Made by a program: the position numbers and the translations under genes. Of a stretch of DNA of 64,000 bases, positions 1-64,000 are shown in pieces. The stretch comes from Ideonella sp. Lineage in GTDB: Bacteria > Pseudomonadota > Gammaproteobacteria > Burkholderiales > Burkholderiaceae_C. The stretch spans positions 434,001 to 498,000 of the forward strand of contig JABTUC010000001.1 in assembly GCA_015075545.1 (NCBI GenBank), given 5' to 3'. The first letter of the stretch is position 1, and each line of letters begins with the position of its first letter. The notes beneath the pieces are model-generated. The model made no database searches. It worked only from the letters and a program-made list of their open reading frames with translations, and had not been told where the DNA came from.

Positions 1-1958
<1,958 letters not shown>

Positions 1959-2365
1959 GCAAGCGGGCGCGGGCTCGCTGGCCCAGCGCAAAGTTGCACC
2001 TGAACGATCACTGCTAAGTCGATGATTTTTAGATGATTTATCGACTTCTGCCCGGTCTGTGGAAAACTTTGTGGGCAAGCTGGCGTCGGGCGCGCTAAGC
2101 CGTTGATCCTCAAAGGGCGCGGCGCCGCCGAAGCGGCTCGAGCCGCCATGGCTTTACGCCAACAAATCAAAGACTTAGCACGATCTCCCGTCACCTGTGC
2201 CGGCCTTCTTCGGGTCGACGGCGAGGCTCGAACATGGATCGCGGATTTGGGGATAAGTCAAGTTCTGAGCGCTCACTTACGGCCTCTGAGCGGGCGCTGC
2301 TCGGGTGCCTGCGTCTCAGCGGGCGCACGATCACCTCGCCCGAGCCGGTTTCACGATCATGCGCG
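1959..2365. other. priA-hemE intergenic region with AT-rich inverted repeat and DnaA-box-like 9-mers
   Basis: No convincing gene is present here; the short open frames have shadow-type composition. The stretch is less GC-rich than its surroundings. At 2018-2045 an inverted repeat GTCGAT/ATCGAC flanks an AT-rich loop that contains GATGATTT twice (2021-2028 and 2032-2039). Three 9-mers resemble the DnaA box TGTGGATAA: TGTGGAAAA at 2058-2066 (one mismatch), TGTGGGCAA at 2070-2078 (two) and TGGGGATAA at 2248-2256 (one). GATC occurs about seven times. The region must also hold the priA promoter, unless priA is read through from hemE. Function is not established. Confidence 0.5.
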
Positions 2366-3463
2366 TCAAGGCGATCCTTCGCGTATGCGCCACCGCGAAT
2401 GCGCATGCACCGCCTCGACCAGCGCGTGCACATGCTCCGGCGGCGTGTGCTGACTGATGCCGTGCCCCAGGTTGAACACATGGCCACCGCGACGGCCGTC
2501 GTGCCGCAGCGGATTCCCGAAGTCGTCGAGCACCGCCCGCGCCTGCGCGCTCACCACCGAAGGCGGCGCGAACAGCACCGCCGGATCGAGGTTGCCCTGC
2601 AGCGCGACCGCGTCGTCGACGCGTTGCCGCGCCTGCGCGAGCGGCACCGTCCAGTCGAGCCCGACGACGTCGGCACCACAGGCCGCAATCGCCTCGAGCC
2701 ACGGGCCACCGCCCTTGGTGAAGACGATGCGCGGCACCACGCGGCCGTCGTGCTCGCGGTGCAGACGCGCAAGCACCTGCCGCGTGTAGTCGAGGCTGAA
2801 CGGCGCGAAGCAGTCGTGAGCCAGCACGCCGCCCCACGAGTCGAACACCATCACCGCCTGCGCGCCGGCCTCGATCTGCGCGTTGAGGTAGGCGGCCACT
2901 GCCTGGGCGTTGACCGCCAACACGCGATGCAGCAAATCGGGGCGCGCGTAGAGCAACGCCTTGACGTGGCGGTAGTCGTCGGAGCCCGCGCCCTCGACCA
3001 TGTAGCACGCCAGCGTCCACGGGCTGCCGGCGAAGCCGATCAGCGGCACGCGCCCGGCCAGCGCGCGGCGGATCGACGCGACCGCATCGAACACGTAACG
3101 CAGGCGCGTCAGGTCGGGCATCTGCAGCGCGCGGATTGCCGCTTCGTCGCGCAGCGGTCGCTCGAAGCGCGGCCCCTCGCCGGCTTCGAAGGTGAGCCCC
3201 AGCCCCATCGCATCGGGCACGGTGAGGATGTCGGAGAACAGGATCGCGGCGTCGAGCGCATAGCGGTCCAGCGGCTGCAGCGTGACCTCGGTGGCGAACG
3301 CCGGGTTGGTGGCCAGCGCCATGAAGCTGCCGGCGCGCTCGCGCGTGGCCCGGTACTCGGCAAGGTAGCGGCCGGCCTGCCGCATCAGCCACACCGGCGT
3401 CACTTCGGTGGCCTGGCGCAGGCACGCGCGCAGAAAGACGTCGTTGGCCAGCGGAGCGCTCAT
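2366..3463 (-). CDS. hemE: Uroporphyrinogen decarboxylase HemE
   Basis: HemE converts uroporphyrinogen III to coproporphyrinogen III in the cytosol by removing four acetate carboxyls, a step in haem and tetrapyrrole synthesis. The 365-residue product has the usual length. It carries the N-terminal signature [11 protein letters not shown] with the substrate-binding arginine, the second signature [16 protein letters not shown], the conserved Asp in [14 protein letters not shown], and the C-terminal histidine motif [16 protein letters not shown]. The start MSAPLAND at 3463 was chosen because it fits family N-termini; the upstream in-frame extension crosses creB. priA follows on the same strand. 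The divergent creB start is only 37 bases away, so both promoters share a very small interval. Confidence 0.97.
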
Positions 3464-3500
3464 CGTGGCGATTATCGACGGCGCCCTATCATGCCCGCCG
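3464..3500. promoter_or_regulatory. Divergent hemE/creB interval with -10-like hexamers close to both start codons
   Basis: Only 37 bases separate the two start codons. On the minus strand GATAAT (3471-3476) lies 7 bases before the hemE ATG. On the plus strand TATCAT (3487-3492) lies 8 bases before the creB ATG. If these are real -10 elements, transcription would begin at or within a base or two of the start codons, giving leaderless or nearly leaderless mRNAs. No Shine-Dalgarno sequence stands in front of either gene, which agrees. Matching -35 elements would fall inside the opposite gene. This is inference from spacing only. Confidence 0.4.
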
Positions 3501-4202
3501 ATGTCCAAGCCGCTGATCCTGATCATCGAGGACGAACCCGGCATCGCCGACACGCTGCAGTACGCGCTGCGCACCGAGGGCTTCGAGCCCGCCTGGTGCG
3601 CCAGCGCCGAGGCCGCGCTGACGCTGGTGGCGCAGCGCCCGCCGGCGCTGGTGATCCTCGACGTCGGGCTGCCCGATCTGAGCGGCTTCGAGCTGTTCAA
3701 GCGCCTGCGCGAGCGCGTCGACGTGCCGGTGGTGTTTCTCACCGCGCGCAGCGACGAGATCGACCGCGTGGTCGGGCTCGAACTGGGCGCCGACGACTAC
3801 GTGACCAAGCCGTTCTCGCCGCGCGAGCTGGTGGCGCGCGTGCGCAGCGTGCTGCGGCGCGCGGCGCGGCCCGCGCCGCCGGTACCGACGGCGGCGCGGG
3901 CGTTCGAGATCGACGACGGCCGGCGACAGATCCGCTTCTACGGCCGGCCGCTCGAGTTGTCGCGCTACGAGTTCGGGCTGCTGCGCGCGCTGGCCAGCCG
4001 GCCCGGCCACGTATACACGCGCGACATGCTGCTCGCTCTGGTGTGGGACGACGACAGCGACAGTCTCGACCGCACGGTCGACGCGCACGTCAAGACGATA
4101 CGCGCGAAGCTGAAGGCCGTGGCGCCGACGCTGGAGCCGATCCGCACGCACCGCGGCGTCGGCTACGCGCTGGCCGAAGATCTGCCGACGCAACTGCCAT
4201 GA
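3501..4202 (+). CDS. creB: CreB-type response regulator (OmpR/PhoB family)
   Basis: DNA-binding response regulator partner of the sensor kinase encoded just downstream. The 233-residue protein has a receiver domain (about 1-120) with the acidic pair in IIEDEPG, the phospho-acceptor Asp in [13 protein letters not shown] and the conserved Lys in [11 protein letters not shown] PhoB-type winged helix follows (about 140-230), with [13 protein letters not shown] and the recognition region [17 protein letters not shown]. The start [13 protein letters not shown] sets the receiver at residue 1; an upstream in-frame extension would overlap hemE. CreB is assigned from sequence resemblance together with the CreC-like kinase. 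In E. coli and pseudomonads CreBC is linked to cell-wall and penicillin-binding-protein stress, but that role is not shown here. Confidence 0.88.
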
Positions 4203-4307
4203 GCACGCGCGGCCGCTCCGAAGCGCTCATCCCGGAGCGCGCAGCGCGGAGGATAGTCCAGTGAGCGCGCGCGGTGGCCCGATGAGTCGCACGCGCCCCG
4301 ATCGCTC

Positions 4308-5750
4308 GTGACCGCGCGCACCCGCGTCTTCGTCGGCATCCTGCTGGTCTACGCGCTGGGCGTCGGCGTGCTGATGTGGCGACTGCTGGCCGACATCGAC
4401 CCGCGCTACCGCGAATCGGCCGAGGAGTCGCTGGTCGAGACGGCGTACCTGATGGCGACCCAGATCGAGCAGCGAAGCGGCTCGGATTCGCCGCTGGACA
4501 CCGCGTGGCTCGAACCGCTGTTCCGCGATCTCTATGCGCGCCGTTTCGACGCCAACATCTTCGGCATCCGCAAGCAGAGCGTCGAGCTGCGCGCGATGGT
4601 CGTCGATGCGCACGGCATCGTGCTGTTCGACTCGCTCGGTCGCCACGAGGGCCAGGACTACTCCCAATGGCGCGACATCAGGCTGGCGCTGGCCGGGCGG
4701 TACGGGGCGCGCACCAGCATCGACTTCGATGGCGATCCCGACACCTCGGTGATGGTGGTGGCGGTGCCGGTCCGCATCGACGGCCGCATCGCCGGCGCGG
4801 TGGCGGTGGCCAAACCGGCGCAGAGCATCGGCCAGTTCGTCGCCGCGGCACGGCGCAAGACGCTCGCCGTCGGCCTCACCTCGGTGGTGGCGGTGCTGCT
4901 GCTGGCGGTGATCGTCGCGGTCTGGTTGGTGCGGCCGTTTGGGCTGATCGGCGCCACGCTGCGCGACCTGCGGCACGAGCGCACGCTGAGCCTGCCGCGG
5001 CTCGGGCGGCGCGCACTCGGCACCTTCGGCGCCGCCTTCGACGAGATGCGCGACGCGCTGGCCGGACGCCACTACGTGGCCGACTACGTGCAGACGCTGA
5101 CCCACGAGCTGAAGAGCCCGCTGTCGGCGATCCGCGGCGCGGCCGAACTGCTGCGCGAGCCGGGCATGCCCGAGGCCGACCGCCGGCGCTTCCTCGCCAA
5201 CGTCGAGCGCGAGACGCAGCGCATCCAGGAACTGGTCGATCGCATGATGGAGCTCACCGCGCTCGAGCGCCGCCGCGCGCTCGGCCCGACCGAAGCGGTG
5301 GCCCTGAGGCCGCTGCTGCAGGAGCTGGCCGGCAGCGCCGAGGCGGCCGGCGCGCCGCGCCACCTGCGCGTGCTGCTGCACGACGGCGCCGACGTCGGCG
5401 TCGACGGCGACCCGCTGCTGCTGCGACGTGCGGTGGCCAACCTGCTGGACAACGCGCTCGACTTCTCGCCCGACGGTGGCGTAGTCGAGGTCGCGCTCGC
5501 GCGCCGCGGCCGCCGCGTGGTGGTGACGATCCGCGACCACGGCCCCGGCATCCCGGAGTTCGCCGACGCCAAGGTGTTCGAGAAGTTCTTCTCGCTCGCA
5601 CGGCCGCACAGCCGGCGCAAGAGCACCGGCCTCGGCCTGGCGTTCGTCAAGCAGATCGCGCAACTGCACCGCGGCCGGGTCGTGCTGCGCAACGCCGACG
5701 GCGGCGGCGCGCTGGCCACGCTGACCCTGCCCTGCGCCGACGCGGTCTGA
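4308..5750 (+). CDS. creC: CreC-type sensor histidine kinase
   Basis: Membrane histidine kinase expected to phosphorylate the preceding response regulator. The 480-residue product begins at GTG with a transmembrane helix (about 6-25). A periplasmic sensor segment (about 26-175) and a second helix with HAMP-like linker follow (about 185-240). The dimerisation domain carries the phospho-accepting His in LTHELKSPLSAIRGAAELL, and the ATPase domain shows NLLDNALDFSPDG, DHGPGIPE and STGLGLAFVKQIAQLH. This matches the CreC layout, including the N-terminal RVFVGILLVYALGVG. The 105 bases after creB contain no gene. creA and creD, which accompany creBC in Enterobacteria, are absent; a VIT/vWA gene stands in the creD position. 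Confidence 0.87.
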   Translation: MTARTRVFVGILLVYALGVGVLMWRLLADIDPRYRESAEESLVETAYLMATQIEQRSGSDSPLDTAWLEPLFRDLYARRFDANIFGIRKQSVELRAMVVDAHGIVLFDSLGRHEGQDYSQWRDIRLALAGRYGARTSIDFDGDPDTSVMVVAVPVRIDGRIAGAVAVAKPAQSIGQFVAAARRKTLAVGLTSVVAVLLLAVIVAVWLVRPFGLIGATLRDLRHERTLSLPRLGRRALGTFGAAFDEMRDALAGRHYVADYVQTLTHELKSPLSAIRGAAELLREPGMPEADRRRFLANVERETQRIQELVDRMMELTALERRRALGPTEAVALRPLLQELAGSAEAAGAPRHLRVLLHDGADVGVDGDPLLLRRAVANLLDNALDFSPDGGVVEVALARRGRRVVVTIRDHGPGIPEFADAKVFEKFFSLARPHSRRKSTGLGLAFVKQIAQLHRGRVVLRNADGGGALATLTLPCADAV

Positions 5751-5863
5751 CGGCCGCGCTGCGGCCCGCGGCTTCACGCCGACTTCACACAGCGCACGCG
5801 CGCTTCGCACGCGGTTCGCGCGGGAGCGCGACAGTGCCAGCGAGCCCACCGCAGGAGCCGCCC

Positions 5864-7936
5864 GTGCCCCACCAAGCCCACCCGTCGCGCGCGCCGCTGG
5901 CGATCGGCCGCGTACTCGCCTGCGTCGTCGTTGCGCTGCTGGCCGCGCTCGCGCTGGTGATCTGGTCGCCGGCACACGCCGAGGACACCGATGCGCGCGC
6001 CCCCGAGGCGCCGTACTTCCACGTCGCCAGCGACGACCCCGCGCTCGACGCGCTGCCGCTGAAGGCGACGCAGGTCGACGTGCGCATCGCCGGCGTGATC
6101 GCCGCGGTGACGGTGACGCAGCACTACCGCAACGCGGGGCAGCGCCCGATCGAGGCGCGCTACATCTTCCCCGGCTCGACGCGATCGGCCCTGCACGCGA
6201 TGACGGTGCGCATCGGCGAGCGGCGCATCGTCGCGCAGATTCGCGAGAAGCAGCGCGCCCGGCTCGAGTACGACGATGCCCGCCGCGAGGGCAAGACCAG
6301 CGCGCTGCTCGAGCAGGAGCGGCCCAACGTGTTCTCGATGAAGGTGGCCAACATCCTGCCCGGCGACGACGTGCAGGTCGAGCTGCAGTACACCGAGCTG
6401 ATCGCGCCGCACGACGGCCGCTACCGCTTCGTGTTTCCGACCGTGGTCGGCCCACGCTACCGATCTGCGGCCGCATCGCCGGCCAACGGCGCGCTCACGG
6501 CCACCGCGCACCTGCCTCCCGGCGTCGCCTCCGACACAACGTTCGACCTGAACGTGAAGCTCGACGCGCCGCTGCCGATCCGCGAGCTGAGCAGCCAGAG
6601 CCACAAGCTCGAAGCGCTCGGCCTGGGCACCGCTCACGTGCAGCTCGCGCTGGCCGACGACGGCCCGCGCGACAACCGCGACTTCATCGTCGAGTACGCC
6701 CTGGCCGGCGAGCGTACCGCCACGGGCGTGATGCTCTACCAGGCCCCGCCGGGCGACGACGCGGAGAACTTCTTCCTCGTCATGGTCGAGCCGCCGCAGA
6801 CGGTGACGCCGACGCAGATCAACCCGCGCGAGTACGTCTTCGTGGTCGACATCTCGGGTTCGATGCACGGCTACCCGCTCGACACCGCGAAGGCGCTGCT
6901 GCGCGAGCTGATCGGCAGCCTGCGGCCGACCGACGCCTTCAACGTCGTGCTGTTCTCCGGCAGCAACCGCGTGCTGGCCGAGCAGTCGATGCCGGCGACG
7001 CCCGCCCACATCGCGCGCGCGCTGCGCATCATCGATCGCGCCGGCGGCAGCGGCAGCACCGAGATCGTGCCGGCGCTGCGCCGCGTCGCCGCGCTGCCCA
7101 AGGCGGCCGACGTGTCGCGCACGGTGGTCGTGGTGACCGACGGCTACGTCGCGGTCGAGAACGAGGTGTTCGCGCTGGTGCGGCGCAATCTGGACCAGTT
7201 CAACCTGTTCGCCTTCGGCATCGGCACCGCGGTGAACCGCCACCTCGTCGAAGGCCTTGCCCGCGCCGGCCAGGGCGAGGCCTTCATCGTCACCCGGCCC
7301 GAGCGAGCGGCCGAACAGGCGCAGCGGCTGCGCCGCATGATCGACACCCCGGTGCTGACGCAACTGAAAGCGCGCTTCACCGGCATCGAGGCCTACGACG
7401 TCGAGCCCGCGACGCTGCCCGACGTGATGGCGGGGCGCCCCGTCGTGCTGTGGGGCAAGTGGCGCGGCGACCCGCACGACGCCAAACTGGTGCTGACGGG
7501 GCAGGCCGCCGACGGCAGCTTCGTCGACGTCATCGACGCGCCGCCGCCCGACGCCGACGCGGTGGCGCTGCGCCACCTGTGGGCGCGCCAGCGCATCGCG
7601 CAGCTCGGCGACGACGAAGCGCTGCTGGGCGGGCAGTCGCAGCGCGAGCCGATCACCGCGCTCGGGTTGAAGTACGGCCTGCTCACCAACTACACCAGCT
7701 TCGTCGCGGTCGACCAGGTGGTGCGCACGCAGCAGGCGGCCACGCCGGTGAACCAGCCGCTGCCGCTGCCGCAAGGGGTGAGCGCGCTGGCGGTCGGTGC
7801 CGAGCCGGTGCTTGCCACCGCGGTGCCGAGCACGCCCGAGCCGCGCTGGGCGCTGGCGCTCGCGCTGACGCTGCTGTTGACCGCAGCGGCGCTGTGGCAC
7901 GCCCGGCTGCTGCGCCGCAACGCCAGCGCGCGATGA
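5864..7936 (+). CDS. Secreted VIT + von Willebrand factor A protein with PEP-CTERM-like sorting tail
   Basis: Probable single substrate of the exosortase encoded next. The start is GTG at 5864, with AGGAG at 5853-5857 at good spacing; longer readings of the frame run through creC and are not credible. The 690-residue product has a signal peptide ending near HAED (about residue 36) and a vault/inter-alpha-trypsin (VIT) domain (about 45-180). Its vWA domain (about 300-480) has an intact metal site, VVDISGSMHG. The C-terminus has the three-part exosortase signal: STPEP (PEP at 658-660), a hydrophobic helix (ALALALTLLL) and an arginine cluster (RLLRRN). Its stop overlaps the exosortase start (ATGA). 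VIT/vWA proteins are targets of some known sortase and exosortase systems; the ligand is unknown. Confidence 0.85.
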   Translation: MPHQAHPSRAPLAIGRVLACVVVALLAALALVIWSPAHAEDTDARAPEAPYFHVASDDPALDALPLKATQVDVRIAGVIAAVTVTQHYRNAGQRPIEARYIFPGSTRSALHAMTVRIGERRIVAQIREKQRARLEYDDARREGKTSALLEQERPNVFSMKVANILPGDDVQVELQYTELIAPHDGRYRFVFPTVVGPRYRSAAASPANGALTATAHLPPGVASDTTFDLNVKLDAPLPIRELSSQSHKLEALGLGTAHVQLALADDGPRDNRDFIVEYALAGERTATGVMLYQAPPGDDAENFFLVMVEPPQTVTPTQINPREYVFVVDISGSMHGYPLDTAKALLRELIGSLRPTDAFNVVLFSGSNRVLAEQSMPATPAHIARALRIIDRAGGSGSTEIVPALRRVAALPKAADVSRTVVVVTDGYVAVENEVFALVRRNLDQFNLFAFGIGTAVNRHLVEGLARAGQGEAFIVTRPERAAEQAQRLRRMIDTPVLTQLKARFTGIEAYDVEPATLPDVMAGRPVVLWGKWRGDPHDAKLVLTGQAADGSFVDVIDAPPPDADAVALRHLWARQRIAQLGDDEALLGGQSQREPITALGLKYGLLTNYTSFVAVDQVVRTQQAATPVNQPLPLPQGVSALAVGAEPVLATAVPSTPEPRWALALALTLLLTAAALWHARLLRRNASAR

Positions 7937-8757
7937 GCCTGGCGCTGCGCGTCGAATGCCGGCCGGTGCGGCTGCGCGCATTGCACTGGCTGGCATTGCA
8001 CGCGCTGGCCCTGTGGCCGCATGGCGTCTACGTGGCGCAGCGTGCGCTCGACGGCTCCGACGACCCGCTGGGTGTGGTGGCGCTGCTGGCCGCCGCGGCG
8101 CTGCTGGCTTCGCAGCACGCACGGCTGCGCCTGACGCCGCAGCTCGGCTGGCTCGCCGCCGCCGTGGCGCTGGCGCTGGCGGCCAACGGCGCCTGGTGCG
8201 TCGGCGCAGCGGCGCTGGCCGGCGCATTGCTCGCCGCACTGTCGCTCGGCTGCGCGCTGCTCGCGTGGTGGCCGCGCGATCGCGCAAAAGCGCCGCTGCT
8301 CGGCCTGGTTGTGCTCGCATTGCCCTGGCAGGCGACGCTGCAGTTCTACCTCGGCTGGCCGCTGCGCGTGCTGACCGCGCAGATGAGCGCCTGGGGTCTG
8401 CAGGGCCTGGGCTTCGCCGCGCAGCGCAGCGGCGCATCGATGATCGTCGACGGCCGACTGGTGCTCGTCGACGCGCCGTGCTCCGGCGTGCAGATGGCGT
8501 GGCTCGCGTACCTCACCGCGTGCGCCTGCGCCGCCGCCACCGGCACCGCTGATCGCGCGTTCGTGCGGCGCCTGCCGCTGGTGGGCCTCGCGGTCTTGGC
8601 CGGCAACGTGCTGCGCAACAGCGTGCTGGTGGCGCTCGAGGCGCGACCATCGGGGCTTGCGCCGGCGTGGCACGAGGCGATCGGCCTCGCGGTGCTGGGG
8701 GCGGTGTGCGCCGTCGTGTGGCTGCTGATGCGGCGCGGGGGCACGCGCGATGCGTGA
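7933..8757 (+). CDS. Exosortase (Xrt family) dedicated to the preceding VIT/vWA protein
   Basis: Exosortases are inner-membrane transpeptidases that cut PEP-CTERM-type tails and pass the protein to the cell surface. The 274-residue protein is almost entirely hydrophobic, with about eight membrane segments. It has the three residues that define the family, in order and spacing: Cys183 in VDAPCSGVQMAWLAYL, Arg228 in GNVLRNSVLVALEA and His247 in APAWHEAIGLAVLG. It starts inside the stop of the VIT/vWA gene (ATGA overlap, 7933-7936) and overlaps the next gene by 8 bases, so the three are almost certainly translated together. It is short compared with XrtA, which is often fused to or paired with EpsI. 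I cannot assign the subfamily letter from sequence alone. Confidence 0.88.
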   Translation: MSLALRVECRPVRLRALHWLALHALALWPHGVYVAQRALDGSDDPLGVVALLAAAALLASQHARLRLTPQLGWLAAAVALALAANGAWCVGAAALAGALLAALSLGCALLAWWPRDRAKAPLLGLVVLALPWQATLQFYLGWPLRVLTAQMSAWGLQGLGFAAQRSGASMIVDGRLVLVDAPCSGVQMAWLAYLTACACAAATGTADRAFVRRLPLVGLAVLAGNVLRNSVLVALEARPSGLAPAWHEAIGLAVLGAVCAVVWLLMRRGGTRDA

Positions 8758-9304
8758 ACGCCGGCTCGCCGCCGTGCGGCGCTGGCTCGACGAGCAATGG
8801 CCGCGTGGGTTGCTGGCGGCGCTCGCGGCGTGCGCGCTGTGGCCGTTGGTCGGGCGCGGCGAAGCCGAGGTTGCTGCAGCCACGACGCCGCACGAGTGGC
8901 CGCGCGTGTGGCAAGGCGACAGCTTGCGCCCGCTGGCGCTGACCGCGGTCGAGCAGCGCTTCGCGCGCCGATTCCCGGGCCAGATCGGCCGCTTCGCCGC
9001 CGACGACGGCAGCGTCTGGGTGCTGCGCGACGTGTCGCGCCCAACCCGCACGCTGCATCCGGCGAGCGATTGTTTCCGCGGCCTGGGCTGGCGCATCGAG
9101 CAGGCACGGCCGCAACGTGACGCCGAGGCTCGGCTTTGGCGCTGCTTCGTCGCCGAGCGCGCGGGCGAACGCGTGCGCGTCTGCGAGCGCATCGTCGACG
9201 CCGGTGAGCACGGCTTCATCGATGCGTCGTCGTGGTACTGGGCCGCGCTGCTCGGCCACACGAGCGGACCCTGGCGCGCAACGACGCGCGTGGAAGCATT
9301 GTGA
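8750..9304 (+). CDS. Small membrane-anchored protein with EpsI-like motif (exosortase accessory candidate)
   Basis: I do not recognise this 184-residue protein with certainty. It has one N-terminal membrane helix (about 18-35) and an extracytoplasmic domain. The segment TLHPASDCFRGLGW (residues 101-114) has the spacing LHPxxxCxxGxGW and resembles the LHxxxxCLPGxGW signature of EpsI (DUF3485), the usual companion of exosortases. FIDASSWYWAALLGH near the end is similar to the final strand/helix of that family. It overlaps the exosortase by 8 bases and the following glycosyltransferase by 4 (GTGA), which fixes it in the same translational unit. EpsI's biochemical role is itself poorly known, so the proposed role is accessory protein, by analogy only. 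Confidence 0.6.
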   Translation: MRERRLAAVRRWLDEQWPRGLLAALAACALWPLVGRGEAEVAAATTPHEWPRVWQGDSLRPLALTAVEQRFARRFPGQIGRFAADDGSVWVLRDVSRPTRTLHPASDCFRGLGWRIEQARPQRDAEARLWRCFVAERAGERVRVCERIVDAGEHGFIDASSWYWAALLGHTSGPWRATTRVEAL

Positions 9305-10569
9305 TCGACCCGCGGCCGCGCCTGCTGCTCGAGCGCCTGCTGCGCGGGCTGGCGTGGGTCATGCTCGCCGCCCTCGCCTGCGCGGTCGCGCTGGCGCTGC
9401 TGGCGCTGCAGGCCTTGCAGCCAGAGGCCGACGAGTGGCAGATCCGCTTGCGCATCGGGCCGTGGCAACGCGAGGCCAGCGTGCCCGCGTTGATCCGCTG
9501 GGCCACGCACCCGCTGGCGGCGCCGCTGCTCGAGGGCGGCACGCTGCACACGCGCTGGGGCGATTGGCGGGTGCAGCGCGCCGGCGCGCGATTCGAGGCG
9601 CTGTGCGCGCCGTGCCGCATGCAGATCGCTGCCCTCGGGCCCGCGCCACTGCAGGTGTCGAACGCACACCTGCTGGCGCGGCATTCCGACGCCAACCGCT
9701 TCGCGGGCACGCTGACTCTCACCCAGGCCGACCGCCGCATCGAGATCGCATTCGACGCGCAACTACAGCGGCGCGGCGCCGAGCTGCGGCTGTCGATGCC
9801 GGCCACGCCGATGGTCGCGTTGCTCTCGGTGTTCGGGCATGACCTGCCCGAGGCTTCGACCGTGCAGGTCACCGGCTCGCTGACCCTGGTGGCCGAAGCG
9901 CGCTGGCCCGAGGGCACCTGGCAGGCCAGGCCGCTGATCCACGACTTCACGGTCTCGGGCCTCGGCACCGAACGGCTGATGGCCGCGCAGCTACCGCCGG
10001 CGTGCCGCGCCGGCGCCGGCGACGCGGCACCGATCACCGGCTGGCTGCCGCGCGCCTTGGTGGCCGCCGAGGATGCGCACTTCTGGGAGCACCCGGGCTA
10101 CGAGGTCGACTCGCTGCTCGCCGCCGCCGCACACAACCAGCACGCCGATGCGAGTCTGCGCGGCGCCAGCACCCTGACGCAGCAGTTGGCCAAACTCACG
10201 GTCACCGGCGACGACCGCAGCGTCGCGCGCAAGCTGCGCGAGCTGCTGTACGCGGTGGAGATGGAGCGCACGCTCGGCAAGGCACGCATCCTGCAGCTCT
10301 ATCTGGCGCTGGCGCCGTGGGGCGACGGCGTGTGCGGCGCCGAGCGCGCGGCGCAGGTCTACCTCGGCAAGAGCGCCTCGAAGGTCGGCCCGGTGTCGGC
10401 CGCCTGGCTGGTGAGCCTGCTGCGCAACCCCGACGCGCAATTGCGGCACTACGACGAAGCCAACGAGATCGATCGCGAACGCGTGCGGCAGATCCTCGCC
10501 GGCATGCGGCCGATGACCGCCGCGCAACGCGCGCTGGCCAACGAGCAGGTGCAGGAGTGGCTGCCGTGA
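9301..10569 (+). CDS. Membrane-anchored GT51 peptidoglycan glycosyltransferase without transpeptidase domain
   Basis: GT51 enzymes polymerise glycan strands from lipid II. This 422-residue protein starts at GTG 9301, inside the stop of the preceding gene. It has an N-terminal membrane helix (about 18-38), a roughly 200-residue extracytoplasmic region I cannot assign (with a CxxC at 102-105), and a GT51 domain at about 245-400. Both catalytic glutamates are present: Glu257 in AAEDAHFWEHPG and Glu314 in RKLRELLYAVEMER; GASTLTQQLAK and AERAAQVYLGKSASK are also conserved. No penicillin-binding domain follows, so it resembles monofunctional MtgA, but with an extra N-terminal domain. Its coupling to an exosortase unit is unusual and suggests local wall remodelling during protein sorting; that part is inference. 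Confidence 0.8.
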   Translation: MIDPRPRLLLERLLRGLAWVMLAALACAVALALLALQALQPEADEWQIRLRIGPWQREASVPALIRWATHPLAAPLLEGGTLHTRWGDWRVQRAGARFEALCAPCRMQIAALGPAPLQVSNAHLLARHSDANRFAGTLTLTQADRRIEIAFDAQLQRRGAELRLSMPATPMVALLSVFGHDLPEASTVQVTGSLTLVAEARWPEGTWQARPLIHDFTVSGLGTERLMAAQLPPACRAGAGDAAPITGWLPRALVAAEDAHFWEHPGYEVDSLLAAAAHNQHADASLRGASTLTQQLAKLTVTGDDRSVARKLRELLYAVEMERTLGKARILQLYLALAPWGDGVCGAERAAQVYLGKSASKVGPVSAAWLVSLLRNPDAQLRHYDEANEIDRERVRQILAGMRPMTAAQRALANEQVQEWLP

Positions 10570-10662
10570 GATCCACCCTTGAACGGCCGCGGCGCGTCCC
10601 CAATTGCCCCGCCGACGCTGTGCGGTAGCATCCACGGCGCGTTGCACGTGGGGAGAATGATG

Positions 10663-11280
10663 ATGCTTCGGCAATCGCGTATATGGGCCTGGCTGATCGC
10701 CGTGGCCGGCGTGCTCGGCCTGTCGGGCTGCGGCTACAACGACTTCCAGCGTCTCGATGAGCAGGTGAAGGCGTCGTGGTCCGAGGTGCTCAACCAGTAC
10801 CAGCGCCGCGCCGACCTGATCCCGAACATCGTCAACACGGTGAAGGGCGAGGCCGGGTTCGAGCAGGAGACGCTGACCAAGGTGATCGAGGCGCGCGCCA
10901 AGGCCACCAGCATCCAGGTGACGCCCGAGACGCTCAACGACCCGGCGGCGTTCAACAGGTTCCAGCAGGCGCAGGGCGAGCTGACCTCGGCGCTGTCGCG
11001 GCTGATCGCGGTGAGCGAGAACTACCCCAACCTCAAGACCAACCAGGGCTTCCAGGACTTGCGCGTGCAGCTCGAAGGCACCGAGAACCGCATCACCGTG
11101 GCGCGCAACCGCTACATCAAGGCGGTGGCCGAGTACAACGTGCTGGTGCGCCAGTTCCCGAGCAACCTGACGGCGATGCTGTTCAGCTACTCGGTCAAGC
11201 CGTCGTTCACGGTCGACAACGAGGCGCAGATCTCCAAGCCGCCGACGGTCGACTTCAGCAAGCCCGCGGCGTCGAAGTGA
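10663..11280 (+). CDS. lemA: LemA family lipoprotein
   Basis: LemA proteins are small membrane-associated coiled proteins of unclear function. This 205-residue product has a signal with lipobox LSGC (Cys23), then the family core: YNDFQRLDEQVKASWSEV, QYQRRADLIPNIVNTVKG, SENYPNLKTNQGFQDL and ENRITVARNRYIKAVAEYN, mostly alpha-helical. Three ATGs occur in a row (10657, 10660, 10663). The third is preferred because the purine-rich GGGGAGA at 10650-10656 would be too close to the first. It is followed by two TPM-domain genes, the usual LemA neighbourhood in many bacteria. It sits 93 bases after the GT51 gene and may have its own promoter, so membership of the exosortase unit is uncertain. Confidence 0.93.
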   Translation: MLRQSRIWAWLIAVAGVLGLSGCGYNDFQRLDEQVKASWSEVLNQYQRRADLIPNIVNTVKGEAGFEQETLTKVIEARAKATSIQVTPETLNDPAAFNRFQQAQGELTSALSRLIAVSENYPNLKTNQGFQDLRVQLEGTENRITVARNRYIKAVAEYNVLVRQFPSNLTAMLFSYSVKPSFTVDNEAQISKPPTVDFSKPAASK

Positions 11281-11323
11281 GGCCGCAGCGTCGGCCACGG
11301 CGCGGCTGACGGGCAGCCCGGTG

Positions 11324-12226
11324 ATGAGCAGCACCTCCACGCGGTGGCTGCACCGCTGGCTGCGGGCTTGGCTGCTGGCGCTGTGCGGTCTGGCCGCGGG
11401 CGCACTCGCGCAGGAGCTGGCGGCGGTGCCGCCGCTGACGGGGCGCGTGATCGACCAGACCGACACGCTGAGCGCCGCACAGCGCCAGGCGATGGAGCAG
11501 CACCTGGCCAACGTCGAGCGCGAGATCGGCTCGCAGATCGTGGTGCTGATCGTGCCGACCACGCAGCCCGAAGACATCGCCGCCTACACGCAGCGCGTCG
11601 GCGACGCCTGGAAGATCGGCCGCCGCGACGTCGGCGACGGCCTGCTGATCGTGGTGGCCAAGAACGACCGCAAGGTACGCATCGAGGTCGCCAAGACGCT
11701 CGAAGGCGCGGTGCCCGATCTGGCGGCGCACCAGATCATCACCGAGACCATCACGCCGGCGTTCCGCCGCAACGATTTCGCAGGCGGGCTCAACGCCGCG
11801 ATCGACCGCATCGCCGCGCGCATCAAGCCCGAGGGGCTGCCGGTACCGAATGCGCGCCCGCGTCGCGGCAACGACGAAGGCCTGTTCGACATCGGCAACC
11901 TGGCGATCTTCTTCTTCGTCGGCGTGCCGATCGTCGGTGCGGTGCTGTCGGGCATGTTCGGGCGCAAGCTCGGCGCGCTGCTCACCGGCGGCGGTGCCGG
12001 CGCGCTGGCCTGGCTGCTGGGCGCCGGCCTGCTGCTGGCCGGCGTGGCGGCGATGGTGGCGGTGCTGATGGTCGGCGTGTTCGGAGTCGGCGGCCGTGGC
12101 CGCGGCGGTGGCCCGCCGATCATCTGGGGCGGTGGCGGCGGTGGCGGCTTCGGCGGTGGAGGCGGCGGCTTCTCCTCGGGCGGCGGCGGCGACTTCGGTG
12201 GCGGCGGCGCCTCGGGTAGCTGGTAG
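11324..12226 (+). CDS. TPM-domain (YgcG-type) membrane protein with glycine-rich tail
   Basis: The TPM (formerly DUF477) domain has phosphatase-like or metal-linked roles in several systems, but its activity here is unknown. The 300-residue product has a signal peptide (cut near LAQE, about residue 31). The TPM domain (about 40-175) contains VIDQTDTLSAAQRQAMEQHL, VVLIVPTTQPEDIAAYTQRV and the characteristic VGDGLLIVVAKNDRKVRIEV. Two membrane helices follow (about 190-250), then a tail of glycine runs ending SGGGGDFGGGGASGSW. GTG at 11321 directly precedes the chosen ATG and is an alternative start. It follows lemA and precedes another TPM gene by 3 bases, a conserved LemA-TPM-TPM arrangement. 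Confidence 0.88.
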   Translation: MSSTSTRWLHRWLRAWLLALCGLAAGALAQELAAVPPLTGRVIDQTDTLSAAQRQAMEQHLANVEREIGSQIVVLIVPTTQPEDIAAYTQRVGDAWKIGRRDVGDGLLIVVAKNDRKVRIEVAKTLEGAVPDLAAHQIITETITPAFRRNDFAGGLNAAIDRIAARIKPEGLPVPNARPRRGNDEGLFDIGNLAIFFFVGVPIVGAVLSGMFGRKLGALLTGGGAGALAWLLGAGLLLAGVAAMVAVLMVGVFGVGGRGRGGGPPIIWGGGGGGGFGGGGGGFSSGGGGDFGGGGASGSW

Positions 12227-12229
12227 CGG

Positions 12230-12751
12230 ATGACGACGATGACCAAGAACCGGCTGCTGCGTCTGCTCGAACACCGCTGGTTCGACGAGCGCGACACGCG
12301 CCGTGCGCTCGGCCCCGAGGTGGTGCGGCGCCTGCAGCAGCGGGTGGCGGCCAGCGAGCGCGCGCACGCGGGCGAGATCCGGGTCTGTGTCGAAGCCGGC
12401 CTGCCGCTGTCGTACCTGTGGCGCGGCGCCAGCGCCCGCGAGCGCGCGCTGACGCTGTTCGGCAAGCTGCGGGTGTGGGACACCGCGCACAACAGCGGCG
12501 TGCTGATCTACCTGCTGCTGGCCGAGCATGCGATCGAGATCGTCGCCGACCGCGGGCTCAACGCCCACGTGAGCCCCGCCCAGTGGGCGGCGATCGTGGC
12601 GTCGATGCGCGACGCGTTTCGCGCCGGGCGCCACGAGCAGGGGCTCAACGCGGCGATCGACGCGGTCGACGCGCTGCTGCGGCAGCACTTCCCGCTCGCG
12701 CCAGGCGAGGCCAACCCCAACGAACTGCCCGACGAACCGGCGCTCGGCTGA
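12230..12751 (+). CDS. TPM-domain protein, cytoplasmic-type second copy
   Basis: A second TPM-domain protein of 173 residues, starting 3 bases after the previous gene. It lacks a signal peptide. The domain runs from about residue 35 to 155, with ERAHAGEIRVCVEAGLPLSY, VWDTAHNSGVLIYLLLAEHA and IEIVADRGLNAHVSPAQWAA. The ATG at 12230 is followed by a second in-frame ATG at 12239, either of which could be used. It is the last gene of the plus-strand cluster and faces atpC across an 84-base convergent gap that shows no classical terminator. In related bacteria this protein usually accompanies LemA and a YgcG-type protein; its substrate is unknown. Confidence 0.85.
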   Translation: MTTMTKNRLLRLLEHRWFDERDTRRALGPEVVRRLQQRVAASERAHAGEIRVCVEAGLPLSYLWRGASARERALTLFGKLRVWDTAHNSGVLIYLLLAEHAIEIVADRGLNAHVSPAQWAAIVASMRDAFRAGRHEQGLNAAIDAVDALLRQHFPLAPGEANPNELPDEPALG

Positions 12752-12835
12752 GGCTCTGCCGCACCCGCTGGCACGGTACCGGCGCCGAGCGAGAGCACCC
12801 GACGACAGCGCGATGCGTTCAGCGCGCGGCGCGCG

Positions 12836-13252
12836 TCACTTCTTGCGCAGCTTGGCGATCGCGGCGATCTGCGCGGCCATGGTCGCGAACTCGCTCTGCG
12901 CCATCGCCAGGTCGATCTCGCTCTTGGCGTTGCGGATCGCCTCTTCGGCGCGCTTCTTCGCCTCTTGCGCCTTGGCCTCGTCGAGGTCGCGACCGCGGAT
13001 CGCGGTGTCGGCCAGCACGGTCACGCGGTCGGGCTGCACCTCGAGGATGCCGCCGGCAACGAACACCAGCTCCTCCTCGCCGTTGTCGGCGCGCTGGATG
13101 CGCACCGCGCCGGGCTTGATGCGCGTGATCAGCGGCGTGTGCCGCGGATAGATGCCGAGTTCGCCCATGTCGCCGGGCAGCGCGACGAACTTCGCCTCGC
13201 CGGAGAAGATCTCTTCCTCGGCGGAAACGACGTCGACGTGAAGGGTGGCCAT
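12836..13252 (-). CDS. atpC: F1Fo ATP synthase subunit epsilon
   Basis: Epsilon is part of the F1 central stalk and inhibits wasteful ATP hydrolysis. The 138-residue product has the beta-sandwich N-domain ([40 protein letters not shown]) and a helical C-domain rich in Ala, Lys and Glu ([20 protein letters not shown]). It is the last gene of the atp operon, 15 bases after atpD. Its end faces the TPM cluster. Confidence 0.97.
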
Positions 13253-13267
13253 GGTTGCTCCGAAGGC

Positions 13268-15590
<2,323 letters not shown>

Positions 15591-15602
15591 CGAACGCTCC
15601 CG

Positions 15603-17156
<1,554 letters not shown>

Positions 17157-17230
17157 GGTTGGTGCTCCAGCGCCGGCGTCGAAGCATGGGCCGGCTGCAA
17201 TGTTCTCGTGGTCCGTCGCGCCGCGGCCGC

Positions 17231-17764
17231 TCAGGCCGCCAGCGCGAGCCTCATCTTCTCCAGGCGGGCGCGCACCGAGGTGTCGAGCACCTCGTCGCCC
17301 ACCACCACCCGGACGCCGCCGATCAGCGCGGGGTCGACCACCACCGTCGCGTTGAGCCTGCGGCCGAAACGCTGCTCGAGCGCCGCCACCACCTGCGGCA
17401 ACTGCGCGGCGTCGATCGGGAATGCGCTTTCGATGGTCGCGTCGCTGACGCCCGAGCGCGACTTGACCAGCGCGTTGAACTGCGCAGCGATCTCCGGCAG
17501 CGCCGCCAGGCGGCCGTTGTCGATCACCGTGCGCAGCAGGTTCGATACCCTGGCGTCGAGCGTCTGGCCGGCGACGCCGCTGACGACGTCGAACACCTGC
17601 TTGGGCGTCACCTTGGGGTTGTCGGCGAGCTGCTGCATGTCGGCGTTGCCCGCCACCGCGGCCAGCGATTGCAGCTGCGCGATCAGCGCGAGCGCCTGCT
17701 CGCCGCTCACCGATTGATCGAGCGCCTCGGCGTACGGCCGCGCGATGGTCGCGAGCTCGGCCAT
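17231..17764 (-). CDS. atpH: F1Fo ATP synthase subunit delta
   Basis: Peripheral-stalk subunit that holds F1 to subunit b. The 177-residue protein begins [20 protein letters not shown], the typical helical N-domain with ARPYAEAL, and ends with a C-domain containing [20 protein letters not shown], which matches the family GGxxxxxGDxVxD signature. The interval to atpA is 74 bases and to atpF 85 bases; the latter contains a GC-rich hairpin. Confidence 0.96.
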
Positions 17765-17784
17765 GTCAGCGCCGCCCGGCCGCC

Positions 17785-17815
17785 CGCAGGCGCTGAGCCG
17801 CCCCCGCGGGGGGCA
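17785..17815. repeat. GC-rich palindromic element between atpF and atpH
   Basis: Inside the 85-base atpF-atpH gap the segment around CCGCCCCCGCGGGGGGC forms a short, very stable GC hairpin. It resembles the other GC-only palindromes seen at 57601-57629 and 59363-59408. Such elements are common between and inside genes in this group of bacteria. It may slow ribosomes or stabilise the mRNA 3' of atpF; no function is shown. Confidence 0.5.
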
Positions 17816-17849
17816 GCGAACCCAGGTGAGCGTGGAGGCACATGTCCAT

Positions 17850-18320
17850 CTACAGCTCCGTCTTCAGGCGGTTCAGCAGCTCGCTGTGCACGCCGGCGTT
17901 GACTTCCTTGCGCAGAATCTGCTCGGCGCCCTTCACCGCCAGCGCGGCCACCTGGGCGCGCAGCGCCTCGCGCGCCTTGACCGACTCCTGCTCGGCCTCG
18001 GCCCTGGCCTGCGCGATGATCTTCGCGCCTTCCTCGCTGGCCTTGCCCTTGGCCTCCTCGATCAGTTGCTGCGCCCGCCGCTCGGCGTCGGCCAAGCGCT
18101 TGGTGGCGTCGTCGCGCGCGGCGGCGAGCTGCTGTTCGACGCGCTTGTTGGCGTTGGCCAGTTCGGCCTTGGCTTTGTCGGCCGCCGAAAGACCTTCGGC
18201 GACCTTCTTGGCGCGGTCGTCGAGGGCGCCGACGACCGGCGGCCAGATGAACTTCATCGTGAACCAGATCAGGATCAGGAACACGATGATCTGGATGATC
18301 AGGGTGCTGGTGATGCTCAC
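17850..18320 (-). CDS. atpF: F1Fo ATP synthase subunit b
   Basis: Membrane-anchored peripheral stalk. The 156-residue product has one N-terminal membrane helix ([20 protein letters not shown]) and a long charged helix ([20 protein letters not shown] onward) that forms the dimeric coiled coil. The start is GTG (18318-18320); the nearby ATG at 18325 is out of frame. Length equals the family norm of 156. Confidence 0.97.
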
Positions 18321-18401
18321 GGCATGGCCTCAATCACGAAAGTGCATCGGCGCAGCCCCGAGGCGGCTGCCGATGGGAGCGCCCGGTCGGGCGCGCGGGG
18401 G

Positions 18402-18731
<330 letters not shown>

Positions 18732-19631
18732 TCAATGCTTGTCGTGCGCCTGGCCGATGTAGACCATCGTCAGCATCATGAAGACGTAGGCCTGCAGAAT
18801 GATGATCAGAATGTGGAAGATGGCCCAGCCGGTGCCGGCCACGATGTGTGCCAGCGCCAGCAGCACGCCGCTGAGCGACAGCGTGAACGCGCCGCCGAGC
18901 AGGGCGATCAGCAGGAAGATCAATTCGCCCGCGTACATGTTGCCGTACAACCGCATGCCGTGCGAGATGGTCTTGGAGATGAACTCGAGCCACTGCATCG
19001 CGAAGTTGGCAGTCGCCAGCGCGATGAAGGCGAGCCACGACAGCGGGTTGGCGGTGAGCTTGACGTTGCCGAACGGCGCCACGATCAGCTCGTGCGCCCA
19101 GCCGCCGAGGCCCTTGATCTTGACGTTGTAGATCAGGCAGGCGAGCAGCACCGCGATCGACAGCCCCATCGACACCGAGATGTCGGCCGTCGGCACCACG
19201 CGCATGTAGGCGTGCGCCGGGTCGTGCCCGGTCAGCTTGTAAAGCTCCTGCCAGATCGCCGGCAGCAGATCCACCGGCAGCAGGTCCATCGTGTTGAGCA
19301 ACGTCACCCAGACGAACACCGTCAGTGCCATCGGCGCCACCAGCCGGCGGCTGCGCTCGTTGTGGATGATGCCCTTGGCCTCGCGGTCGACCATCTCGAC
19401 CAGGAACTCCACCGCCGCCTGCAGCCGCCCGGGCACGCCCGAGGTGACCTTGCGCGCCACCAGCCACATCACCCAGCAGCCGAGCGCGCCGAGCAGCACC
19501 GAGTACAGCACCGAATCCCAGTGGACCACCGAGAAGTCGATCAGCCCCGTCGCCTCGGTGTTGCCCCAGTGGGTGAGGTGATGGACGATGTACTGACCGG
19601 CACTCGGTGCGTCGTGTGATTCGGCTGCCAT
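18732..19631 (-). CDS. atpB: F1Fo ATP synthase subunit a
   Basis: Stator membrane subunit that forms the proton half-channels. The 299-residue product has about five membrane helices and the key region MRLYGNMYAGELIFLLIALL, containing the essential arginine that faces the c-ring carboxylate. LGCWVMWLVARKV and ANPLSWLAFIALATANFAMQ are further family segments. It begins MAAESHDAPSAGQYIVHHLT, as in other Burkholderiales. It is separated by 16 bases from atpI. Confidence 0.97.
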   Translation of the reverse strand: MAAESHDAPSAGQYIVHHLTHWGNTEATGLIDFSVVHWDSVLYSVLLGALGCWVMWLVARKVTSGVPGRLQAAVEFLVEMVDREAKGIIHNERSRRLVAPMALTVFVWVTLLNTMDLLPVDLLPAIWQELYKLTGHDPAHAYMRVVPTADISVSMGLSIAVLLACLIYNVKIKGLGGWAHELIVAPFGNVKLTANPLSWLAFIALATANFAMQWLEFISKTISHGMRLYGNMYAGELIFLLIALLGGAFTLSLSGVLLALAHIVAGTGWAIFHILIIILQAYVFMMLTMVYIGQAHDKH

Positions 19632-19647
19632 CTCGACTCTTGTTGAT

Positions 19648-20133
19648 TCAACCTCTGCGGCCGCGCCACAGCAGCGCGAACCAGTACACCGACAGACACG
19701 CCGCCAGCGCGGCCAGCAGCGCGGGCCAGCTCAGCGGCCGGACCACGCGTGGCGCCGCGACGAGCAGCGCCACCGTGGCCCCGATCTTCACCGTCTCCCA
19801 CAGCATGACGCTGACGGCCGAGACCGCAGGCGACAGGCTGGAGAGCCGGCTGGTCATGCCGCGCGCCAACAGCGCGCCCGGCACCACCGCCGTGACAGCG
19901 CCATACAGCGCCGACCACGCATGGGCTCGCCCCCCACCGAGCAGCCCCGCCAGCAGCGCGACCGCCCCACCGACCGCGGCTTGCGCCGCGATCACCCGCC
20001 AGGGAGACAGCTGCGGGTGCTCGGTCCGAAACGCCGCGGCCTCCGAGGGGCTCAGGCGTCTGAAGCACGCGTCGGCGGCCTCAGCGTCGTCCCACGCATT
20101 GCGCGTGCCAGATGACAATCTGCGCTCGGGCAT
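19648..20133 (-). CDS. atpI: ATP synthase subunit I (AtpI-like)
   Basis: AtpI is a small membrane protein that helps c-ring assembly in some species and is dispensable in others. The 161-residue product has a charged N-terminal segment (about 1-45) and four membrane helices (from VIAAQAAVGGAVALLAGLLG to LLAALAACLSVYWFALLW). Sequence conservation in this family is low, so the call rests on position as first gene of the operon, size and topology. The start ATG at 20133 lies 33 bases from a consensus -10 element. Confidence 0.85.
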   Translation of the reverse strand: MPERRLSSGTRNAWDDAEAADACFRRLSPSEAAAFRTEHPQLSPWRVIAAQAAVGGAVALLAGLLGGGRAHAWSALYGAVTAVVPGALLARGMTSRLSSLSPAVSAVSVMLWETVKIGATVALLVAAPRVVRPLSWPALLAALAACLSVYWFALLWRGRRG

Positions 20134-20165
20134 CGCGTGGTCGTGGGTCGGGACAAAACCGGCGG

Positions 20166-20171
20166 ATTATA
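20166..20171 (-). promoter_or_regulatory. -10 element of the atp operon promoter
   Basis: Reading the minus strand, TATAAT (positions 20171 to 20166) is a perfect sigma-70 -10 hexamer in an otherwise GC-rich interval, 33 bases before the atpI start. No strong TTGACA lies at 16-18 bases; the spacer region is GTGTCCGGGTGTTTCCG. The 101-base interval also has to serve the divergent metallo-hydrolase gene on the plus strand. Confidence 0.6.
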
Positions 20172-20234
20172 CGGAAACACCCGGACACTCCGGCACCTGC
20201 TGGCCGCGCCCACGCCCGTGCTTCGATTCGACTG

Positions 20235-21368
20235 ATGCAGATCAACCCACGCGTTGCGCGCTGGCGGCTGCGCGCCGCAGGCCTTGCGCTGGCGGCCCTG
20301 GTGGCGTGGCCGGCGCCGGCCGACGAGCCGGCCGCTGCCGCCAACGGCCTGCCCGCACACCATCTCGACGGCGCCTTTCGCAACCACTACAGCGACTTCG
20401 TGCCGCACGGCCTGGCCGTGTTGGCGCGCTGGAAGTTCGCGGCCTGGCGCGACGGGCTGCCCAAGCCGCCTGCGGCGCCGACCCCGACGATCGTGCCCGA
20501 CCTCGGGCTGATCCAGAGCAACGCCCGTGCCGGCGCACGCATGGTGCCCACCGTCACCTGGATCGGCCACGCAACGGTGCTGGTGCAGATGGCCGGCCTG
20601 AACATCCTGACCGACCCGATCTTCTCCGAGCGCGCGTCGCCGTTGTCGTTCATCGGGCCGGTGCGCGCGCAGAAGCCAGGGCTGTGGCTGCACGAGTTGC
20701 CGCACATCGACCTGGTGCTGATCTCGCACAACCACTACGACCACCTCGACGACGACAGCGTCAGGCTGCTGGCAGCGCAGGCCGGTGGCGCGCCGCTGTT
20801 CGTCGTGCCGCTGGGCCTGAAGGCCTGGTTCGCCGAGCGCGACATCGCCAACGTGGTCGAACTCGACTGGTGGCAATCACACCGGCTGGGCGACATGGAG
20901 ATCGTGTCGACACCGGTGCAGCACTGGTCCGGGCGCGGCTTCACCGACCGCATGGCCACTCTTTGGGCTGGTTATGCGCTGTTCGCGCCGCAGTTGCACC
21001 TGTTCTTCGCCGGCGACACCGGCTACTCGAAGGACTTCGCCGACATCCGCCAACACTTCGCGGCGCGGCAGGGCACAGCGCAAGGCGGCGGCTTCGACAT
21101 CGCGCTGCTGCCGATCGGCGCCTACGAGCCGCGCTGGTTCATGCAGCCGGCGCACGTCGACCCCGACGAGGCGGTGCGCATCCACCGCGACCTCGGCGCC
21201 AAGGCGTCGCTGGGCATCCACTGGGGCACCTTCGAGCTCACCGACGAATCGCTCGACGAGCCGCCGCGGGTGTTGGCCCTTGCGCGTCAGGCGCAGGGTG
21301 TCGCAGCGTCGGCGTTCTTCACGCTGGCCGTCGGGCAGACGCGCCGCCTCGCGCCGCGCCGGCCCTGA
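20235..21368 (+). CDS. Metallo-beta-lactamase-fold hydrolase (NAPE-PLD/UlaG-like), exported
   Basis: A zinc hydrolase of the metallo-beta-lactamase superfamily. The 377-residue protein has an N-terminal signal peptide (cut near PAPADE, about residue 32). The metal-binding motif HNHYDHLDD follows WIGHATVLVQMAGLNILTDP, then a distal His in TPVQHWSGRG, an Asp in FFAGDTGYSKDF and a final His in LGIHWGTFEL. This pattern is that of the NAPE-hydrolysing phospholipase D-like group. The physiological substrate, perhaps a lipid or phosphodiester, is not known. It diverges from the atp operon and converges with the epimerase gene. A weak hairpin, CAGCAC/GTGCTG at 21399-21414, may serve as terminator. 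Confidence 0.85.
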   Translation: MQINPRVARWRLRAAGLALAALVAWPAPADEPAAAANGLPAHHLDGAFRNHYSDFVPHGLAVLARWKFAAWRDGLPKPPAAPTPTIVPDLGLIQSNARAGARMVPTVTWIGHATVLVQMAGLNILTDPIFSERASPLSFIGPVRAQKPGLWLHELPHIDLVLISHNHYDHLDDDSVRLLAAQAGGAPLFVVPLGLKAWFAERDIANVVELDWWQSHRLGDMEIVSTPVQHWSGRGFTDRMATLWAGYALFAPQLHLFFAGDTGYSKDFADIRQHFAARQGTAQGGGFDIALLPIGAYEPRWFMQPAHVDPDEAVRIHRDLGAKASLGIHWGTFELTDESLDEPPRVLALARQAQGVAASAFFTLAVGQTRRLAPRRP

Positions 21369-21427
21369 CCCGCTGTGCGTGGCCGTGCAGGCACGCCTCA
21401 GCACGCTGGTGCTGCCGCGTGTCCGGC

Positions 21428-22279
21428 TCAGGTGCGTGCCATGTCGAGCTGCATCCAGGCGTGCGCCGTCTCGCCCGCGGCGAGCGCCACGATGCCGCGG
21501 GCCTGCGCGTCGTCGCTGGCCAGCGCGTTGTTGACGTGGCTGACCGGCTCGACGCAGAAGAAGCCGCGCTCACGCGGCGTGTAGACCACCGCGCGCTGCA
21601 GCGACGAGGTCAGGCGCAGCGACAGCTTCTCGTCGCGGATGCGCGCCGGGCCGCGCCAGCCGTCGAAGCAATGGTCGAGGTCGAGCACCGCGACGTCGGC
21701 GTCGAGCGCCGTCTGCGCCACCTGCCGCACGGGCAGCTTGCCGGCATCGGTGTCCCAACGATGCTGCAGTTCCAGGTGCACGCGGCTGTGCGGGCGGCGC
21801 ACGAAGAACGGATGCCAGCCCAGCCCCATCGGCGTCTGGCGCGCGTCGATGTTGGTGACTGCCAGCGTGATGCGCAGCGAGGCCTCACCCAGCTCGAACG
21901 CCTGCTCGACGTGGAAGGCGAACGGCCAGGAGGCGTCGCTCGGATGCGTGTGCTGCAGCACCACGCGCGCCGGCGCGCGGTCGAGCACCTGCCACGGGGC
22001 GAGCCACGCCGTGCCATGCAGGTTGTGCGGCTCGTCGCTGTTGGGCGCCAGCGCATAGTGCCGGCCCGCCCAGCCGAACTGACGCTGTGCGATGCGGTTG
22101 GAGTACGGCACCAGCGCGAACAGGCCCGATTCGTGAACGTCGCGCAGGGCTTGCGGCTCGCACGAGCGCAGCACCGGCAAGCCGTCGAACCACAGCCCCG
22201 CCACCGCGCCGCCGAGGTCGGGCCGCAGCGCCAGCCGCACCGCGCCTTGCTGCAACTGCACGCCTGCGGTTTCGTTCAT
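21428..22279 (-). CDS. Aldose 1-epimerase family protein (GalM-like)
   Basis: Mutarotase-fold protein that interconverts sugar anomers or binds related sugars. The 283-residue product shows the conserved Arg and His of this fold (VPYSNRIAQRQFGW, DEPHNLHGTAW), the catalytic His region MGLGWHPFFVRR and the catalytic Glu in FCVEPVSHVNNAL. No signal peptide is present. It is shorter than E. coli GalM and belongs to the group of bacterial homologues with unassigned sugar specificity, so galM is not claimed. It ends an apparent operon with the acetyltransferase and cytochrome b genes upstream. Confidence 0.82.
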   Translation of the reverse strand: MNETAGVQLQQGAVRLALRPDLGGAVAGLWFDGLPVLRSCEPQALRDVHESGLFALVPYSNRIAQRQFGWAGRHYALAPNSDEPHNLHGTAWLAPWQVLDRAPARVVLQHTHPSDASWPFAFHVEQAFELGEASLRITLAVTNIDARQTPMGLGWHPFFVRRPHSRVHLELQHRWDTDAGKLPVRQVAQTALDADVAVLDLDHCFDGWRGPARIRDEKLSLRLTSSLQRAVVYTPRERGFFCVEPVSHVNNALASDDAQARGIVALAAGETAHAWMQLDMART

Positions 22280-22286
22280 CGCTGCG

Positions 22287-22823
22287 TCAGTCGAGTTGCG
22301 CCTTCAGGTAGTGCGCGCCGGCGATCGGATTGAAGTAGTACGGCGGGATCTCCTCGAACCCCAGTGCCTCGTACAGGCTGCGCGCGGCCTCCATGTCGTC
22401 GAGCGTGTCCAGCAGCATCACCGAGTAGCCGGCGCGGATCGCGTGATCCATCAGCGCCCGTGCCAGCAGGCGCCCGAGTCCGAGGCCGCGGAACGCCGGC
22501 CGCACGTAAAGGCGCTTCATCTCGCAGGCGTTGGCGTAGTCGACGTCGGCCAGCGCACGGCACGCGCCGCAGCCGGCGAGTTCGCCGTTCACGGTGGCCA
22601 ACAGCAACGCGCCGCGCGGTGCGGCGTACTCGCCCGGCAGCGACGCCAGCTCGGCCTCGAAGTTCTGGAAGCACAGATCGACGCCGAGCCCGGCCGCGTA
22701 CTCGCGAAAGATCGCCCGCGTCGCCTCGAACTGCGGCGCCGACTGCGGCGTCAGCAGCGTCACCCGTGGCGCGGAGGCCGTACTGGCCGATGCAGTGGAT
22801 AGCGCAGCGCGACGCGGACGCAC
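22287..22823 (-). CDS. GNAT family N-acetyltransferase
   Basis: Acetyl-CoA-dependent acyltransferase of unknown substrate. The 178-residue product starts at GTG 22823, 5 bases after the cytochrome b stop; an internal GTG before TLLTPQSAPQFEATR is an alternative. The GNAT core is clear: MKRLYVRPAFRGLGLGRLLA supplies the pyrophosphate-binding R-x-x-G-x-G/A loop, followed by AGYSVMLLDTLDDMEAARSL and YEALGFEEIPPYYFNPI. The phrase YEALGFxxIPPYYxNP is typical of a common GNAT group. It precedes the epimerase by 7 bases. Confidence 0.85.
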   Translation of the reverse strand: MRPRRAALSTASASTASAPRVTLLTPQSAPQFEATRAIFREYAAGLGVDLCFQNFEAELASLPGEYAAPRGALLLATVNGELAGCGACRALADVDYANACEMKRLYVRPAFRGLGLGRLLARALMDHAIRAGYSVMLLDTLDDMEAARSLYEALGFEEIPPYYFNPIAGAHYLKAQLD

Positions 22824-22828
22824 GGCGA

Positions 22829-23530
22829 TCAGCCTCCGAGTTTGACCACCGCGGCCACCAGCGCCGCGCACACCGCCACGATGGCCAGCGCGCGCACGCG
22901 CGCCAGCCGGTCGTCGACGCTGGCGGGCGCCGGTGCCGGCAGGCGCTTGTCGCCATCGAGCATCGGCCGCACGAGGTTGTTGCCCCGGCGCCAGGCGTAG
23001 AAGGCAATCGCACCGATGTGCAGCACCACCAGCAGCAGGATCAGCACCTTGCCGGGGCCTTTGTGCCAGGCGGTCGCGACCAGCGCCACACCCGACGAGA
23101 CGTAGCGGTTGAGCGGCCCGACATTGGCGATCTCGTCGTCGGCCACCAGCCCGGTGGCCACCTGCAGCAGCAGCAACAGCAGCATCGCGAACACCGACGC
23201 GCTGCCCAGCGGGTTGTGCCCGACATGGAAGAGGTCGCCGGCGAGCGGGCGCCCGCGCAGGTAGCGCAGCACGCTCGACGGGCCATAGGCGAAGCTGGCG
23301 AAGCGCGACCAATGACCGCCGACGAGGCCCCAGACGAGGCGAAAGACGAGCAGCGCGAAGATGCAGTAGCCGACGCGGAAGTGCCACGTCATCGCGCCGC
23401 CGCCGATGTTGCCGGTGATCAGTTGCGCCACCACGGCCGCTGCGAGCAGCCAGTGGAACAGCCGCGTCGGCAGATCCCACACCCGCACCACGCTCGCGCT
23501 GGCGGGCGTGGTGGCGTTGCTGGCACTCAT
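22829..23530 (-). CDS. Cytochrome b561-type integral membrane protein
   Basis: Di-haem b-type membrane cytochrome of the b561/hydrogenase-cytochrome-b group, which passes electrons between quinol and periplasmic partners. The 233-residue protein starts at 23530 (MSASNATTPASASVVRVWDL). Its first helix region WDLPTRLFHWLLAAAVVAQL carries a haem His; further haem histidines are likely in MTWHFRVGYCIFAL and VVLHIGAIAFYAWRRG. About four to five membrane helices are visible. A cytochrome c' gene diverges from it across 213 bases, and pairs of this type are common in Burkholderiales, suggesting that the two exchange electrons. Confidence 0.87.
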   Translation of the reverse strand: MSASNATTPASASVVRVWDLPTRLFHWLLAAAVVAQLITGNIGGGAMTWHFRVGYCIFALLVFRLVWGLVGGHWSRFASFAYGPSSVLRYLRGRPLAGDLFHVGHNPLGSASVFAMLLLLLLQVATGLVADDEIANVGPLNRYVSSGVALVATAWHKGPGKVLILLLVVLHIGAIAFYAWRRGNNLVRPMLDGDKRLPAPAPASVDDRLARVRALAIVAVCAALVAAVVKLGG

Positions 23531-23629
23531 GCGGTGGAGTCTCCACGGGCCCGCCGGGGTCGGGCCGACGAACGCAACGATAGCCGATGCCGCGGCGCCG
23601 GCAACCCCAAATCCGAGCAGCCCATCGGT

Positions 23630-23652
23630 GGATTCCCCGGGGCCGGGAATCC
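23630..23652. promoter_or_regulatory. Perfect hairpin in the divergent cytochrome b / cytochrome c' control region
   Basis: GGATTCCC (23630-23637) and GGGAATCC (23645-23652) form an 8-base perfect inverted repeat with a 7-base spacer, within the 213-base interval between two divergent cytochrome genes. It could be an operator for a dimeric regulator acting on both genes, or an RNA hairpin. No gene is otherwise present in the interval. Confidence 0.4.
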
Positions 23653-23743
23653 AGCGGCAGATCGGTGCGTACACTCGCCGTCCGCTGCCGCCCTCGAGGC
23701 CGCGGTCTTGCCGTCCGATCCAACTGCCCGCTGGAGTAACTGC

Positions 23744-24211
23744 ATGAATCGTCTCGTCGTGACCGTGATCGCCGCTGCTGCCGCGTTGACCAGCCTGAGC
23801 GCCGCCGCGCAGTTTCAGAAGCCCGAGGACGCCATCAAGTACCGGCAGAGCGCGATGACGGTGATGGGCAACCATCTGGGTCGAGTCGCCGCGATGGTGC
23901 AAGGGCGCGTGCCATTCGACGCCAAGGTGGCCGCAGAGAACGCAGCGATCGTGGTGACGATGTCGAAGCTGCCATGGGTGGCGTTCGGCGAAGGCACCGA
24001 CAAAGGCATGCCGACGCGGGCCAAGCCGGAGATCTGGAAGGACCAGGCCAGGTTCAAGGATCTGGAGAACAAGATGATGACCGAGGCCGAGAAGCTCGAG
24101 GCGGCCGCCAAGACCGGCAACCTCGACAACATCAAGTCCGCGCTCGGCCCGCTCGGTCGCGCGTGCAAGTCGTGCCACGATGACTTCCGCAACGAGAAGT
24201 ACAGCAACTGA
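23744..24211 (+). CDS. Cytochrome c' (class II c-type cytochrome)
   Basis: Periplasmic four-helix haem protein, in this family linked to nitric-oxide binding and electron transfer. The 155-residue preprotein has a signal peptide (VVTVIAAAAALTSLSAAAQF, cut near residue 22) and a C-terminal haem-binding motif CKSCH, 11 residues from the end and in the usual place. The upstream CTGGAGTAACTGC contains a good ribosome-binding site. The predicted mature length of about 133 residues fits class II cytochromes. It diverges from a b-type cytochrome gene. Confidence 0.93.
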   Translation: MNRLVVTVIAAAAALTSLSAAAQFQKPEDAIKYRQSAMTVMGNHLGRVAAMVQGRVPFDAKVAAENAAIVVTMSKLPWVAFGEGTDKGMPTRAKPEIWKDQARFKDLENKMMTEAEKLEAAAKTGNLDNIKSALGPLGRACKSCHDDFRNEKYSN

Positions 24212-24230
24212 GCGTTCGGCTCATGCGTGG

Positions 24231-24265
24231 TCGGCCAAGCCGAGCAAGACCCTTCGGGTCTTGGC
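24231..24265. repeat. 35-base direct repeat, copy A (hairpin-containing)
   Basis: The 35 bases at 24231-24265 are identical to 24356-24390. The unit contains the strong stem AAGACCC-TTC-GGGTCTT nested within GCCAAG/CTTGGC arms. It lies in the convergent gap between cytochrome c' and alaX, so it can act as a bidirectional terminator. In minus-strand reading it encodes the peptide SAKTRRVLLGLA and is followed at once by a stop, exactly as copy B does at the end of alaX. Confidence 0.8.
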
Positions 24266-24345
24266 CGACTCCTTGGCTACGGCACGCGCCTGCGGCGCTT
24301 CACATCGCTGACGCGGTGTGAGCCTGCGCCGAGAAGAGCGCCCCG

Positions 24346-25065
24346 CTACGCGGGCTCGGCCAAGCCGAGCAAGACCCTTCGGGTCTTGGCGCTCTTCTTC
24401 TCGATCTTCGTGACGATGACGGGGCCGATCTCGGCGGTGTTGGCCACGTGCGTGCCACCACACGGCTGCAGATCGACGCCGGCCACTTCGATGACCCGCA
24501 CGGTCCCCAAACCGCGCGGCGGCTGCACGCTCATGCTGCGCACGAGGCCGGGGTTGGCGTCGAGCTCGGCCTCGCTGATCCAGCGGTGCAGCACCGGGTG
24601 CGCCTCGGCGACGAGACGCGCGAGGCCCTGCGTCAGCGCCTCCTTGTCGAGCGGCTCGGTCATGTGGAAGTCGAGCCGCGCGTAGTCGGCGGTGATCGAG
24701 CAGCCGTCCACCGGGTGCGGCACCAGCGCGCACAACAGGTGCGTCGCGGTGTGGAAGCGCATGTGGCGATGGCGGCGGCGCCAGTCGATCTGCGCCGTCA
24801 CGACGCTGCCGACGCGCAGCATCGACAAGTCGGCCTCGGGCGCCGGCACGTGCACGATCTCGCCCGGCTGCTCGCCCTTGCGGGTGTCGACGATGCGCAG
24901 TTCGGTGTCGTCGGCCAGCCGCAGCACGCCGGCGTCGCCGGCCTGGCCGCCGCCGTGCGGATAGAACACCGTGCGGTCGAGCCGGATGCCCGCGGCGTCG
25001 ACCGCGGTGATGCGCGCCTCGCATTGGCGCGCCGTGGCGTCTTCGCGGAACAGTTCTTCGGTCAT
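24346..25065 (-). CDS. Alanyl-tRNA editing protein AlaX-type, with repeat-encoded C-terminal tail
   Basis: Free-standing homologue of the AlaRS editing domain, expected to hydrolyse Ser- or Gly-tRNA(Ala). The 239-residue product has both zinc-binding halves: HTATH (His105, His109) and CGGTH (Cys202, His206). FYPHGGGQAGDAG is the AlaRS-like N-terminal strand. The last 16 residues, SAKTRRVLLGLAEPA and one preceding residue, are translated from copy B of the 35-base repeat and do not belong to the editing fold. The gene starts at 25065 with MTEELFREDA and follows the VOC gene by 25 bases. Confidence 0.9.
   Translation of the reverse strand: MTEELFREDATARQCEARITAVDAAGIRLDRTVFYPHGGGQAGDAGVLRLADDTELRIVDTRKGEQPGEIVHVPAPEADLSMLRVGSVVTAQIDWRRRHRHMRFHTATHLLCALVPHPVDGCSITADYARLDFHMTEPLDKEALTQGLARLVAEAHPVLHRWISEAELDANPGLVRSMSVQPPRGLGTVRVIEVAGVDLQPCGGTHVANTAEIGPVIVTKIEKKSAKTRRVLLGLAEPA
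24356..24390. repeat. 35-base direct repeat, copy B, inside the 3' end of alaX
   Basis: Identical to 24231-24265. Here the hairpin is part of the coding sequence and supplies most of the C-terminal tail of AlaX before its stop at 24346-24348. The two copies are 125 bases apart. Confidence 0.8.
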
Positions 25066-25090
25066 CTTGCCCTCGTCGCGGTGGCCGCCG

Positions 25091-25768
25091 TCACGGCCAG
25101 GAATCGAGCGTCACCTCGCCGCGCGGCGTGTCGAACACCGCGCTCAACGCCGGCTCGGGCGGCGGCCCCGATCCGCGCGCGGTCAGCGTCACGCCCGCCA
25201 GCTTCAGCACGGCGGCCGCCTGCGCCGGCACCCCGCGCAGCCTCAGCGCGCGCAGCGTCACCGCGCTGGCCGGCAGGCGCTCGCACGGATGCGCACCTTG
25301 CCATTCGATCAGCGTCGGCAGCGCGCCGCCGCACTCGATGGTGCCGTCGTCGCGCAACGCGATGCGCCACTTCAGCAAGCCGTTGGGCGTGGCGCGCTCG
25401 GCGGCCAGCAGCGTGCCGGGGTTGAGGCCGCAGTTGATCAGGCCCCAGCGAACCATCTCGATGTTGCCGCTGCGCGCCACCACGTGCACCAGCCGCGGCG
25501 ACCCGCGCACCGCGGCGCGCAGCGCGGGGTCGTCCATTGCAAACCAGCGCGGCCGCGCCGGCGGCGGCGCGTCGGGGTCGATCGCGATCAACTCGAGATA
25601 CGCGTCGGCGAAGCGCGCGCCGCCGATCGCCAGCAGCCGGTTGTGCGTGCCCATCTGCGCATGGCGGCCACCGGCCACCGGCGCCGCGCCGAGCGTGGCC
25701 TCGCACCAGCGCGCACCTTGCTCGAGCGTGTCGGCAACGATGACGAGGTGGTCGACGTGCGCGTTCAT
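25091..25768 (-). CDS. VOC-family (glyoxalase-like) protein
   Basis: The 225-residue protein starts MNAHVDHLVIVADTLEQGAR, the first beta-alpha-beta module of a vicinal-oxygen-chelate fold with a probable metal His (HVDH). NRLLAIGGARFADAYLELIA supplies the matching Glu. It resembles the Glyoxalase_3-like group, proteins whose activity is generally not known. It lies between phzF-like and alaX genes on the same strand with short gaps (13 and 25 bases), so cotranscription is likely. No substrate can be proposed from sequence. Confidence 0.78.
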   Translation of the reverse strand: MNAHVDHLVIVADTLEQGARWCEATLGAAPVAGGRHAQMGTHNRLLAIGGARFADAYLELIAIDPDAPPPARPRWFAMDDPALRAAVRGSPRLVHVVARSGNIEMVRWGLINCGLNPGTLLAAERATPNGLLKWRIALRDDGTIECGGALPTLIEWQGAHPCERLPASAVTLRALRLRGVPAQAAAVLKLAGVTLTARGSGPPPEPALSAVFDTPRGEVTLDSWP

Positions 25769-25781
25769 GAGAGCCGCGAGT

Positions 25782-26621
25782 TCAGAGCCTCATCGTGCCG
25801 GTGACCACCGCACAGACGTCGCCGCCGATCCAGATGTCGTCGCCGACCCTGGCCACGTGCACGCGGCCGGCGCGCTGCAGCGCGCCGCCCTGCGCGGCGA
25901 CGTAGCGCTCGCCGGCGAAGCCGCTGCCGATCAGCCACTGCGCCAGGCTGGCGTTGAGACTGCCGGTGACCGGGTCTTCGTAGCCCGTGCCCTCGCCGAT
26001 CAGCGCGCGCACTTCGAACTGCGCGTCGCTGCCGGCCGGGTGCGGCGCCACCACGCCGAGCTTGATGCCGCGCAGTGCGGCGTAGTCGGGCCGCAGGCGC
26101 AGCACCTGCTCGGCCGTCGCCAGCCGCACCGCCACCCAGCCCGGGCCGTTGTCGACCCACTGGTGATCGAGCACCTGCGCCGGCTCGATGCCGAGCCCGC
26201 GCACGATGCGCTGCAGCAGCGCGGGCTCGAGCGGCCCGCTGCGCAGCAGCGGCGGCGCGGCGAACGCGAGGCGCGCGCCATCGCGGCGGATGCGCACCAG
26301 GCCGACGCCGCATTGCTGCACCACCTCGGCGTCGCGCCGCGGCCTGCCGCCGCCGGCGAGCCAGGCGTGGCAGCTGCCGAGCGTGGGGTGGCCGGCGAAC
26401 GGCAGCTCGCGCTGCGGCGTGAAGATGCGCACGCGGTAGTCGGCGCCGGCGTCGCTGGGCGGCAGCAGGAAAGTGGTCTCCGACAGGTTGGTCCAGCGCG
26501 CGAAGGCTGCCATCTGCGCATCGCTCAGGCCGTCTGCGTCGAGCACCACCGCCAGCGGGTTGCCGAGCAGCGGCTGCGCGCTGAAGACGTCGAGCTGAGT
26601 GAAGCGGCGCGCTGTGACCAT
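25782..26621 (-). CDS. PhzF family isomerase/epimerase-like protein
   Basis: PhzF-fold proteins are two-domain, cofactor-free isomerases related to diaminopimelate epimerase. The 279-residue protein has the N-terminal segment RRFTQLDVFSAQPLLGNPLA and the conserved acid in TNLSETTFLLPP, the position of the PhzF catalytic glutamate. ELPFAGHPTLGSCHAWL is the second hallmark, and DPVTGSLNASLAQWLIGSG is present in the second domain. Phenazine genes are absent, so the role is not phenazine synthesis. It ends 13 bases before the VOC gene and starts 1 base after the dehydratase stop. Confidence 0.9.
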   Translation of the reverse strand: MVTARRFTQLDVFSAQPLLGNPLAVVLDADGLSDAQMAAFARWTNLSETTFLLPPSDAGADYRVRIFTPQRELPFAGHPTLGSCHAWLAGGGRPRRDAEVVQQCGVGLVRIRRDGARLAFAAPPLLRSGPLEPALLQRIVRGLGIEPAQVLDHQWVDNGPGWVAVRLATAEQVLRLRPDYAALRGIKLGVVAPHPAGSDAQFEVRALIGEGTGYEDPVTGSLNASLAQWLIGSGFAGERYVAAQGGALQRAGRVHVARVGDDIWIGGDVCAVVTGTMRL

Positions 26622-26622
26622 C

Positions 26623-27609
26623 TCAACCCTCCTGCAGCACGCGCGCGAAGACCTCGCGGTCGACGTTGCCGCCGCTGAGAATCACCGCGACGCGCCGGCC
26701 ACGCAGCCGCGGCAGCTTGGTTGCGGCAGCCAGCGCCGCGGCGCCGGCACCTTCGGCCACCTGGTGCGTGCACTCGAACAGCAGCCGCATCGCCGCGGCG
26801 ATCTCGCCGTCGCTCACCTGCACCACCTGCGACAGCCCGCGCTGCAGGATCTGCAGCGCCGCCTCGTCGGGAACGCGGCAGGCCATGCCGTCGGCCAGTT
26901 GCGTCGTCACCTCGTGCGCGATCGCGCGGCCGGCGGCGAGCGACAGCGCGTACGCTGGTGCGCCGTCGGAGACGACGCCGATGATCTCGGTGTCGAGCTG
27001 CAGCGCGTCGCGCGCGGCAATCAGCCCGCAGGCGCCCGAGCCGAGGCCGATCGGCACCAGCACCGCGTCGAGCCTGGGCACGGCGTCGAACAGTTCGAGC
27101 GCGTAGCTGGCGACGCCGGCCACCAGGTCGTCGTGGAACGACGGCACCGCGTGCCAGCCGTGGCGCTCGGCCAGCGCCTGCGCATGCTCGCGCGCGGCCT
27201 GGAAGTCGTTGCCGTGTTCGACCAGCGTCGCGCCGAGCGCGCGCATCGCGGCGTTCTTCTCGCGGCTGTTGCCGTGCGGCACGACGATCGTCGAGCGCAG
27301 GCCGTGCGTGCGCGCCGCCAGCGCGATCGACTGACCGTGGTTGCCGCGCGTGGCCGCCACCACGCCGCTCGGACGCGGCCCGCGTGCCAGCAGGCGATCG
27401 AAGTAGACGATGCCACCGCGCAGCTTGAACGCGCCCACTGGTGTGTGATTCTCGTGCTTCACCCACAGTTGCAGGCCGCTGCGCTCGCGCAGCAACGGCC
27501 ACGGGTGCTGCGGCGTCGGCGCGACCTGCGCGTGCACCAGCGCGGCGGCGGCGCGCAGATCGGCCAGCGCGGCGGCCGCGCGCGCCTCGGCCAAGGCAGC
27601 CGCGCTCAC
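26623..27609 (-). CDS. PLP-dependent threonine/serine dehydratase-like enzyme
   Basis: Fold-type II PLP enzyme that probably deaminates a hydroxy amino acid. The 328-residue product starts at GTG 27609, whose second to fourth bases are the stop of the aminotransferase gene (GTGA overlap). The PLP lysine lies in TPVGAFKLRGGIVYF, the Asn-rich loop is ATRGNHGQSIALAA, and the phosphate-binding glycine loop is PIGLGSGACGLIAA. VILSGGNVD near the C-terminus is typical of threonine dehydratases. No ACT regulatory domain is present, so it is the short catabolic form. Its operon with an aminotransferase and an exporter under a MocR regulator suggests a shared amino-acid substrate. Confidence 0.87.
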   Translation of the reverse strand: MSAAALAEARAAAALADLRAAAALVHAQVAPTPQHPWPLLRERSGLQLWVKHENHTPVGAFKLRGGIVYFDRLLARGPRPSGVVAATRGNHGQSIALAARTHGLRSTIVVPHGNSREKNAAMRALGATLVEHGNDFQAAREHAQALAERHGWHAVPSFHDDLVAGVASYALELFDAVPRLDAVLVPIGLGSGACGLIAARDALQLDTEIIGVVSDGAPAYALSLAAGRAIAHEVTTQLADGMACRVPDEAALQILQRGLSQVVQVSDGEIAAAMRLLFECTHQVAEGAGAAALAAATKLPRLRGRRVAVILSGGNVDREVFARVLQEG

Positions 27610-28808
27610 GACGCCGCGACCGCGCCGACGGCCTCGTGCAGCACGCCGCCCAGCAACGCGATGCCGCGCTCGATCTGCTCGGGGCTCAGCGTGACGAAGC
27701 TCAGCCGCAGCGCGCGCGGGTCGGGCGGGCGCGCGAAGAACGGCGCACCGGGCACGAACGCGACGCCGGCGGCCACCGCGCGTTCGAGCAGCGGCATCGC
27801 GTCGAGCCCCTCGGGCAGCCGAAGCCAGAAGAACATGCCGCCGCGCGGCGTGCGCCACGCGGTGCCGACGGGCATGTGGCGGCGCAGCGCCGCTTCCATC
27901 GCGTCGCGCTGCGCGCGGTAGCGTGCACGGATCGTCGGCACGTGCTGGTCGAGAAAGCCGTTGCGGATCACCTCGTACACCACGCGCTGGTTGAAGATCG
28001 GCGTGTGCAGGTCCGACGCCTGCTTGGCCTGCAGCAGCTTGGGGCCCAGCTCGGCCGGCGCCACCACGTAGCCGAGCCTGAAGCCCGGCGTCAGCACCTT
28101 CGAGAACGAGCCGAGGTAGACCACGCCCTCGGGCCACCACGACGCCAGCGCCGGCGGCGTCGGCTCGTCGAACCAGAGGTCGCCGTACGGGTTGTCTTCG
28201 ACCAGCGGCACGGCGGCGGCGCGCGCCGCGTGCACCAGCGCCTCGCGGCGCACGCGCGGCAGCACCAGGCCGGTCGGGTTCTGGAAGTTGGGCAGCAGAT
28301 ACGCGAAGCGCGTGCCCGGCGCGCTCGACGGCAGCGCGCGCATCGCCTCGGGCAGCGGGCCGTCGTCGTCGCCGTCGAGCGCGGCGAACGCCGGCTCGTA
28401 CGGCGCGAACGCCTGCAGCGCGCCGAGGTAGGTGGGCGACTCCACCGCCACCGGCGTGCCGGCGTCGATCAGCGCCTTGCCCACCAGATCGAGCCCCTGC
28501 TGCGAGCCGGTGGTGATCAGCACCTGCTCGGGCTTGACCGCCATCGACTGCGTGCGCTGCAACTGCGCTGCCACCCACTCGCGCAGCGGCATGTAGCCCT
28601 CGCTGGCCGCGTACTGCAGCGCCTCGCGCGGCGCCTCGGTCAGCACCTTGTCGCAGGCCGCGGCGATCGCCGTCACCGGGAAGGTGTCGGCCGACGGCAC
28701 GCCACCGGCCATCGACAGCACGCCCGAGCGCTCGGTGAGCTTGAGGATCTCGCGGATGATCGACGGATTCATGCGCGCGCAGCGGCGCGCCAGTTGCCAG
28801 GTGCTCAT
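27606..28808 (-). CDS. PLP-dependent aminotransferase (MocR-controlled, 2-aminoadipate-type class I)
   Basis: Fold-type I aminotransferase of 400 residues. It starts at 28808 inside the stop of the exporter gene (ATGA overlap). The internal aldimine lysine is in YLGSFSKVLTPGFRLGYV. Other family segments are TTGSQQGLDLVGKALIDAG, PNFQNPTGLVLPRVRREAL and VEDNPYGDLWFDEP, and the arginine of RALRLSFVTLSPEQIERGI binds substrate carboxylate. It resembles 2-aminoadipate/valine-type transaminases, but specificity cannot be deduced. Confidence 0.9.
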   Translation of the reverse strand: MSTWQLARRCARMNPSIIREILKLTERSGVLSMAGGVPSADTFPVTAIAAACDKVLTEAPREALQYAASEGYMPLREWVAAQLQRTQSMAVKPEQVLITTGSQQGLDLVGKALIDAGTPVAVESPTYLGALQAFAPYEPAFAALDGDDDGPLPEAMRALPSSAPGTRFAYLLPNFQNPTGLVLPRVRREALVHAARAAAVPLVEDNPYGDLWFDEPTPPALASWWPEGVVYLGSFSKVLTPGFRLGYVVAPAELGPKLLQAKQASDLHTPIFNQRVVYEVIRNGFLDQHVPTIRARYRAQRDAMEAALRRHMPVGTAWRTPRGGMFFWLRLPEGLDAMPLLERAVAAGVAFVPGAPFFARPPDPRALRLSFVTLSPEQIERGIALLGGVLHEAVGAVAAS

Positions 28809-29752
28809 GGTGGGGATTGTCCTCGGGCCGGTGCGGCGACGCGGCGCGACGCGAACACCACGCCCATCGCCGCCAGCAGAAACACAATGGTGGGCGTGTC
28901 GACGGTCTCGCCGAGGATCGGCACTGCCGCCACGATCGACACGAACGGCTGCAGCAACTGCACCTGGCTGATGCGCACCGTGCCGCCGAGCGCCAGCGCG
29001 CGATACCAGGCGAAGAAGCCGAGCCACTGCGAGAACAGCGCCACGTAGGCAAAGCCCAGCCACGCCTGCGGCTGCACCGCGACGGTAGGCGAGTTCCAGG
29101 CGGCAACGGGCACGGTGATCGGCAGCGCGAGCACCAGCACCCACGAGATCACGTGCTCGGGGCGCATGCCCGCCGACAGTTGCGCGCCCCAGATGTAGCC
29201 GAGTGCGCCCAGCAGCAGCGCCAGCGCGAGCAGGCCGTCGGCCGCCTGCAACGCCGCGCCGCCGCGCCACCAGGCGTAGGCGACGACCAGCGCACAGCCG
29301 ACGCCGGCATAGATCCAGAACAGCGGCCGCTGCGGCTGACCGAGCATCCAGGCGCCCAGCGCCGCCGTCACCAGCGGCAGGATGCCGGTGACGACCGAGG
29401 CATGCACAGCGTCGACGCGCACCACCGCCAGGCCCATGAACAGCGGGAAGCCGAACACCACGCCGAGCGTGATCAGCGCCAGCACGCGCCACTGCGCCGC
29501 ACTCGGCCGCGGCGCACGCACGGCCAGCAGGTAGAGCGCGGCCAGGACGCCGGCGAACGCCGCGCGCCCGAAGGCCACGAACCACGGCGACAGTTGCGGC
29601 GCCGTGGTGCTGCCGCTGGCCAGCCGCGTCATCGGAATGGTCAGCGCGAACAGCGTCATGCCGAGCAGCCCCAGCGCGGTGCCGCGCCGCAGCCGGCGCG
29701 CATCGGCGCCGGCCGCCTGCGGCTGCAGCGCGCTCGCATGGGCGGTGCTCAT
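28805..29752 (-). CDS. EamA-family (DMT) transporter, first gene of the MocR-controlled operon
   Basis: Ten-helix drug/metabolite transporter of 315 residues made of two EamA repeats (about 25-155 and 175-300). Typical helices are ALGLLGMTLFALTIPMTRLA and QPFVSIVAAVPILGETVDTP, the latter with the conserved loop before the last helices. Family members export amino acids or related metabolites. It is divergently placed 71 bases from the MocR regulator and overlaps the aminotransferase gene by 4 bases. The likely job is export of the amino acid handled by the enzymes behind it; that is inference from operon structure. Confidence 0.9.
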   Translation of the reverse strand: MSTAHASALQPQAAGADARRLRRGTALGLLGMTLFALTIPMTRLASGSTTAPQLSPWFVAFGRAAFAGVLAALYLLAVRAPRPSAAQWRVLALITLGVVFGFPLFMGLAVVRVDAVHASVVTGILPLVTAALGAWMLGQPQRPLFWIYAGVGCALVVAYAWWRGGAALQAADGLLALALLLGALGYIWGAQLSAGMRPEHVISWVLVLALPITVPVAAWNSPTVAVQPQAWLGFAYVALFSQWLGFFAWYRALALGGTVRISQVQLLQPFVSIVAAVPILGETVDTPTIVFLLAAMGVVFASRRVAAPARGQSPP

Positions 29753-29772
29753 CGCCCGCAGTCTAGAGACAT

Positions 29773-29826
29773 CATCGATACAGATTCAGTACACTGCCCG
29801 GCACAGATCGCACTTCTGTATCGATG
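29773..29826. promoter_or_regulatory. 12-base perfect inverted repeat operator between EamA operon and mocR gene
   Basis: CATCGATACAGA (29773-29784) is repeated in inverse as TCTGTATCGATG (29815-29826), with 30 bases between the arms and 42 bases centre to centre, about four helical turns. The right arm contains the ATG of the regulator gene. Two direct ACAGAT copies (29780-29785 and 29803-29808) also occur, as in known MocR/PdxR operators, which contain direct repeats plus an inverted one. The site very probably binds the MocR protein and controls both directions. Confidence 0.7.
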
Positions 29827-31293
29827 AGCAGCGCCATACAGAACGCCGACCGCGCGCCACCGGCCGCCCACGGCACGCGCGGCGAGCGGCTCGCCGCGCA
29901 CTTCGCGCAGCGCATCGGCGCGCGACAGTTGCAGCCCGGCGCGCGGCTGCCGTCGGTGCGCGACTGCGCGCGCGCCCACGGCGTCAGCCCGAGCACCGTG
30001 GTCGCCGCCTACGACCGGCTGCAGGCGCAGGGCCTGGTCGAGGCGCGCCGCCAGCGCGGCTTCTACGTGCGGCCGACCACCGCGGCAGCGGCGCCGCGCG
30101 CGCTCGCGCCCGACCTCGCGCTGCCGGCGCCGGTGGACACCACCGCGCTGATCCGCGCCATGTTCCGCACCCGCGCGTCGCTGCCCGGCCCCGGGCTGGG
30201 CACGCTGCCGGAGACCTGGCTCGACCCGGCGCTGCTGCAGCGCGCGCTGCGCCGCGCGATCGCCAACGCCGACGACGCGCTGCGCTACGGCGAGCCGGCG
30301 GGCGAGGCCGCGCTGCGCGATGCGCTGGCGCGCCGGCTGTCCAACGAACTCGGCATCGCCTGCGACAGCGCGCAGATCGTCACTTCGGTGGGTGCCACGC
30401 ATGCGCTGGACATCGTCGCGCGCTCGCTGCTCAAGCCCGGCGACGCGGTGCTGGTCGACGACCCGGGCTGGGCGGTCGAGCATGCGCGGCTCACCGGCAT
30501 GGGCATGCGCCTGCTGCCGGTGCCGCGCGGCGCGGCCGGGCCCGACCTCGACGCGATGCGCGCGCTGATCGCCGCGCACCGGCCACGGCTGTACGTGACG
30601 GTGTCGGTGCTGCACAACCCCACCGGGGCCATGCTGTCGCTGGCGGCGGCGCACCAGGTGCTGCAACTGGCCGAGGCGAACGACCTGATCCTGGTCGAGG
30701 ACGACACCTATGCCTGGCTGGCGCCGGCGCATGCGCCACGGCTGGCCGCGCTCGACGGCCTGCGGCGCACGGTCTACGTCACCGGCTTCTCGAAGATCCT
30801 GGCACCCAACTGGCGCGTCGGTGCACTGGCGGCGCCGCCGGCGCTGGTCGAGCGCATCGTCGACACCAAGCTGCTCAGCTCGCTGACCACGCCGGCGGTG
30901 CTCGAGCGCGCGGTCGCCTGGTGCCTCGACCAGGGGCTGCTGCGGCGACATGCCGAACGGGTGACGGCGCGGCTGGCGGCGGCGCGCACGCGCGTCGTGC
31001 GCTTGGCGCACGACGCGGGCTGCCGCTTCGCGGCCGAGCCGCAGGGCCTGTTCGGCTGGGTCGAGACGGGCATCGACACCGAGCCGCTGGCCGCGCGCAT
31101 GGCCGGCGAGGGCTGGCTGGTGGCGCCGGGGCGGCTGTTCCACGTGCCCTCGCGCGCCAGCACGCTGATGCGGGTGAACTTCGCCAGCGCCCAGGACGCG
31201 CGCTTCTGGCGCGCCTTCGAGCGCGCGCGCGACGCGGCCCGCGATCAGGCCGACCCCGCAAATCGCCCGCCCAAGGCCCCGGCCGGGTTGTAA
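29824..31293 (+). CDS. MocR-type transcription regulator (GntR wHTH + aminotransferase domain)
   Basis: Regulator of 489 residues combining a GntR winged helix (about 15-80; ARLPSVRDCARAHGVSPSTV then AAYDRLQAQGLVEARRQRGF) with a fold-type I aminotransferase-like domain (about 115-475). The PLP lysine is preserved in YVTGFSKILAPNWRVGAL. It faces an exporter-aminotransferase-dehydratase operon across a 71-base interval with a perfect inverted repeat. MocR proteins sense an amino acid or PLP-linked ligand through the aminotransferase domain and activate or repress the neighbour genes, so the inducer here is probably the substrate of that operon. Confidence 0.94.
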   Translation: MSSAIQNADRAPPAAHGTRGERLAAHFAQRIGARQLQPGARLPSVRDCARAHGVSPSTVVAAYDRLQAQGLVEARRQRGFYVRPTTAAAAPRALAPDLALPAPVDTTALIRAMFRTRASLPGPGLGTLPETWLDPALLQRALRRAIANADDALRYGEPAGEAALRDALARRLSNELGIACDSAQIVTSVGATHALDIVARSLLKPGDAVLVDDPGWAVEHARLTGMGMRLLPVPRGAAGPDLDAMRALIAAHRPRLYVTVSVLHNPTGAMLSLAAAHQVLQLAEANDLILVEDDTYAWLAPAHAPRLAALDGLRRTVYVTGFSKILAPNWRVGALAAPPALVERIVDTKLLSSLTTPAVLERAVAWCLDQGLLRRHAERVTARLAAARTRVVRLAHDAGCRFAAEPQGLFGWVETGIDTEPLAARMAGEGWLVAPGRLFHVPSRASTLMRVNFASAQDARFWRAFERARDAARDQADPANRPPKAPAGL

Positions 31294-31311
31294 CATTCCG
31301 CTGCAAAAGCG

Positions 31312-32085
31312 ATGTTCCAGTCGACCCTGCCCCTCGGCGAGCCCGATCTGATGCGGGTGAGCGCCTTCCAGCGCTACCTGGACGATCTGGTGCGGGTGGG
31401 GAGCAGCGAGTCGTCGTCGGGGCGGCTGACCTCGCTGTCGCCGTCGCTGATGCAGGACCTCGAGCGCTTCGAGCGCAACGGCGGCCAGAGCGAACTGCTC
31501 GACGTGCTGGCGGCCTGCCTGCGCCACGCCTACCCGCTGACGGTGAACCTGCAGTGGGCCGACCGCGTGGTGCCGCTGACCTTGTTTCCGGCCGAGCGGC
31601 TGGCGCACTGCCCGGTGCCGATGCTGCAGTTCCTAGAGAGCCGGCTCAGCGAACTGCAGGTGATGCAGGTCGAGCCGGCGATGCTGCGCGCGCCGGGTTA
31701 CCGCGACGCGTCGCTGGTCGGCGAGCGGCACATGTACTCGCCGCTGGCACCGCTGTTGTGGGCCATGGCGCTGCGCGGCTCGCGCGACCGCCTGCTGCCA
31801 GAGATCGACGGTGTCGCCGCGTACCGCGTCGCCCCCGGCGTCAGCCTGCGCGGCCTCGAGATCCCGAGCATCCTCGCCGCGGCGGTCGAGCGGCTGCGCC
31901 GGCGCACGCGCAACCTGCGCGAGCTTTCGGCCTGGCCCGGGCTCGATCGCGAGCGCGCGATGCGGCTGCTCAACGCGCTGTACCTGCAGGGCGGCCTGAT
32001 CGTCAGCCGCATGCATCCGCGCGCGGCGTCGCCCGACGGCTGGCTGCGCAGCCGCCCGCCGCGCAACGGCGCCAGCCGGGCCTGA
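31312..32085 (+). CDS. Conserved-looking hypothetical protein, function unknown
   Basis: I do not recognise this 257-residue protein. It has no signal peptide and no membrane helix, and no zinc or nucleotide motif is evident. Its middle reads like a structured soluble domain (LLDVLAACLRHAYPLTVNLQ, VVPLTLFPAERLAHCPVPML, YSPLAPLLWAMALRGSRDRL). The C-terminal part, ERAMRLLNALYLQGGLIVSR, may be a helical winged-type segment. The codon pattern is that of real genes, with strong third-position GC bias. It starts 18 bases after mocR, so it may be cotranscribed with it, and it converges with an EamA gene across 13 bases. A ribosome-binding site is not obvious (TGCAAAAGCG precedes ATG). Confidence 0.7.
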   Translation: MFQSTLPLGEPDLMRVSAFQRYLDDLVRVGSSESSSGRLTSLSPSLMQDLERFERNGGQSELLDVLAACLRHAYPLTVNLQWADRVVPLTLFPAERLAHCPVPMLQFLESRLSELQVMQVEPAMLRAPGYRDASLVGERHMYSPLAPLLWAMALRGSRDRLLPEIDGVAAYRVAPGVSLRGLEIPSILAAAVERLRRRTRNLRELSAWPGLDRERAMRLLNALYLQGGLIVSRMHPRAASPDGWLRSRPPRNGASRA

Positions 32086-32098
32086 AGGCCGGGCGTTC

Positions 32099-33001
32099 TC
32101 AGGCCACCTCGGCCGCCGGGGGCCGCGTCGGCTTGGCCAGCGCCAGCGCCAGCGCCGCCGCGCTGCACGCCATTGCCAGCCACTGCACCGGGCCGAGCGG
32201 CTCGTCGTGAATCAGCGCGCCGGCGATCATCGCCACCACCGGCACCAGGATCGACGACAGCCCGGCCACCGGCCCCGGCAGCAGGCCGACGATCGCGAAC
32301 CAGCACAGGTTGCCGACACCCATCGGCACCAGCGCGATGTAGCCGATCAGCACGATCGACTGCCACGACGGCACGAACCACTGCAGGTCGCCGAACAGCA
32401 GCGCGCCGGCGGCGGTGGGCGCCGCGGTGAGCAGCAGTTGCCAGCCGGTGAGCACGGTGGCCGGCACGTCGACGCGGCCGCGCTGCAGGATCAGCGTGCC
32501 GACCGCCCAGCCGATGCCCGCCAGCAGGCCGAGCGCGAGGCCGAGCGGCGCCTGCGCGTAGACCGGAAAGCTCTTCCACATCAGCAGCGCGACGGCGACA
32601 CCGCCGAGCGCGATCGCCGCCAGCAGGCGCGCACCCAGGCGCTCGCCGAACACCGCCCAGGCGATCAGCGCCGACCACAGCGGCATCGTGAAGCCGAGCA
32701 CCGCCGACTGCCCCGACGGAATCAGCAGCGCCGAGTAAGTGCTGGCGATGTTCCACACCACCAGGTAGCAGAAAGTGGCCGCCGCCACGGTGCCCCAGTG
32801 ACGCCGCGCGATGACCAGCGACTGGCCGCGCCAGCGCGCCACGATGAGCAGCGCCGCGCCGGCGACGAACACCGACACCGCGCGGAACGTCCACACCGAC
32901 ACCTCGCGCACGGCCAGCGGGAACAACGGCCAGTTGGTGCCCCACACCAGCGTCAGGATCGCCAGCAGCACCAGCGCGCGCGGCGGGATGCGCTGCTTCA
33001 T
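32099..33001 (-). CDS. EamA-family (DMT) transporter, second copy
   Basis: A 300-residue ten-helix permease with two EamA repeats. The signature regions are LVWGTNWPLFPLAVREVSVW at the N-terminus and ILVPVVAMIAGALIHDEPLG near the end. It shares the family with the exporter at 28805-29752 but is only distantly similar in sequence. The start at 33001 (MKQRIPPRALVLLAIL) overlaps the stop of the upstream acetyltransferase gene by 4 bases, so it is translationally coupled with it. Substrate unknown; coupling to an acetyltransferase and then gshB suggests a modified amino-acid or thiol-related metabolite, but this is weak inference. Confidence 0.9.
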   Translation of the reverse strand: MKQRIPPRALVLLAILTLVWGTNWPLFPLAVREVSVWTFRAVSVFVAGAALLIVARWRGQSLVIARRHWGTVAAATFCYLVVWNIASTYSALLIPSGQSAVLGFTMPLWSALIAWAVFGERLGARLLAAIALGGVAVALLMWKSFPVYAQAPLGLALGLLAGIGWAVGTLILQRGRVDVPATVLTGWQLLLTAAPTAAGALLFGDLQWFVPSWQSIVLIGYIALVPMGVGNLCWFAIVGLLPGPVAGLSSILVPVVAMIAGALIHDEPLGPVQWLAMACSAAALALALAKPTRPPAAEVA

Positions 33002-33606
33002 CGCGGGTCCACGGCGGCGGCGTGCCGCACGAAGCTCGTGGCGTCGAGCCGCCAGGTCCACTCGTCGCTGACGCGGCCTTTGAAGGTGTCGGCCGCGGCG
33101 CGAAATGCGGTGCGCTCGAAACCCAGGCGCTCGAGCAACCGCAGCGACGCCGCATTGAGCGAGTCGACCTCGGCGACGAAGCCGTCGACCTGCAGCGTCT
33201 CGACCAGCCAGCGCATCATGCGCGTGCAGCCCTCGGCGGCGTAGCCGCGGCGCCAGTGCGGCGGGAACACCTCGTACGCGAGGTACGCCGGCTCACCCGT
33301 GCTCACGGTGGCCTGCAGGCGGCCGATGCACTCACCGCTGCGCGCGTCGCGCATCACCCAGTTGAGCCAGAGCTCGCTGCCGTCGGGGGAGCGCCGCGTG
33401 GCCAGGCAGGCCAGCCGCTCGCGCAGCGCCTGCAGCGACGTCGGCGGCTCCTGCGGCACGTGCTCGTACAGCCGCGGGTCGGCGAGCAGCGGGAACAGCG
33501 CATCGGCATGCTGCTCGCCCTGCGGCTCGAGCCGCAGCCGCGGCGTGTGCAGCACGGCCTCCAGCGCGTCGCCGAACGCCGCGGCTTGCGCGAGCGGCTC
33601 GCTCAC
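32998..33606 (-). CDS. GNAT family N-acetyltransferase (RimJ/RimL-like)
   Basis: The 202-residue protein starts at GTG 33606, overlapping the gshB stop (GTGA), and ends inside the EamA start. It matches the RimJ/RimL-like GNAT group: HTPRLRLEPQGEQHADALFP at the N-terminus, EVFPPHWRRGYAAEGCTRMM as the acetyl-CoA loop, and AEVDSLNAASLRLLERLGFE as the C-terminal signature with the conserved Asn. Such enzymes acetylate protein N-termini or amino-group-containing small molecules. Overlaps at both ends place it in a gshB-GNAT-EamA unit. Confidence 0.88.
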   Translation of the reverse strand: MSEPLAQAAAFGDALEAVLHTPRLRLEPQGEQHADALFPLLADPRLYEHVPQEPPTSLQALRERLACLATRRSPDGSELWLNWVMRDARSGECIGRLQATVSTGEPAYLAYEVFPPHWRRGYAAEGCTRMMRWLVETLQVDGFVAEVDSLNAASLRLLERLGFERTAFRAAADTFKGRVSDEWTWRLDATSFVRHAAAVDPR

Positions 33607-34565
33607 GCCGCCAGCGCGCGCTCGAGCGCGTCGACGAACACGCGCGCGACGTCGAAGCCAGTCTGCTGCGCGATCTCCTGGAAGCAGGTGGGGCTGGTGA
33701 CGTTGATCTCGGTGAGCTGCTCGCCGATGACATCGAGCCCCACCAGCAGCAGGCCGCGACCGCGCAGCACCGGGCCGATGGCCTGCGCGATCTCGCGGTC
33801 GCGCGCGCCGAGCGGCTGCGCGACGCCCTTGCCGCCGACCGCGAGGTTGCCGCGCACTTCGCCGCCTTGCGGGATGCGCGCCAGGCAGTACGGCACCGGC
33901 TCGCCGTCGATCACCAGGATGCGCTTGTCGCCGTGCACGATCTCGGGCAGGAACTTCTGCACCATCACGGTGGTGGCGCCGTGGCCGCCGATGGTCTCGA
34001 CGATGGCGCCGAGGTTCATGCCGTCGGCGCCGACGCGGAAGATGCCCATGCCGCCCATGCCGTCGAGCGGCTTGACGATGATGTCGTGGTGCTCGGCGTG
34101 GAAGGCGCGCACCGCCTGCTCGCTGCGCGTCACCAGCGTCGGCGGGATCCACTGCGCAAACTCCAGGATCGCCAGCTTCTCGGGGTGGTCGCGCAGCGCC
34201 GCGGGCTTGTTGAACACGCGCGCGCCCTCGCGCTCGGCCTGCTGCAGCAGGTGGGTGGCGTAGAAGTACTCGCTGTCGAACGGCGGATCCTTGCGCATCA
34301 GCACCGCGCGCACGTCGGCCAGCGCCAGCTCGCGCTCGGCCACCACGTCGAACCACGCGTGCTCGTCGCCGGTCAGCGTGATGGCGCGCGCGCGCCGGGC
34401 GACGACGCGCGAGCCCTTGCGCCACACCAGATCACCGCCTTCGCAGGCCCACAGCTCGTGGCCGCGCCGCGCGGCCTCGCGCATCATCGCGAAGGTGGTG
34501 TCCTTGTAGGTCTTGAACGACTCCAGCGGGTCGGCGACGAACAACAGGCCGGTGGGCAGGCTCAT
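33603..34565 (-). CDS. gshB: Glutathione synthetase
   Basis: Second enzyme of glutathione synthesis: it joins gamma-glutamylcysteine and glycine with ATP. The 320-residue protein (start MSLPTGLLFVADPLESF at 34565; a further ATG lies 3 codons upstream) is the standard Proteobacterial form. It begins with the N-terminal substrate domain and continues with the ATP-grasp elements DIIVKPLDGMGGMGIFRV, QKFLPEIVHGDKRILVIDG and LVGLDVIGEQLTEINVTSPT, ending with the magnesium-binding EIN. The next two genes overlap it in series. gshA is not in the window. Confidence 0.96.
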   Translation of the reverse strand: MSLPTGLLFVADPLESFKTYKDTTFAMMREAARRGHELWACEGGDLVWRKGSRVVARRARAITLTGDEHAWFDVVAERELALADVRAVLMRKDPPFDSEYFYATHLLQQAEREGARVFNKPAALRDHPEKLAILEFAQWIPPTLVTRSEQAVRAFHAEHHDIIVKPLDGMGGMGIFRVGADGMNLGAIVETIGGHGATTVMVQKFLPEIVHGDKRILVIDGEPVPYCLARIPQGGEVRGNLAVGGKGVAQPLGARDREIAQAIGPVLRGRGLLLVGLDVIGEQLTEINVTSPTCFQEIAQQTGFDVARVFVDALERALAA

Positions 34566-34691
34566 GCGCGGCATTGTCGTGCAAGCGCGCGCGGCGTGTT
34601 CGCGAGCGACTCTTGATCGACACCGAGCCGAGCACCGCCGGGACCGCGCGATGCACAGGGACAGGCGCGGCCGGCGTGCAGGCTCCGGAGG

Positions 34692-35852
34692 TCAGACCAG
34701 CTCGCCGAGCAAGCGCAGCGCCGGCGCGACGCGGACCCCTTCTGCGCTGACGTAGTCGCGCCTGCCATGGGCCGAGATCTGCCAGGCGGTCACATCGGGG
34801 TAGCGCGCCTTCAGGTACTTGAGGCCCGGCGCCACGGCATCGTCACCCAGCTTGCATTCGATGAATGCGAGCGGCTCGCCGCGCCGGGTGAGCACGAAGT
34901 CGACCTCGCGACGATCGACATCGCGGAAGTAGCGCAGTTCGACTTCGCGCCCCTGCGTGTCGATCTGGTACTCGGCCCACTTCAGCAGGTGGCTCGCGAC
35001 CAAGTTCTCGAAACGCGCGCCCGGGTCGGCGACGACTGACCAGTCGTACAGGTAGTGCTTGCGCTCCTTCTTGACCGCGCGCAGCTTCGGCGCACCGAAG
35101 GGCGCAATGCGGAAGATGCCGTAGATGCGCTCGAGCATGTCGGCCCAGCGTGCGACCGACTGGTGCGAGACCTGCAAGTCCTCGCGCAGCGCGTTCAGCG
35201 ACAGCGGGCTGCCGACGCGGTCGGGCAGCGCCGCGGCCAGCAGCTCGAGCTTGCCGAGGTCGGTCACCCGTTCGAGGCTGGCCAGTTCCTCGCGCACCAG
35301 GCGCTCTCGATAGGCGAGCGACCAGCGGCGCGCGAAGCGCTCGCTGCCCGACAACAGCGGCTCGGGAAAACCGCCGAGCGCGAGCAGCGCCGCCAGCGCG
35401 TCGGCATGGCCGCCGAGTTCGGCCACCGAGAACGGATGCAGCCGCAGGTAGAAGTACCGACCCTGCAGCGAATCGCCACCGAAGCGATAGAAATCGAGCC
35501 GCGCCGAGCCGGTGACGAGGATGCGCCGGCGCCGGCCGTACTCGTCGACCAGCCCCTTGAGGATGTTGCGCCAGCCGCGGAACTTGTGGATCTCGTCGAA
35601 GAACCACAGATCGCCGGGCGGCAGGCGCCGATGCAGAAACGCGTCGCGCTGCGCCGGAACGTCGTAGTTCAGCTCGGCCGCTGGGTCGGCCAGCAGCGAA
35701 CGCGCGAGCGAAGTCTTGCCCACCTGGCGCGGGCCGCCGATGAAGACCATCTTCGAGCGCAGGTCCTCCTCGACCTGCGCCCGCAGGTAGCGTTCGACTG
35801 GTGCGGCGACCGCGAAGTCGCGATCACCGTCGAGGAAGGCGCGGTCGGCCAT
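34692..35852 (-). CDS. AAA ATPase with C-terminal DUF4143 domain
   Basis: P-loop ATPase of 386 residues common in bacteria and archaea. It has Walker A GGPRQVGKTSLARSLL and Walker B-like LWFFDEIHKFRGWRNILKG, then the sensor region RRRILVTGSARLDFYRFGGD. Its C-terminal DUF4143 domain carries REVDFVLTRRGEPLAFIECK, resembling a restriction-nuclease-type fold (D...ECK). Biological roles remain undefined; some are in toxin-like or phage-defence contexts. No partner gene is evident. A 22-base palindrome stands upstream at 35875-35896 in a short AT-rich patch, unlike the surroundings, which hints at own regulation or acquisition by transfer. Confidence 0.9.
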   Translation of the reverse strand: MADRAFLDGDRDFAVAAPVERYLRAQVEEDLRSKMVFIGGPRQVGKTSLARSLLADPAAELNYDVPAQRDAFLHRRLPPGDLWFFDEIHKFRGWRNILKGLVDEYGRRRRILVTGSARLDFYRFGGDSLQGRYFYLRLHPFSVAELGGHADALAALLALGGFPEPLLSGSERFARRWSLAYRERLVREELASLERVTDLGKLELLAAALPDRVGSPLSLNALREDLQVSHQSVARWADMLERIYGIFRIAPFGAPKLRAVKKERKHYLYDWSVVADPGARFENLVASHLLKWAEYQIDTQGREVELRYFRDVDRREVDFVLTRRGEPLAFIECKLGDDAVAPGLKYLKARYPDVTAWQISAHGRRDYVSAEGVRVAPALRLLGELV

Positions 35853-35874
35853 GCGAGTGATTTTAGGTCCATCG

Positions 35875-35896
35875 GAAAAAACTCGCGAGTATTTTC
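35875..35896. promoter_or_regulatory. 22-base near-perfect palindrome upstream of the DUF4143 ATPase gene
   Basis: The segment has A-rich and T-rich ends around the centre ACTCGCGAGT and is symmetric except for one base pair. It lies 23 bases from the gene start (35852) on the minus strand, in a patch of A and T stretches (35862-35910) quite unlike the GC-rich neighbourhood. It could be an operator, for example for autoregulation, or a promoter element. Confidence 0.5.
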
Positions 35897-35921
35897 TGAT
35901 GATGTTGAAATCGCTCGCGGC

Positions 35922-37094
35922 TCAGCGCCGCGGCAGACTCGGGCCACCCATGATGCGCGCGTGCGGCACGAGCCAGACGGCGAAGCTGAGCACCCACAGC
36001 AGCGACGCGGCCGGCCAGGCCCAGCCGCCGAGCGCCGGCGCGGCCAGGCGCAGCACGGCCGCGGCGTTGACCAGGCCGAGCAGCCACGGCAGCGACGCCG
36101 GTGCGACCAGCGGCCGGCCGGTGTGACGCAGCACCACGCGCGTCATCAGACCGAGCAGCATCGAGCCGAGCGCGCCAACCGTGAAGGCGTGCACCCACAG
36201 GCCTTCGGACCACGGCGCGCCGAGATGTGCCGCCGCCTTCAGCGCCAGCGCCACCAGCAGCCAGACGAAGCCCAGGTGCATCGCCGCGACCAGCGCATCG
36301 TCGGCCGCACGCCAGCCGCGCCAGCGCGCCACGCGCCAGGCCTGCAGCGCCAAAGCCACCAGCGCGAGCGGCGCGATCGCCTCGCGCAGGCCGGTCACGT
36401 CGGCCAGCGCCAGCGCGACCAGCGCGAGCAGCGCGGCGACCTCCAGCGCGAGCGACGGCACGGGCGGCGCACCGCGCGCGCGCTCGACCAGCAGATTGCC
36501 GGTGAACACCGGCGTGAAGAGACCGCCGGCGAGCGCGTACATCACGACCACCAACCACACCGCGGCGCGCAGCGCGCGCGCCGCACCCGCCGGGTCGCCG
36601 GCGGCGAGCATGGCGTGCCAGGCGAAGTTGGCCAGCCCCAGCAGCGCGAACACCGCCAGCGGCGCGCGCCAGCGGCGCTGCGCCAAGCGCAGCAGCGACG
36701 GCGCGAGGTGCGCGATCAGCAGCAGCGGCAGCGCCACGTCGCAGGCCGCCACCAAACTCCACGGCAAAGTGGACGCGAAGACGCAGGCGACGCGCCCGAT
36801 CACCCAGGCCAGCACCAGCAGCGCCAGCGGCGCGCCGTGCGTCTCGTCGATGCCGGCCCAGCTCGGCAACGCGGTGAGTGCGGTGCCCGCGATGAGCGCG
36901 AACGCGAAGCCGAAGATCATCTCGTGACCGTGCCACGGCGCCGGCAGCACGAGCGGCGCGGCGTGCACGAAATCGAGCCCGAACAGCGCCATCAGCGCGA
37001 TCGCGTAGGCCACCGCGAGCGCGTAGAACGGCCTGAACGGCGCTGCCAGCCAGGACGCGCCGCTCGGGCGCGCGCCGGTGCCGTCAGGCGGCAT
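35922..37094 (-). CDS. nnrS: NnrS family membrane protein
   Basis: NnrS is a haem- and copper-containing membrane protein linked to nitric-oxide/nitrosative stress protection. The 390-residue product has about twelve membrane helices and the conserved N-terminal FRPFYALAVAYAIALMALFG, with the histidine region PWHGHEMIFGFAFALIAG. The downstream VHAFTVGALGSMLLGLMTRV is also conserved. The start at 37094 overlaps the last 11 bases of the oxidoreductase gene, so both are read from one mRNA, although their functions do not look linked. Confidence 0.92.
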   Translation of the reverse strand: MPPDGTGARPSGASWLAAPFRPFYALAVAYAIALMALFGLDFVHAAPLVLPAPWHGHEMIFGFAFALIAGTALTALPSWAGIDETHGAPLALLVLAWVIGRVACVFASTLPWSLVAACDVALPLLLIAHLAPSLLRLAQRRWRAPLAVFALLGLANFAWHAMLAAGDPAGAARALRAAVWLVVVMYALAGGLFTPVFTGNLLVERARGAPPVPSLALEVAALLALVALALADVTGLREAIAPLALVALALQAWRVARWRGWRAADDALVAAMHLGFVWLLVALALKAAAHLGAPWSEGLWVHAFTVGALGSMLLGLMTRVVLRHTGRPLVAPASLPWLLGLVNAAAVLRLAAPALGGWAWPAASLLWVLSFAVWLVPHARIMGGPSLPRR

Positions 37095-40000
37095 GCGCCG
37101 GCGCGGCTTCTTCGTAGGCGGCCAGCGCCTCGCGCAGCCGCTCGCGCATGCGCTGCGCGCTGCGCGCCTTGACGCGGCCGAAGCCGCGCACGGTTTCGGG
37201 CAGTTCGGCGATCGCCACCGCCGCATCGAGCCGTTCGGCGCCGAGCCGCGCCAGCACACGGGCGATCGCCGCTTCGTAGTCGGCCAGCAGCTGGTGGTCG
37301 AGGCGGCGCTCGGCGCCGCCGCGCAGCGGGTCGAGCCAGCTGCCGCGCAGCACGCGGGCACGTGCCAGCCAGCGCAGCGGCGTGCGCAGGCCCGGGCCCC
37401 AGTCGCGCTTGACCGGGCCGGCGTCGCCGCTGCCGCGGCGCCACGGCGGCGCGAGGTGGTAGTGGATCTCGAGCTGGCCTTGGTACAGCTCGGCGCAGCG
37501 CGCTTCGAGGCTGCCGTCGCCGAGCAGCCGCGCGACTTCGTATTCGTCTTTCGGTGCCAGCAGCCGGTGCGCCGAGCGCGCCACCGCCAGCGTCAAGCGC
37601 TCGCTGCCAGGCGCCGCCTGCTGCTCGGCGCGGCGCACGCGCTCGACCCACTGGTCGTAGCGCTGCACCAGTGCCGGCCCCTGGTAGGCCAGCAGATGCG
37701 CACGCCGCTGCGCCAGCAGCTGCTCGAGGTCGGGCGCGGGCGGCGCCTGCCCGCTGCCGGCCAGCCCGGCGCGCGCCAGCACCGCAGCGGGCTCGACCGC
37801 GAGCCGCCGGCCCCAGGCGAAGGCGCGCCGGTTGTCGTCGACCGACACCGCGTTGAGCTCGATCGCGCGCAGCAACGCTGCGCGCGACACCGGCAGCCAG
37901 CCGCGCTGCCACGCCAGGCCCAGCAGCAGCATGTTGGTGGCGATGCTGTGGCCGGCCAGGCGCGTGGCCAGTTGCGTGGCGTCGACCTGCGCGATGGCAT
38001 CGCCGCCTTCGCCAGTGTCTTGGCCAGCGCCTCGCCCGCCGCCGTCGACGCCGAGCCGCGCACGCAGCGTGCCCAGCGCGGCGGCGTGCGGAAAGCGCAG
38101 CTCCGGGTGGCGCACGATGTCGCCGGTGATGGCGTCTGCCGTGTTGACCACCGCGCGCGTGCGGCCGCTGCACAGGCGCGTTTGCGTCTCGGCGCCGCAG
38201 GCCACCAGCAGGTCGCAGGCCAGCAGCAGGTCGGCGCGCACGATGCGCGGCGAGTGCAACTCGGCGCTCGTGCGCGCGATTCGCACATGCGTCAGGACGG
38301 CGCCGCCCTTCTGCGCCAGGCCGGTCTGGTCGAGCGCAGTGGCCGCGTGGCCGTCGAGGTGCGCGGCCATGCCCAGCAGCGCACCGATCGTCACCACGCC
38401 GGTGCCGCCGACGCCGGCCACCAGCACCGACCACGGCGCGTCGAGTGCGGGCAGCGCCGGCTCGGGCAGATCGTCTTCGTGCACCGGCAGGCCCGCGTCG
38501 CGGCGCTCGCTGGCGCCGCGCACGGTGACCAGCGCCGGGCACTCGCCGTCGAGGCAGCTCAGGTCGCTGGTGCAGGCGAACGGATCGATCGCGCGCTTGG
38601 TGCCCCACGCGGTCTCGACCGGCACCACCGCCAGGCAGTTGGATTTGACGCTGCAGTCGCCGCAGCCCTCGCACACCGCCTCGTGGATCAGCACGCGACG
38701 CAGCGGCGGCGGCGCCTCGCCACGCTTGCGGCGGCGGCGCAGCTCGGTGGCGCACACCTGGTCGTAGACGATCACCGTGGTGCCGGCGGTCTCGCGCAGC
38801 TCGTGCTGCACCTGCTCGAGCTCGTCGCGCGGCAGCACGCGCACGCCGGCGGCGAAGCCGGGCTGCGGCCCGTACTTGTGCGGGTCGTCGGCCAGCACGA
38901 CGATGGTCCGCACGCCTTCGGCGGCGATCTGCCGCGTCAGTTGCGGCACGCTCAGCGGGCCGTCGACCGGCTGGCCGCCGGTCATCGCCACCGCGTCGTT
39001 GTAGAGGATCTTGTAGGTGATGTTGACGCCCGAGGCCACCGCGGCGCGGATCGCCAGCAGGCCCGAGTGGAAGTAGGTGCCGTCGCCCATGTTGGCGAAC
39101 ACGTGCTGCACGCCCGAGTGCGCGGCCATGCCGAGCCAGGTGGCGCCTTCGCCGCCCATCTGGCTGATGGTGAGCGTGCTCCGTTCCATGCCCACCGCCA
39201 TCAGGTGGCAGCCCACGCCGGCCAGCGCATGGCTGCCTTCGGGAACGCGGGTCGAGCGGCTGTGCGGGCAGCCCGGGCAGAAGTACGGCGTGCGCTGCAG
39301 CGGCAGCAAAGCAGGCGCGGCCACCGGCGGCGCGGCGGCACGAGCGCCCCAGTCGCCGGCCGGGTCGAGCCGCGCCAGCCGCGAGGCGAGCGCGCGCGCC
39401 ACGATCGCCGGTGTCAGCTCGCCGGTGGGCGGCAGCAGCCACGGCGCGTGCGGCACCGGCCACTCGCCGGCCTCGTCGAACTTGCCGAGCACGCGCGGGC
39501 GCACGTCGTCGCGCCAGTCGTACAGCATCTCCTTGAGCTGGTACTCGATGATCTGGCGCTTCTCCTCGACGACCAGGATCTCTTCGAGACCGGTGGCGAA
39601 AGTGCGCACCGCGTTGGCCTCGAGCGGCCACGGCATGCCGACCTGCATCACGCGCACGCCGAGCGCCGCGGCGCGCGCGTCGCTCAAGCCCAGCTCGCGC
39701 ATCGCCTGGCGCAGATCGGCGAACGCCTTGCCGCAGGCGAGCACGCCCAGCCGTGCGCGCGGCGCGTCGACGACGACGCGGTTGACACCGTTGGCGCGCA
39801 CCCACGCCAGTGCGGCGTAGATCTTCCACGCCTGCATGCGGTGCTCCTGCGCCGGCACCGGGTCGGGCCAGCGGATGTTCAGACCCTCGCTGGGCAGCGC
39901 GATGTCGCGCGGCGCGACGAACTCGCGCGGCGCGCCCAGTTCGACCACCGCCGAGCTCTCGACGATGTCGGACGACAGCTTGAGCGCCACCCACAGGCCG

Positions 40001-40578
40001 CTGTAGCGCGACAGTGCCCAGCCCATCAGGCCGAAGTCGAGCACCTCCTGCAGGTTGCTCGGCGCCAGCACCGGAATGCCGCAGGCCGAAAACACGTGTT
40101 CGCTCTGGTGCGCCACCGCCGACGAGCGCGCGCCGTGGTCGTCGCCGGCGACGACGAGCACGCCGCCGGCGCGCGCGGTGCCGGCGTGGTTGGCGTGCTT
40201 GAAGACGTCGACGCAGCGGTCGACGCCCGGGCCCTTGCCGTACCACAGCGCAAAGATGCCGTCGCGCTGGGGCGCCGGCAGCAGGTGCAGCTGCTGCGAG
40301 CCCCAGACGGCAGTGGCGCCGAGGTCTTCGTTGACCGCGCATTCGAACTTCACGTCGTGCGCAGCCAGGAACGGTTTCGCCTCGCGCAATGCGGCATCGA
40401 GCGCGCCCAGCGGCGAGCCACGGTAGCCGGTGACGAAGCCCGCGGTGTCGAGCCCCGCCGCGCGGTCGCGCTCGCGCTGCAGCATCGGCAGCCGCGTCAG
40501 CGCCTGCACGCCGGTGAGGAAGACGCGGCCGCTGTCGAGGCAGTACTTGTCTTCGAGGGAGGCGTCGGCGAGGTTCAC
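37084..40578 (-). CDS. Fused indolepyruvate:ferredoxin oxidoreductase family enzyme
   Basis: Large TPP-dependent 2-oxoacid oxidoreductase (1164 residues) that oxidatively decarboxylates aryl-pyruvates to aryl-acyl-CoA. The alpha-type and beta-type parts are fused, as is usual in aerobic Proteobacteria. The thiamine motif NMGDGTYFHSGLLAIRAAVA lies near residue 490, preceded by TPYFCPGCPHSRSTRVPEG. A cysteine cluster CEGCGDCSVKSNCL (near 660) followed by CTSDLSCLDGEC is a candidate iron-sulfur site. The C-terminal part (LVAGVGGTGVVTIGALLGMA near 745) is the gamma-like subunit. It starts 18 bases after the Bug gene stop. Aromatic amino acids are the plausible substrates, after transamination. 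Confidence 0.93.
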   Translation of the reverse strand: MNLADASLEDKYCLDSGRVFLTGVQALTRLPMLQRERDRAAGLDTAGFVTGYRGSPLGALDAALREAKPFLAAHDVKFECAVNEDLGATAVWGSQQLHLLPAPQRDGIFALWYGKGPGVDRCVDVFKHANHAGTARAGGVLVVAGDDHGARSSAVAHQSEHVFSACGIPVLAPSNLQEVLDFGLMGWALSRYSGLWVALKLSSDIVESSAVVELGAPREFVAPRDIALPSEGLNIRWPDPVPAQEHRMQAWKIYAALAWVRANGVNRVVVDAPRARLGVLACGKAFADLRQAMRELGLSDARAAALGVRVMQVGMPWPLEANAVRTFATGLEEILVVEEKRQIIEYQLKEMLYDWRDDVRPRVLGKFDEAGEWPVPHAPWLLPPTGELTPAIVARALASRLARLDPAGDWGARAAAPPVAAPALLPLQRTPYFCPGCPHSRSTRVPEGSHALAGVGCHLMAVGMERSTLTISQMGGEGATWLGMAAHSGVQHVFANMGDGTYFHSGLLAIRAAVASGVNITYKILYNDAVAMTGGQPVDGPLSVPQLTRQIAAEGVRTIVVLADDPHKYGPQPGFAAGVRVLPRDELEQVQHELRETAGTTVIVYDQVCATELRRRRKRGEAPPPLRRVLIHEAVCEGCGDCSVKSNCLAVVPVETAWGTKRAIDPFACTSDLSCLDGECPALVTVRGASERRDAGLPVHEDDLPEPALPALDAPWSVLVAGVGGTGVVTIGALLGMAAHLDGHAATALDQTGLAQKGGAVLTHVRIARTSAELHSPRIVRADLLLACDLLVACGAETQTRLCSGRTRAVVNTADAITGDIVRHPELRFPHAAALGTLRARLGVDGGGRGAGQDTGEGGDAIAQVDATQLATRLAGHSIATNMLLLGLAWQRGWLPVSRAALLRAIELNAVSVDDNRRAFAWGRRLAVEPAAVLARAGLAGSGQAPPAPDLEQLLAQRRAHLLAYQGPALVQRYDQWVERVRRAEQQAAPGSERLTLAVARSAHRLLAPKDEYEVARLLGDGSLEARCAELYQGQLEIHYHLAPPWRRGSGDAGPVKRDWGPGLRTPLRWLARARVLRGSWLDPLRGGAERRLDHQLLADYEAAIARVLARLGAERLDAAVAIAELPETVRGFGRVKARSAQRMRERLREALAAYEEAAPAHAA

Positions 40579-40596
40579 GGTCGGGCTTCCCGCGGC

Positions 40597-41571
40597 CTAC
40601 TCGGGCTTGGCACCGGTCAACGCGATGATGCGGCGGTAGCGGTCGATGTCGCGCCGCACCAGCGCATCGAGTTCGGCCGGCGTGCTCGGCGCGGCGTCGA
40701 GGCCGGTGGCGGCGAGCTTGTCGATCACCGCCCGGTCGCGCAGGATGGTGCCGACCTCGGCGGCCACGCGGGCGATGAGCGGCGCCGGCGTGCCCGCCGG
40801 CGCGAGCAGCGCGTACCAGTTGACCAGCGCGAACTCGGGCCAGCCACTCTCGGCGAAGGTGGGCACGTCGGGCGCCACCGCGTGCCGCGCCGGGCTGGTG
40901 ATCGCCAGCGCCACCGCCTTGCCGGCCTTGGCGTGCTTGATGCCGTTGCCGGCGACGACGAAGCTGAGCTGCACCTGGCCACCAAGCAGGTCGACCAGCG
41001 CCTGGCCACCGCCCTTGTACGGCACGTCGATGACGTCGATGCCGGCCAGCTTCTTGAACCAGGCGAAGCCGAGGTAGTGCGGGCTGCTGGTGCCCAGCGA
41101 GCCGAACGACAGCCGGCCCGGCTGCGCCTTGGCCAGCGCCACCAACTCGGCCATCGAGTGCACGCCCGCCGACGGGTGAGCCAGCAGCAGCAGCGGCGAG
41201 GTGGTGAGCTGCGCCACTGGCGCGAAATCGCGCAGCGTGTCGTACGGCAGGTTGGCCGCGTAGGCCGCATTGATGGCGTGGATGTCGGTGGTCAGCAGCA
41301 GCGTGTGGCCATCGGCGGCGGCACCGGTGACCACGCGCGTGGCGATCACCGAATTGCCGCCCGGCCGGTTGTCGACCAGCACCTGGGTGCCGAGCACCGG
41401 CGCGAGCCGCTCGGCGAGCAGCCGCGCGACGACATCGGTGCCGCCGCCGGGCCCGAACGGCACCACGATGCGCACCGGTTGCGAGCCGAACTCCGCCGCG
41501 CCCAGCGGGGCGACGAAGACCGCGGTCGCGCCGCACAGCAGCCATGACATCACAACGCGCAGGACTCTCAT
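40597..41571 (-). CDS. Bug-type tripartite tricarboxylate transporter substrate-binding protein
   Basis: Periplasmic solute-binding protein of 324 residues with a signal peptide (MRVLRVVMSWLLCGATAV, cut near GAAE, about residue 26). The Bug family begins here with PVRIVVPFGPGGGTDVVARL, followed by VLVDNRPGGNSVIATRVVTG. Such receptors bind carboxylates and are strongly expanded in Burkholderiales, often as orphans without TctA/TctB; no membrane partners are encoded nearby. The start MRVLRVVMS at 41571 was chosen over a longer frame because it gives a clean signal peptide. Confidence 0.92.
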   Translation of the reverse strand: MRVLRVVMSWLLCGATAVFVAPLGAAEFGSQPVRIVVPFGPGGGTDVVARLLAERLAPVLGTQVLVDNRPGGNSVIATRVVTGAAADGHTLLLTTDIHAINAAYAANLPYDTLRDFAPVAQLTTSPLLLLAHPSAGVHSMAELVALAKAQPGRLSFGSLGTSSPHYLGFAWFKKLAGIDVIDVPYKGGGQALVDLLGGQVQLSFVVAGNGIKHAKAGKAVALAITSPARHAVAPDVPTFAESGWPEFALVNWYALLAPAGTPAPLIARVAAEVGTILRDRAVIDKLAATGLDAAPSTPAELDALVRRDIDRYRRIIALTGAKPE

Positions 41572-41602
41572 CGTCGATCTCCCGCGGCGCATCGGCGCCG
41601 CA

Positions 41603-43621
41603 TCAGCCGGTGGCGCCGAAATCGGCGGCGCGCCGCTCGAGGAAAGCGGCGATGCCTTCGCGGGCCGCCGCGGTGCACGCCGATTCGCCGAACGCGCGGT
41701 AGCCGACTTCGAGCGCGTCGGCGAGCGTGCGCGCAGCGGCCGCGTCGCGCACCGCGCGGCCGGTCAGCGCGACGAGCTGCGCGCTCAGGCGCTTGCCGCC
41801 GGAGACTGCCGCCGCACCGTCGGGCCACGCCGGCAGCGCGACCGCGGCGTCGGCGACCGGCCGCGGTCGGCCGGCGAGCGCGTGCACGCGGGCCACGGCT
41901 TTGGCGATCAGCGCCTCGAACGTGTCGGCAAGGTCGTCGACGATGCCCAGTTCGTGCGCCTGCGCGGCGCTCAGGCGATCGGCGCGCGCGAGCATGCCGT
42001 GGAAGACCGCCGCCGCCGCCGGCCAGCGCCGGTACGGCACCACCATCGCGCCCAGGCCGGGCACGATGCCCAGCGTGATCTCGGGCAGCTGCATCGTCGC
42101 GTGACGCTGCGCCACCAGCGCGTGGCAGCGCATCGCCAGCTCGAAGCCGCCGCCGAGCGCCATGCCGTTGAGCGCCGCGACCACCGGCTTGGCGCAGCGG
42201 TCGAGGTGCACCAGCAGGCGCGCGCAATCGCGCGCGTACTGCGCCGCCGCGCCGGCGTCGCCGAGCAGCGACGGAAAGCGCCCGATATCGGCGCCGGCGC
42301 AGAACGCCTTGCTGCCCCAGCCGGTGAGCACGAAGCCGGCCACCTGCGCGTCGGCCTCGTGGCGGCGGATAACGGCCAGGATCTCGTCGGTCATCTCGTC
42401 GTGCAGCGCGTTCAGCGCCTCGGGCCGGCGCAGCGTGATCACCACGACATCGTCGACGCGGTCGACAACGACGTGCCGCTCGCTCGGCTGGTACGCGGCG
42501 AGCGCGCGCCGCGGCAGCGGCATGCCGGGCCGCTCGGCGGCGAAGCGCTGCAGCACGCGAGTCACCTCGGCGTCGCCGGCTTCGCGCATCGACTGCAATG
42601 GGCCTTGCTTGAAGCCGAGGGCGAGGCGGCAGCCGATGTCGAGGTCGGCGCTGTGCCCGATGCCGCGGTCGAGGATGTCGACCGCCTGCGACCACAGCAC
42701 ACCGCGCAGCCGGTCGTCGATGGCGGCGGCCTGCGCCGCGCCCACCTCGACGCGCTTGCCGGGCGCCACCGTCAGCCAGCGCTCGACCGAGCCGAAGATC
42801 GTCGCCGGGGTGTAGTGCGCGCCTTCCTCGGCGGCCTGCAGCGTGTTGGTCTCGACGATGATCGGGTTGCCGTGCGCCAGGTTGAGCACGAAGAACGGCC
42901 CGGCGTGCACGTGCGCCTGCGCCACCGTGTCGACCTGCGCTGCGCTGGCATGCGCCAGCAGGTGCGCGGCCTCGTTGCACCAGTTGTCGAACACGCGGTC
43001 GAGCATGAAGCACGGCGCATCGCCGGTGGTCAGCGGCAGCTTGCCGGTGGCCGCGAACAGGCGCCGCAGCCAGGCGAGCAGCGCGCGATCGGCGCGCGGC
43101 CAGTCGATCACCTCGACCACCGGGTTGCGCCACGCCGGCGCGAAGAAGTGCGTGACCGTGGCGCGCCCGGGGTGCTTCAGTTGCGCGAACAGCCGCGCCG
43201 CCGGTAGCGAGCTGGTGTTCGAGGTGATCACCGCGTCCGCCGCGACGCGCGCCTCGACGTCGGCGAAGATGCGGCGCTTGAGCGCGAGGTCTTCGGTGGC
43301 CGCCTCGATCACCCAGTCGGCGCCGGCGAGCGCCGCGTAGTCGGTGCTGCCGGCCAACCCCGCGAGCACCGCCTGCGCATCGGGCGCCTTCATCTTGCCC
43401 TTGGCCACCGCCTTGTCGGCGTAGCCGCGCAGGCGCGCCAGCGCGGCGTCGATCGCCTCCTGCCGGAGGTCGAGCAGCACCAGCTCGATCTCGGGCAGCG
43501 CGGACTTCAAGTAGTAGCCGATGTCGGGGCCGATGGTGCCCGCGCCGATCACCGCCACGCGGCGCGGCGGCGGTCGATCGACCGATTCGAGCAGCGGGTT
43601 GGCGAAGGCGGGGGCACTCAT
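41603..43621 (-). CDS. 3-hydroxyacyl-CoA dehydrogenase / enoyl-CoA hydratase fusion
   Basis: Bifunctional beta-oxidation enzyme (672 residues) with the dehydrogenase in front: NAD-binding VAVIGAGTIGPDIGYYL (about 22-38), SNTSSLPAARLF, then HFFAPAWRNPVVEVIDWPRA. The dehydrogenase C-domain follows at about 190-370. The C-terminal enoyl-CoA hydratase (about 395-600) shows LNGMALGGGFELAMRCHALV and the oxyanion glycine region PEITLGIVPGLGAM. FadB/MFP proteins have the reverse order (hydratase first), but this order is known for hydroxybutyryl-CoA-type fusions. A substrate with a short acyl chain is thus likely but unproven. No thiolase is present next to it. Confidence 0.93.
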   Translation of the reverse strand: MSAPAFANPLLESVDRPPPRRVAVIGAGTIGPDIGYYLKSALPEIELVLLDLRQEAIDAALARLRGYADKAVAKGKMKAPDAQAVLAGLAGSTDYAALAGADWVIEAATEDLALKRRIFADVEARVAADAVITSNTSSLPAARLFAQLKHPGRATVTHFFAPAWRNPVVEVIDWPRADRALLAWLRRLFAATGKLPLTTGDAPCFMLDRVFDNWCNEAAHLLAHASAAQVDTVAQAHVHAGPFFVLNLAHGNPIIVETNTLQAAEEGAHYTPATIFGSVERWLTVAPGKRVEVGAAQAAAIDDRLRGVLWSQAVDILDRGIGHSADLDIGCRLALGFKQGPLQSMREAGDAEVTRVLQRFAAERPGMPLPRRALAAYQPSERHVVVDRVDDVVVITLRRPEALNALHDEMTDEILAVIRRHEADAQVAGFVLTGWGSKAFCAGADIGRFPSLLGDAGAAAQYARDCARLLVHLDRCAKPVVAALNGMALGGGFELAMRCHALVAQRHATMQLPEITLGIVPGLGAMVVPYRRWPAAAAVFHGMLARADRLSAAQAHELGIVDDLADTFEALIAKAVARVHALAGRPRPVADAAVALPAWPDGAAAVSGGKRLSAQLVALTGRAVRDAAAARTLADALEVGYRAFGESACTAAAREGIAAFLERRAADFGATG

Positions 43622-43655
43622 CGGCGGCGTCCTTGTCGACTGTCGTGCAAGCGGC

Positions 43656-45035
43656 TCAAGCGGGTTCGGGCACCGAGGGCAGGCCGGCCAGCGCCATCGC
43701 CAGCTCCTTCTCGTCGTAGTGCTGGTCGACCAGCTTGCCGCTGGCGTAGGCCGAGTACGCGCTCATGTCGAAGTGCCCGTGACCGCACAGGTTGAACAGG
43801 ATCACCTCGCTCTTGCCCTCGCGCTTGCAGCGCATCGCCTCGGCGATCGCACCCTTGACCGCGTGGTTGGCCTCGGGCGCCGGCACGATGCCTTCGGCGC
43901 GCGCGAACAGCACGCCCGCTTCGAAGCACTCGTTCTGGTGGTACGAAGTGGCCTCGATCAGCTTCAGCGCATGCAGGTGCGACACCAGCGGCGCCATGCC
44001 GTGGTAGCGCAGACCGCCGGCGTGGAAGCCCGGCGGCGTGAACGTGCTGCCCAGCGTGTGCATCTTCACCAGCGGCGTCAGGTGGCTGGTGTCGCCGAAG
44101 TCGTAGGCAAATTTGCCGCGCGTCAGGCTCGGGCACGCGGCCGGCTCGACCGCGACGATGCGGCGCTGCTTGGTCTTGCCCTTGCCCCTGAGCTGCTGGC
44201 CGACGAACGGGAACGCGATGCCGGCGAAGTTGCTGCCGCCGCCGGTGCAGCCGACCACGACGTCGGGGTCGTCGCCGGCCATCTCGAGCTGCTTCATCGC
44301 CTCCTGGCCGATGATGGTCTGGTGCATCAGCACGTGGTTGAGCACCGAGCCGAGCGAATACTTGGTGTCGTCGTGCGTCGCCGCCACCTCCACCGCCTCG
44401 GAGATCGCGATGCCGAGCGACCCCGGGTGGTTGGGGTTCTTTTCGAGGATCGCGCGGCCGCAGTTGGTGGTGTTCGACGGCGACGGCAGGCACTTCGCGC
44501 CGTAGGTCTCCATCAGCGCGCGGCGGTACGGCTTCTGGTCGTACGACACCCGCACCTGGTAGACGGTGACGTCGATGCCGAACAGCGCACCGGCGAAGGC
44601 GAGCGACGAGCCCCACTGGCCGGCGCCGGTCTCGGTGGTGAGCTTCTTGATGCCGGCCTGCGCGTTGTACCAGGCCTGCGGCACCGCGGTGTTGGGCTTG
44701 TGGCTGCCGGCCGGCGAGACGCCTTCGTACTTGTAGTAGATCTTCGCCGGCGTGCCGAGTGCCTTCTCCAACCGATGCGCGCGGTACAGCGGCGCGGGCC
44801 GCCACAGGCGGAACACCTCGCGCACCGGCTCCGGAATCGGCACCTCGCGCTCGGCGCTCACCTCCTGCATGATGAGCTCCATCGGGAACAGCGGCGCCAG
44901 GTCGTCGGGCCCGAGCGGCTTCAGCGTGCCCGGGTGCAGCGGCGGCGCCAGCGGCACCGGCAGGTCGGCCATGATGTTGTACCAGTTGCGCGGGATCTGC
45001 GATTCGTCGAGAACGAACTTGGTGGGCGTGCTCAT
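43656..45035 (-). CDS. trpB2: TrpB2-type PLP-dependent enzyme (tryptophan synthase beta-like)
   Basis: TrpB2 catalyses indole + L-serine to tryptophan in some organisms, as a stand-alone enzyme. The 459-residue protein has the PLP lysine in [35 protein letters not shown], and the phosphate-binding glycine loop [39 protein letters not shown] and CGHGHFD are features of the TrpB2 group rather than TrpB1. No TrpA is encoded near. The start at 45035 is [18 protein letters not shown], the conserved N-terminus of this group. It lies between the hydroxyacyl-CoA fusion (34-base gap) and a divergently read hydrolase. Confidence 0.92.
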
Positions 45036-45148
45036 GCGCTGTCTCCTCGGTGGGTTGGAATGAATCCGGCGCCGCTGCGCGGACACCGAACGGGAAAGGG
45101 CGATGGGTTCCGCATCGCCGCGGCTCGCGGGCGCGAGAATCGAAGTCG

Positions 45149-45976
45149 ATGACCGTGCCGCAAATCGAACCCGGCTACGTCCGCACGCGCCGCGGCCGGC
45201 TGCACATCGCGTGCTGCGGTGAGCACGCCGCGCCGCCGGTGCTGCTGCTGCACCAAACGCCGCGCAGCGTGGCCGAATACCGCGCCGTGCTGCCGCTGCT
45301 GGGGGCGCGCTGGCGCGCGATCGCGCTCGACACGCCGGGCTTCGGCGCCTCCGACGCGCTGCCCGAGGGTGCGTCGATCGAAGGCTGGGCCGACGCCGCG
45401 GCAGCGCTGCTCGACGCGCTGGGCATCGCGCGTGCGCACGTGGTGGGGCACCACACCGGCGGCGTGATCGCGATCGAACTGGCCGCCGCGCGGCCCGAGC
45501 GCGTGGCGCGGCTCGTGCTGTCGTCGACGCCGTGGATCGACGCCGCCGAGCGCGTGCGGCGCGCGCAGCGCGGTGCGATCGACCGCGTCGAGCCGCGCGC
45601 CGACGGCTCGCACCTGGCCGAGCTGTGGCAGCGGCGCGCGCCGTTCTACCCCGCGGGCCGGCCCGAGCTGCTGCACGCCTTCGTGCTCGACGCGCTGAAG
45701 GTGCTCGACGACGTGGAAGCTGGCCACGACGCGGTGACGCGCTACGCGATGGACGAGCGCATCGTGCTGGTGCGCGCGCCGGCGCTGGTGCTGCAGGCCG
45801 GCGCCGATCCGTTCGCCGCGCCGCATGCGGCCACGCTCGCCGCGCGCCTGCACAACGCCACGCTGCAGCGCATCGAAGCCGGCATGGTGCCGCTGCCCGA
45901 GCAATTGCCCGAGGCGTTCGCCGCCGCGGTCGAGCGCTTTCTCGATGGCGATGGCGCGGCTCGTCCTCATGGCTGA
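45149..45976 (+). CDS. Alpha/beta-fold hydrolase with His at the nucleophile position
   Basis: The 275-residue product has the alpha/beta hydrolase layout: oxyanion strand [16 protein letters not shown], the strand-turn [14 protein letters not shown], and the nucleophile elbow [13 protein letters not shown], where the GxSxG serine is replaced by His102 (G100-H-H-T-G104). A distal Asp/His pair is not obvious. This substitution is known in a subgroup of the fold, so loss of ordinary serine-hydrolase activity is likely. The start ATG 45149 gives [20 protein letters not shown]; an in-frame codon at 45050 would extend it, but without support. Its last 10 bases overlap the end of the convergent acyl-CoA ligase gene. 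Confidence 0.85.
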
Positions 45977-47582
45977 GCTCCGCGCAGCGCGGCCTTGTCG
46001 GTCTTGTTGGCCGCGGTCTTGGGCAACGCGGCCATGAAACGCACCTCGGCCGGCACCTTGTAGCGCGACAGCCGCTGCGCGCAGAACGCCTGCAGCGCCG
46101 CGGCGTCGCTGCCCGAGCCCGGGCGCGCCACCACGCAGGCACGCAGCACCTCGCCGCGGTAGGCGTCGGGCACGCCGATCACCGCGGCGTCGGCGACGTC
46201 GGGGTGCGCGAACAGCACCTCTTCGACCTCGCGCGGGTAGACGTTGTAGCCGCCGACGATCGCCATGTCCTTCTTGCGGTCGCGGATCGTCAAGAAGCCG
46301 TCGTCGTCGATCGCGCCAATGTCGCCGGTGTAGAGCCAGCCGTCGCGCAACGCCAGCGCGGTCTCGTCGGGCCGGTTGCGGTAGCCGCGCATCAACTGCG
46401 GCCCGCGCACGCGGATCTCGCCGCTGTCGCCGCGTGCGAGTACGCGCGCTCCGGTGTCGACGTCGACGATCTCGATCGTGGTGTCGGGCACCGGCGCGCC
46501 CACGCTGCCCGGCTTCACGGGGCCGCGCGCCGGGTTGAAGGCGAGCACCGGTCCGGCCTCGGTCATGCCGTAGCCCTCGAACACCGGCGCACCGGTGACT
46601 GCGCGCCAGCGTTCGAGCGTGGCCGCCGCCAGCGCGGCAGCGCCCGAGTAGCAGGTGTGCACGCTGCGCCAGTCGGTGCCGGCGCAGCGTGGATGCGAGA
46701 GCAGGCCGACGAAGATCGTCGGGCTGCCGAGGAAGACGCCGATGCGCTCGCGCGGCACGGTGTCGAGCACCGCATCGGGTTGATAGCGCGGCAGGATCAC
46801 CAGCGTGCTGGCGGCACGCACCGCCAGCAGCAGCCCCATCGCCATGCCGTAGGCGTGCGACAGCGGCATCATGCACAGCACGCGGTCGCCCTCGCGCGTG
46901 GGCAGCAGCGCCTCGCGCTGCGCGACGTTGACGGCCAGCGCGCGGTGCGTCAGCTCGACGCCCTTGGGCCGACCGGTGGTGCCGCCGGTGTACTGCAGCA
47001 GCGCGGGCGCGTCGGCCGCCGGCAGCGGCGGCAGCGCGGCGCCGAGCGCGGGCTCGGCGAGCCGGCGCGCACCGTCGCCGACGACGATGCAGTGCGCGAC
47101 ACCCGCACGCTGCGCCACCGGCAGCGCGGCGGCGGCCAGCGCCGCCTGCACGACGAAGACGCGCGGCTGCGCGTCGAGCAGGATCGGCTCCATCTCGTGC
47201 GGCGTCAGCAGCGCGTTCAGCGGCGCCAGCTGCGCGCCGGCGGCCAGGCCCGCGAAGCTGGCGATGCAGCCGTCGATCGAGTTGCCGATCAGCGTGGCCA
47301 CGCGCTCGCCTTGCGCCCCCAGCGCGCGCAGCTCGTGCGCGAAGGCGGCCACCGCCGCCAGATAGCGCGCGTGGTCGATACGCTCGTCGCCGCACACCAG
47401 CGCCTCGCGCGCCGGCGCGCGAGCGGCGGCATCGGCCAGCAGGTGCACCACGGTGGGTGCGGCATCGAGCACTGTGCCCGCACCGCGCACCGAAGCCGGC
47501 GCAGCGGTCGCCGTCACGTCGCACCCCGCGCGCGGCGCCATCGCGTCGGCGGCGAGCTCGTCGTGCAGGTGGCCGTGCGGTC

Positions 47583-47586
<4 letters not shown>
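45967..47586 (-). CDS. AMP-dependent acyl-CoA ligase
   Basis: Adenylating acid-CoA ligase of 539 residues. The P-loop-like A3 motif is [19 protein letters not shown], the A5 motif [16 protein letters not shown], the A8 region [18 protein letters not shown], and the A10 catalytic lysine [17 protein letters not shown]. This is the common bacterial fatty- or aromatic-acid CoA ligase type; substrate cannot be told. It overlaps livF by 4 bases (ATGA at 47583-47586) and is therefore part of the transporter operon, suggesting that the transported acid is activated by this enzyme. Confidence 0.92.
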
Positions 47587-48310
<724 letters not shown>

Positions 48311-48314
<4 letters not shown>

Positions 48315-50215
48315 TGCGCCACCCCGAGGTAGGCCTCGATCACCGCCGGGTTGCGGCGCACGTCGGCCGGCAGGCCTTCGGCGATCTTCTCGCCGAAGTC
48401 CATCACCACCAGGCGGTCGACCAGGCCCATCACGAACTCCATGTCGTGCTCGACCAGCAGGATCGTCAGGCCCTCGTCGCGCAGCGCGCGCAGCAGGTCG
48501 GCGAGGCGGCGCTTCTCGGCGTAGCGCAGGCCGGCGGCGGGTTCGTCGAGCAGCACCAGCCGCGGGTCGGCGGCCAGCGCGCGCGCGATCTCGACGATGC
48601 GCTGCTGGCCCAGCGGCAGGCTGCCGGCGCTGGCGTGCAGCGCGCCGCCGAGGCCCACGCGGTCGAGCTGGCGTGCCGCCTCGGCGCGCAGCGCCGCCTC
48701 CTCGGTGCGCTCGAGCCGCAGCATCGCGGCCAGCGTGCCGCGCCGGCCGCGCAGGTGCGCACCGAGCGCCACGTTGTCGAGCACCGACATGCGCGACACC
48801 AGGTGCACGTGCTGGAAGCTGCGCGCCAGCCCGCAGCGCGCGATGGCGCTGGCGCGGCGGCCGTCGATGCGCTCGCCGCCGAGCACCACCTCGCCGCCGT
48901 CGGCCGCCAGCGCGCCGCTGATCAGGTTGAACGCCGTGCTCTTGCCCGCGCCGTTGGGGCCGATCAGCCCGAGGATCTCGCCGCTGCGCAGCTCGAACGA
49001 CAGGCCCTTGACCGCCACCAGACCGCCGAAGCGCCTGTACAGACCGCGCACCTGCAGCAGCGGCGTGCCCGCGGCCGGGCGCTGGCGGCGCGGCAGCACG
49101 GCCGTGCCGGCGAGCCCGGCGGCGGCCGTGTCGCCGGCTGCATCGATCGTGTCGTTAGCGATCGGGCTCGCGCGGCGCTGCAGCCGCGCGCCGAGCCGCT
49201 GCAGCGCCGGCAGCGAGCGCCAGCCACGCACCAGCGCGGGCACCAGGCCCTCGCGGGTGCGCTGCAGCAGCACGATCATCAAGATGCCGAAGACGATGAT
49301 CTCGACGTTGCCCTTCAACGCGAACAGGCGCGGCAGCGAGTCGGCCAGCCACTCCTTGAGCAGCACGACGATGCCGGCACCGACCACCGCGCCCCACACC
49401 TGGGCCGCGCCGCCGATCACCGCCATGAACAGGTAGTCGATGCCGGCGTTGACGCCGAAGGCGTGCGGGCTGACGAAGCGCAGGTAGTGCGCGTGCAGCC
49501 AGCCCGCCAGCCCGGCGAGCAGCGCCGCCTGCACGAACACCACCAGCTTCAGAAGCGCGGTGTCGACGCCGCAGGCCTCGGCCATCGCCGCGCGGTGGCG
49601 CAGCGCGCGGATGGCGCGGCCGGCGCGCGAATCGAGCAGGTTGCGCGCTCCCACCAGCGCCACCAGCGCGGCGGCCCAGATCAGCAAGAACATCTCGCGG
49701 CCGCTGTCGAGCACCCAGCCCGCCAGCGCCGGCGGCGGCAGGTTGTCGACGCCGCTGTACTGCCCGAGGCCCGGCAGGTTGCCGAACAGGTAGTAGATCG
49801 CGATGCCCCAGGCGATGGTGGCAATCGTCAGGTAGTGCCCCGAGAGCTTGAGCGTGACGACGCCGATGACCAGCGCGCTCAGCGCCACCAGCACGATGCT
49901 CGCCACCAGGCCCAGCCAGGGCGAGAGCCCGGCCAGCGTGGTCATTCCGGCGGTGGTGTAGGCCGCGATGCCGACGAAGGCCTGCTGGCCGAACGAGACG
50001 ATGCCGGCGACGCCGGTGAGCACCACCAGGCCGAGCGTGACCAGCGTCGCCAGCCCCACGTAGTTGAGCAGCGTGACCTGGAACTCCGGCAGCCAGCGTG
50101 CCGCGGCGCCGAGCGCGGCGGCGCCGCCGAGCCAGGCGAGCCACGTGCGGCGCGCGACGCGCCGCGGCGCCGGATGCGCCGAGGCCTGCGTGCCGTGCAC
50201 GGTGGCCTCACTCAT
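48311..50215 (-). CDS. Fused LivM permease - LivG ATPase of the branched-chain-type ABC transporter
   Basis: One 634-residue protein contains two usually separate subunits. The N-terminal part (about 25-330) is a LivM-like permease with eight or more membrane helices, for example [20 protein letters not shown] and [20 protein letters not shown]. The C-terminal part (about 370-634) is a LivG ATPase with [19 protein letters not shown], signature [19 protein letters not shown] and [20 protein letters not shown]. LivM-LivG fusions occur in several Proteobacteria. The start overlaps livH by 8 bases. It is likely translated as one chain; no stop or frameshift lies between the parts. Confidence 0.95.
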
Positions 50216-51254
50216 CCTCGTCCTCCACCGGTGCGTGGCGCGCGCGCAGCGACAACCACAGCAGCACCGGGATGATGAACGCGAAGACGATGCTTTCCTT
50301 CAGGTTGCTGGCCCAGAACGACGCGCCCGCCTCGAGCACGCCGACCGCCAGCGCGCCGAGTGCGGCCAGCGGGTAGCTGCCCATGCCGCCGAGGATCGCG
50401 CCGACGAAGCCCTTGAGGCCGACCATCAGGCCGGTGTCGTAGTAGATCGTCGCGATCGGCGAGATCAGGATGCCCGACAGCGCGCCGATCGCCGCCGCCA
50501 CGCCGAACGCGAGCCGCCCGGCAAAACCGGCGCTGACGCCGATCAGCCGCGCGCCGACGCGGTTCATCGCGGTGGCGCGCAGCGCCTTGCCCAGCAGCGT
50601 GTGCTCGAAGAACGCCCACAGCGCGGCCATGCAGGCGAGCGTCGCGCCCAGCACCCACAGGCTCTGCGCCCCCACCTGCAGCGGCCCGAGCGGGAAGCGC
50701 GCGTCGGAGATCGCCGCGGTGCGCAGCCCTTCGCCGCCGAAGATGAGCAGCGCGAACCCGGCGAGCGCGTAGTGCACCGCCATCGACACGATGAACAGCA
50801 CCAGCACCGAGGCGCCGGCCAGCGGCCGGTACGCGATGCGGTACAGCATCGGCCCGAGCGGCACCACGAGCGCCAGCGTCAACGCCATCTGCCACCAGCG
50901 CCCCGGCTGGTGCGGCACCAGCGCCAGCGTGGTCAGCGCGATCAGCGCCGGCAGCGCGAGGTTGGCGGCGAGCAGCCGCCCCAGCGCGCGCCAGCCGCGC
51001 GAGCGCCAGGCCGCGGGCGCATCGAGCAGCACCACCGCCACGCCGCCGGCCAGCAGCAGCCACACCGTGCCCGGCACCTGCCCCTGCTGCATCACGCCCA
51101 GCGTCAGCGCAGCCAGCGCGACGAACTCGCCCTGCGGCACGAAGATCACGCGCGTCACCGCGAACACCAGCAGCAGCGCCAGCGCCAGCAGCGCGTAGAT
51201 CGCGCCGGTGGTCAGGCCGTCCTGCAACAGCCACAGCGCGATGTCGACGTTCAT
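50208..51254 (-). CDS. livH: Branched-chain amino-acid-type ABC transporter permease LivH
   Basis: Membrane permease of 348 residues with about nine to ten helices. The N-terminal LQDGLTTGAIYALLALALLL and the conserved ATAMNRVGARLIGVSAGFAG loop are typical of LivH; the segment LGGMGSYPLAALGALAVGVL is close to the C-terminal consensus. It is longer than the usual 290-310 because of an insertion at about residues 60-115 containing two extra hydrophobic segments. It overlaps the LivMG start by 8 bases. The binding protein gene lies upstream across 125 bases with a hairpin. Confidence 0.93.
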   Translation of the reverse strand: MNVDIALWLLQDGLTTGAIYALLALALLLVFAVTRVIFVPQGEFVALAALTLGVMQQGQVPGTVWLLLAGGVAVVLLDAPAAWRSRGWRALGRLLAANLALPALIALTTLALVPHQPGRWWQMALTLALVVPLGPMLYRIAYRPLAGASVLVLFIVSMAVHYALAGFALLIFGGEGLRTAAISDARFPLGPLQVGAQSLWVLGATLACMAALWAFFEHTLLGKALRATAMNRVGARLIGVSAGFAGRLAFGVAAAIGALSGILISPIATIYYDTGLMVGLKGFVGAILGGMGSYPLAALGALAVGVLEAGASFWASNLKESIVFAFIIPVLLWLSLRARHAPVEDEDE

Positions 51255-51321
51255 GCCGCGCCCGCGAACCGTGCGTCAGCGACGCGGATGGATAGCGTGC
51301 CGGCAGCCACCACGAAGCACC

Positions 51322-51342
51322 CCGACCGGGCGTGCCGGCCGG
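51322..51342. terminator. GC-rich stem-loop between livK-type gene and livH
   Basis: In the 125-base gap, CCGACCGG (51322-51329) pairs with CCGGCCGG (51335-51342) apart from one mismatch, around a GCGTG loop. No run of T follows, so it is not a classical terminator. It may slow transcription or protect the upstream mRNA so that more binding protein than permease is made, as is common in liv operons. Confidence 0.4.
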
Positions 51343-51379
51343 GCTGCATGGGCGCGCCACAGGCGCTGCGCGGGAGGCG

Positions 51380-52537
51380 TCACTTCATCAGCCGCCACTT
51401 GCCGTCGACCACGTGCACCAGCACGCGCGCGCGCTCGTCGAGGCCGTTGTGGTTGGCCGGCGTCGGGTTGTAGACGCCGTGCGTGCCGACCACGTTCTTC
51501 ACGTTCTCGAGCGCCTCGCGCAGCGCCTCGCGGAACTCCGCGGTGCCGGGCTTGGCCTTCTTCAGCGCCACCGCGGCGGCCGCGTCGAGCAGCAGCACGC
51601 CGTCGTAGGTGTAGCCGGCAAACGCGTTGCGCGTGTCGGCGCCGAACATGGCCTCGTAGCGCTTGACGAAGTCGAGCGCCACCGCCTTGTTCGGGAAGTC
51701 GGCCGGCAGGTCCTCGGCGACGATCAGCGCGCCGGTCGGTGCGATCGCGCCCTCGGCGGCCTTCTTCGCGGTCTGGATGAACGCGAGGTTGACGGTGCCG
51801 TGGTTGTGGTAGATCGGCCCCTTGAAGCCGCGCTCGACCAGCGCGATCTGCGGCGTCGCCGCCGGCGACCCCGAGGCGCCCACCACCACCGCGCTCGGCG
51901 CGACGGCGATGATCTTCAGCACCTGGCCGGCGACGCTGGTGTCGGCGCGGCCGAAGCGCTCGTTGGTCACGATCTTGAAGCCGTTGGCCGTCGACAGCGA
52001 GGTGATCGCGTTGTAGACGAGGTCGCCCCAGGTGTCGGAGAAGCCGATGAAGCCGGCGCTCTTGATGCCGTGCGCCTTCATGTGCTGCGCCACCGCGCTC
52101 ATCATCAGCTCGGTGGGCTGCGGCACCACCATCGTCCAGCGGTGGCGGTCGGGGGCCAGCGGCGGCAGCGGCGTCAGCGAGATCAGCGGCGTGCGCGCCT
52201 CGGCGGCCACCTGCGCCATCGCCACCGCCGACGGCACGCCGGTGGAGCCCATCATCGCGTCGACCTTGTCCTCGGTGACGAACTTGCGCGCGATGCGCGC
52301 CGCGTTGTCGGGCTTGGATTCGTCGTCGATCACCACGTAGCGCACCGGTTCGCCGCCCAGCGTCTTGGGCACGAGCTGGAACGCGTTGCGGTACGGAATG
52401 CCGAGCGAGGCGCCCGGCCCGGTGAGGCCGAGCGACACGCCGATCGTGATCTCGGCGTTGGCTGCGCCGGCGCCCAGCAGGCCGGCCGACAACGCGGCCA
52501 GCACGGCGGCACGCCGGCTGATAGTGGTCTTGCTCAT
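51380..52537 (-). CDS. ABC transporter substrate-binding protein (LivJ/LivK-type)
   Basis: Periplasmic binding protein of 385 residues with signal peptide (MSKTTISRRAAVLAALSAGL, cleaved near ANAE at about residue 29). The mature start EITIGVSLGLTGPGASLGIP and TPLISLTPLPPLAPDRHRW match Peripla_BP_6 receptors of the HAAT family. It is the first gene of the transporter part, with the CoA-transferase gene 31 bases upstream on the same strand. Ligand unknown. The start at 52537 was chosen because the longer frame does not produce a signal peptide. Confidence 0.94.
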   Translation of the reverse strand: MSKTTISRRAAVLAALSAGLLGAGAANAEITIGVSLGLTGPGASLGIPYRNAFQLVPKTLGGEPVRYVVIDDESKPDNAARIARKFVTEDKVDAMMGSTGVPSAVAMAQVAAEARTPLISLTPLPPLAPDRHRWTMVVPQPTELMMSAVAQHMKAHGIKSAGFIGFSDTWGDLVYNAITSLSTANGFKIVTNERFGRADTSVAGQVLKIIAVAPSAVVVGASGSPAATPQIALVERGFKGPIYHNHGTVNLAFIQTAKKAAEGAIAPTGALIVAEDLPADFPNKAVALDFVKRYEAMFGADTRNAFAGYTYDGVLLLDAAAAVALKKAKPGTAEFREALREALENVKNVVGTHGVYNPTPANHNGLDERARVLVHVVDGKWRLMK

Positions 52538-52568
52538 CGCGGATGTCTCCTTCGTTGTCACCCAGGGT

Positions 52569-53774
52569 TCAGGCCACGACGCGCGCGTCGTGCAGCGCGC
52601 CGATCTCGGACTCGGCATAGCCCGCCTCGGCGAGCACGGCGCGCGTGTGCTCGCCGTAGCGCGGCGGCGCGCGCAGCTCGTCGCGCGCAGCGGGCAGGTC
52701 GACCGCCATCGGCTGCATGCGCACGCGGCGCTCGCCGTTCAACGCGGTGCGGGTCAGCTTGCTCGCCAGCAGCGGCAGCTCGCGCACCTGGCGGATGTCG
52801 AGGATGCGGGTGGCGGGGATGGTCGCGGCGCGCAGGTCGGCCAGGATCTCGTCGGCGCTGTGCTGCAGCGTCACCGCGGCCATGTCGCGGTGGATCGCCT
52901 CGCGCTCGGCGTGGCGGCCTTCGTTGGTCGAGCGAGCCTCGTTGGCCACGCCGGCGAAGCGCGGGATCGCGGTGAGCCGGCGCCACTGCACGTCGCTGCC
53001 GATCGCCAGGAACACGAAGCCGTCGCGCGCCGGGTAGACGTTGGTCGGGATGAACTTGCGGTGCTCGTTGCCGGCGCGCGTGATCTCGTCTGGCCGGCAG
53101 CCGAAGTCGACCAGCGGCAGCACGGTGATCAGCCACGACGCCGCGGCCTGCAGCATCGAGACGTGGATGGTGCGGCCGGTGCCGCCTTCGGCGCGCTCGA
53201 GCAGCGCGAGCAGCACGTTGGCGTACAGCTCGTCGCCGGCCTTGAGGTCGATCACCGGAATGCCGGTCAGCGTCGGCGGGCCGTCGCGCATGCCGGTGAC
53301 TTCCATGAAGCCAGCCATCGCCTGGATCACCGGGTCGTAGCCCGGCGCCTCGGGCTGGCTCGGGCCGAGCGCCGAGATGCCGGCCCACACCAGAGCGGGC
53401 CGGGCCGCGCGCAAGGTGTCGGGCTCGATGCCGAGCATGCGGTAGCGCGCCGGCACCGTGTTGCAGCAGAACACGTCGACGTCGAGCGCGCGGATCAGGC
53501 GCTGCAGCACCGCCTGGCCGCGCTCGTCCTTGAGGTTGAGCGCGATCGCTTCCTTGCCGACGTTGGGCGCGATGAAGTAGCTGCGGCGGTCGTCGCCCGC
53601 GTCGCCGAGGTCGGCCAGCCGGCTGCCGATGTAGCGGTTGGGGTCGCCGGGCAGGCCCTCGCCGGTCGGCGTGGCCTCGATGCGGATCACGCGCCAGCCC
53701 AGTTGCGCGAAGCGCAGCGTCGCGTACGGCAGCGACAGCGCCTGCTCGAGCGACAGCACGGTGCGCGGCTTCAT
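52569..53774 (-). CDS. Class III CoA-transferase-fold protein (CaiB/BaiF), catalytic Asp replaced by Gln
   Basis: Member of the CaiB/BaiF (family III) CoA-transferase fold, 401 residues, starting at 53774 with [20 protein letters not shown]. Recognisable parts are the N-terminal [20 protein letters not shown], the [20 protein letters not shown] stretch and [20 protein letters not shown]. In formyl-CoA transferase the catalytic Asp169 lies in AVAMQDAVLNL; the aligned stretch here is [12 protein letters not shown], with Gln209 in place of Asp. The protein may therefore lack transferase activity or use another acid. It lies between the molybdenum hydroxylase and the importer. Because of the upstream frameshift, the xdhA-like frame runs into this gene without a stop. 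Confidence 0.88.
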
Positions 53775-53794
53775 CTCGTCCGCTCGCTCGCAGC

Positions 53795-56204
53795 TCAGCT
53801 CGCCGGCGCCGCCGGCAGCGGCGGCACCGGGCGCACCGGCGGCAGCGCGCCGTGCAGCGCGCGGTAGACGCGCTCGGGCGTGAACGGCAGGCTGGTGATG
53901 CGCACGCCGGTGGCGTTCTCGATCGCGTTGGCCACCGCCGCCGGCGATGCAGATCGCCGGCGCCTCGCCGACGCCCTTGGCGCCCTGCGGGCCCTCGCCG
54001 TCCATCGTCTCGACGAACGAGATGTCCATCTGCGGGATCTCGGGCGCGGTGACGAGCTTGTAGTCGCGGAAGTTGGGGTTGCGCACGACGCCACCCTCGA
54101 CGATCAGGTTCTCGGTCAGCGCGTAGCCCTGGCCCATCACCACGCCGCCTTCGATCTGGCCTTCGATGCCCAGCCGGTTGAGCACGCGGCCGACGTCGTG
54201 CGCGCCGGTCACCTGGAGCAGCCGCACGACGCCGGTGTCGGTGTCGACCTCGACCTCCACCGCCTGCGTCGCCCACGCGTAGGCGGCCGACACGTCGCCC
54301 TTGAAGCCCTTGTCCTGGTGCACGCTCGGCGGCTCGTAGTAGAAGGTGGTCATCACCAGCTCGGCGCGGTCGTTGAAGTGCAGGCTGCGCAGGAAGCGCG
54401 GCAGGTCGACCAGCTTCTCGGGCGCCGCGTCGCCCGCGGCCTTGCGCACGATGTGGCCGCCGCGCAGGTCGAGCGCCTCGGGCTGGCACTCGAAGCGCGG
54501 CGCCGCCGCGGCGAGGATCTTGTCCTTGGCCTTGCGCGCCGCGCCGATCGCCGAGTTGCCGGCGATGAAGGTGGTGCGGCTGGCGTGCACGCCGACGTCC
54601 CACGGCGTGATGTCGGTGTCGTTGTTGACGACGCTGACCGCGCTGATCGGCAGCCCGAGCTCCTCGCACACCAGTTGCGCCAGCACCGTCTCGCTGCCCT
54701 GGCCGATCTCGGAGGCGCCGGTGATCAGCGTGACGTGGCCGAAGTCGTCGAGCTTGAGGATCGTGCCGCAGCCGTCGCTCGGGTAGATCTTGGCGCCGCC
54801 GCCCACGTGCAGCATCGACGCCATGCCGATGCCGCGCTTGAGCGGCGAGGCGTCGCGCTGCCGCGCGGCGTACTCGCGCTGCTTGCGCGAATAGTCGCTG
54901 CGCTGCGCCGCGATGCGCAGGCAGTCGGGGAAGCCGCAGCTCCTGAACACCATGCCCTGGCCGGTGATCTCGCCGGGCACCTGCGCGTTTTTCAGCCGGA
55001 ACTGCAGCGGGTCCATGCCGATCGCCGCGGCCAGCTTCTCCATGTGCTGCTCGACGGCAAAGGTCGCCTGCAGGTTGCCGTAGCCGCGGAACGACCCGGC
55101 GTACGGGTTGTTGGTGTACACCGCCACCGTGTCGTACTCGCAGTGCGGCACGCGGTACAGCGACGAGAAGGTCTGCATCATCACGAACGGCGTCGTCGCG
55201 CCCCACGAGGTGTAGGCGCCGTTGTCGTGGATGGTGCGCACGCTGCGGAAGGTGAGCGTGCCGTCCTTCGTGCAGCCCGAGCGCAGCGTCAGCCGCACCG
55301 GCTGGCGCGTCGGCGAGGCGAGAAACTCCTCCTCGCGCGTGAACACCATCTTCACCGGCCGCCCGGTGGCGCGCGCGAGAAAGACGCAGATCACCTCGAA
55401 CGGGTAGATGTCGAGCTTGCTGCCGAAGCCGCCGCCGATCGGCGGCTGGATGATGCGGATGCGCCCCGGGTCCATGCCCAGGATCTCGGCGAACTCGCGC
55501 TTGTGCAGGAACGGCACCTGCGTGTTCGAGTGCAGCACCAGGCTGCCCTTGCCGTCGAACTCGGCGATCACGCCCGAGACGCCCATGCAGCAGTGCGTCA
55601 CGTAGTGCAGCGCGAAGCTGTCCTCGACGACGACGTCGCTGGCGGCCTCGCCGGCGGCGACGTCGCCGTGCCCGTAGCGAAAGCGCATCGCGATGTTGTC
55701 GGCGCGGCCGGCGACGCCCACCGGCGCGCCCGCCGGCGCACCGGGCCGCGGCGGGTGCACCAGCGGCGCATCGCTCGCCATCGCCGCCTGCGCGTCGGCC
55801 ACCACCGGCAGGTCTTCGTACTCGACCTCGATCAGCCGCAGCGCGGCGCGCGCGATGGCCTCGGTCTCGGCGGCCACCGCGGCGACCTCGTCGCGCAGGC
55901 TGCGCACGCGCTCGCCCTTCAGCGGCAGGTGGTCCTTGGCGACGCCGATCGGCCGCTGGTCGGGTACGTCGGCGGCGGTGAGCACCGCGTGCACGCCGGG
56001 CAGCGCCTTGGCCTTCGAGGTGTCGATGCGCCGCACGCGCGCGTGCACCCGGCTCGAGCGCAGGATTGCCGCGTGCAGCTGCGACGGCAGGTTGATGTCG
56101 TGCACGTAGCGCGTCTTGCCGCTGGCCTTCTCGGGCGCGTCGAGCTTGGTGATGCGCTGGCCGATCAGGCTGTCGGGCCGGCGTTCCTTGACGGCTGGGT
56201 TCAT
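53795..56204 (-). pseudogene. Molybdenum hydroxylase large subunit (xanthine dehydrogenase family), with frameshift near 53938
   Basis: Molybdopterin-binding catalytic subunit, about 802 residues after correction. From ATG 56204 ([16 protein letters not shown]) the frame is intact through the Mo-binding motifs: [36 protein letters not shown] and the catalytic Glu in [15 protein letters not shown]. Directly after that the frame shifts: removing one base near 53938-53939 restores [20 protein letters not shown] and a stop at 53795. The active-site loop reads AYAGSFR, not AYxCSFR, so it is not a CO dehydrogenase. Whether the extra base is a sequencing error or real decay cannot be decided. Start overlaps the small-subunit stop (ATGA). 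Confidence 0.85.
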
Positions 56205-56731
56205 CGCTGGTCCTCCCGCGCCAGGGCCTGCCCGGCGGCGACGATCGCCTCGACGATCTTCTGGTAGCCGGTGCAGCGGCACAGATTGCCTTCGATCGCC
56301 GTCTTGGCGGTGGCGGCGTCGGGTTGCGGGCAGCGCGCCAGCAGCTGCGTGGCCTGCACCATCATGCCCGGCGTGCAGAAGCCGCACTGCACGGCGCCAT
56401 GCTCGACGAAGGCGTCGCGCAGCGCGCGCGCCCGCCGGTCGGCGGCCAGGCCCTCGATGGTGGTGACGCTGCGCCCGTCGAGGTCGGCCGCGAACATCAG
56501 GCACGAGTTGACCGCGGCGCCGTCGACCACGATCGTGCAGGCGCCGCACTCGCCCTCGCCGCAGCCGTACTTGGTGCCGGTAAGGCCGAGTTGGTCGCGC
56601 AGCAGGTCGAGCGCGCTGCCGCCCACCGGCGCCAGCGCGCGCTGCTGCACGCCGTTGAGCGTGAAGCGCAGCTCGACGGTCAGTTCGGCGCGCGGCGGCG
56701 CGGCGGCAGGAGATTCAGTGGGCGAGCGCAT
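56201..56731 (-). CDS. Molybdenum hydroxylase iron-sulfur subunit (2 x [2Fe-2S])
   Basis: Small electron-transfer subunit of 176 residues. The N-terminal plant-ferredoxin-type cluster is in [16 protein letters not shown]; a second cluster uses CGFCTPGM and [12 protein letters not shown]. The chosen start is ATG 56731 ([10 protein letters not shown]), which gives the usual length; a longer frame to 56785 would overlap the FAD subunit further and has no support. It overlaps the FAD subunit end by 17 bases and the large subunit start by 4 bases, so the three subunits are tightly coupled. Confidence 0.95.
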
Positions 56732-57593
56732 CTTCGAGCATCCTTCGAACCATGTTGCGCAGCAGTTCGCGCCGGTACCAGGCACTGGCGCGCACGTCGT
56801 CGATCGGGCGCGCGTCGCCGGCGGCGGCCGCGGCCGCGGCGGCGATCGCCTGCGCGTCGGGCGCCGCGCCTTCGAGCAGCGCTTCGGCGCTGCGCGCGCG
56901 CAGCGGCGTGGCCGCCACCGCGCCGAGCGCCAGCCGCACGTCGCGCAGGCGGCCGCCTCGATCGCGCTGGGCGACCAGCGCGATCGAGATCGTCGAGATG
57001 TCGAGCGCCTGCCGCGTGCCGCCCTTGTAGAAGCGCGCCACCTGGGCGGCAGCGGCGCACGGCACGCGCACCGCGGTGAGCAGCTCGTCGAGCGCGCGCT
57101 GCGTGCGCCCGGGGCCGGCGAAGAACTCGGCCACCGGCACGCGCCGCGTCAGCGTGGCGCCGTCGTCGGCCAGCCGCGAGAGCTCAACCTCGGCGTCGAG
57201 CGCCGCGAGCGGCGTCGCCAGGTCGGCCGCGGGCGACGCGTTGCACAGGTTGCCGCCGAACGTCGCCGCGTTGCGGATCTGCTCGCTGGCGAACTTCTCG
57301 CCCACCGCCACCAGCAGCGGCGCATGCCGGCGCACGAGGTCGCTCGCCATCGCCTGCGTCACGGTGACGAGCGCACCGATGACCAACCGGTCGCCGTCGA
57401 CGTGGATGCCGTCGAGCCCCTCGACGCGGCGGATGTTGAGCAGCAGCGGCGCGGGGCGCACCTTGCCGGCGTGGCTCTGCGGCATCAGGTCGGTGCCGCC
57501 GGCGAGCACCGTGGCGCCGCCGGGCTGGGCGAGCGCGGCTAGCGCCTGCTGCAGCCGCGTCGGCGCGAGATAGCGGGCCACCTGCTCCATCAT
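56715..57593 (-). CDS. Molybdenum hydroxylase FAD-binding subunit (CoxM-type)
   Basis: FAD-binding middle subunit of 292 residues. The N-terminal region TVLAGGTDLMPQSHAGKVRP and the double-glycine FAD segment RNAATFGGNLCNASPAADL identify the family. No extra iron-sulfur insertion typical of 4-hydroxybenzoyl-CoA reductase is present. The start is MMEQVARYLAPTRLQQALAA at 57593. With the large and small subunits it forms the common alpha-beta-gamma aromatic-ring or aldehyde-oxidising hydroxylase. Gene order is FAD subunit, iron-sulfur subunit, then Mo subunit. Confidence 0.94.
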   Translation of the reverse strand: MMEQVARYLAPTRLQQALAALAQPGGATVLAGGTDLMPQSHAGKVRPAPLLLNIRRVEGLDGIHVDGDRLVIGALVTVTQAMASDLVRRHAPLLVAVGEKFASEQIRNAATFGGNLCNASPAADLATPLAALDAEVELSRLADDGATLTRRVPVAEFFAGPGRTQRALDELLTAVRVPCAAAAQVARFYKGGTRQALDISTISIALVAQRDRGGRLRDVRLALGAVAATPLRARSAEALLEGAAPDAQAIAAAAAAAAGDARPIDDVRASAWYRRELLRNMVRRMLEDALAH

Positions 57594-57600
57594 GCGACCT

Positions 57601-57629
57601 CCTTGGGCCTGCGGCCTGCCCCGCCAAGG
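57601..57629. repeat. Short GC palindrome upstream of the FAD-subunit gene
   Basis: CCTTGG (57601-57606) and CCAAGG (57624-57629) flank a GC-only loop in the 52-base gap between the mutase and hydroxylase operons. It resembles other GC-rich hairpins in this window and could terminate or separate transcription of the two units. Weak evidence. Confidence 0.35.
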
Positions 57630-57645
57630 GGAAGCGATGCGCCGC

Positions 57646-59280
57646 TCACGCCGCCTCCTTCAGGAAGGTTTCGTCGAAGCGGATCGGCTCGCGATAGCGG
57701 CCGAACACGCCGACCAGCCGCTGCGTGATCTCGCCGACGCTGGCGTACGCCTTCACCGCCTGCACGATGGCGGGCATCGTGTTGGCGCCCGAGCGCGCCG
57801 CGGCCTCGACGCGCGCCAGCGCGATGGCCACCGCGCCGGCATCGCGCTCGGCGCGCACGCGCTCGAGCGAGGCGATCTGCTTGCGCGCGTCGTCGACCTT
57901 GTACGGGTGCATCTCGACCGGGCGCTCGCCGTCGGCGCCGTCGCTGCGGTAGCGGTTGACGCCGACCTTGGGGAACGCACCGGATTCGATCGCGCGCTGC
58001 ATGCGGTAGGCCTGCGCCGACACCTGCGACTGGATGACGCCCTCGGTCACCAGCTTGACGATGCCGCCGGCGGCGTCGGTGCGCTCGATGATGCGGCGCA
58101 TCTCGTCGCGCATGCGGTTGGTCAGCGTCTCGACGTAGAACGAGCCGCCCAGCGGATCGACCGTCTCGGCCAGGCCCATCTCCTCGACCAGCAGCTGCAT
58201 CGTGCGCAGCGAGATGCGCTGCGCGTACTCGCTCGGGATGGTGTAGGCCTCGTCGTAGCAGCACAGCGCCATCGTCTGCGCGCCCGACAGCGCGGCGATC
58301 AGCGCGTAGTAGGCGCCGCGCACGATGTTGTTCTCGGGCTGCTCGAGCGTCAGCCCGCCGCCGCCGCCGCCGGCGATCATGCGCAGCCACATCGAGCCGG
58401 GCGCCTTGGCGCCGTACTGCTCCTTCATGATCTGCGCCCACAGGCCGCGGCCGGCGCGGAACTTGGCGACCTGCTCGAACAGGTTGCCGAAGATGTTGAA
58501 GTTGTACGACAGCCGGCCGGCGAACTCGTCGACCGGCACGCCGCGCTTGATCACCTCGTCGGCGTAGGCGCGCGCGATGCAGAACGCCCACGCCATCTCC
58601 TGCGTCGGCGTCGCGCCCGACTCGCGGATGTGGTAGCCGCACACCGACACCGGGCTGTACTTCGGCGCGTGCTCGGCGCAGTACTCGATGGTGTCGCCCA
58701 CCAGCCGGATCGACGGCTGCACCGGATAGACCCAGGTGCCGCGGCCGATGAACTCCTTGAGGATGTCGTTCTGCGCCGTGCCGCGCAGCGTCTTCAGGTC
58801 GAAGCCGCGCTTCTCGGCCATCGCCAGGTACATCGCGATCAGGATCGCGGCCGCGCCATTGATGGTCAGCGAGACGGTGATCTTGTCGAGGTCGATGCCG
58901 TCGAACGCGATCTCGAAGTCGCGCAGCGTGTCCACCGCCATGCCGACGCGGCCGACCTCGCCCTCGGCCTGCGGATCGTCGGAATCGATGCCGCACTGCG
59001 TGGCGAGGTCGAACGCGACGTTGAGCCCGGTCTGGCCGTTGGCGATCAGAAACTTGAAGCGCTGGTTGGTGTCGGCCGCGTTGGCGAAGCCGGTGTACTG
59101 CCGCATCGTGAACGGCTGCTTGCGGTACATCAGCGGGTGGATGCCGCGCGTGAACGGGTACTCGCCGGGCGCACCGAGCATGGCCAGGCCACCGCTGGCG
59201 GCGAGATCGTCGGCGGTGTACAGCGGCTGGATCGAAAGGCCCGACTCGTTGATCACCGGGCGGGTACTGGATGTGGCCAT
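57646..59280 (-). CDS. B12-dependent acyl-CoA mutase large subunit (methylmalonyl-CoA mutase family, split form)
   Basis: TIM-barrel catalytic subunit of 544 residues without a cobalamin domain, which is encoded separately by the next upstream gene. It has the family core PFTRGIHPLMYRKQPFTMRQ, then YTGF, and the substrate-channel run GLNVAFDLATQCGIDSDDPQ, as well as GTAQNDILKEFIGRGTWVYP and VCGYHIRESGATPTQEMAWA. At the position that is Tyr89 in methylmalonyl-CoA mutase (Ile90 in 2-hydroxyisobutyryl-CoA mutase, Phe in isobutyryl-CoA mutase) it has Tyr62. That favours a substrate with a free carboxylate, such as methylmalonyl- or ethylmalonyl-CoA. The sequence around it is not a perfect match to classical MCM, so I leave the substrate open. 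Confidence 0.9.
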   Translation of the reverse strand: MATSSTRPVINESGLSIQPLYTADDLAASGGLAMLGAPGEYPFTRGIHPLMYRKQPFTMRQYTGFANAADTNQRFKFLIANGQTGLNVAFDLATQCGIDSDDPQAEGEVGRVGMAVDTLRDFEIAFDGIDLDKITVSLTINGAAAILIAMYLAMAEKRGFDLKTLRGTAQNDILKEFIGRGTWVYPVQPSIRLVGDTIEYCAEHAPKYSPVSVCGYHIRESGATPTQEMAWAFCIARAYADEVIKRGVPVDEFAGRLSYNFNIFGNLFEQVAKFRAGRGLWAQIMKEQYGAKAPGSMWLRMIAGGGGGGLTLEQPENNIVRGAYYALIAALSGAQTMALCCYDEAYTIPSEYAQRISLRTMQLLVEEMGLAETVDPLGGSFYVETLTNRMRDEMRRIIERTDAAGGIVKLVTEGVIQSQVSAQAYRMQRAIESGAFPKVGVNRYRSDGADGERPVEMHPYKVDDARKQIASLERVRAERDAGAVAIALARVEAAARSGANTMPAIVQAVKAYASVGEITQRLVGVFGRYREPIRFDETFLKEAA

Positions 59281-59281
59281 G

Positions 59282-59803
59282 TCAGTTGCTCCGTGCACGC
59301 GACTTGTCCTGGGCGTCCTTTCCAAGTGGCCGCCGCGCAACCGGCTCTGCCGGGCCGCTGGCGGCGCCCCCTGGGGGGAGGCGGCCGGAGGCCGCTTCGG
59401 GGGGCGCCTTGACGTTGGCCTTGATGAAATCGGTGATCGCGTCGAGCTTGGAGCCGGTGGCGAACACCGCGTCGAAGCCGAGCGCACGCAGCGCGTCGTG
59501 GTCGCTCACCGGGATGTTGCCGCCGAAGATCCAGAGCTTGTCCTGCAGCCCCGCCTGCTCGAGCAGCGGCTTCAGGCGCTCGCCGAACGCGAGGTGCGCG
59601 CCGGCCATGCTCGACAGCGCGATCACGTCGGCGTCGAACTGCAGCGCGGCGTCGCGCACCTGCTCGGGGCTCTGGCGCAGGCCGGTGTAGTGCACGTCGA
59701 AGCCGGCGTCGAGCAACGCGCGCGCCACCACCTTGGCGCCCTGGTCGTGGCCGTCGAGGCCGGGCTTGGCGAGTACGACCCTGATGGTGCGGCCAGCATT
59801 CAT
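59282..59803 (-). CDS. Cobalamin-binding small subunit of acyl-CoA mutase
   Basis: B12-binding subunit of 173 residues partnering the large subunit that follows 1 base downstream. The DxHxxG motif is at 17-22 (DGHDQG), with His19 as lower axial ligand; ADVIALSSMAGAHLAFG and LWIFGGNIPVSDHDALRALG complete the Rossmann-like domain. After residue about 132 the protein has a proline- and alanine-rich tail (from KAPPEAASGRLPPGG) encoded by a GC-rich palindromic repeat at 59363-59408, which is probably not part of the B12 fold. It begins at 59803, overlapping the acyl-CoA dehydrogenase stop by 4 bases. Confidence 0.95.
   Translation of the reverse strand: MNAGRTIRVVLAKPGLDGHDQGAKVVARALLDAGFDVHYTGLRQSPEQVRDAALQFDADVIALSSMAGAHLAFGERLKPLLEQAGLQDKLWIFGGNIPVSDHDALRALGFDAVFATGSKLDAITDFIKANVKAPPEAASGRLPPGGAASGPAEPVARRPLGKDAQDKSRARSN
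59363..59408. repeat. GC-rich two-stem palindromic repeat inside the mutase small-subunit gene
   Basis: GGCGCCCC (59363-59370) pairs with GGGGCGCC (59401-59408), and between them GCGGCC (59381-59386) pairs with GGCCGC (59390-59395), making a nested two-stem structure. It lies in the 3' coding part of the small subunit and extends the protein by a low-complexity tail. The same kind of element occurs at other sites of the window. Confidence 0.65.
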
Positions 59804-60933
59804 GCGGCGATCTCCTTGGCGATGATCAGTTTGAGGATTTCGCTGGTGCCCCCGCCGATCAGCGTGAAGCGCACGTCGCGCAGGTAGCGCTGCACCGGGT
59901 ACTCCATCGCGTAGCCGTAGCTGGCGAACACGCGCGCGGCCTGGTCGCACACCGTGGCCGCGGTCTCGGTGGCGTGCAGCTTGGCCATCGCGGCCTCCTT
60001 GTGGTGCGGCTTGCCCGCGGCATGCAGCCAGGCGGCGTAGCGCACCAGGTGCACCGCCGATTCGAGCGCGGTGGCCATTTCGGCGAGCTTGAGCTGGATC
60101 GCCTGGAAGCGGTTGATCGGCTTGCCGAACTGCGCGCGCTCGGCTGCGTACTGGCGCGCCGCGTCGAGCGCGGCGCGCGCGACGCCGAGCGCCATCGCGC
60201 CGGTGATGATGCGGATCTCGGCCAGCAGCTTGCGCAGGTGCTGCTCGCCGTCGCCCTCTTCCTTCGACAGGCGGTGCGAGTCGGGAACGAAGCAGCCGTC
60301 GAACGCGAGCTGCGAGGTCGGCAGCGCCCACACGCCCATCTTGTGGATCTCGCGGCCGACGTGCACGCCCTTGAAGTGGCGCTCGACTAGGAAGATGGTC
60401 AGGCGCTTGGCATCGCCCGCCTTGGCGAACACGGTGAAGAAATCGGCCACCGGTGCCGAGGTGACCCAGGTCTTCTGGCCGTCGAGCAGGTAGCCGCCTT
60501 CGACCTTGCGCGCGCTGGTGGCGATGCCGTCGAGGTCGGAGCCCGCGTTGGGCTCGGTCATGCACACGGCGCCGATCTTGTCGCCCGCGAGCGCGGGCTT
60601 CAGCAGGCGCTCGACGATGTCGGCGTTGCCCAGCAGGTGCAGGAACTTGGTGCCCATCAGCGACTGCATCGCCGCCGCACCGGCGAGCGACATCGAGCCG
60701 CGCGCGATCTCCTCGAGCGCGAGCGCGAACTCGGGCAGAGCGAGCCCCGAGCCGCCGACGCTCTCGGGGTAGCGCAGCCCGAAGAAGCCCAGGCGCCCCA
60801 GTTCGCCGAACAACTCGCGCGGAAAGGCACGCGCCTCGTCGAGCGCTGCCGCCTGCGGCACGACGCGCTGATCGACGAAGCGCGCGAACGCGTCGCGGAT
60901 CGCGCGCTGGTCGTCGCTGAGGTCGAAGTTCAT
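59800..60933 (-). CDS. Acyl-CoA dehydrogenase family protein
   Basis: FAD-dependent acyl-CoA dehydrogenase of 377 residues, with flavin-binding AVCMTEPNAGSDLDGIATSA and the C-terminal VQRYLRDVRFTLIGGGTSEI. In medium-chain enzymes the catalytic Glu376 lies at IYEGTSQ; here the aligned stretch is IGGGTSE, with Gly at that position, as in groups where the base comes from elsewhere (for example isovaleryl-CoA dehydrogenase, which uses helix G). The start at 60933 is MNFDLSDDQRAIRDAFARFV. It overlaps the mutase small-subunit gene by 4 bases. Together they suggest that a branched or dicarboxylic acyl-CoA is both rearranged and oxidised. Confidence 0.93.
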   Translation of the reverse strand: MNFDLSDDQRAIRDAFARFVDQRVVPQAAALDEARAFPRELFGELGRLGFFGLRYPESVGGSGLALPEFALALEEIARGSMSLAGAAAMQSLMGTKFLHLLGNADIVERLLKPALAGDKIGAVCMTEPNAGSDLDGIATSARKVEGGYLLDGQKTWVTSAPVADFFTVFAKAGDAKRLTIFLVERHFKGVHVGREIHKMGVWALPTSQLAFDGCFVPDSHRLSKEEGDGEQHLRKLLAEIRIITGAMALGVARAALDAARQYAAERAQFGKPINRFQAIQLKLAEMATALESAVHLVRYAAWLHAAGKPHHKEAAMAKLHATETAATVCDQAARVFASYGYAMEYPVQRYLRDVRFTLIGGGTSEILKLIIAKEIAA

Positions 60934-60942
60934 GAGTCACTT

Positions 60943-60979
60943 CCTCTCCCGCCTGCGGGAGAGGGTTGGGGTGAGGGGG
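60943..60979. repeat. Perfect 10-base-stem hairpin of a widespread proteobacterial intergenic repeat
   Basis: CCTCTCCCGC (60943-60952) and GCGGGAGAGG (60955-60964) form a perfect stem with a 2-base loop, followed by GTTGGGGTGAGGGGG. This CCTCACCCC-AACC-CTCTCCCGC type element is a common dispersed intergenic repeat in many Proteobacteria. It fills the 61-base gap between hyuB and the acyl-CoA dehydrogenase gene. Confidence 0.85.
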
Positions 60980-60994
60980 CGATACGAGCCGTGC

Positions 60995-62710
60995 TCACGG
61001 CAGCTCGGCCTCGGTCATGCCGTAGTCGCGCAGCGCCGCCTCGCGCGAGATCACGCCGTTGCGCACCTCTTCGCGCAGCACCTTGCGGTCGCGCCGCGCC
61101 GGGTCGCCCCAGCCGCCGCCGCCGTTGGCCACCTGGTGGTACACGGTGCCCCGGGGCACACCGGTGATCAGATCCTTGTTCTTCGGCACCACGGTCGTGC
61201 CGTCGGGGTAGGTGAGGCGGATGAAGTTCAGCCCCGCGCCGTGGCCGCCCGCGAGGCCGAAGGCGCCCTCGAAGTCGCCGTCGCCGAAGGTGACGAGCTG
61301 GGTGTCGTCCGAGCCGATCTCGAACACGGTCTCGACGCCGAGGCCGCCGCGCCACTGGCCGGGGCCTGCGGAGTCGGCGAGCAGCTCGTGCTTGATCAGC
61401 CGGTGCGGCGTCTGCTGCTCGAACATCTCGTAGTCCTGATCGAGCACGCCGCCTGAGGCGTCGATCATGCCGATGTGGTCGTAGCCGTCGCAGCCCTTCA
61501 TCGCGCCCGAGCCGCCCTTCAGGCCCATGAAGCCGATGTCGACGTAGGCCTCGTTCTTGCCCGGGTCGGTGCCGGTGGTCAGCGAGCACAGCAGGTTGTT
61601 CCAGCCGGCGGTGACGCGCTCGGGCATCACCGGACTCAACGCGCGCTGGATCGCGTCGGCGTTGGGCGGGCACAGGTGATTGCCGAAGGTGGTGGCCTTC
61701 GGATACGCCGCGTTGAGGATCGTGCCCTCGGGGATCACGATCTCGATCGGCTCGACCATGCCCTCGTTGTGCGGGATGTCGGGGTTCACCATCTGCAGCA
61801 GCGTCAGGATGGTGGCCGACGCGCTCGACGTGAAGGTGCCGTTGACGAAGCCGTTGGTCTGCGCGTCGGTGCGCGAGTAGTCGAAGGTGATCGAACGGTC
61901 GCGCACCTCGACGTCGACGCGGATCGTGTACTTGCTGCCGACGTTGCGGCCGTCGTAGTAGACGTAGCCCTCGCCCGCGTACTTGCCGTTGGGGATCTTG
62001 GCGATCTCGGCTTCCATCATGCGCCGCGTGGCGTCGAACAGGGCCTGCTTGTGCGCCTCGAAGCTCGGCAGGCCGTACTTCGTGATCAGCTCGAGCAGGC
62101 GGCGCTCGCCGACCGCGCAGGCGCCCATCTCGGCCTTCATGTCGTGCTGCACGATGTCGAGGCGGATGTTGGCGAAGATCAGGTTCCACACGTCGCGCCT
62201 GAGCTTGCCGCGCTCGACCACCTTGACCGCCGGGATGCGCAGCGCCTCCTGCCAGACCTCGACCGCGTTGGGGTTGTAGCCGCCGCGCACGTTGCCGCCG
62301 ATGTCGGCCTGGTGGCCCTTGACCGCCGTCCAGCCGACCAGCGTGTCGCCGTGGAACACCGGCTTGAACACCGCGACGTCGTTGTTCTGGTTGCCCAGCG
62401 AGAAGACGTCGTTGTGGAAGAACACGTCGCCGGGGTAGATCTCGCCGTCGAAGGTCTTGCGGATGTGCTTGCACACCGGCGCCAGCGAGAACGCCAGGAT
62501 CGGCAGGTTCTCGGTCTGCTCGAGCATGCGGCCTTCGGCGTCGTACAGGCCGGTGACGTAGTCCTTGGCCTCGCACAGGATGGGGCTGCGCGTGGTGCGC
62601 TCCATCGAGATGCTCATCTCGTCGGTGATCGCCTTGAAGGTGCGCGCGTACACCGACAGCAGGATCGGGTCGACCGCGGTCTGGTCGATGACCTTCGTCA
62701 TGTCGTTCAT
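60995..62710 (-). CDS. Hydantoinase/oxoprolinase B-type subunit (HyuB)
   Basis: Carboxyl-end subunit of the ATP-dependent 5-oxoprolinase/N-methylhydantoinase family (also acetone-carboxylase- and caprolactamase-like). The 571-residue protein shows KAITDEMSISMERTTRSPIL at the N-terminus, YPGDVFFHNDVFSLGNQNND, and GQWRGGLGVETVFEIGSDDT with GGGGWGDPARRDRKVLREEV at the end. The N-terminal MNDMTKVIDQTAVDPILLSV sets the start at 62710. It is separated from the HyuA-like gene by a 548-base repeat-containing gap, although partner genes of this family are normally adjacent. Substrate unknown. Confidence 0.94.
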   Translation of the reverse strand: MNDMTKVIDQTAVDPILLSVYARTFKAITDEMSISMERTTRSPILCEAKDYVTGLYDAEGRMLEQTENLPILAFSLAPVCKHIRKTFDGEIYPGDVFFHNDVFSLGNQNNDVAVFKPVFHGDTLVGWTAVKGHQADIGGNVRGGYNPNAVEVWQEALRIPAVKVVERGKLRRDVWNLIFANIRLDIVQHDMKAEMGACAVGERRLLELITKYGLPSFEAHKQALFDATRRMMEAEIAKIPNGKYAGEGYVYYDGRNVGSKYTIRVDVEVRDRSITFDYSRTDAQTNGFVNGTFTSSASATILTLLQMVNPDIPHNEGMVEPIEIVIPEGTILNAAYPKATTFGNHLCPPNADAIQRALSPVMPERVTAGWNNLLCSLTTGTDPGKNEAYVDIGFMGLKGGSGAMKGCDGYDHIGMIDASGGVLDQDYEMFEQQTPHRLIKHELLADSAGPGQWRGGLGVETVFEIGSDDTQLVTFGDGDFEGAFGLAGGHGAGLNFIRLTYPDGTTVVPKNKDLITGVPRGTVYHQVANGGGGWGDPARRDRKVLREEVRNGVISREAALRDYGMTEAELP

Positions 62711-63258
62711 GTTGGTTGCTCCGACATTGGTAGACCGCGCGAGGCACAGCCGCGGCCGGACGCAGTGCGTCGACCGAGCGAGCTAAAGCCGCGGCCGGGC
62801 GCAGTGCGTCGACCGAGCGGGGCAAAGCCGCGGTCGGGTATGCGCCGGCGCTCGTTCACGAGGCGCCCGCTGCGGTCGAAACCTGCGGCAGCTCGGCTCG
62901 GCGCGCCATGCGTCGCAACGCCACGAAGCGTCGCTGCGCGGACAATCGGCGCGAGTCCGTGCCGCGGTGGGGCGCGCTCATTGACCTGGCTCCTCAGCGC
63001 CGAGCGGCGCTGCGCGCAGGAGACCGGAAGTCCGGCGCCGCAGGCGCGATGCGGACCGGCGAGGACGCCGTGAAGTTCGCGGCGCGTTCAGCGCCGCGGA
63101 CGGCGGTGCCGCAGCCGCCCTCGTGGCGCGAGCATCGCAGCGGAGTCGGCCCGCAGGGCCGACCGCCACAGTAGGAGCCCCTACCGGGCACCGCCCGCCG
63201 CGCCGCGCAAAGACCCCTGCAGGCGTGCACCCAACGAAGCCGCCAAAGCGCGTCCGTC
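62711..63258. other. Gap between hyuB and hyuA with 39-base tandem repeats and no clear gene
   Basis: No convincing gene is present. Short frames here, for example on the plus strand at 62908-63174, lack normal codon pattern and consist largely of repeat-like text. Tandem repeats fill the proximal part, 62748-62840. The remainder (62841-63258) is GC-rich and made of short low-complexity blocks, including GTTCGCGGCGCG and CCGCAGGGCCGACC. The region separates two genes that are usually adjacent, so it may be a recent insertion of repeat material. Confidence 0.6.
62748..62840. repeat. 39-base tandem repeat, two full copies and a partial third
   Basis: Units start at 62748, 62787 and 62826 with a period of exactly 39 bases. 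Each begins AGCCGCGGCCGG and continues with CGCAGTGCGTCGACCGAGC (third copy truncated after about 15 bases). The first two differ at only a few positions. There are no spacers between units, so this is not a CRISPR array. The period is a multiple of three. Confidence 0.85.
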
Positions 63259-64000
63259 TCATGCCAGCGCCTCCTGTTTGGCCGACTGGCGACCGAGCAG
63301 ATCTTCGCGCCCCTTGGCGTACAGCACGAACGAGCCGAGCGCGTCGACCGTGCAGTCGAACGAGTCGCTGACGAAGATCGCGGTGGTCTGCTGCTCGATC
63401 AGCGCCGGGCCGGCGATGCGGTGGCCGCAGCGTAGGCGGTGACCGTCGTAGACCGGCACCGCAGCGAACGCGTCGCGCTCGGGGATGTACATGCTGCGCC
63501 GGCCCTTCGCGGCCGCACTGGCATCGGCCGCGCCCGGCGTGTCGCGCCGGTAGGCCGGCCGCTCGGTGGCGCCGATCGCCTGCAGCCGCACGTTGATGAT
63601 CTCCACCGGGCTGCCTTCGGCCTCCAGCGTGTAGCCGAAGAGACGCTGGTGCTCGGCGTGGAAGGCGCGCGCGATCGCGGCACCGTCGCGGCGCTCGATC
63701 GCCGCCAGCGGCACCGGCACCGACACCTCGTGGTACTGCTTCAGGTACCGGCAATCGAGCCGCAGCTCGAAGCGCTGCGCGGCGGGGGCGACGCGCTCGT
63801 CGGCGAGCGCCGCTGCGCCGTCGGCGCGCATCTGCCCCACCAGCGCGGCCAGGCGCGGCCAGTCGAGCTGCTCGAGCCGCGCGACGAAGGTGCGCACGAA
63901 GTCGTGCTTCAGCTCGCCCATCAGCATGCCGAACGCGCACAGCACCGACGCCTCGCGCGGCACGATCTGCAGCGGCACCTGCAGCTCGGTGCAGATCAGG
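63259..64000 (-). CDS. Hydantoinase/oxoprolinase A-type subunit (HyuA), C-terminal part (5' end outside window)
   Basis: C-terminal part of the A subunit of an ATP-dependent hydantoinase/oxoprolinase, about 247 residues visible and open at the right window edge. The stretch ICTELQVPLQIVPREASVLC, followed by AFGMLMGELKHDFVRTFV, and later FHAEHQRLFGYTLEAEGSPV with IINVRLQAIG, are typical of the C-terminal region of HyuA. AGPALIEQQTTAIFVSDSF is the conserved segment near the end. It pairs with hyuB 548 bases downstream on the same strand. The N-terminal ATP-binding domain would lie beyond position 64000. Confidence 0.92.
   Translation of the reverse strand, partial: LICTELQVPLQIVPREASVLCAFGMLMGELKHDFVRTFVARLEQLDWPRLAALVGQMRADGAAALADERVAPAAQRFELRLDCRYLKQYHEVSVPVPLAAIERRDGAAIARAFHAEHQRLFGYTLEAEGSPVEIINVRLQAIGATERPAYRRDTPGAADASAAAKGRRSMYIPERDAFAAVPVYDGHRLRCGHRIAGPALIEQQTTAIFVSDSFDCTVDALGSFVLYAKGREDLLGRQSAKQEALA

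Follow-up and report, generated by a model that had tools for sequence, protein, structure and literature searches.

Pairs of an exosortase and a VIT protein are already known. The XrtN system has a VIT target, judged by the name of the family (TIGR04477), and all three above-cut-off matches to XrtT among 369 genomes of the class adjoin a VIT match. The proteobacterial dedicated sortase system (TIGR03785, TIGR03787, and TIGR03788) likewise possesses one VIT/vWA target, its own transpeptidase, and two-component genes. A match of more than 100 bits to the profile of the regulator CreB was present in 14 out of 20 regions of this system, and the sortase was read after the VIT gene in L209.

The present study analyzed a window of 64,000 nucleotides from Ideonella sp. 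Four genes at 5864-10569 form an overlapping chain in the order of a VIT/vWA protein, exosortase Q (XrtQ), an EpsI-like protein, and a GT51 glycosyltransferase. Their coordinates bear out the unit proposed in the initial annotation, with overlaps of 4, 8, and 4 bases. The genes creB and creC are located directly upstream, with a predicted CreB tag between creC and the VIT gene. The exosortase is a member of the exosortase Q family (NF012182), whereas GT51 as the fourth gene and the CreB tag are outside that model. The XrtT system differs from the XrtQ module in that neither GT51 nor the CreB tag was found in the three XrtT regions. The dedicated sortase system has a sortase in place of the exosortase; GT51-domain matches were present in 3 of its 20 regions, and the two that were read were long class A PBP-type proteins. 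Within the reach of the searches, which covered the open literature, the new elements are GT51 in fourth place and the CreB tag; "peptidoglycan glycosyltransferase" was absent among the papers listed. In this operon, a membrane enzyme that probably trims one surface protein and anchors it is combined with a dedicated polymerase of cell-wall glycan. The features of the locus are as follows.

3501..4202, + strand: creB, response regulator (NF008296, 318.2 bits vs an equivalog cut-off of 273)
4308..5750, + strand: creC, sensor histidine kinase (NF008312, 542.4 bits vs an equivalog cut-off of 356)
5773..5788, + strand: predicted CreB tag TTCACGCCGACTTCAC (TTCAC-N6-TTCAC), exact match, 76 bases ahead of the VIT start codon
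5864..7936, + strand: VIT/vWA protein, presumed exosortase target (Pfam VIT and VWA; STPEP-hydrophobic-Arg tail)
7933..8757, + strand: exosortase Q, XrtQ (NF012182, above the cut-off; C183, R228, and H247)
8750..9304, + strand: EpsI-like small membrane-anchored protein (weak match with exosortase T over its C-terminal part; structure model)
9301..10569, + strand: GT51 glycosyltransferase without a transpeptidase (PF00912, 134 bits; residues; structure model)

Proteins encoded by the operon

The VIT gene begins with GTG and has AGGAG at 5853-5857; the start codon of the GT51 gene is also GTG. Pfam identified a VIT domain (116 bits) and a VWA domain in the first protein, which scored below the equivalog cut-off of TIGR03788, the proteobacterial sortase target (408 vs 551.65). 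D329, S331, and S333 of its DxSxS stretch were kept in all 72 aligned rows. The protein has a hydrophobic N-terminal start, and its tail carries STPEP followed by a hydrophobic stretch and a terminus rich in Arg. This PEP-type tail, already noted in the initial annotation, is plain by eye, and similar STPEP-like tails (motif, hydrophobic stretch, and basic end) were recognized by eye in most of 73 relatives. However, neither PEP-CTERM profile (PF07589 or TIGR02595) reported the tail at E-values up to 10. Further targets of XrtQ could therefore have escaped notice, as these profiles miss the STPEP tail.

The exosortase was assigned to exosortase Q by NCBIfam NF012182 (303.6 bits vs a cut-off of 270) and also matched Pfam Exosortase_EpsH (80.9 bits). 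Its active-site residues, C183, R228, and H247, had been correctly pointed out before and were identical in 75 out of 75 aligned rows. XrtQ above the cut-off is rare; it was detected in 4 of 300 genomes of the order and 2 of 369 genomes of the class, with the genome of the window counted in both. The third protein, for which the label EpsI-like is based on position and motif only, matched neither a Pfam family nor the EpsI family (TIGR02914 and PF11984) at E-values up to 0.1. In NCBIfam, it matched only the exosortase T model, over the C-terminal part and under the cut-off (E 2.7e-7). The Cys of LHPASDCFRGLGW was kept in 75/75 aligned rows, and the structure model (mean pLDDT 93.6) contained an N-terminal helix at residues 2-34.

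Pfam Transgly (PF00912, 134 bits) was the sole Pfam family found in the fourth protein, and neither a transpeptidase nor a hydrolase was detected. The structure model (mean pLDDT 93.5) comprised a helix at 5-38, a beta-rich domain at approximately 47-219 with C102 and C105, and a GT51 domain at approximately 232-416, and matched solved GT51 structures. Equated with those structures, the presumed catalytic Glu residues, E257 and E314, were kept in 62 out of 63 rows. The operon enzyme belongs to the GT51 family by profile, fold, and catalytic Glu, and is predicted to polymerize lipid II. It has the GT51 fold and motifs in common with MtgA and class A PBPs. However, it differs from these enzymes in its extra beta-rich N-domain with CxxC, in C235 and C345 (conserved in 63/63 rows), and in the Glu of the ILExYLN motif, which is replaced by Gln or Arg in 60/63 rows. 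Its score was also under the MtgA (TIGR02070) equivalog cut-off (127.3 vs 182.65). Two further GT51 genes, one PBP1A-like and one MtgA-like, are present in the same genome; therefore, the role of the operon GT51 could be redundant.

Conservation of the module

We collected 75 named XrtQ loci, mostly with burkholderial names, by scanning genome contigs with the window exosortase, and searched all reading frames of the neighborhoods using profiles built up from the proteins of the window. The VIT gene was ahead of the exosortase gene in 73 out of 75 loci, and the remaining two loci were cut by contig ends. The EpsI-like part followed the exosortase in 74/75, with the remaining one also cut by a contig end. 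GT51 was located downstream in 65/75 loci and in 63/71 loci whose downstream sequence extended for 2 kb or more. The idea that GT51 is a chance neighbor fails on these counts, and GT51 is the regular fourth gene. Gene order, the catalytic residues, the tail, and the CreB tag are conserved.

Eight of the 71 loci had room for an operon GT51 and none was found (L031, L033, L037, L040, L053, L074, L084, and L089), which indicates that the fourth gene is not obligatory. Nor did GT51 turn up in the region around XrtQ in G608 or G279. A GT51-domain gene was present on the opposite strand upstream of the VIT gene in 18/75 loci, including the GT51-less loci L033, L037, L040, L053, and L084. Since 13 of these 18 loci also keep the operon GT51, this is not a clean replacement. 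The only opposite-strand gene scanned, that of L044, encodes a class A PBP.

On a quick tree of the exosortase and EpsI-like proteins (n=78 rows), the presence of GT51 required 6 changes, or 7 if one unknown row was treated as its own state. A Pseudomonas-type group (L074, L089, L195, and L200) was without GT51. The deep row L201 has GT51; however, its branch is long and its placement is unsure. Across 59 loci, the four module proteins gave correlated pairwise distances (0.82 to 0.89), although shared descent alone would give a similar result.

Among 50 other exosortase places with short flanks, GT51 was found within approximately 1.5 kb at one, which was the locus of the window itself; with this locus and the XrtQ locus of G608 removed, the count was 0/48. 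A profile of the GT51 N-domain matched 5 of 300 genomes of the order, including that of the window. Four strong matches (G000, G171, G264, and G182) were at XrtQ-type loci, with the exosortase of G182 scoring 208, below the XrtQ cut-off. The fifth match, G219, was weak (E 8.3e-4).

CreBC and the CreB tag

The creB and creC proteins both exceeded their equivalog cut-offs and, thus, constitute a CreBC two-component system; the frame was taken one codon early, from 3498, in the creB scan. Upstream sequence of 7 kb or more was available for 62 loci, and matches to the CreC and CreB profiles were located there in 47 and 45 of them, respectively. These two genes and the tag had been missed in the initial annotation, and the CreBC link is the strongest functional clue.

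The exact tag occurred once in the window (0.00 expected from 100 shuffles) and once in the 3.69-Mb assembly from which the window was taken. The reversed pattern was also present once in this assembly, and, thus, the count in this genome is weak alone. We surveyed 69 loci with the VIT start, picked by script, at least 300 bases in. The exact tag was present no more than 500 bases upstream of the VIT gene in 62/69 loci, and the remaining 1.03 Mb of the surveyed loci contained no exact tag. The reversed-word control was found 0 times upstream of VIT and once elsewhere. When half-site spacings of 0 to 15 were compared, only a spacing of 6 stood out (62 loci, with every other spacing in 2 or fewer), and three in-phase half-sites were present in 16 loci. 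The exact tag was absent from L022, L045, L064, L074, L076, L088, and L089; L064 and L076 matched 9 out of 10 tag positions. In five further XrtQ-type regions with a VIT gene, the tag was upstream of VIT in four (L195, L201, L202, and L203) and absent in L200. L198 and L199, which are XrtQ-like and below the cut-off, each had one tag. That of L198 was just ahead of the gene for a VIT protein that has an N-terminal membrane part and is weakly related to the target of the XrtN system.

The tag occurred 1 to 48 times in each of 20 XrtQ genomes. The total of 154 vs 70 for the reversed control indicates that many of the genome-wide sites are background. creD was present in 10/20 of these genomes and was not found in the assembly of the window, which is 85% complete. 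The tag was located within approximately 110 bases before the creD match in at least 6 of the 10 creD genomes (G264, G666, G672, G673, G674, and G677); therefore, these genomes have several Cre targets, and the operon is one of them.

The cre/blr tag has been described as critical for CreB/BlrA binding (PMC4689548). The present locus resembles CreBC-CreD and BlrAB in that creBC is followed by a tag ahead of the next gene, and the exosortase operon occupies the place of creD in other species. The tag of Stenotrophomonas maltophilia is at approximately -80 to -65 of creD (PMC4689548), vs 76 to 91 bases before VIT in the window. The position of the tag suggests that a two-component sensor may switch the operon on and that, by its tag, the operon fits into the Cre regulon. 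The loss of PBP4 activates CreBC in Pseudomonas aeruginosa and cefoxitin induces creD (PMC2654508). In Escherichia coli, CreBC has been tied to the carbon source and oxygen rather than to the wall (PMC3962086). The conserved tag names a regulator and the likely inducing conditions, and CreBC would gain an envelope effector, which would fit its reported link to penicillin-binding proteins.

The same evidence may be explained by co-regulation only. CreBC would then drive two answers to wall stress, a processed VIT/vWA protein and an extra polymerase, without any mutual action between them. The tag and the operon are common to both, and several lineages have lost GT51, yet keep VIT and XrtQ. However, with the exception of the one weak match, the N-domain GT51 was confined to XrtQ-type loci among the 300 genomes, and a tie to XrtQ fits this distribution better than a free-standing repair enzyme. 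We regard co-regulation only as a real, but lesser possibility.

Proposed role of the glycosyltransferase and the target

We favor, with about an even chance of being correct, an exosortase module under the control of CreBC that serves one evident target and includes a peptidoglycan polymerase of its own. CreC would sense disturbed wall synthesis or the growth state, and CreB would bind the tag and turn the operon on; induction by wall stress is taken from the P. aeruginosa study noted above (PMC2654508). Once exported, the VIT/vWA protein may stay in the inner membrane through a helix at its C terminus. XrtQ and the EpsI-like helper may then cut at the STPEP tail and hand over the protein to an acceptor. 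GT51, induced together with them, would polymerize lipid II without cross-linking. The protein would thereby be set where fresh glycan is laid, and the stressed envelope may be reinforced. One evident target per exosortase makes this chemistry tractable.

To our knowledge, the nature of the acceptor that receives exosortase targets is unsettled. Gram-positive bacteria use a sortase, lipid II, and a transglycosylase to build a protein into the wall, and an analogous route may be envisioned here: XrtQ would attach the VIT/vWA protein covalently to lipid II or nascent glycan, and the operon GT51 would polymerize the conjugate and thereby build it into the wall. A catalytically intact-looking GT51 in the same operon, its absence from the 48 other exosortase places, and the existence of a sortase-based system whose VIT/vWA target is related (TIGR03788) are consistent with this route. 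However, exosortases work from within the membrane, and GT51-less loci exist, although lipid II occurs there and other GT51s could serve. We consider this route rather unlikely. If true, it would be a Gram-negative covalent display of a protein on peptidoglycan, switched by CreBC upon disturbed wall synthesis. The conserved GT51 in an exosortase operon provides a testable candidate acceptor, namely, lipid II or nascent glycan.

In the initial annotation, GT51 was proposed to open or build the wall locally where an adhesive vWA protein is exported or anchored. The linkage in the operon and the N-terminal membrane helix of the GT51 model are compatible with this proposal. However, GT51 enzymes polymerize glycan and do not open it, the protein has no hydrolase domain, and GT51-less loci retain VIT and XrtQ. 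The opening half does not agree with this chemistry, and the proposal as a whole is very improbable. Its building half overlaps with the CreBC-controlled module that we favor.

A second exosortase and other PEP-CTERM proteins in the same genome had been named in advance as evidence against a module with a single dedicated target, and, taken literally, both are present. The second exosortase is XrtA (308.5 bits vs a cut-off of 208), which has an EpsI domain of its own and, close by, an IPEP protein. PEP-CTERM matches above the cut-off numbered three with PF07589 and four with TIGR02595; the latter profile also gave above-cut-off matches in 2/14 control genomes. Two of the tails that were read carry VPEP and IPEP, and that of the XrtQ target carries STPEP. 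XrtA and the other PEP-CTERM proteins look like a system separate from the XrtQ module.

Exosortase and EpsI-like partner

The exosortase and the EpsI-like part share one open frame in seven exosortase Q (XrtQ) loci of relatives (L026, L045, L074, L087, L088, L089, and L090). Judging from these reading frames, the two parts are probably fused, which supports the exosortase and the EpsI-like part acting together. L198 and L199 are two XrtQ-like loci whose exosortases score under the cut-off; each has an EpsI-like partner beside the exosortase and carries a single CreB tag (TTCAC-N6-TTCAC). The L198 tag stands before the gene for an 823-aa VIT protein, which has membrane helices at its N-terminus and a PEP tail.

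L198:8160-11956, (-) strand: XrtQ-like exosortase locus, below the cut-off

GT51-domain genes outside the operon

A GT51-domain gene was found upstream of the VIT gene, on the other strand, in 18 loci, mostly of Variovorax, and it was present in all five Variovorax-type loci without the operon GT51 gene.

L044:2757-5402, (-) strand: GT51-domain gene, class A PBP, an example of the 18 loci

Downstream of sortase-type VIT systems, a same-direction GT51-domain gene was detected in 3 of 20 regions (L209, L215, and L221); those of L209 and L221 encode long class A PBP-type proteins.

VIT tails and genes after the operon

In many of the VIT proteins of L016-L090, the tail does not stop at the Arg cluster but continues into one of several repeatedly seen endings, for example RRFTA, RRLTS, or HHYTS. 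This extension is unusual for a sorting tail. It is absent from the window VIT protein.

The operon is followed by the genes below, and LemA matches were obtained in 12 loci.

Window 10579-12751, downstream of the operon: LemA, then two TPM-domain proteins, the first of which has a Gly-rich end
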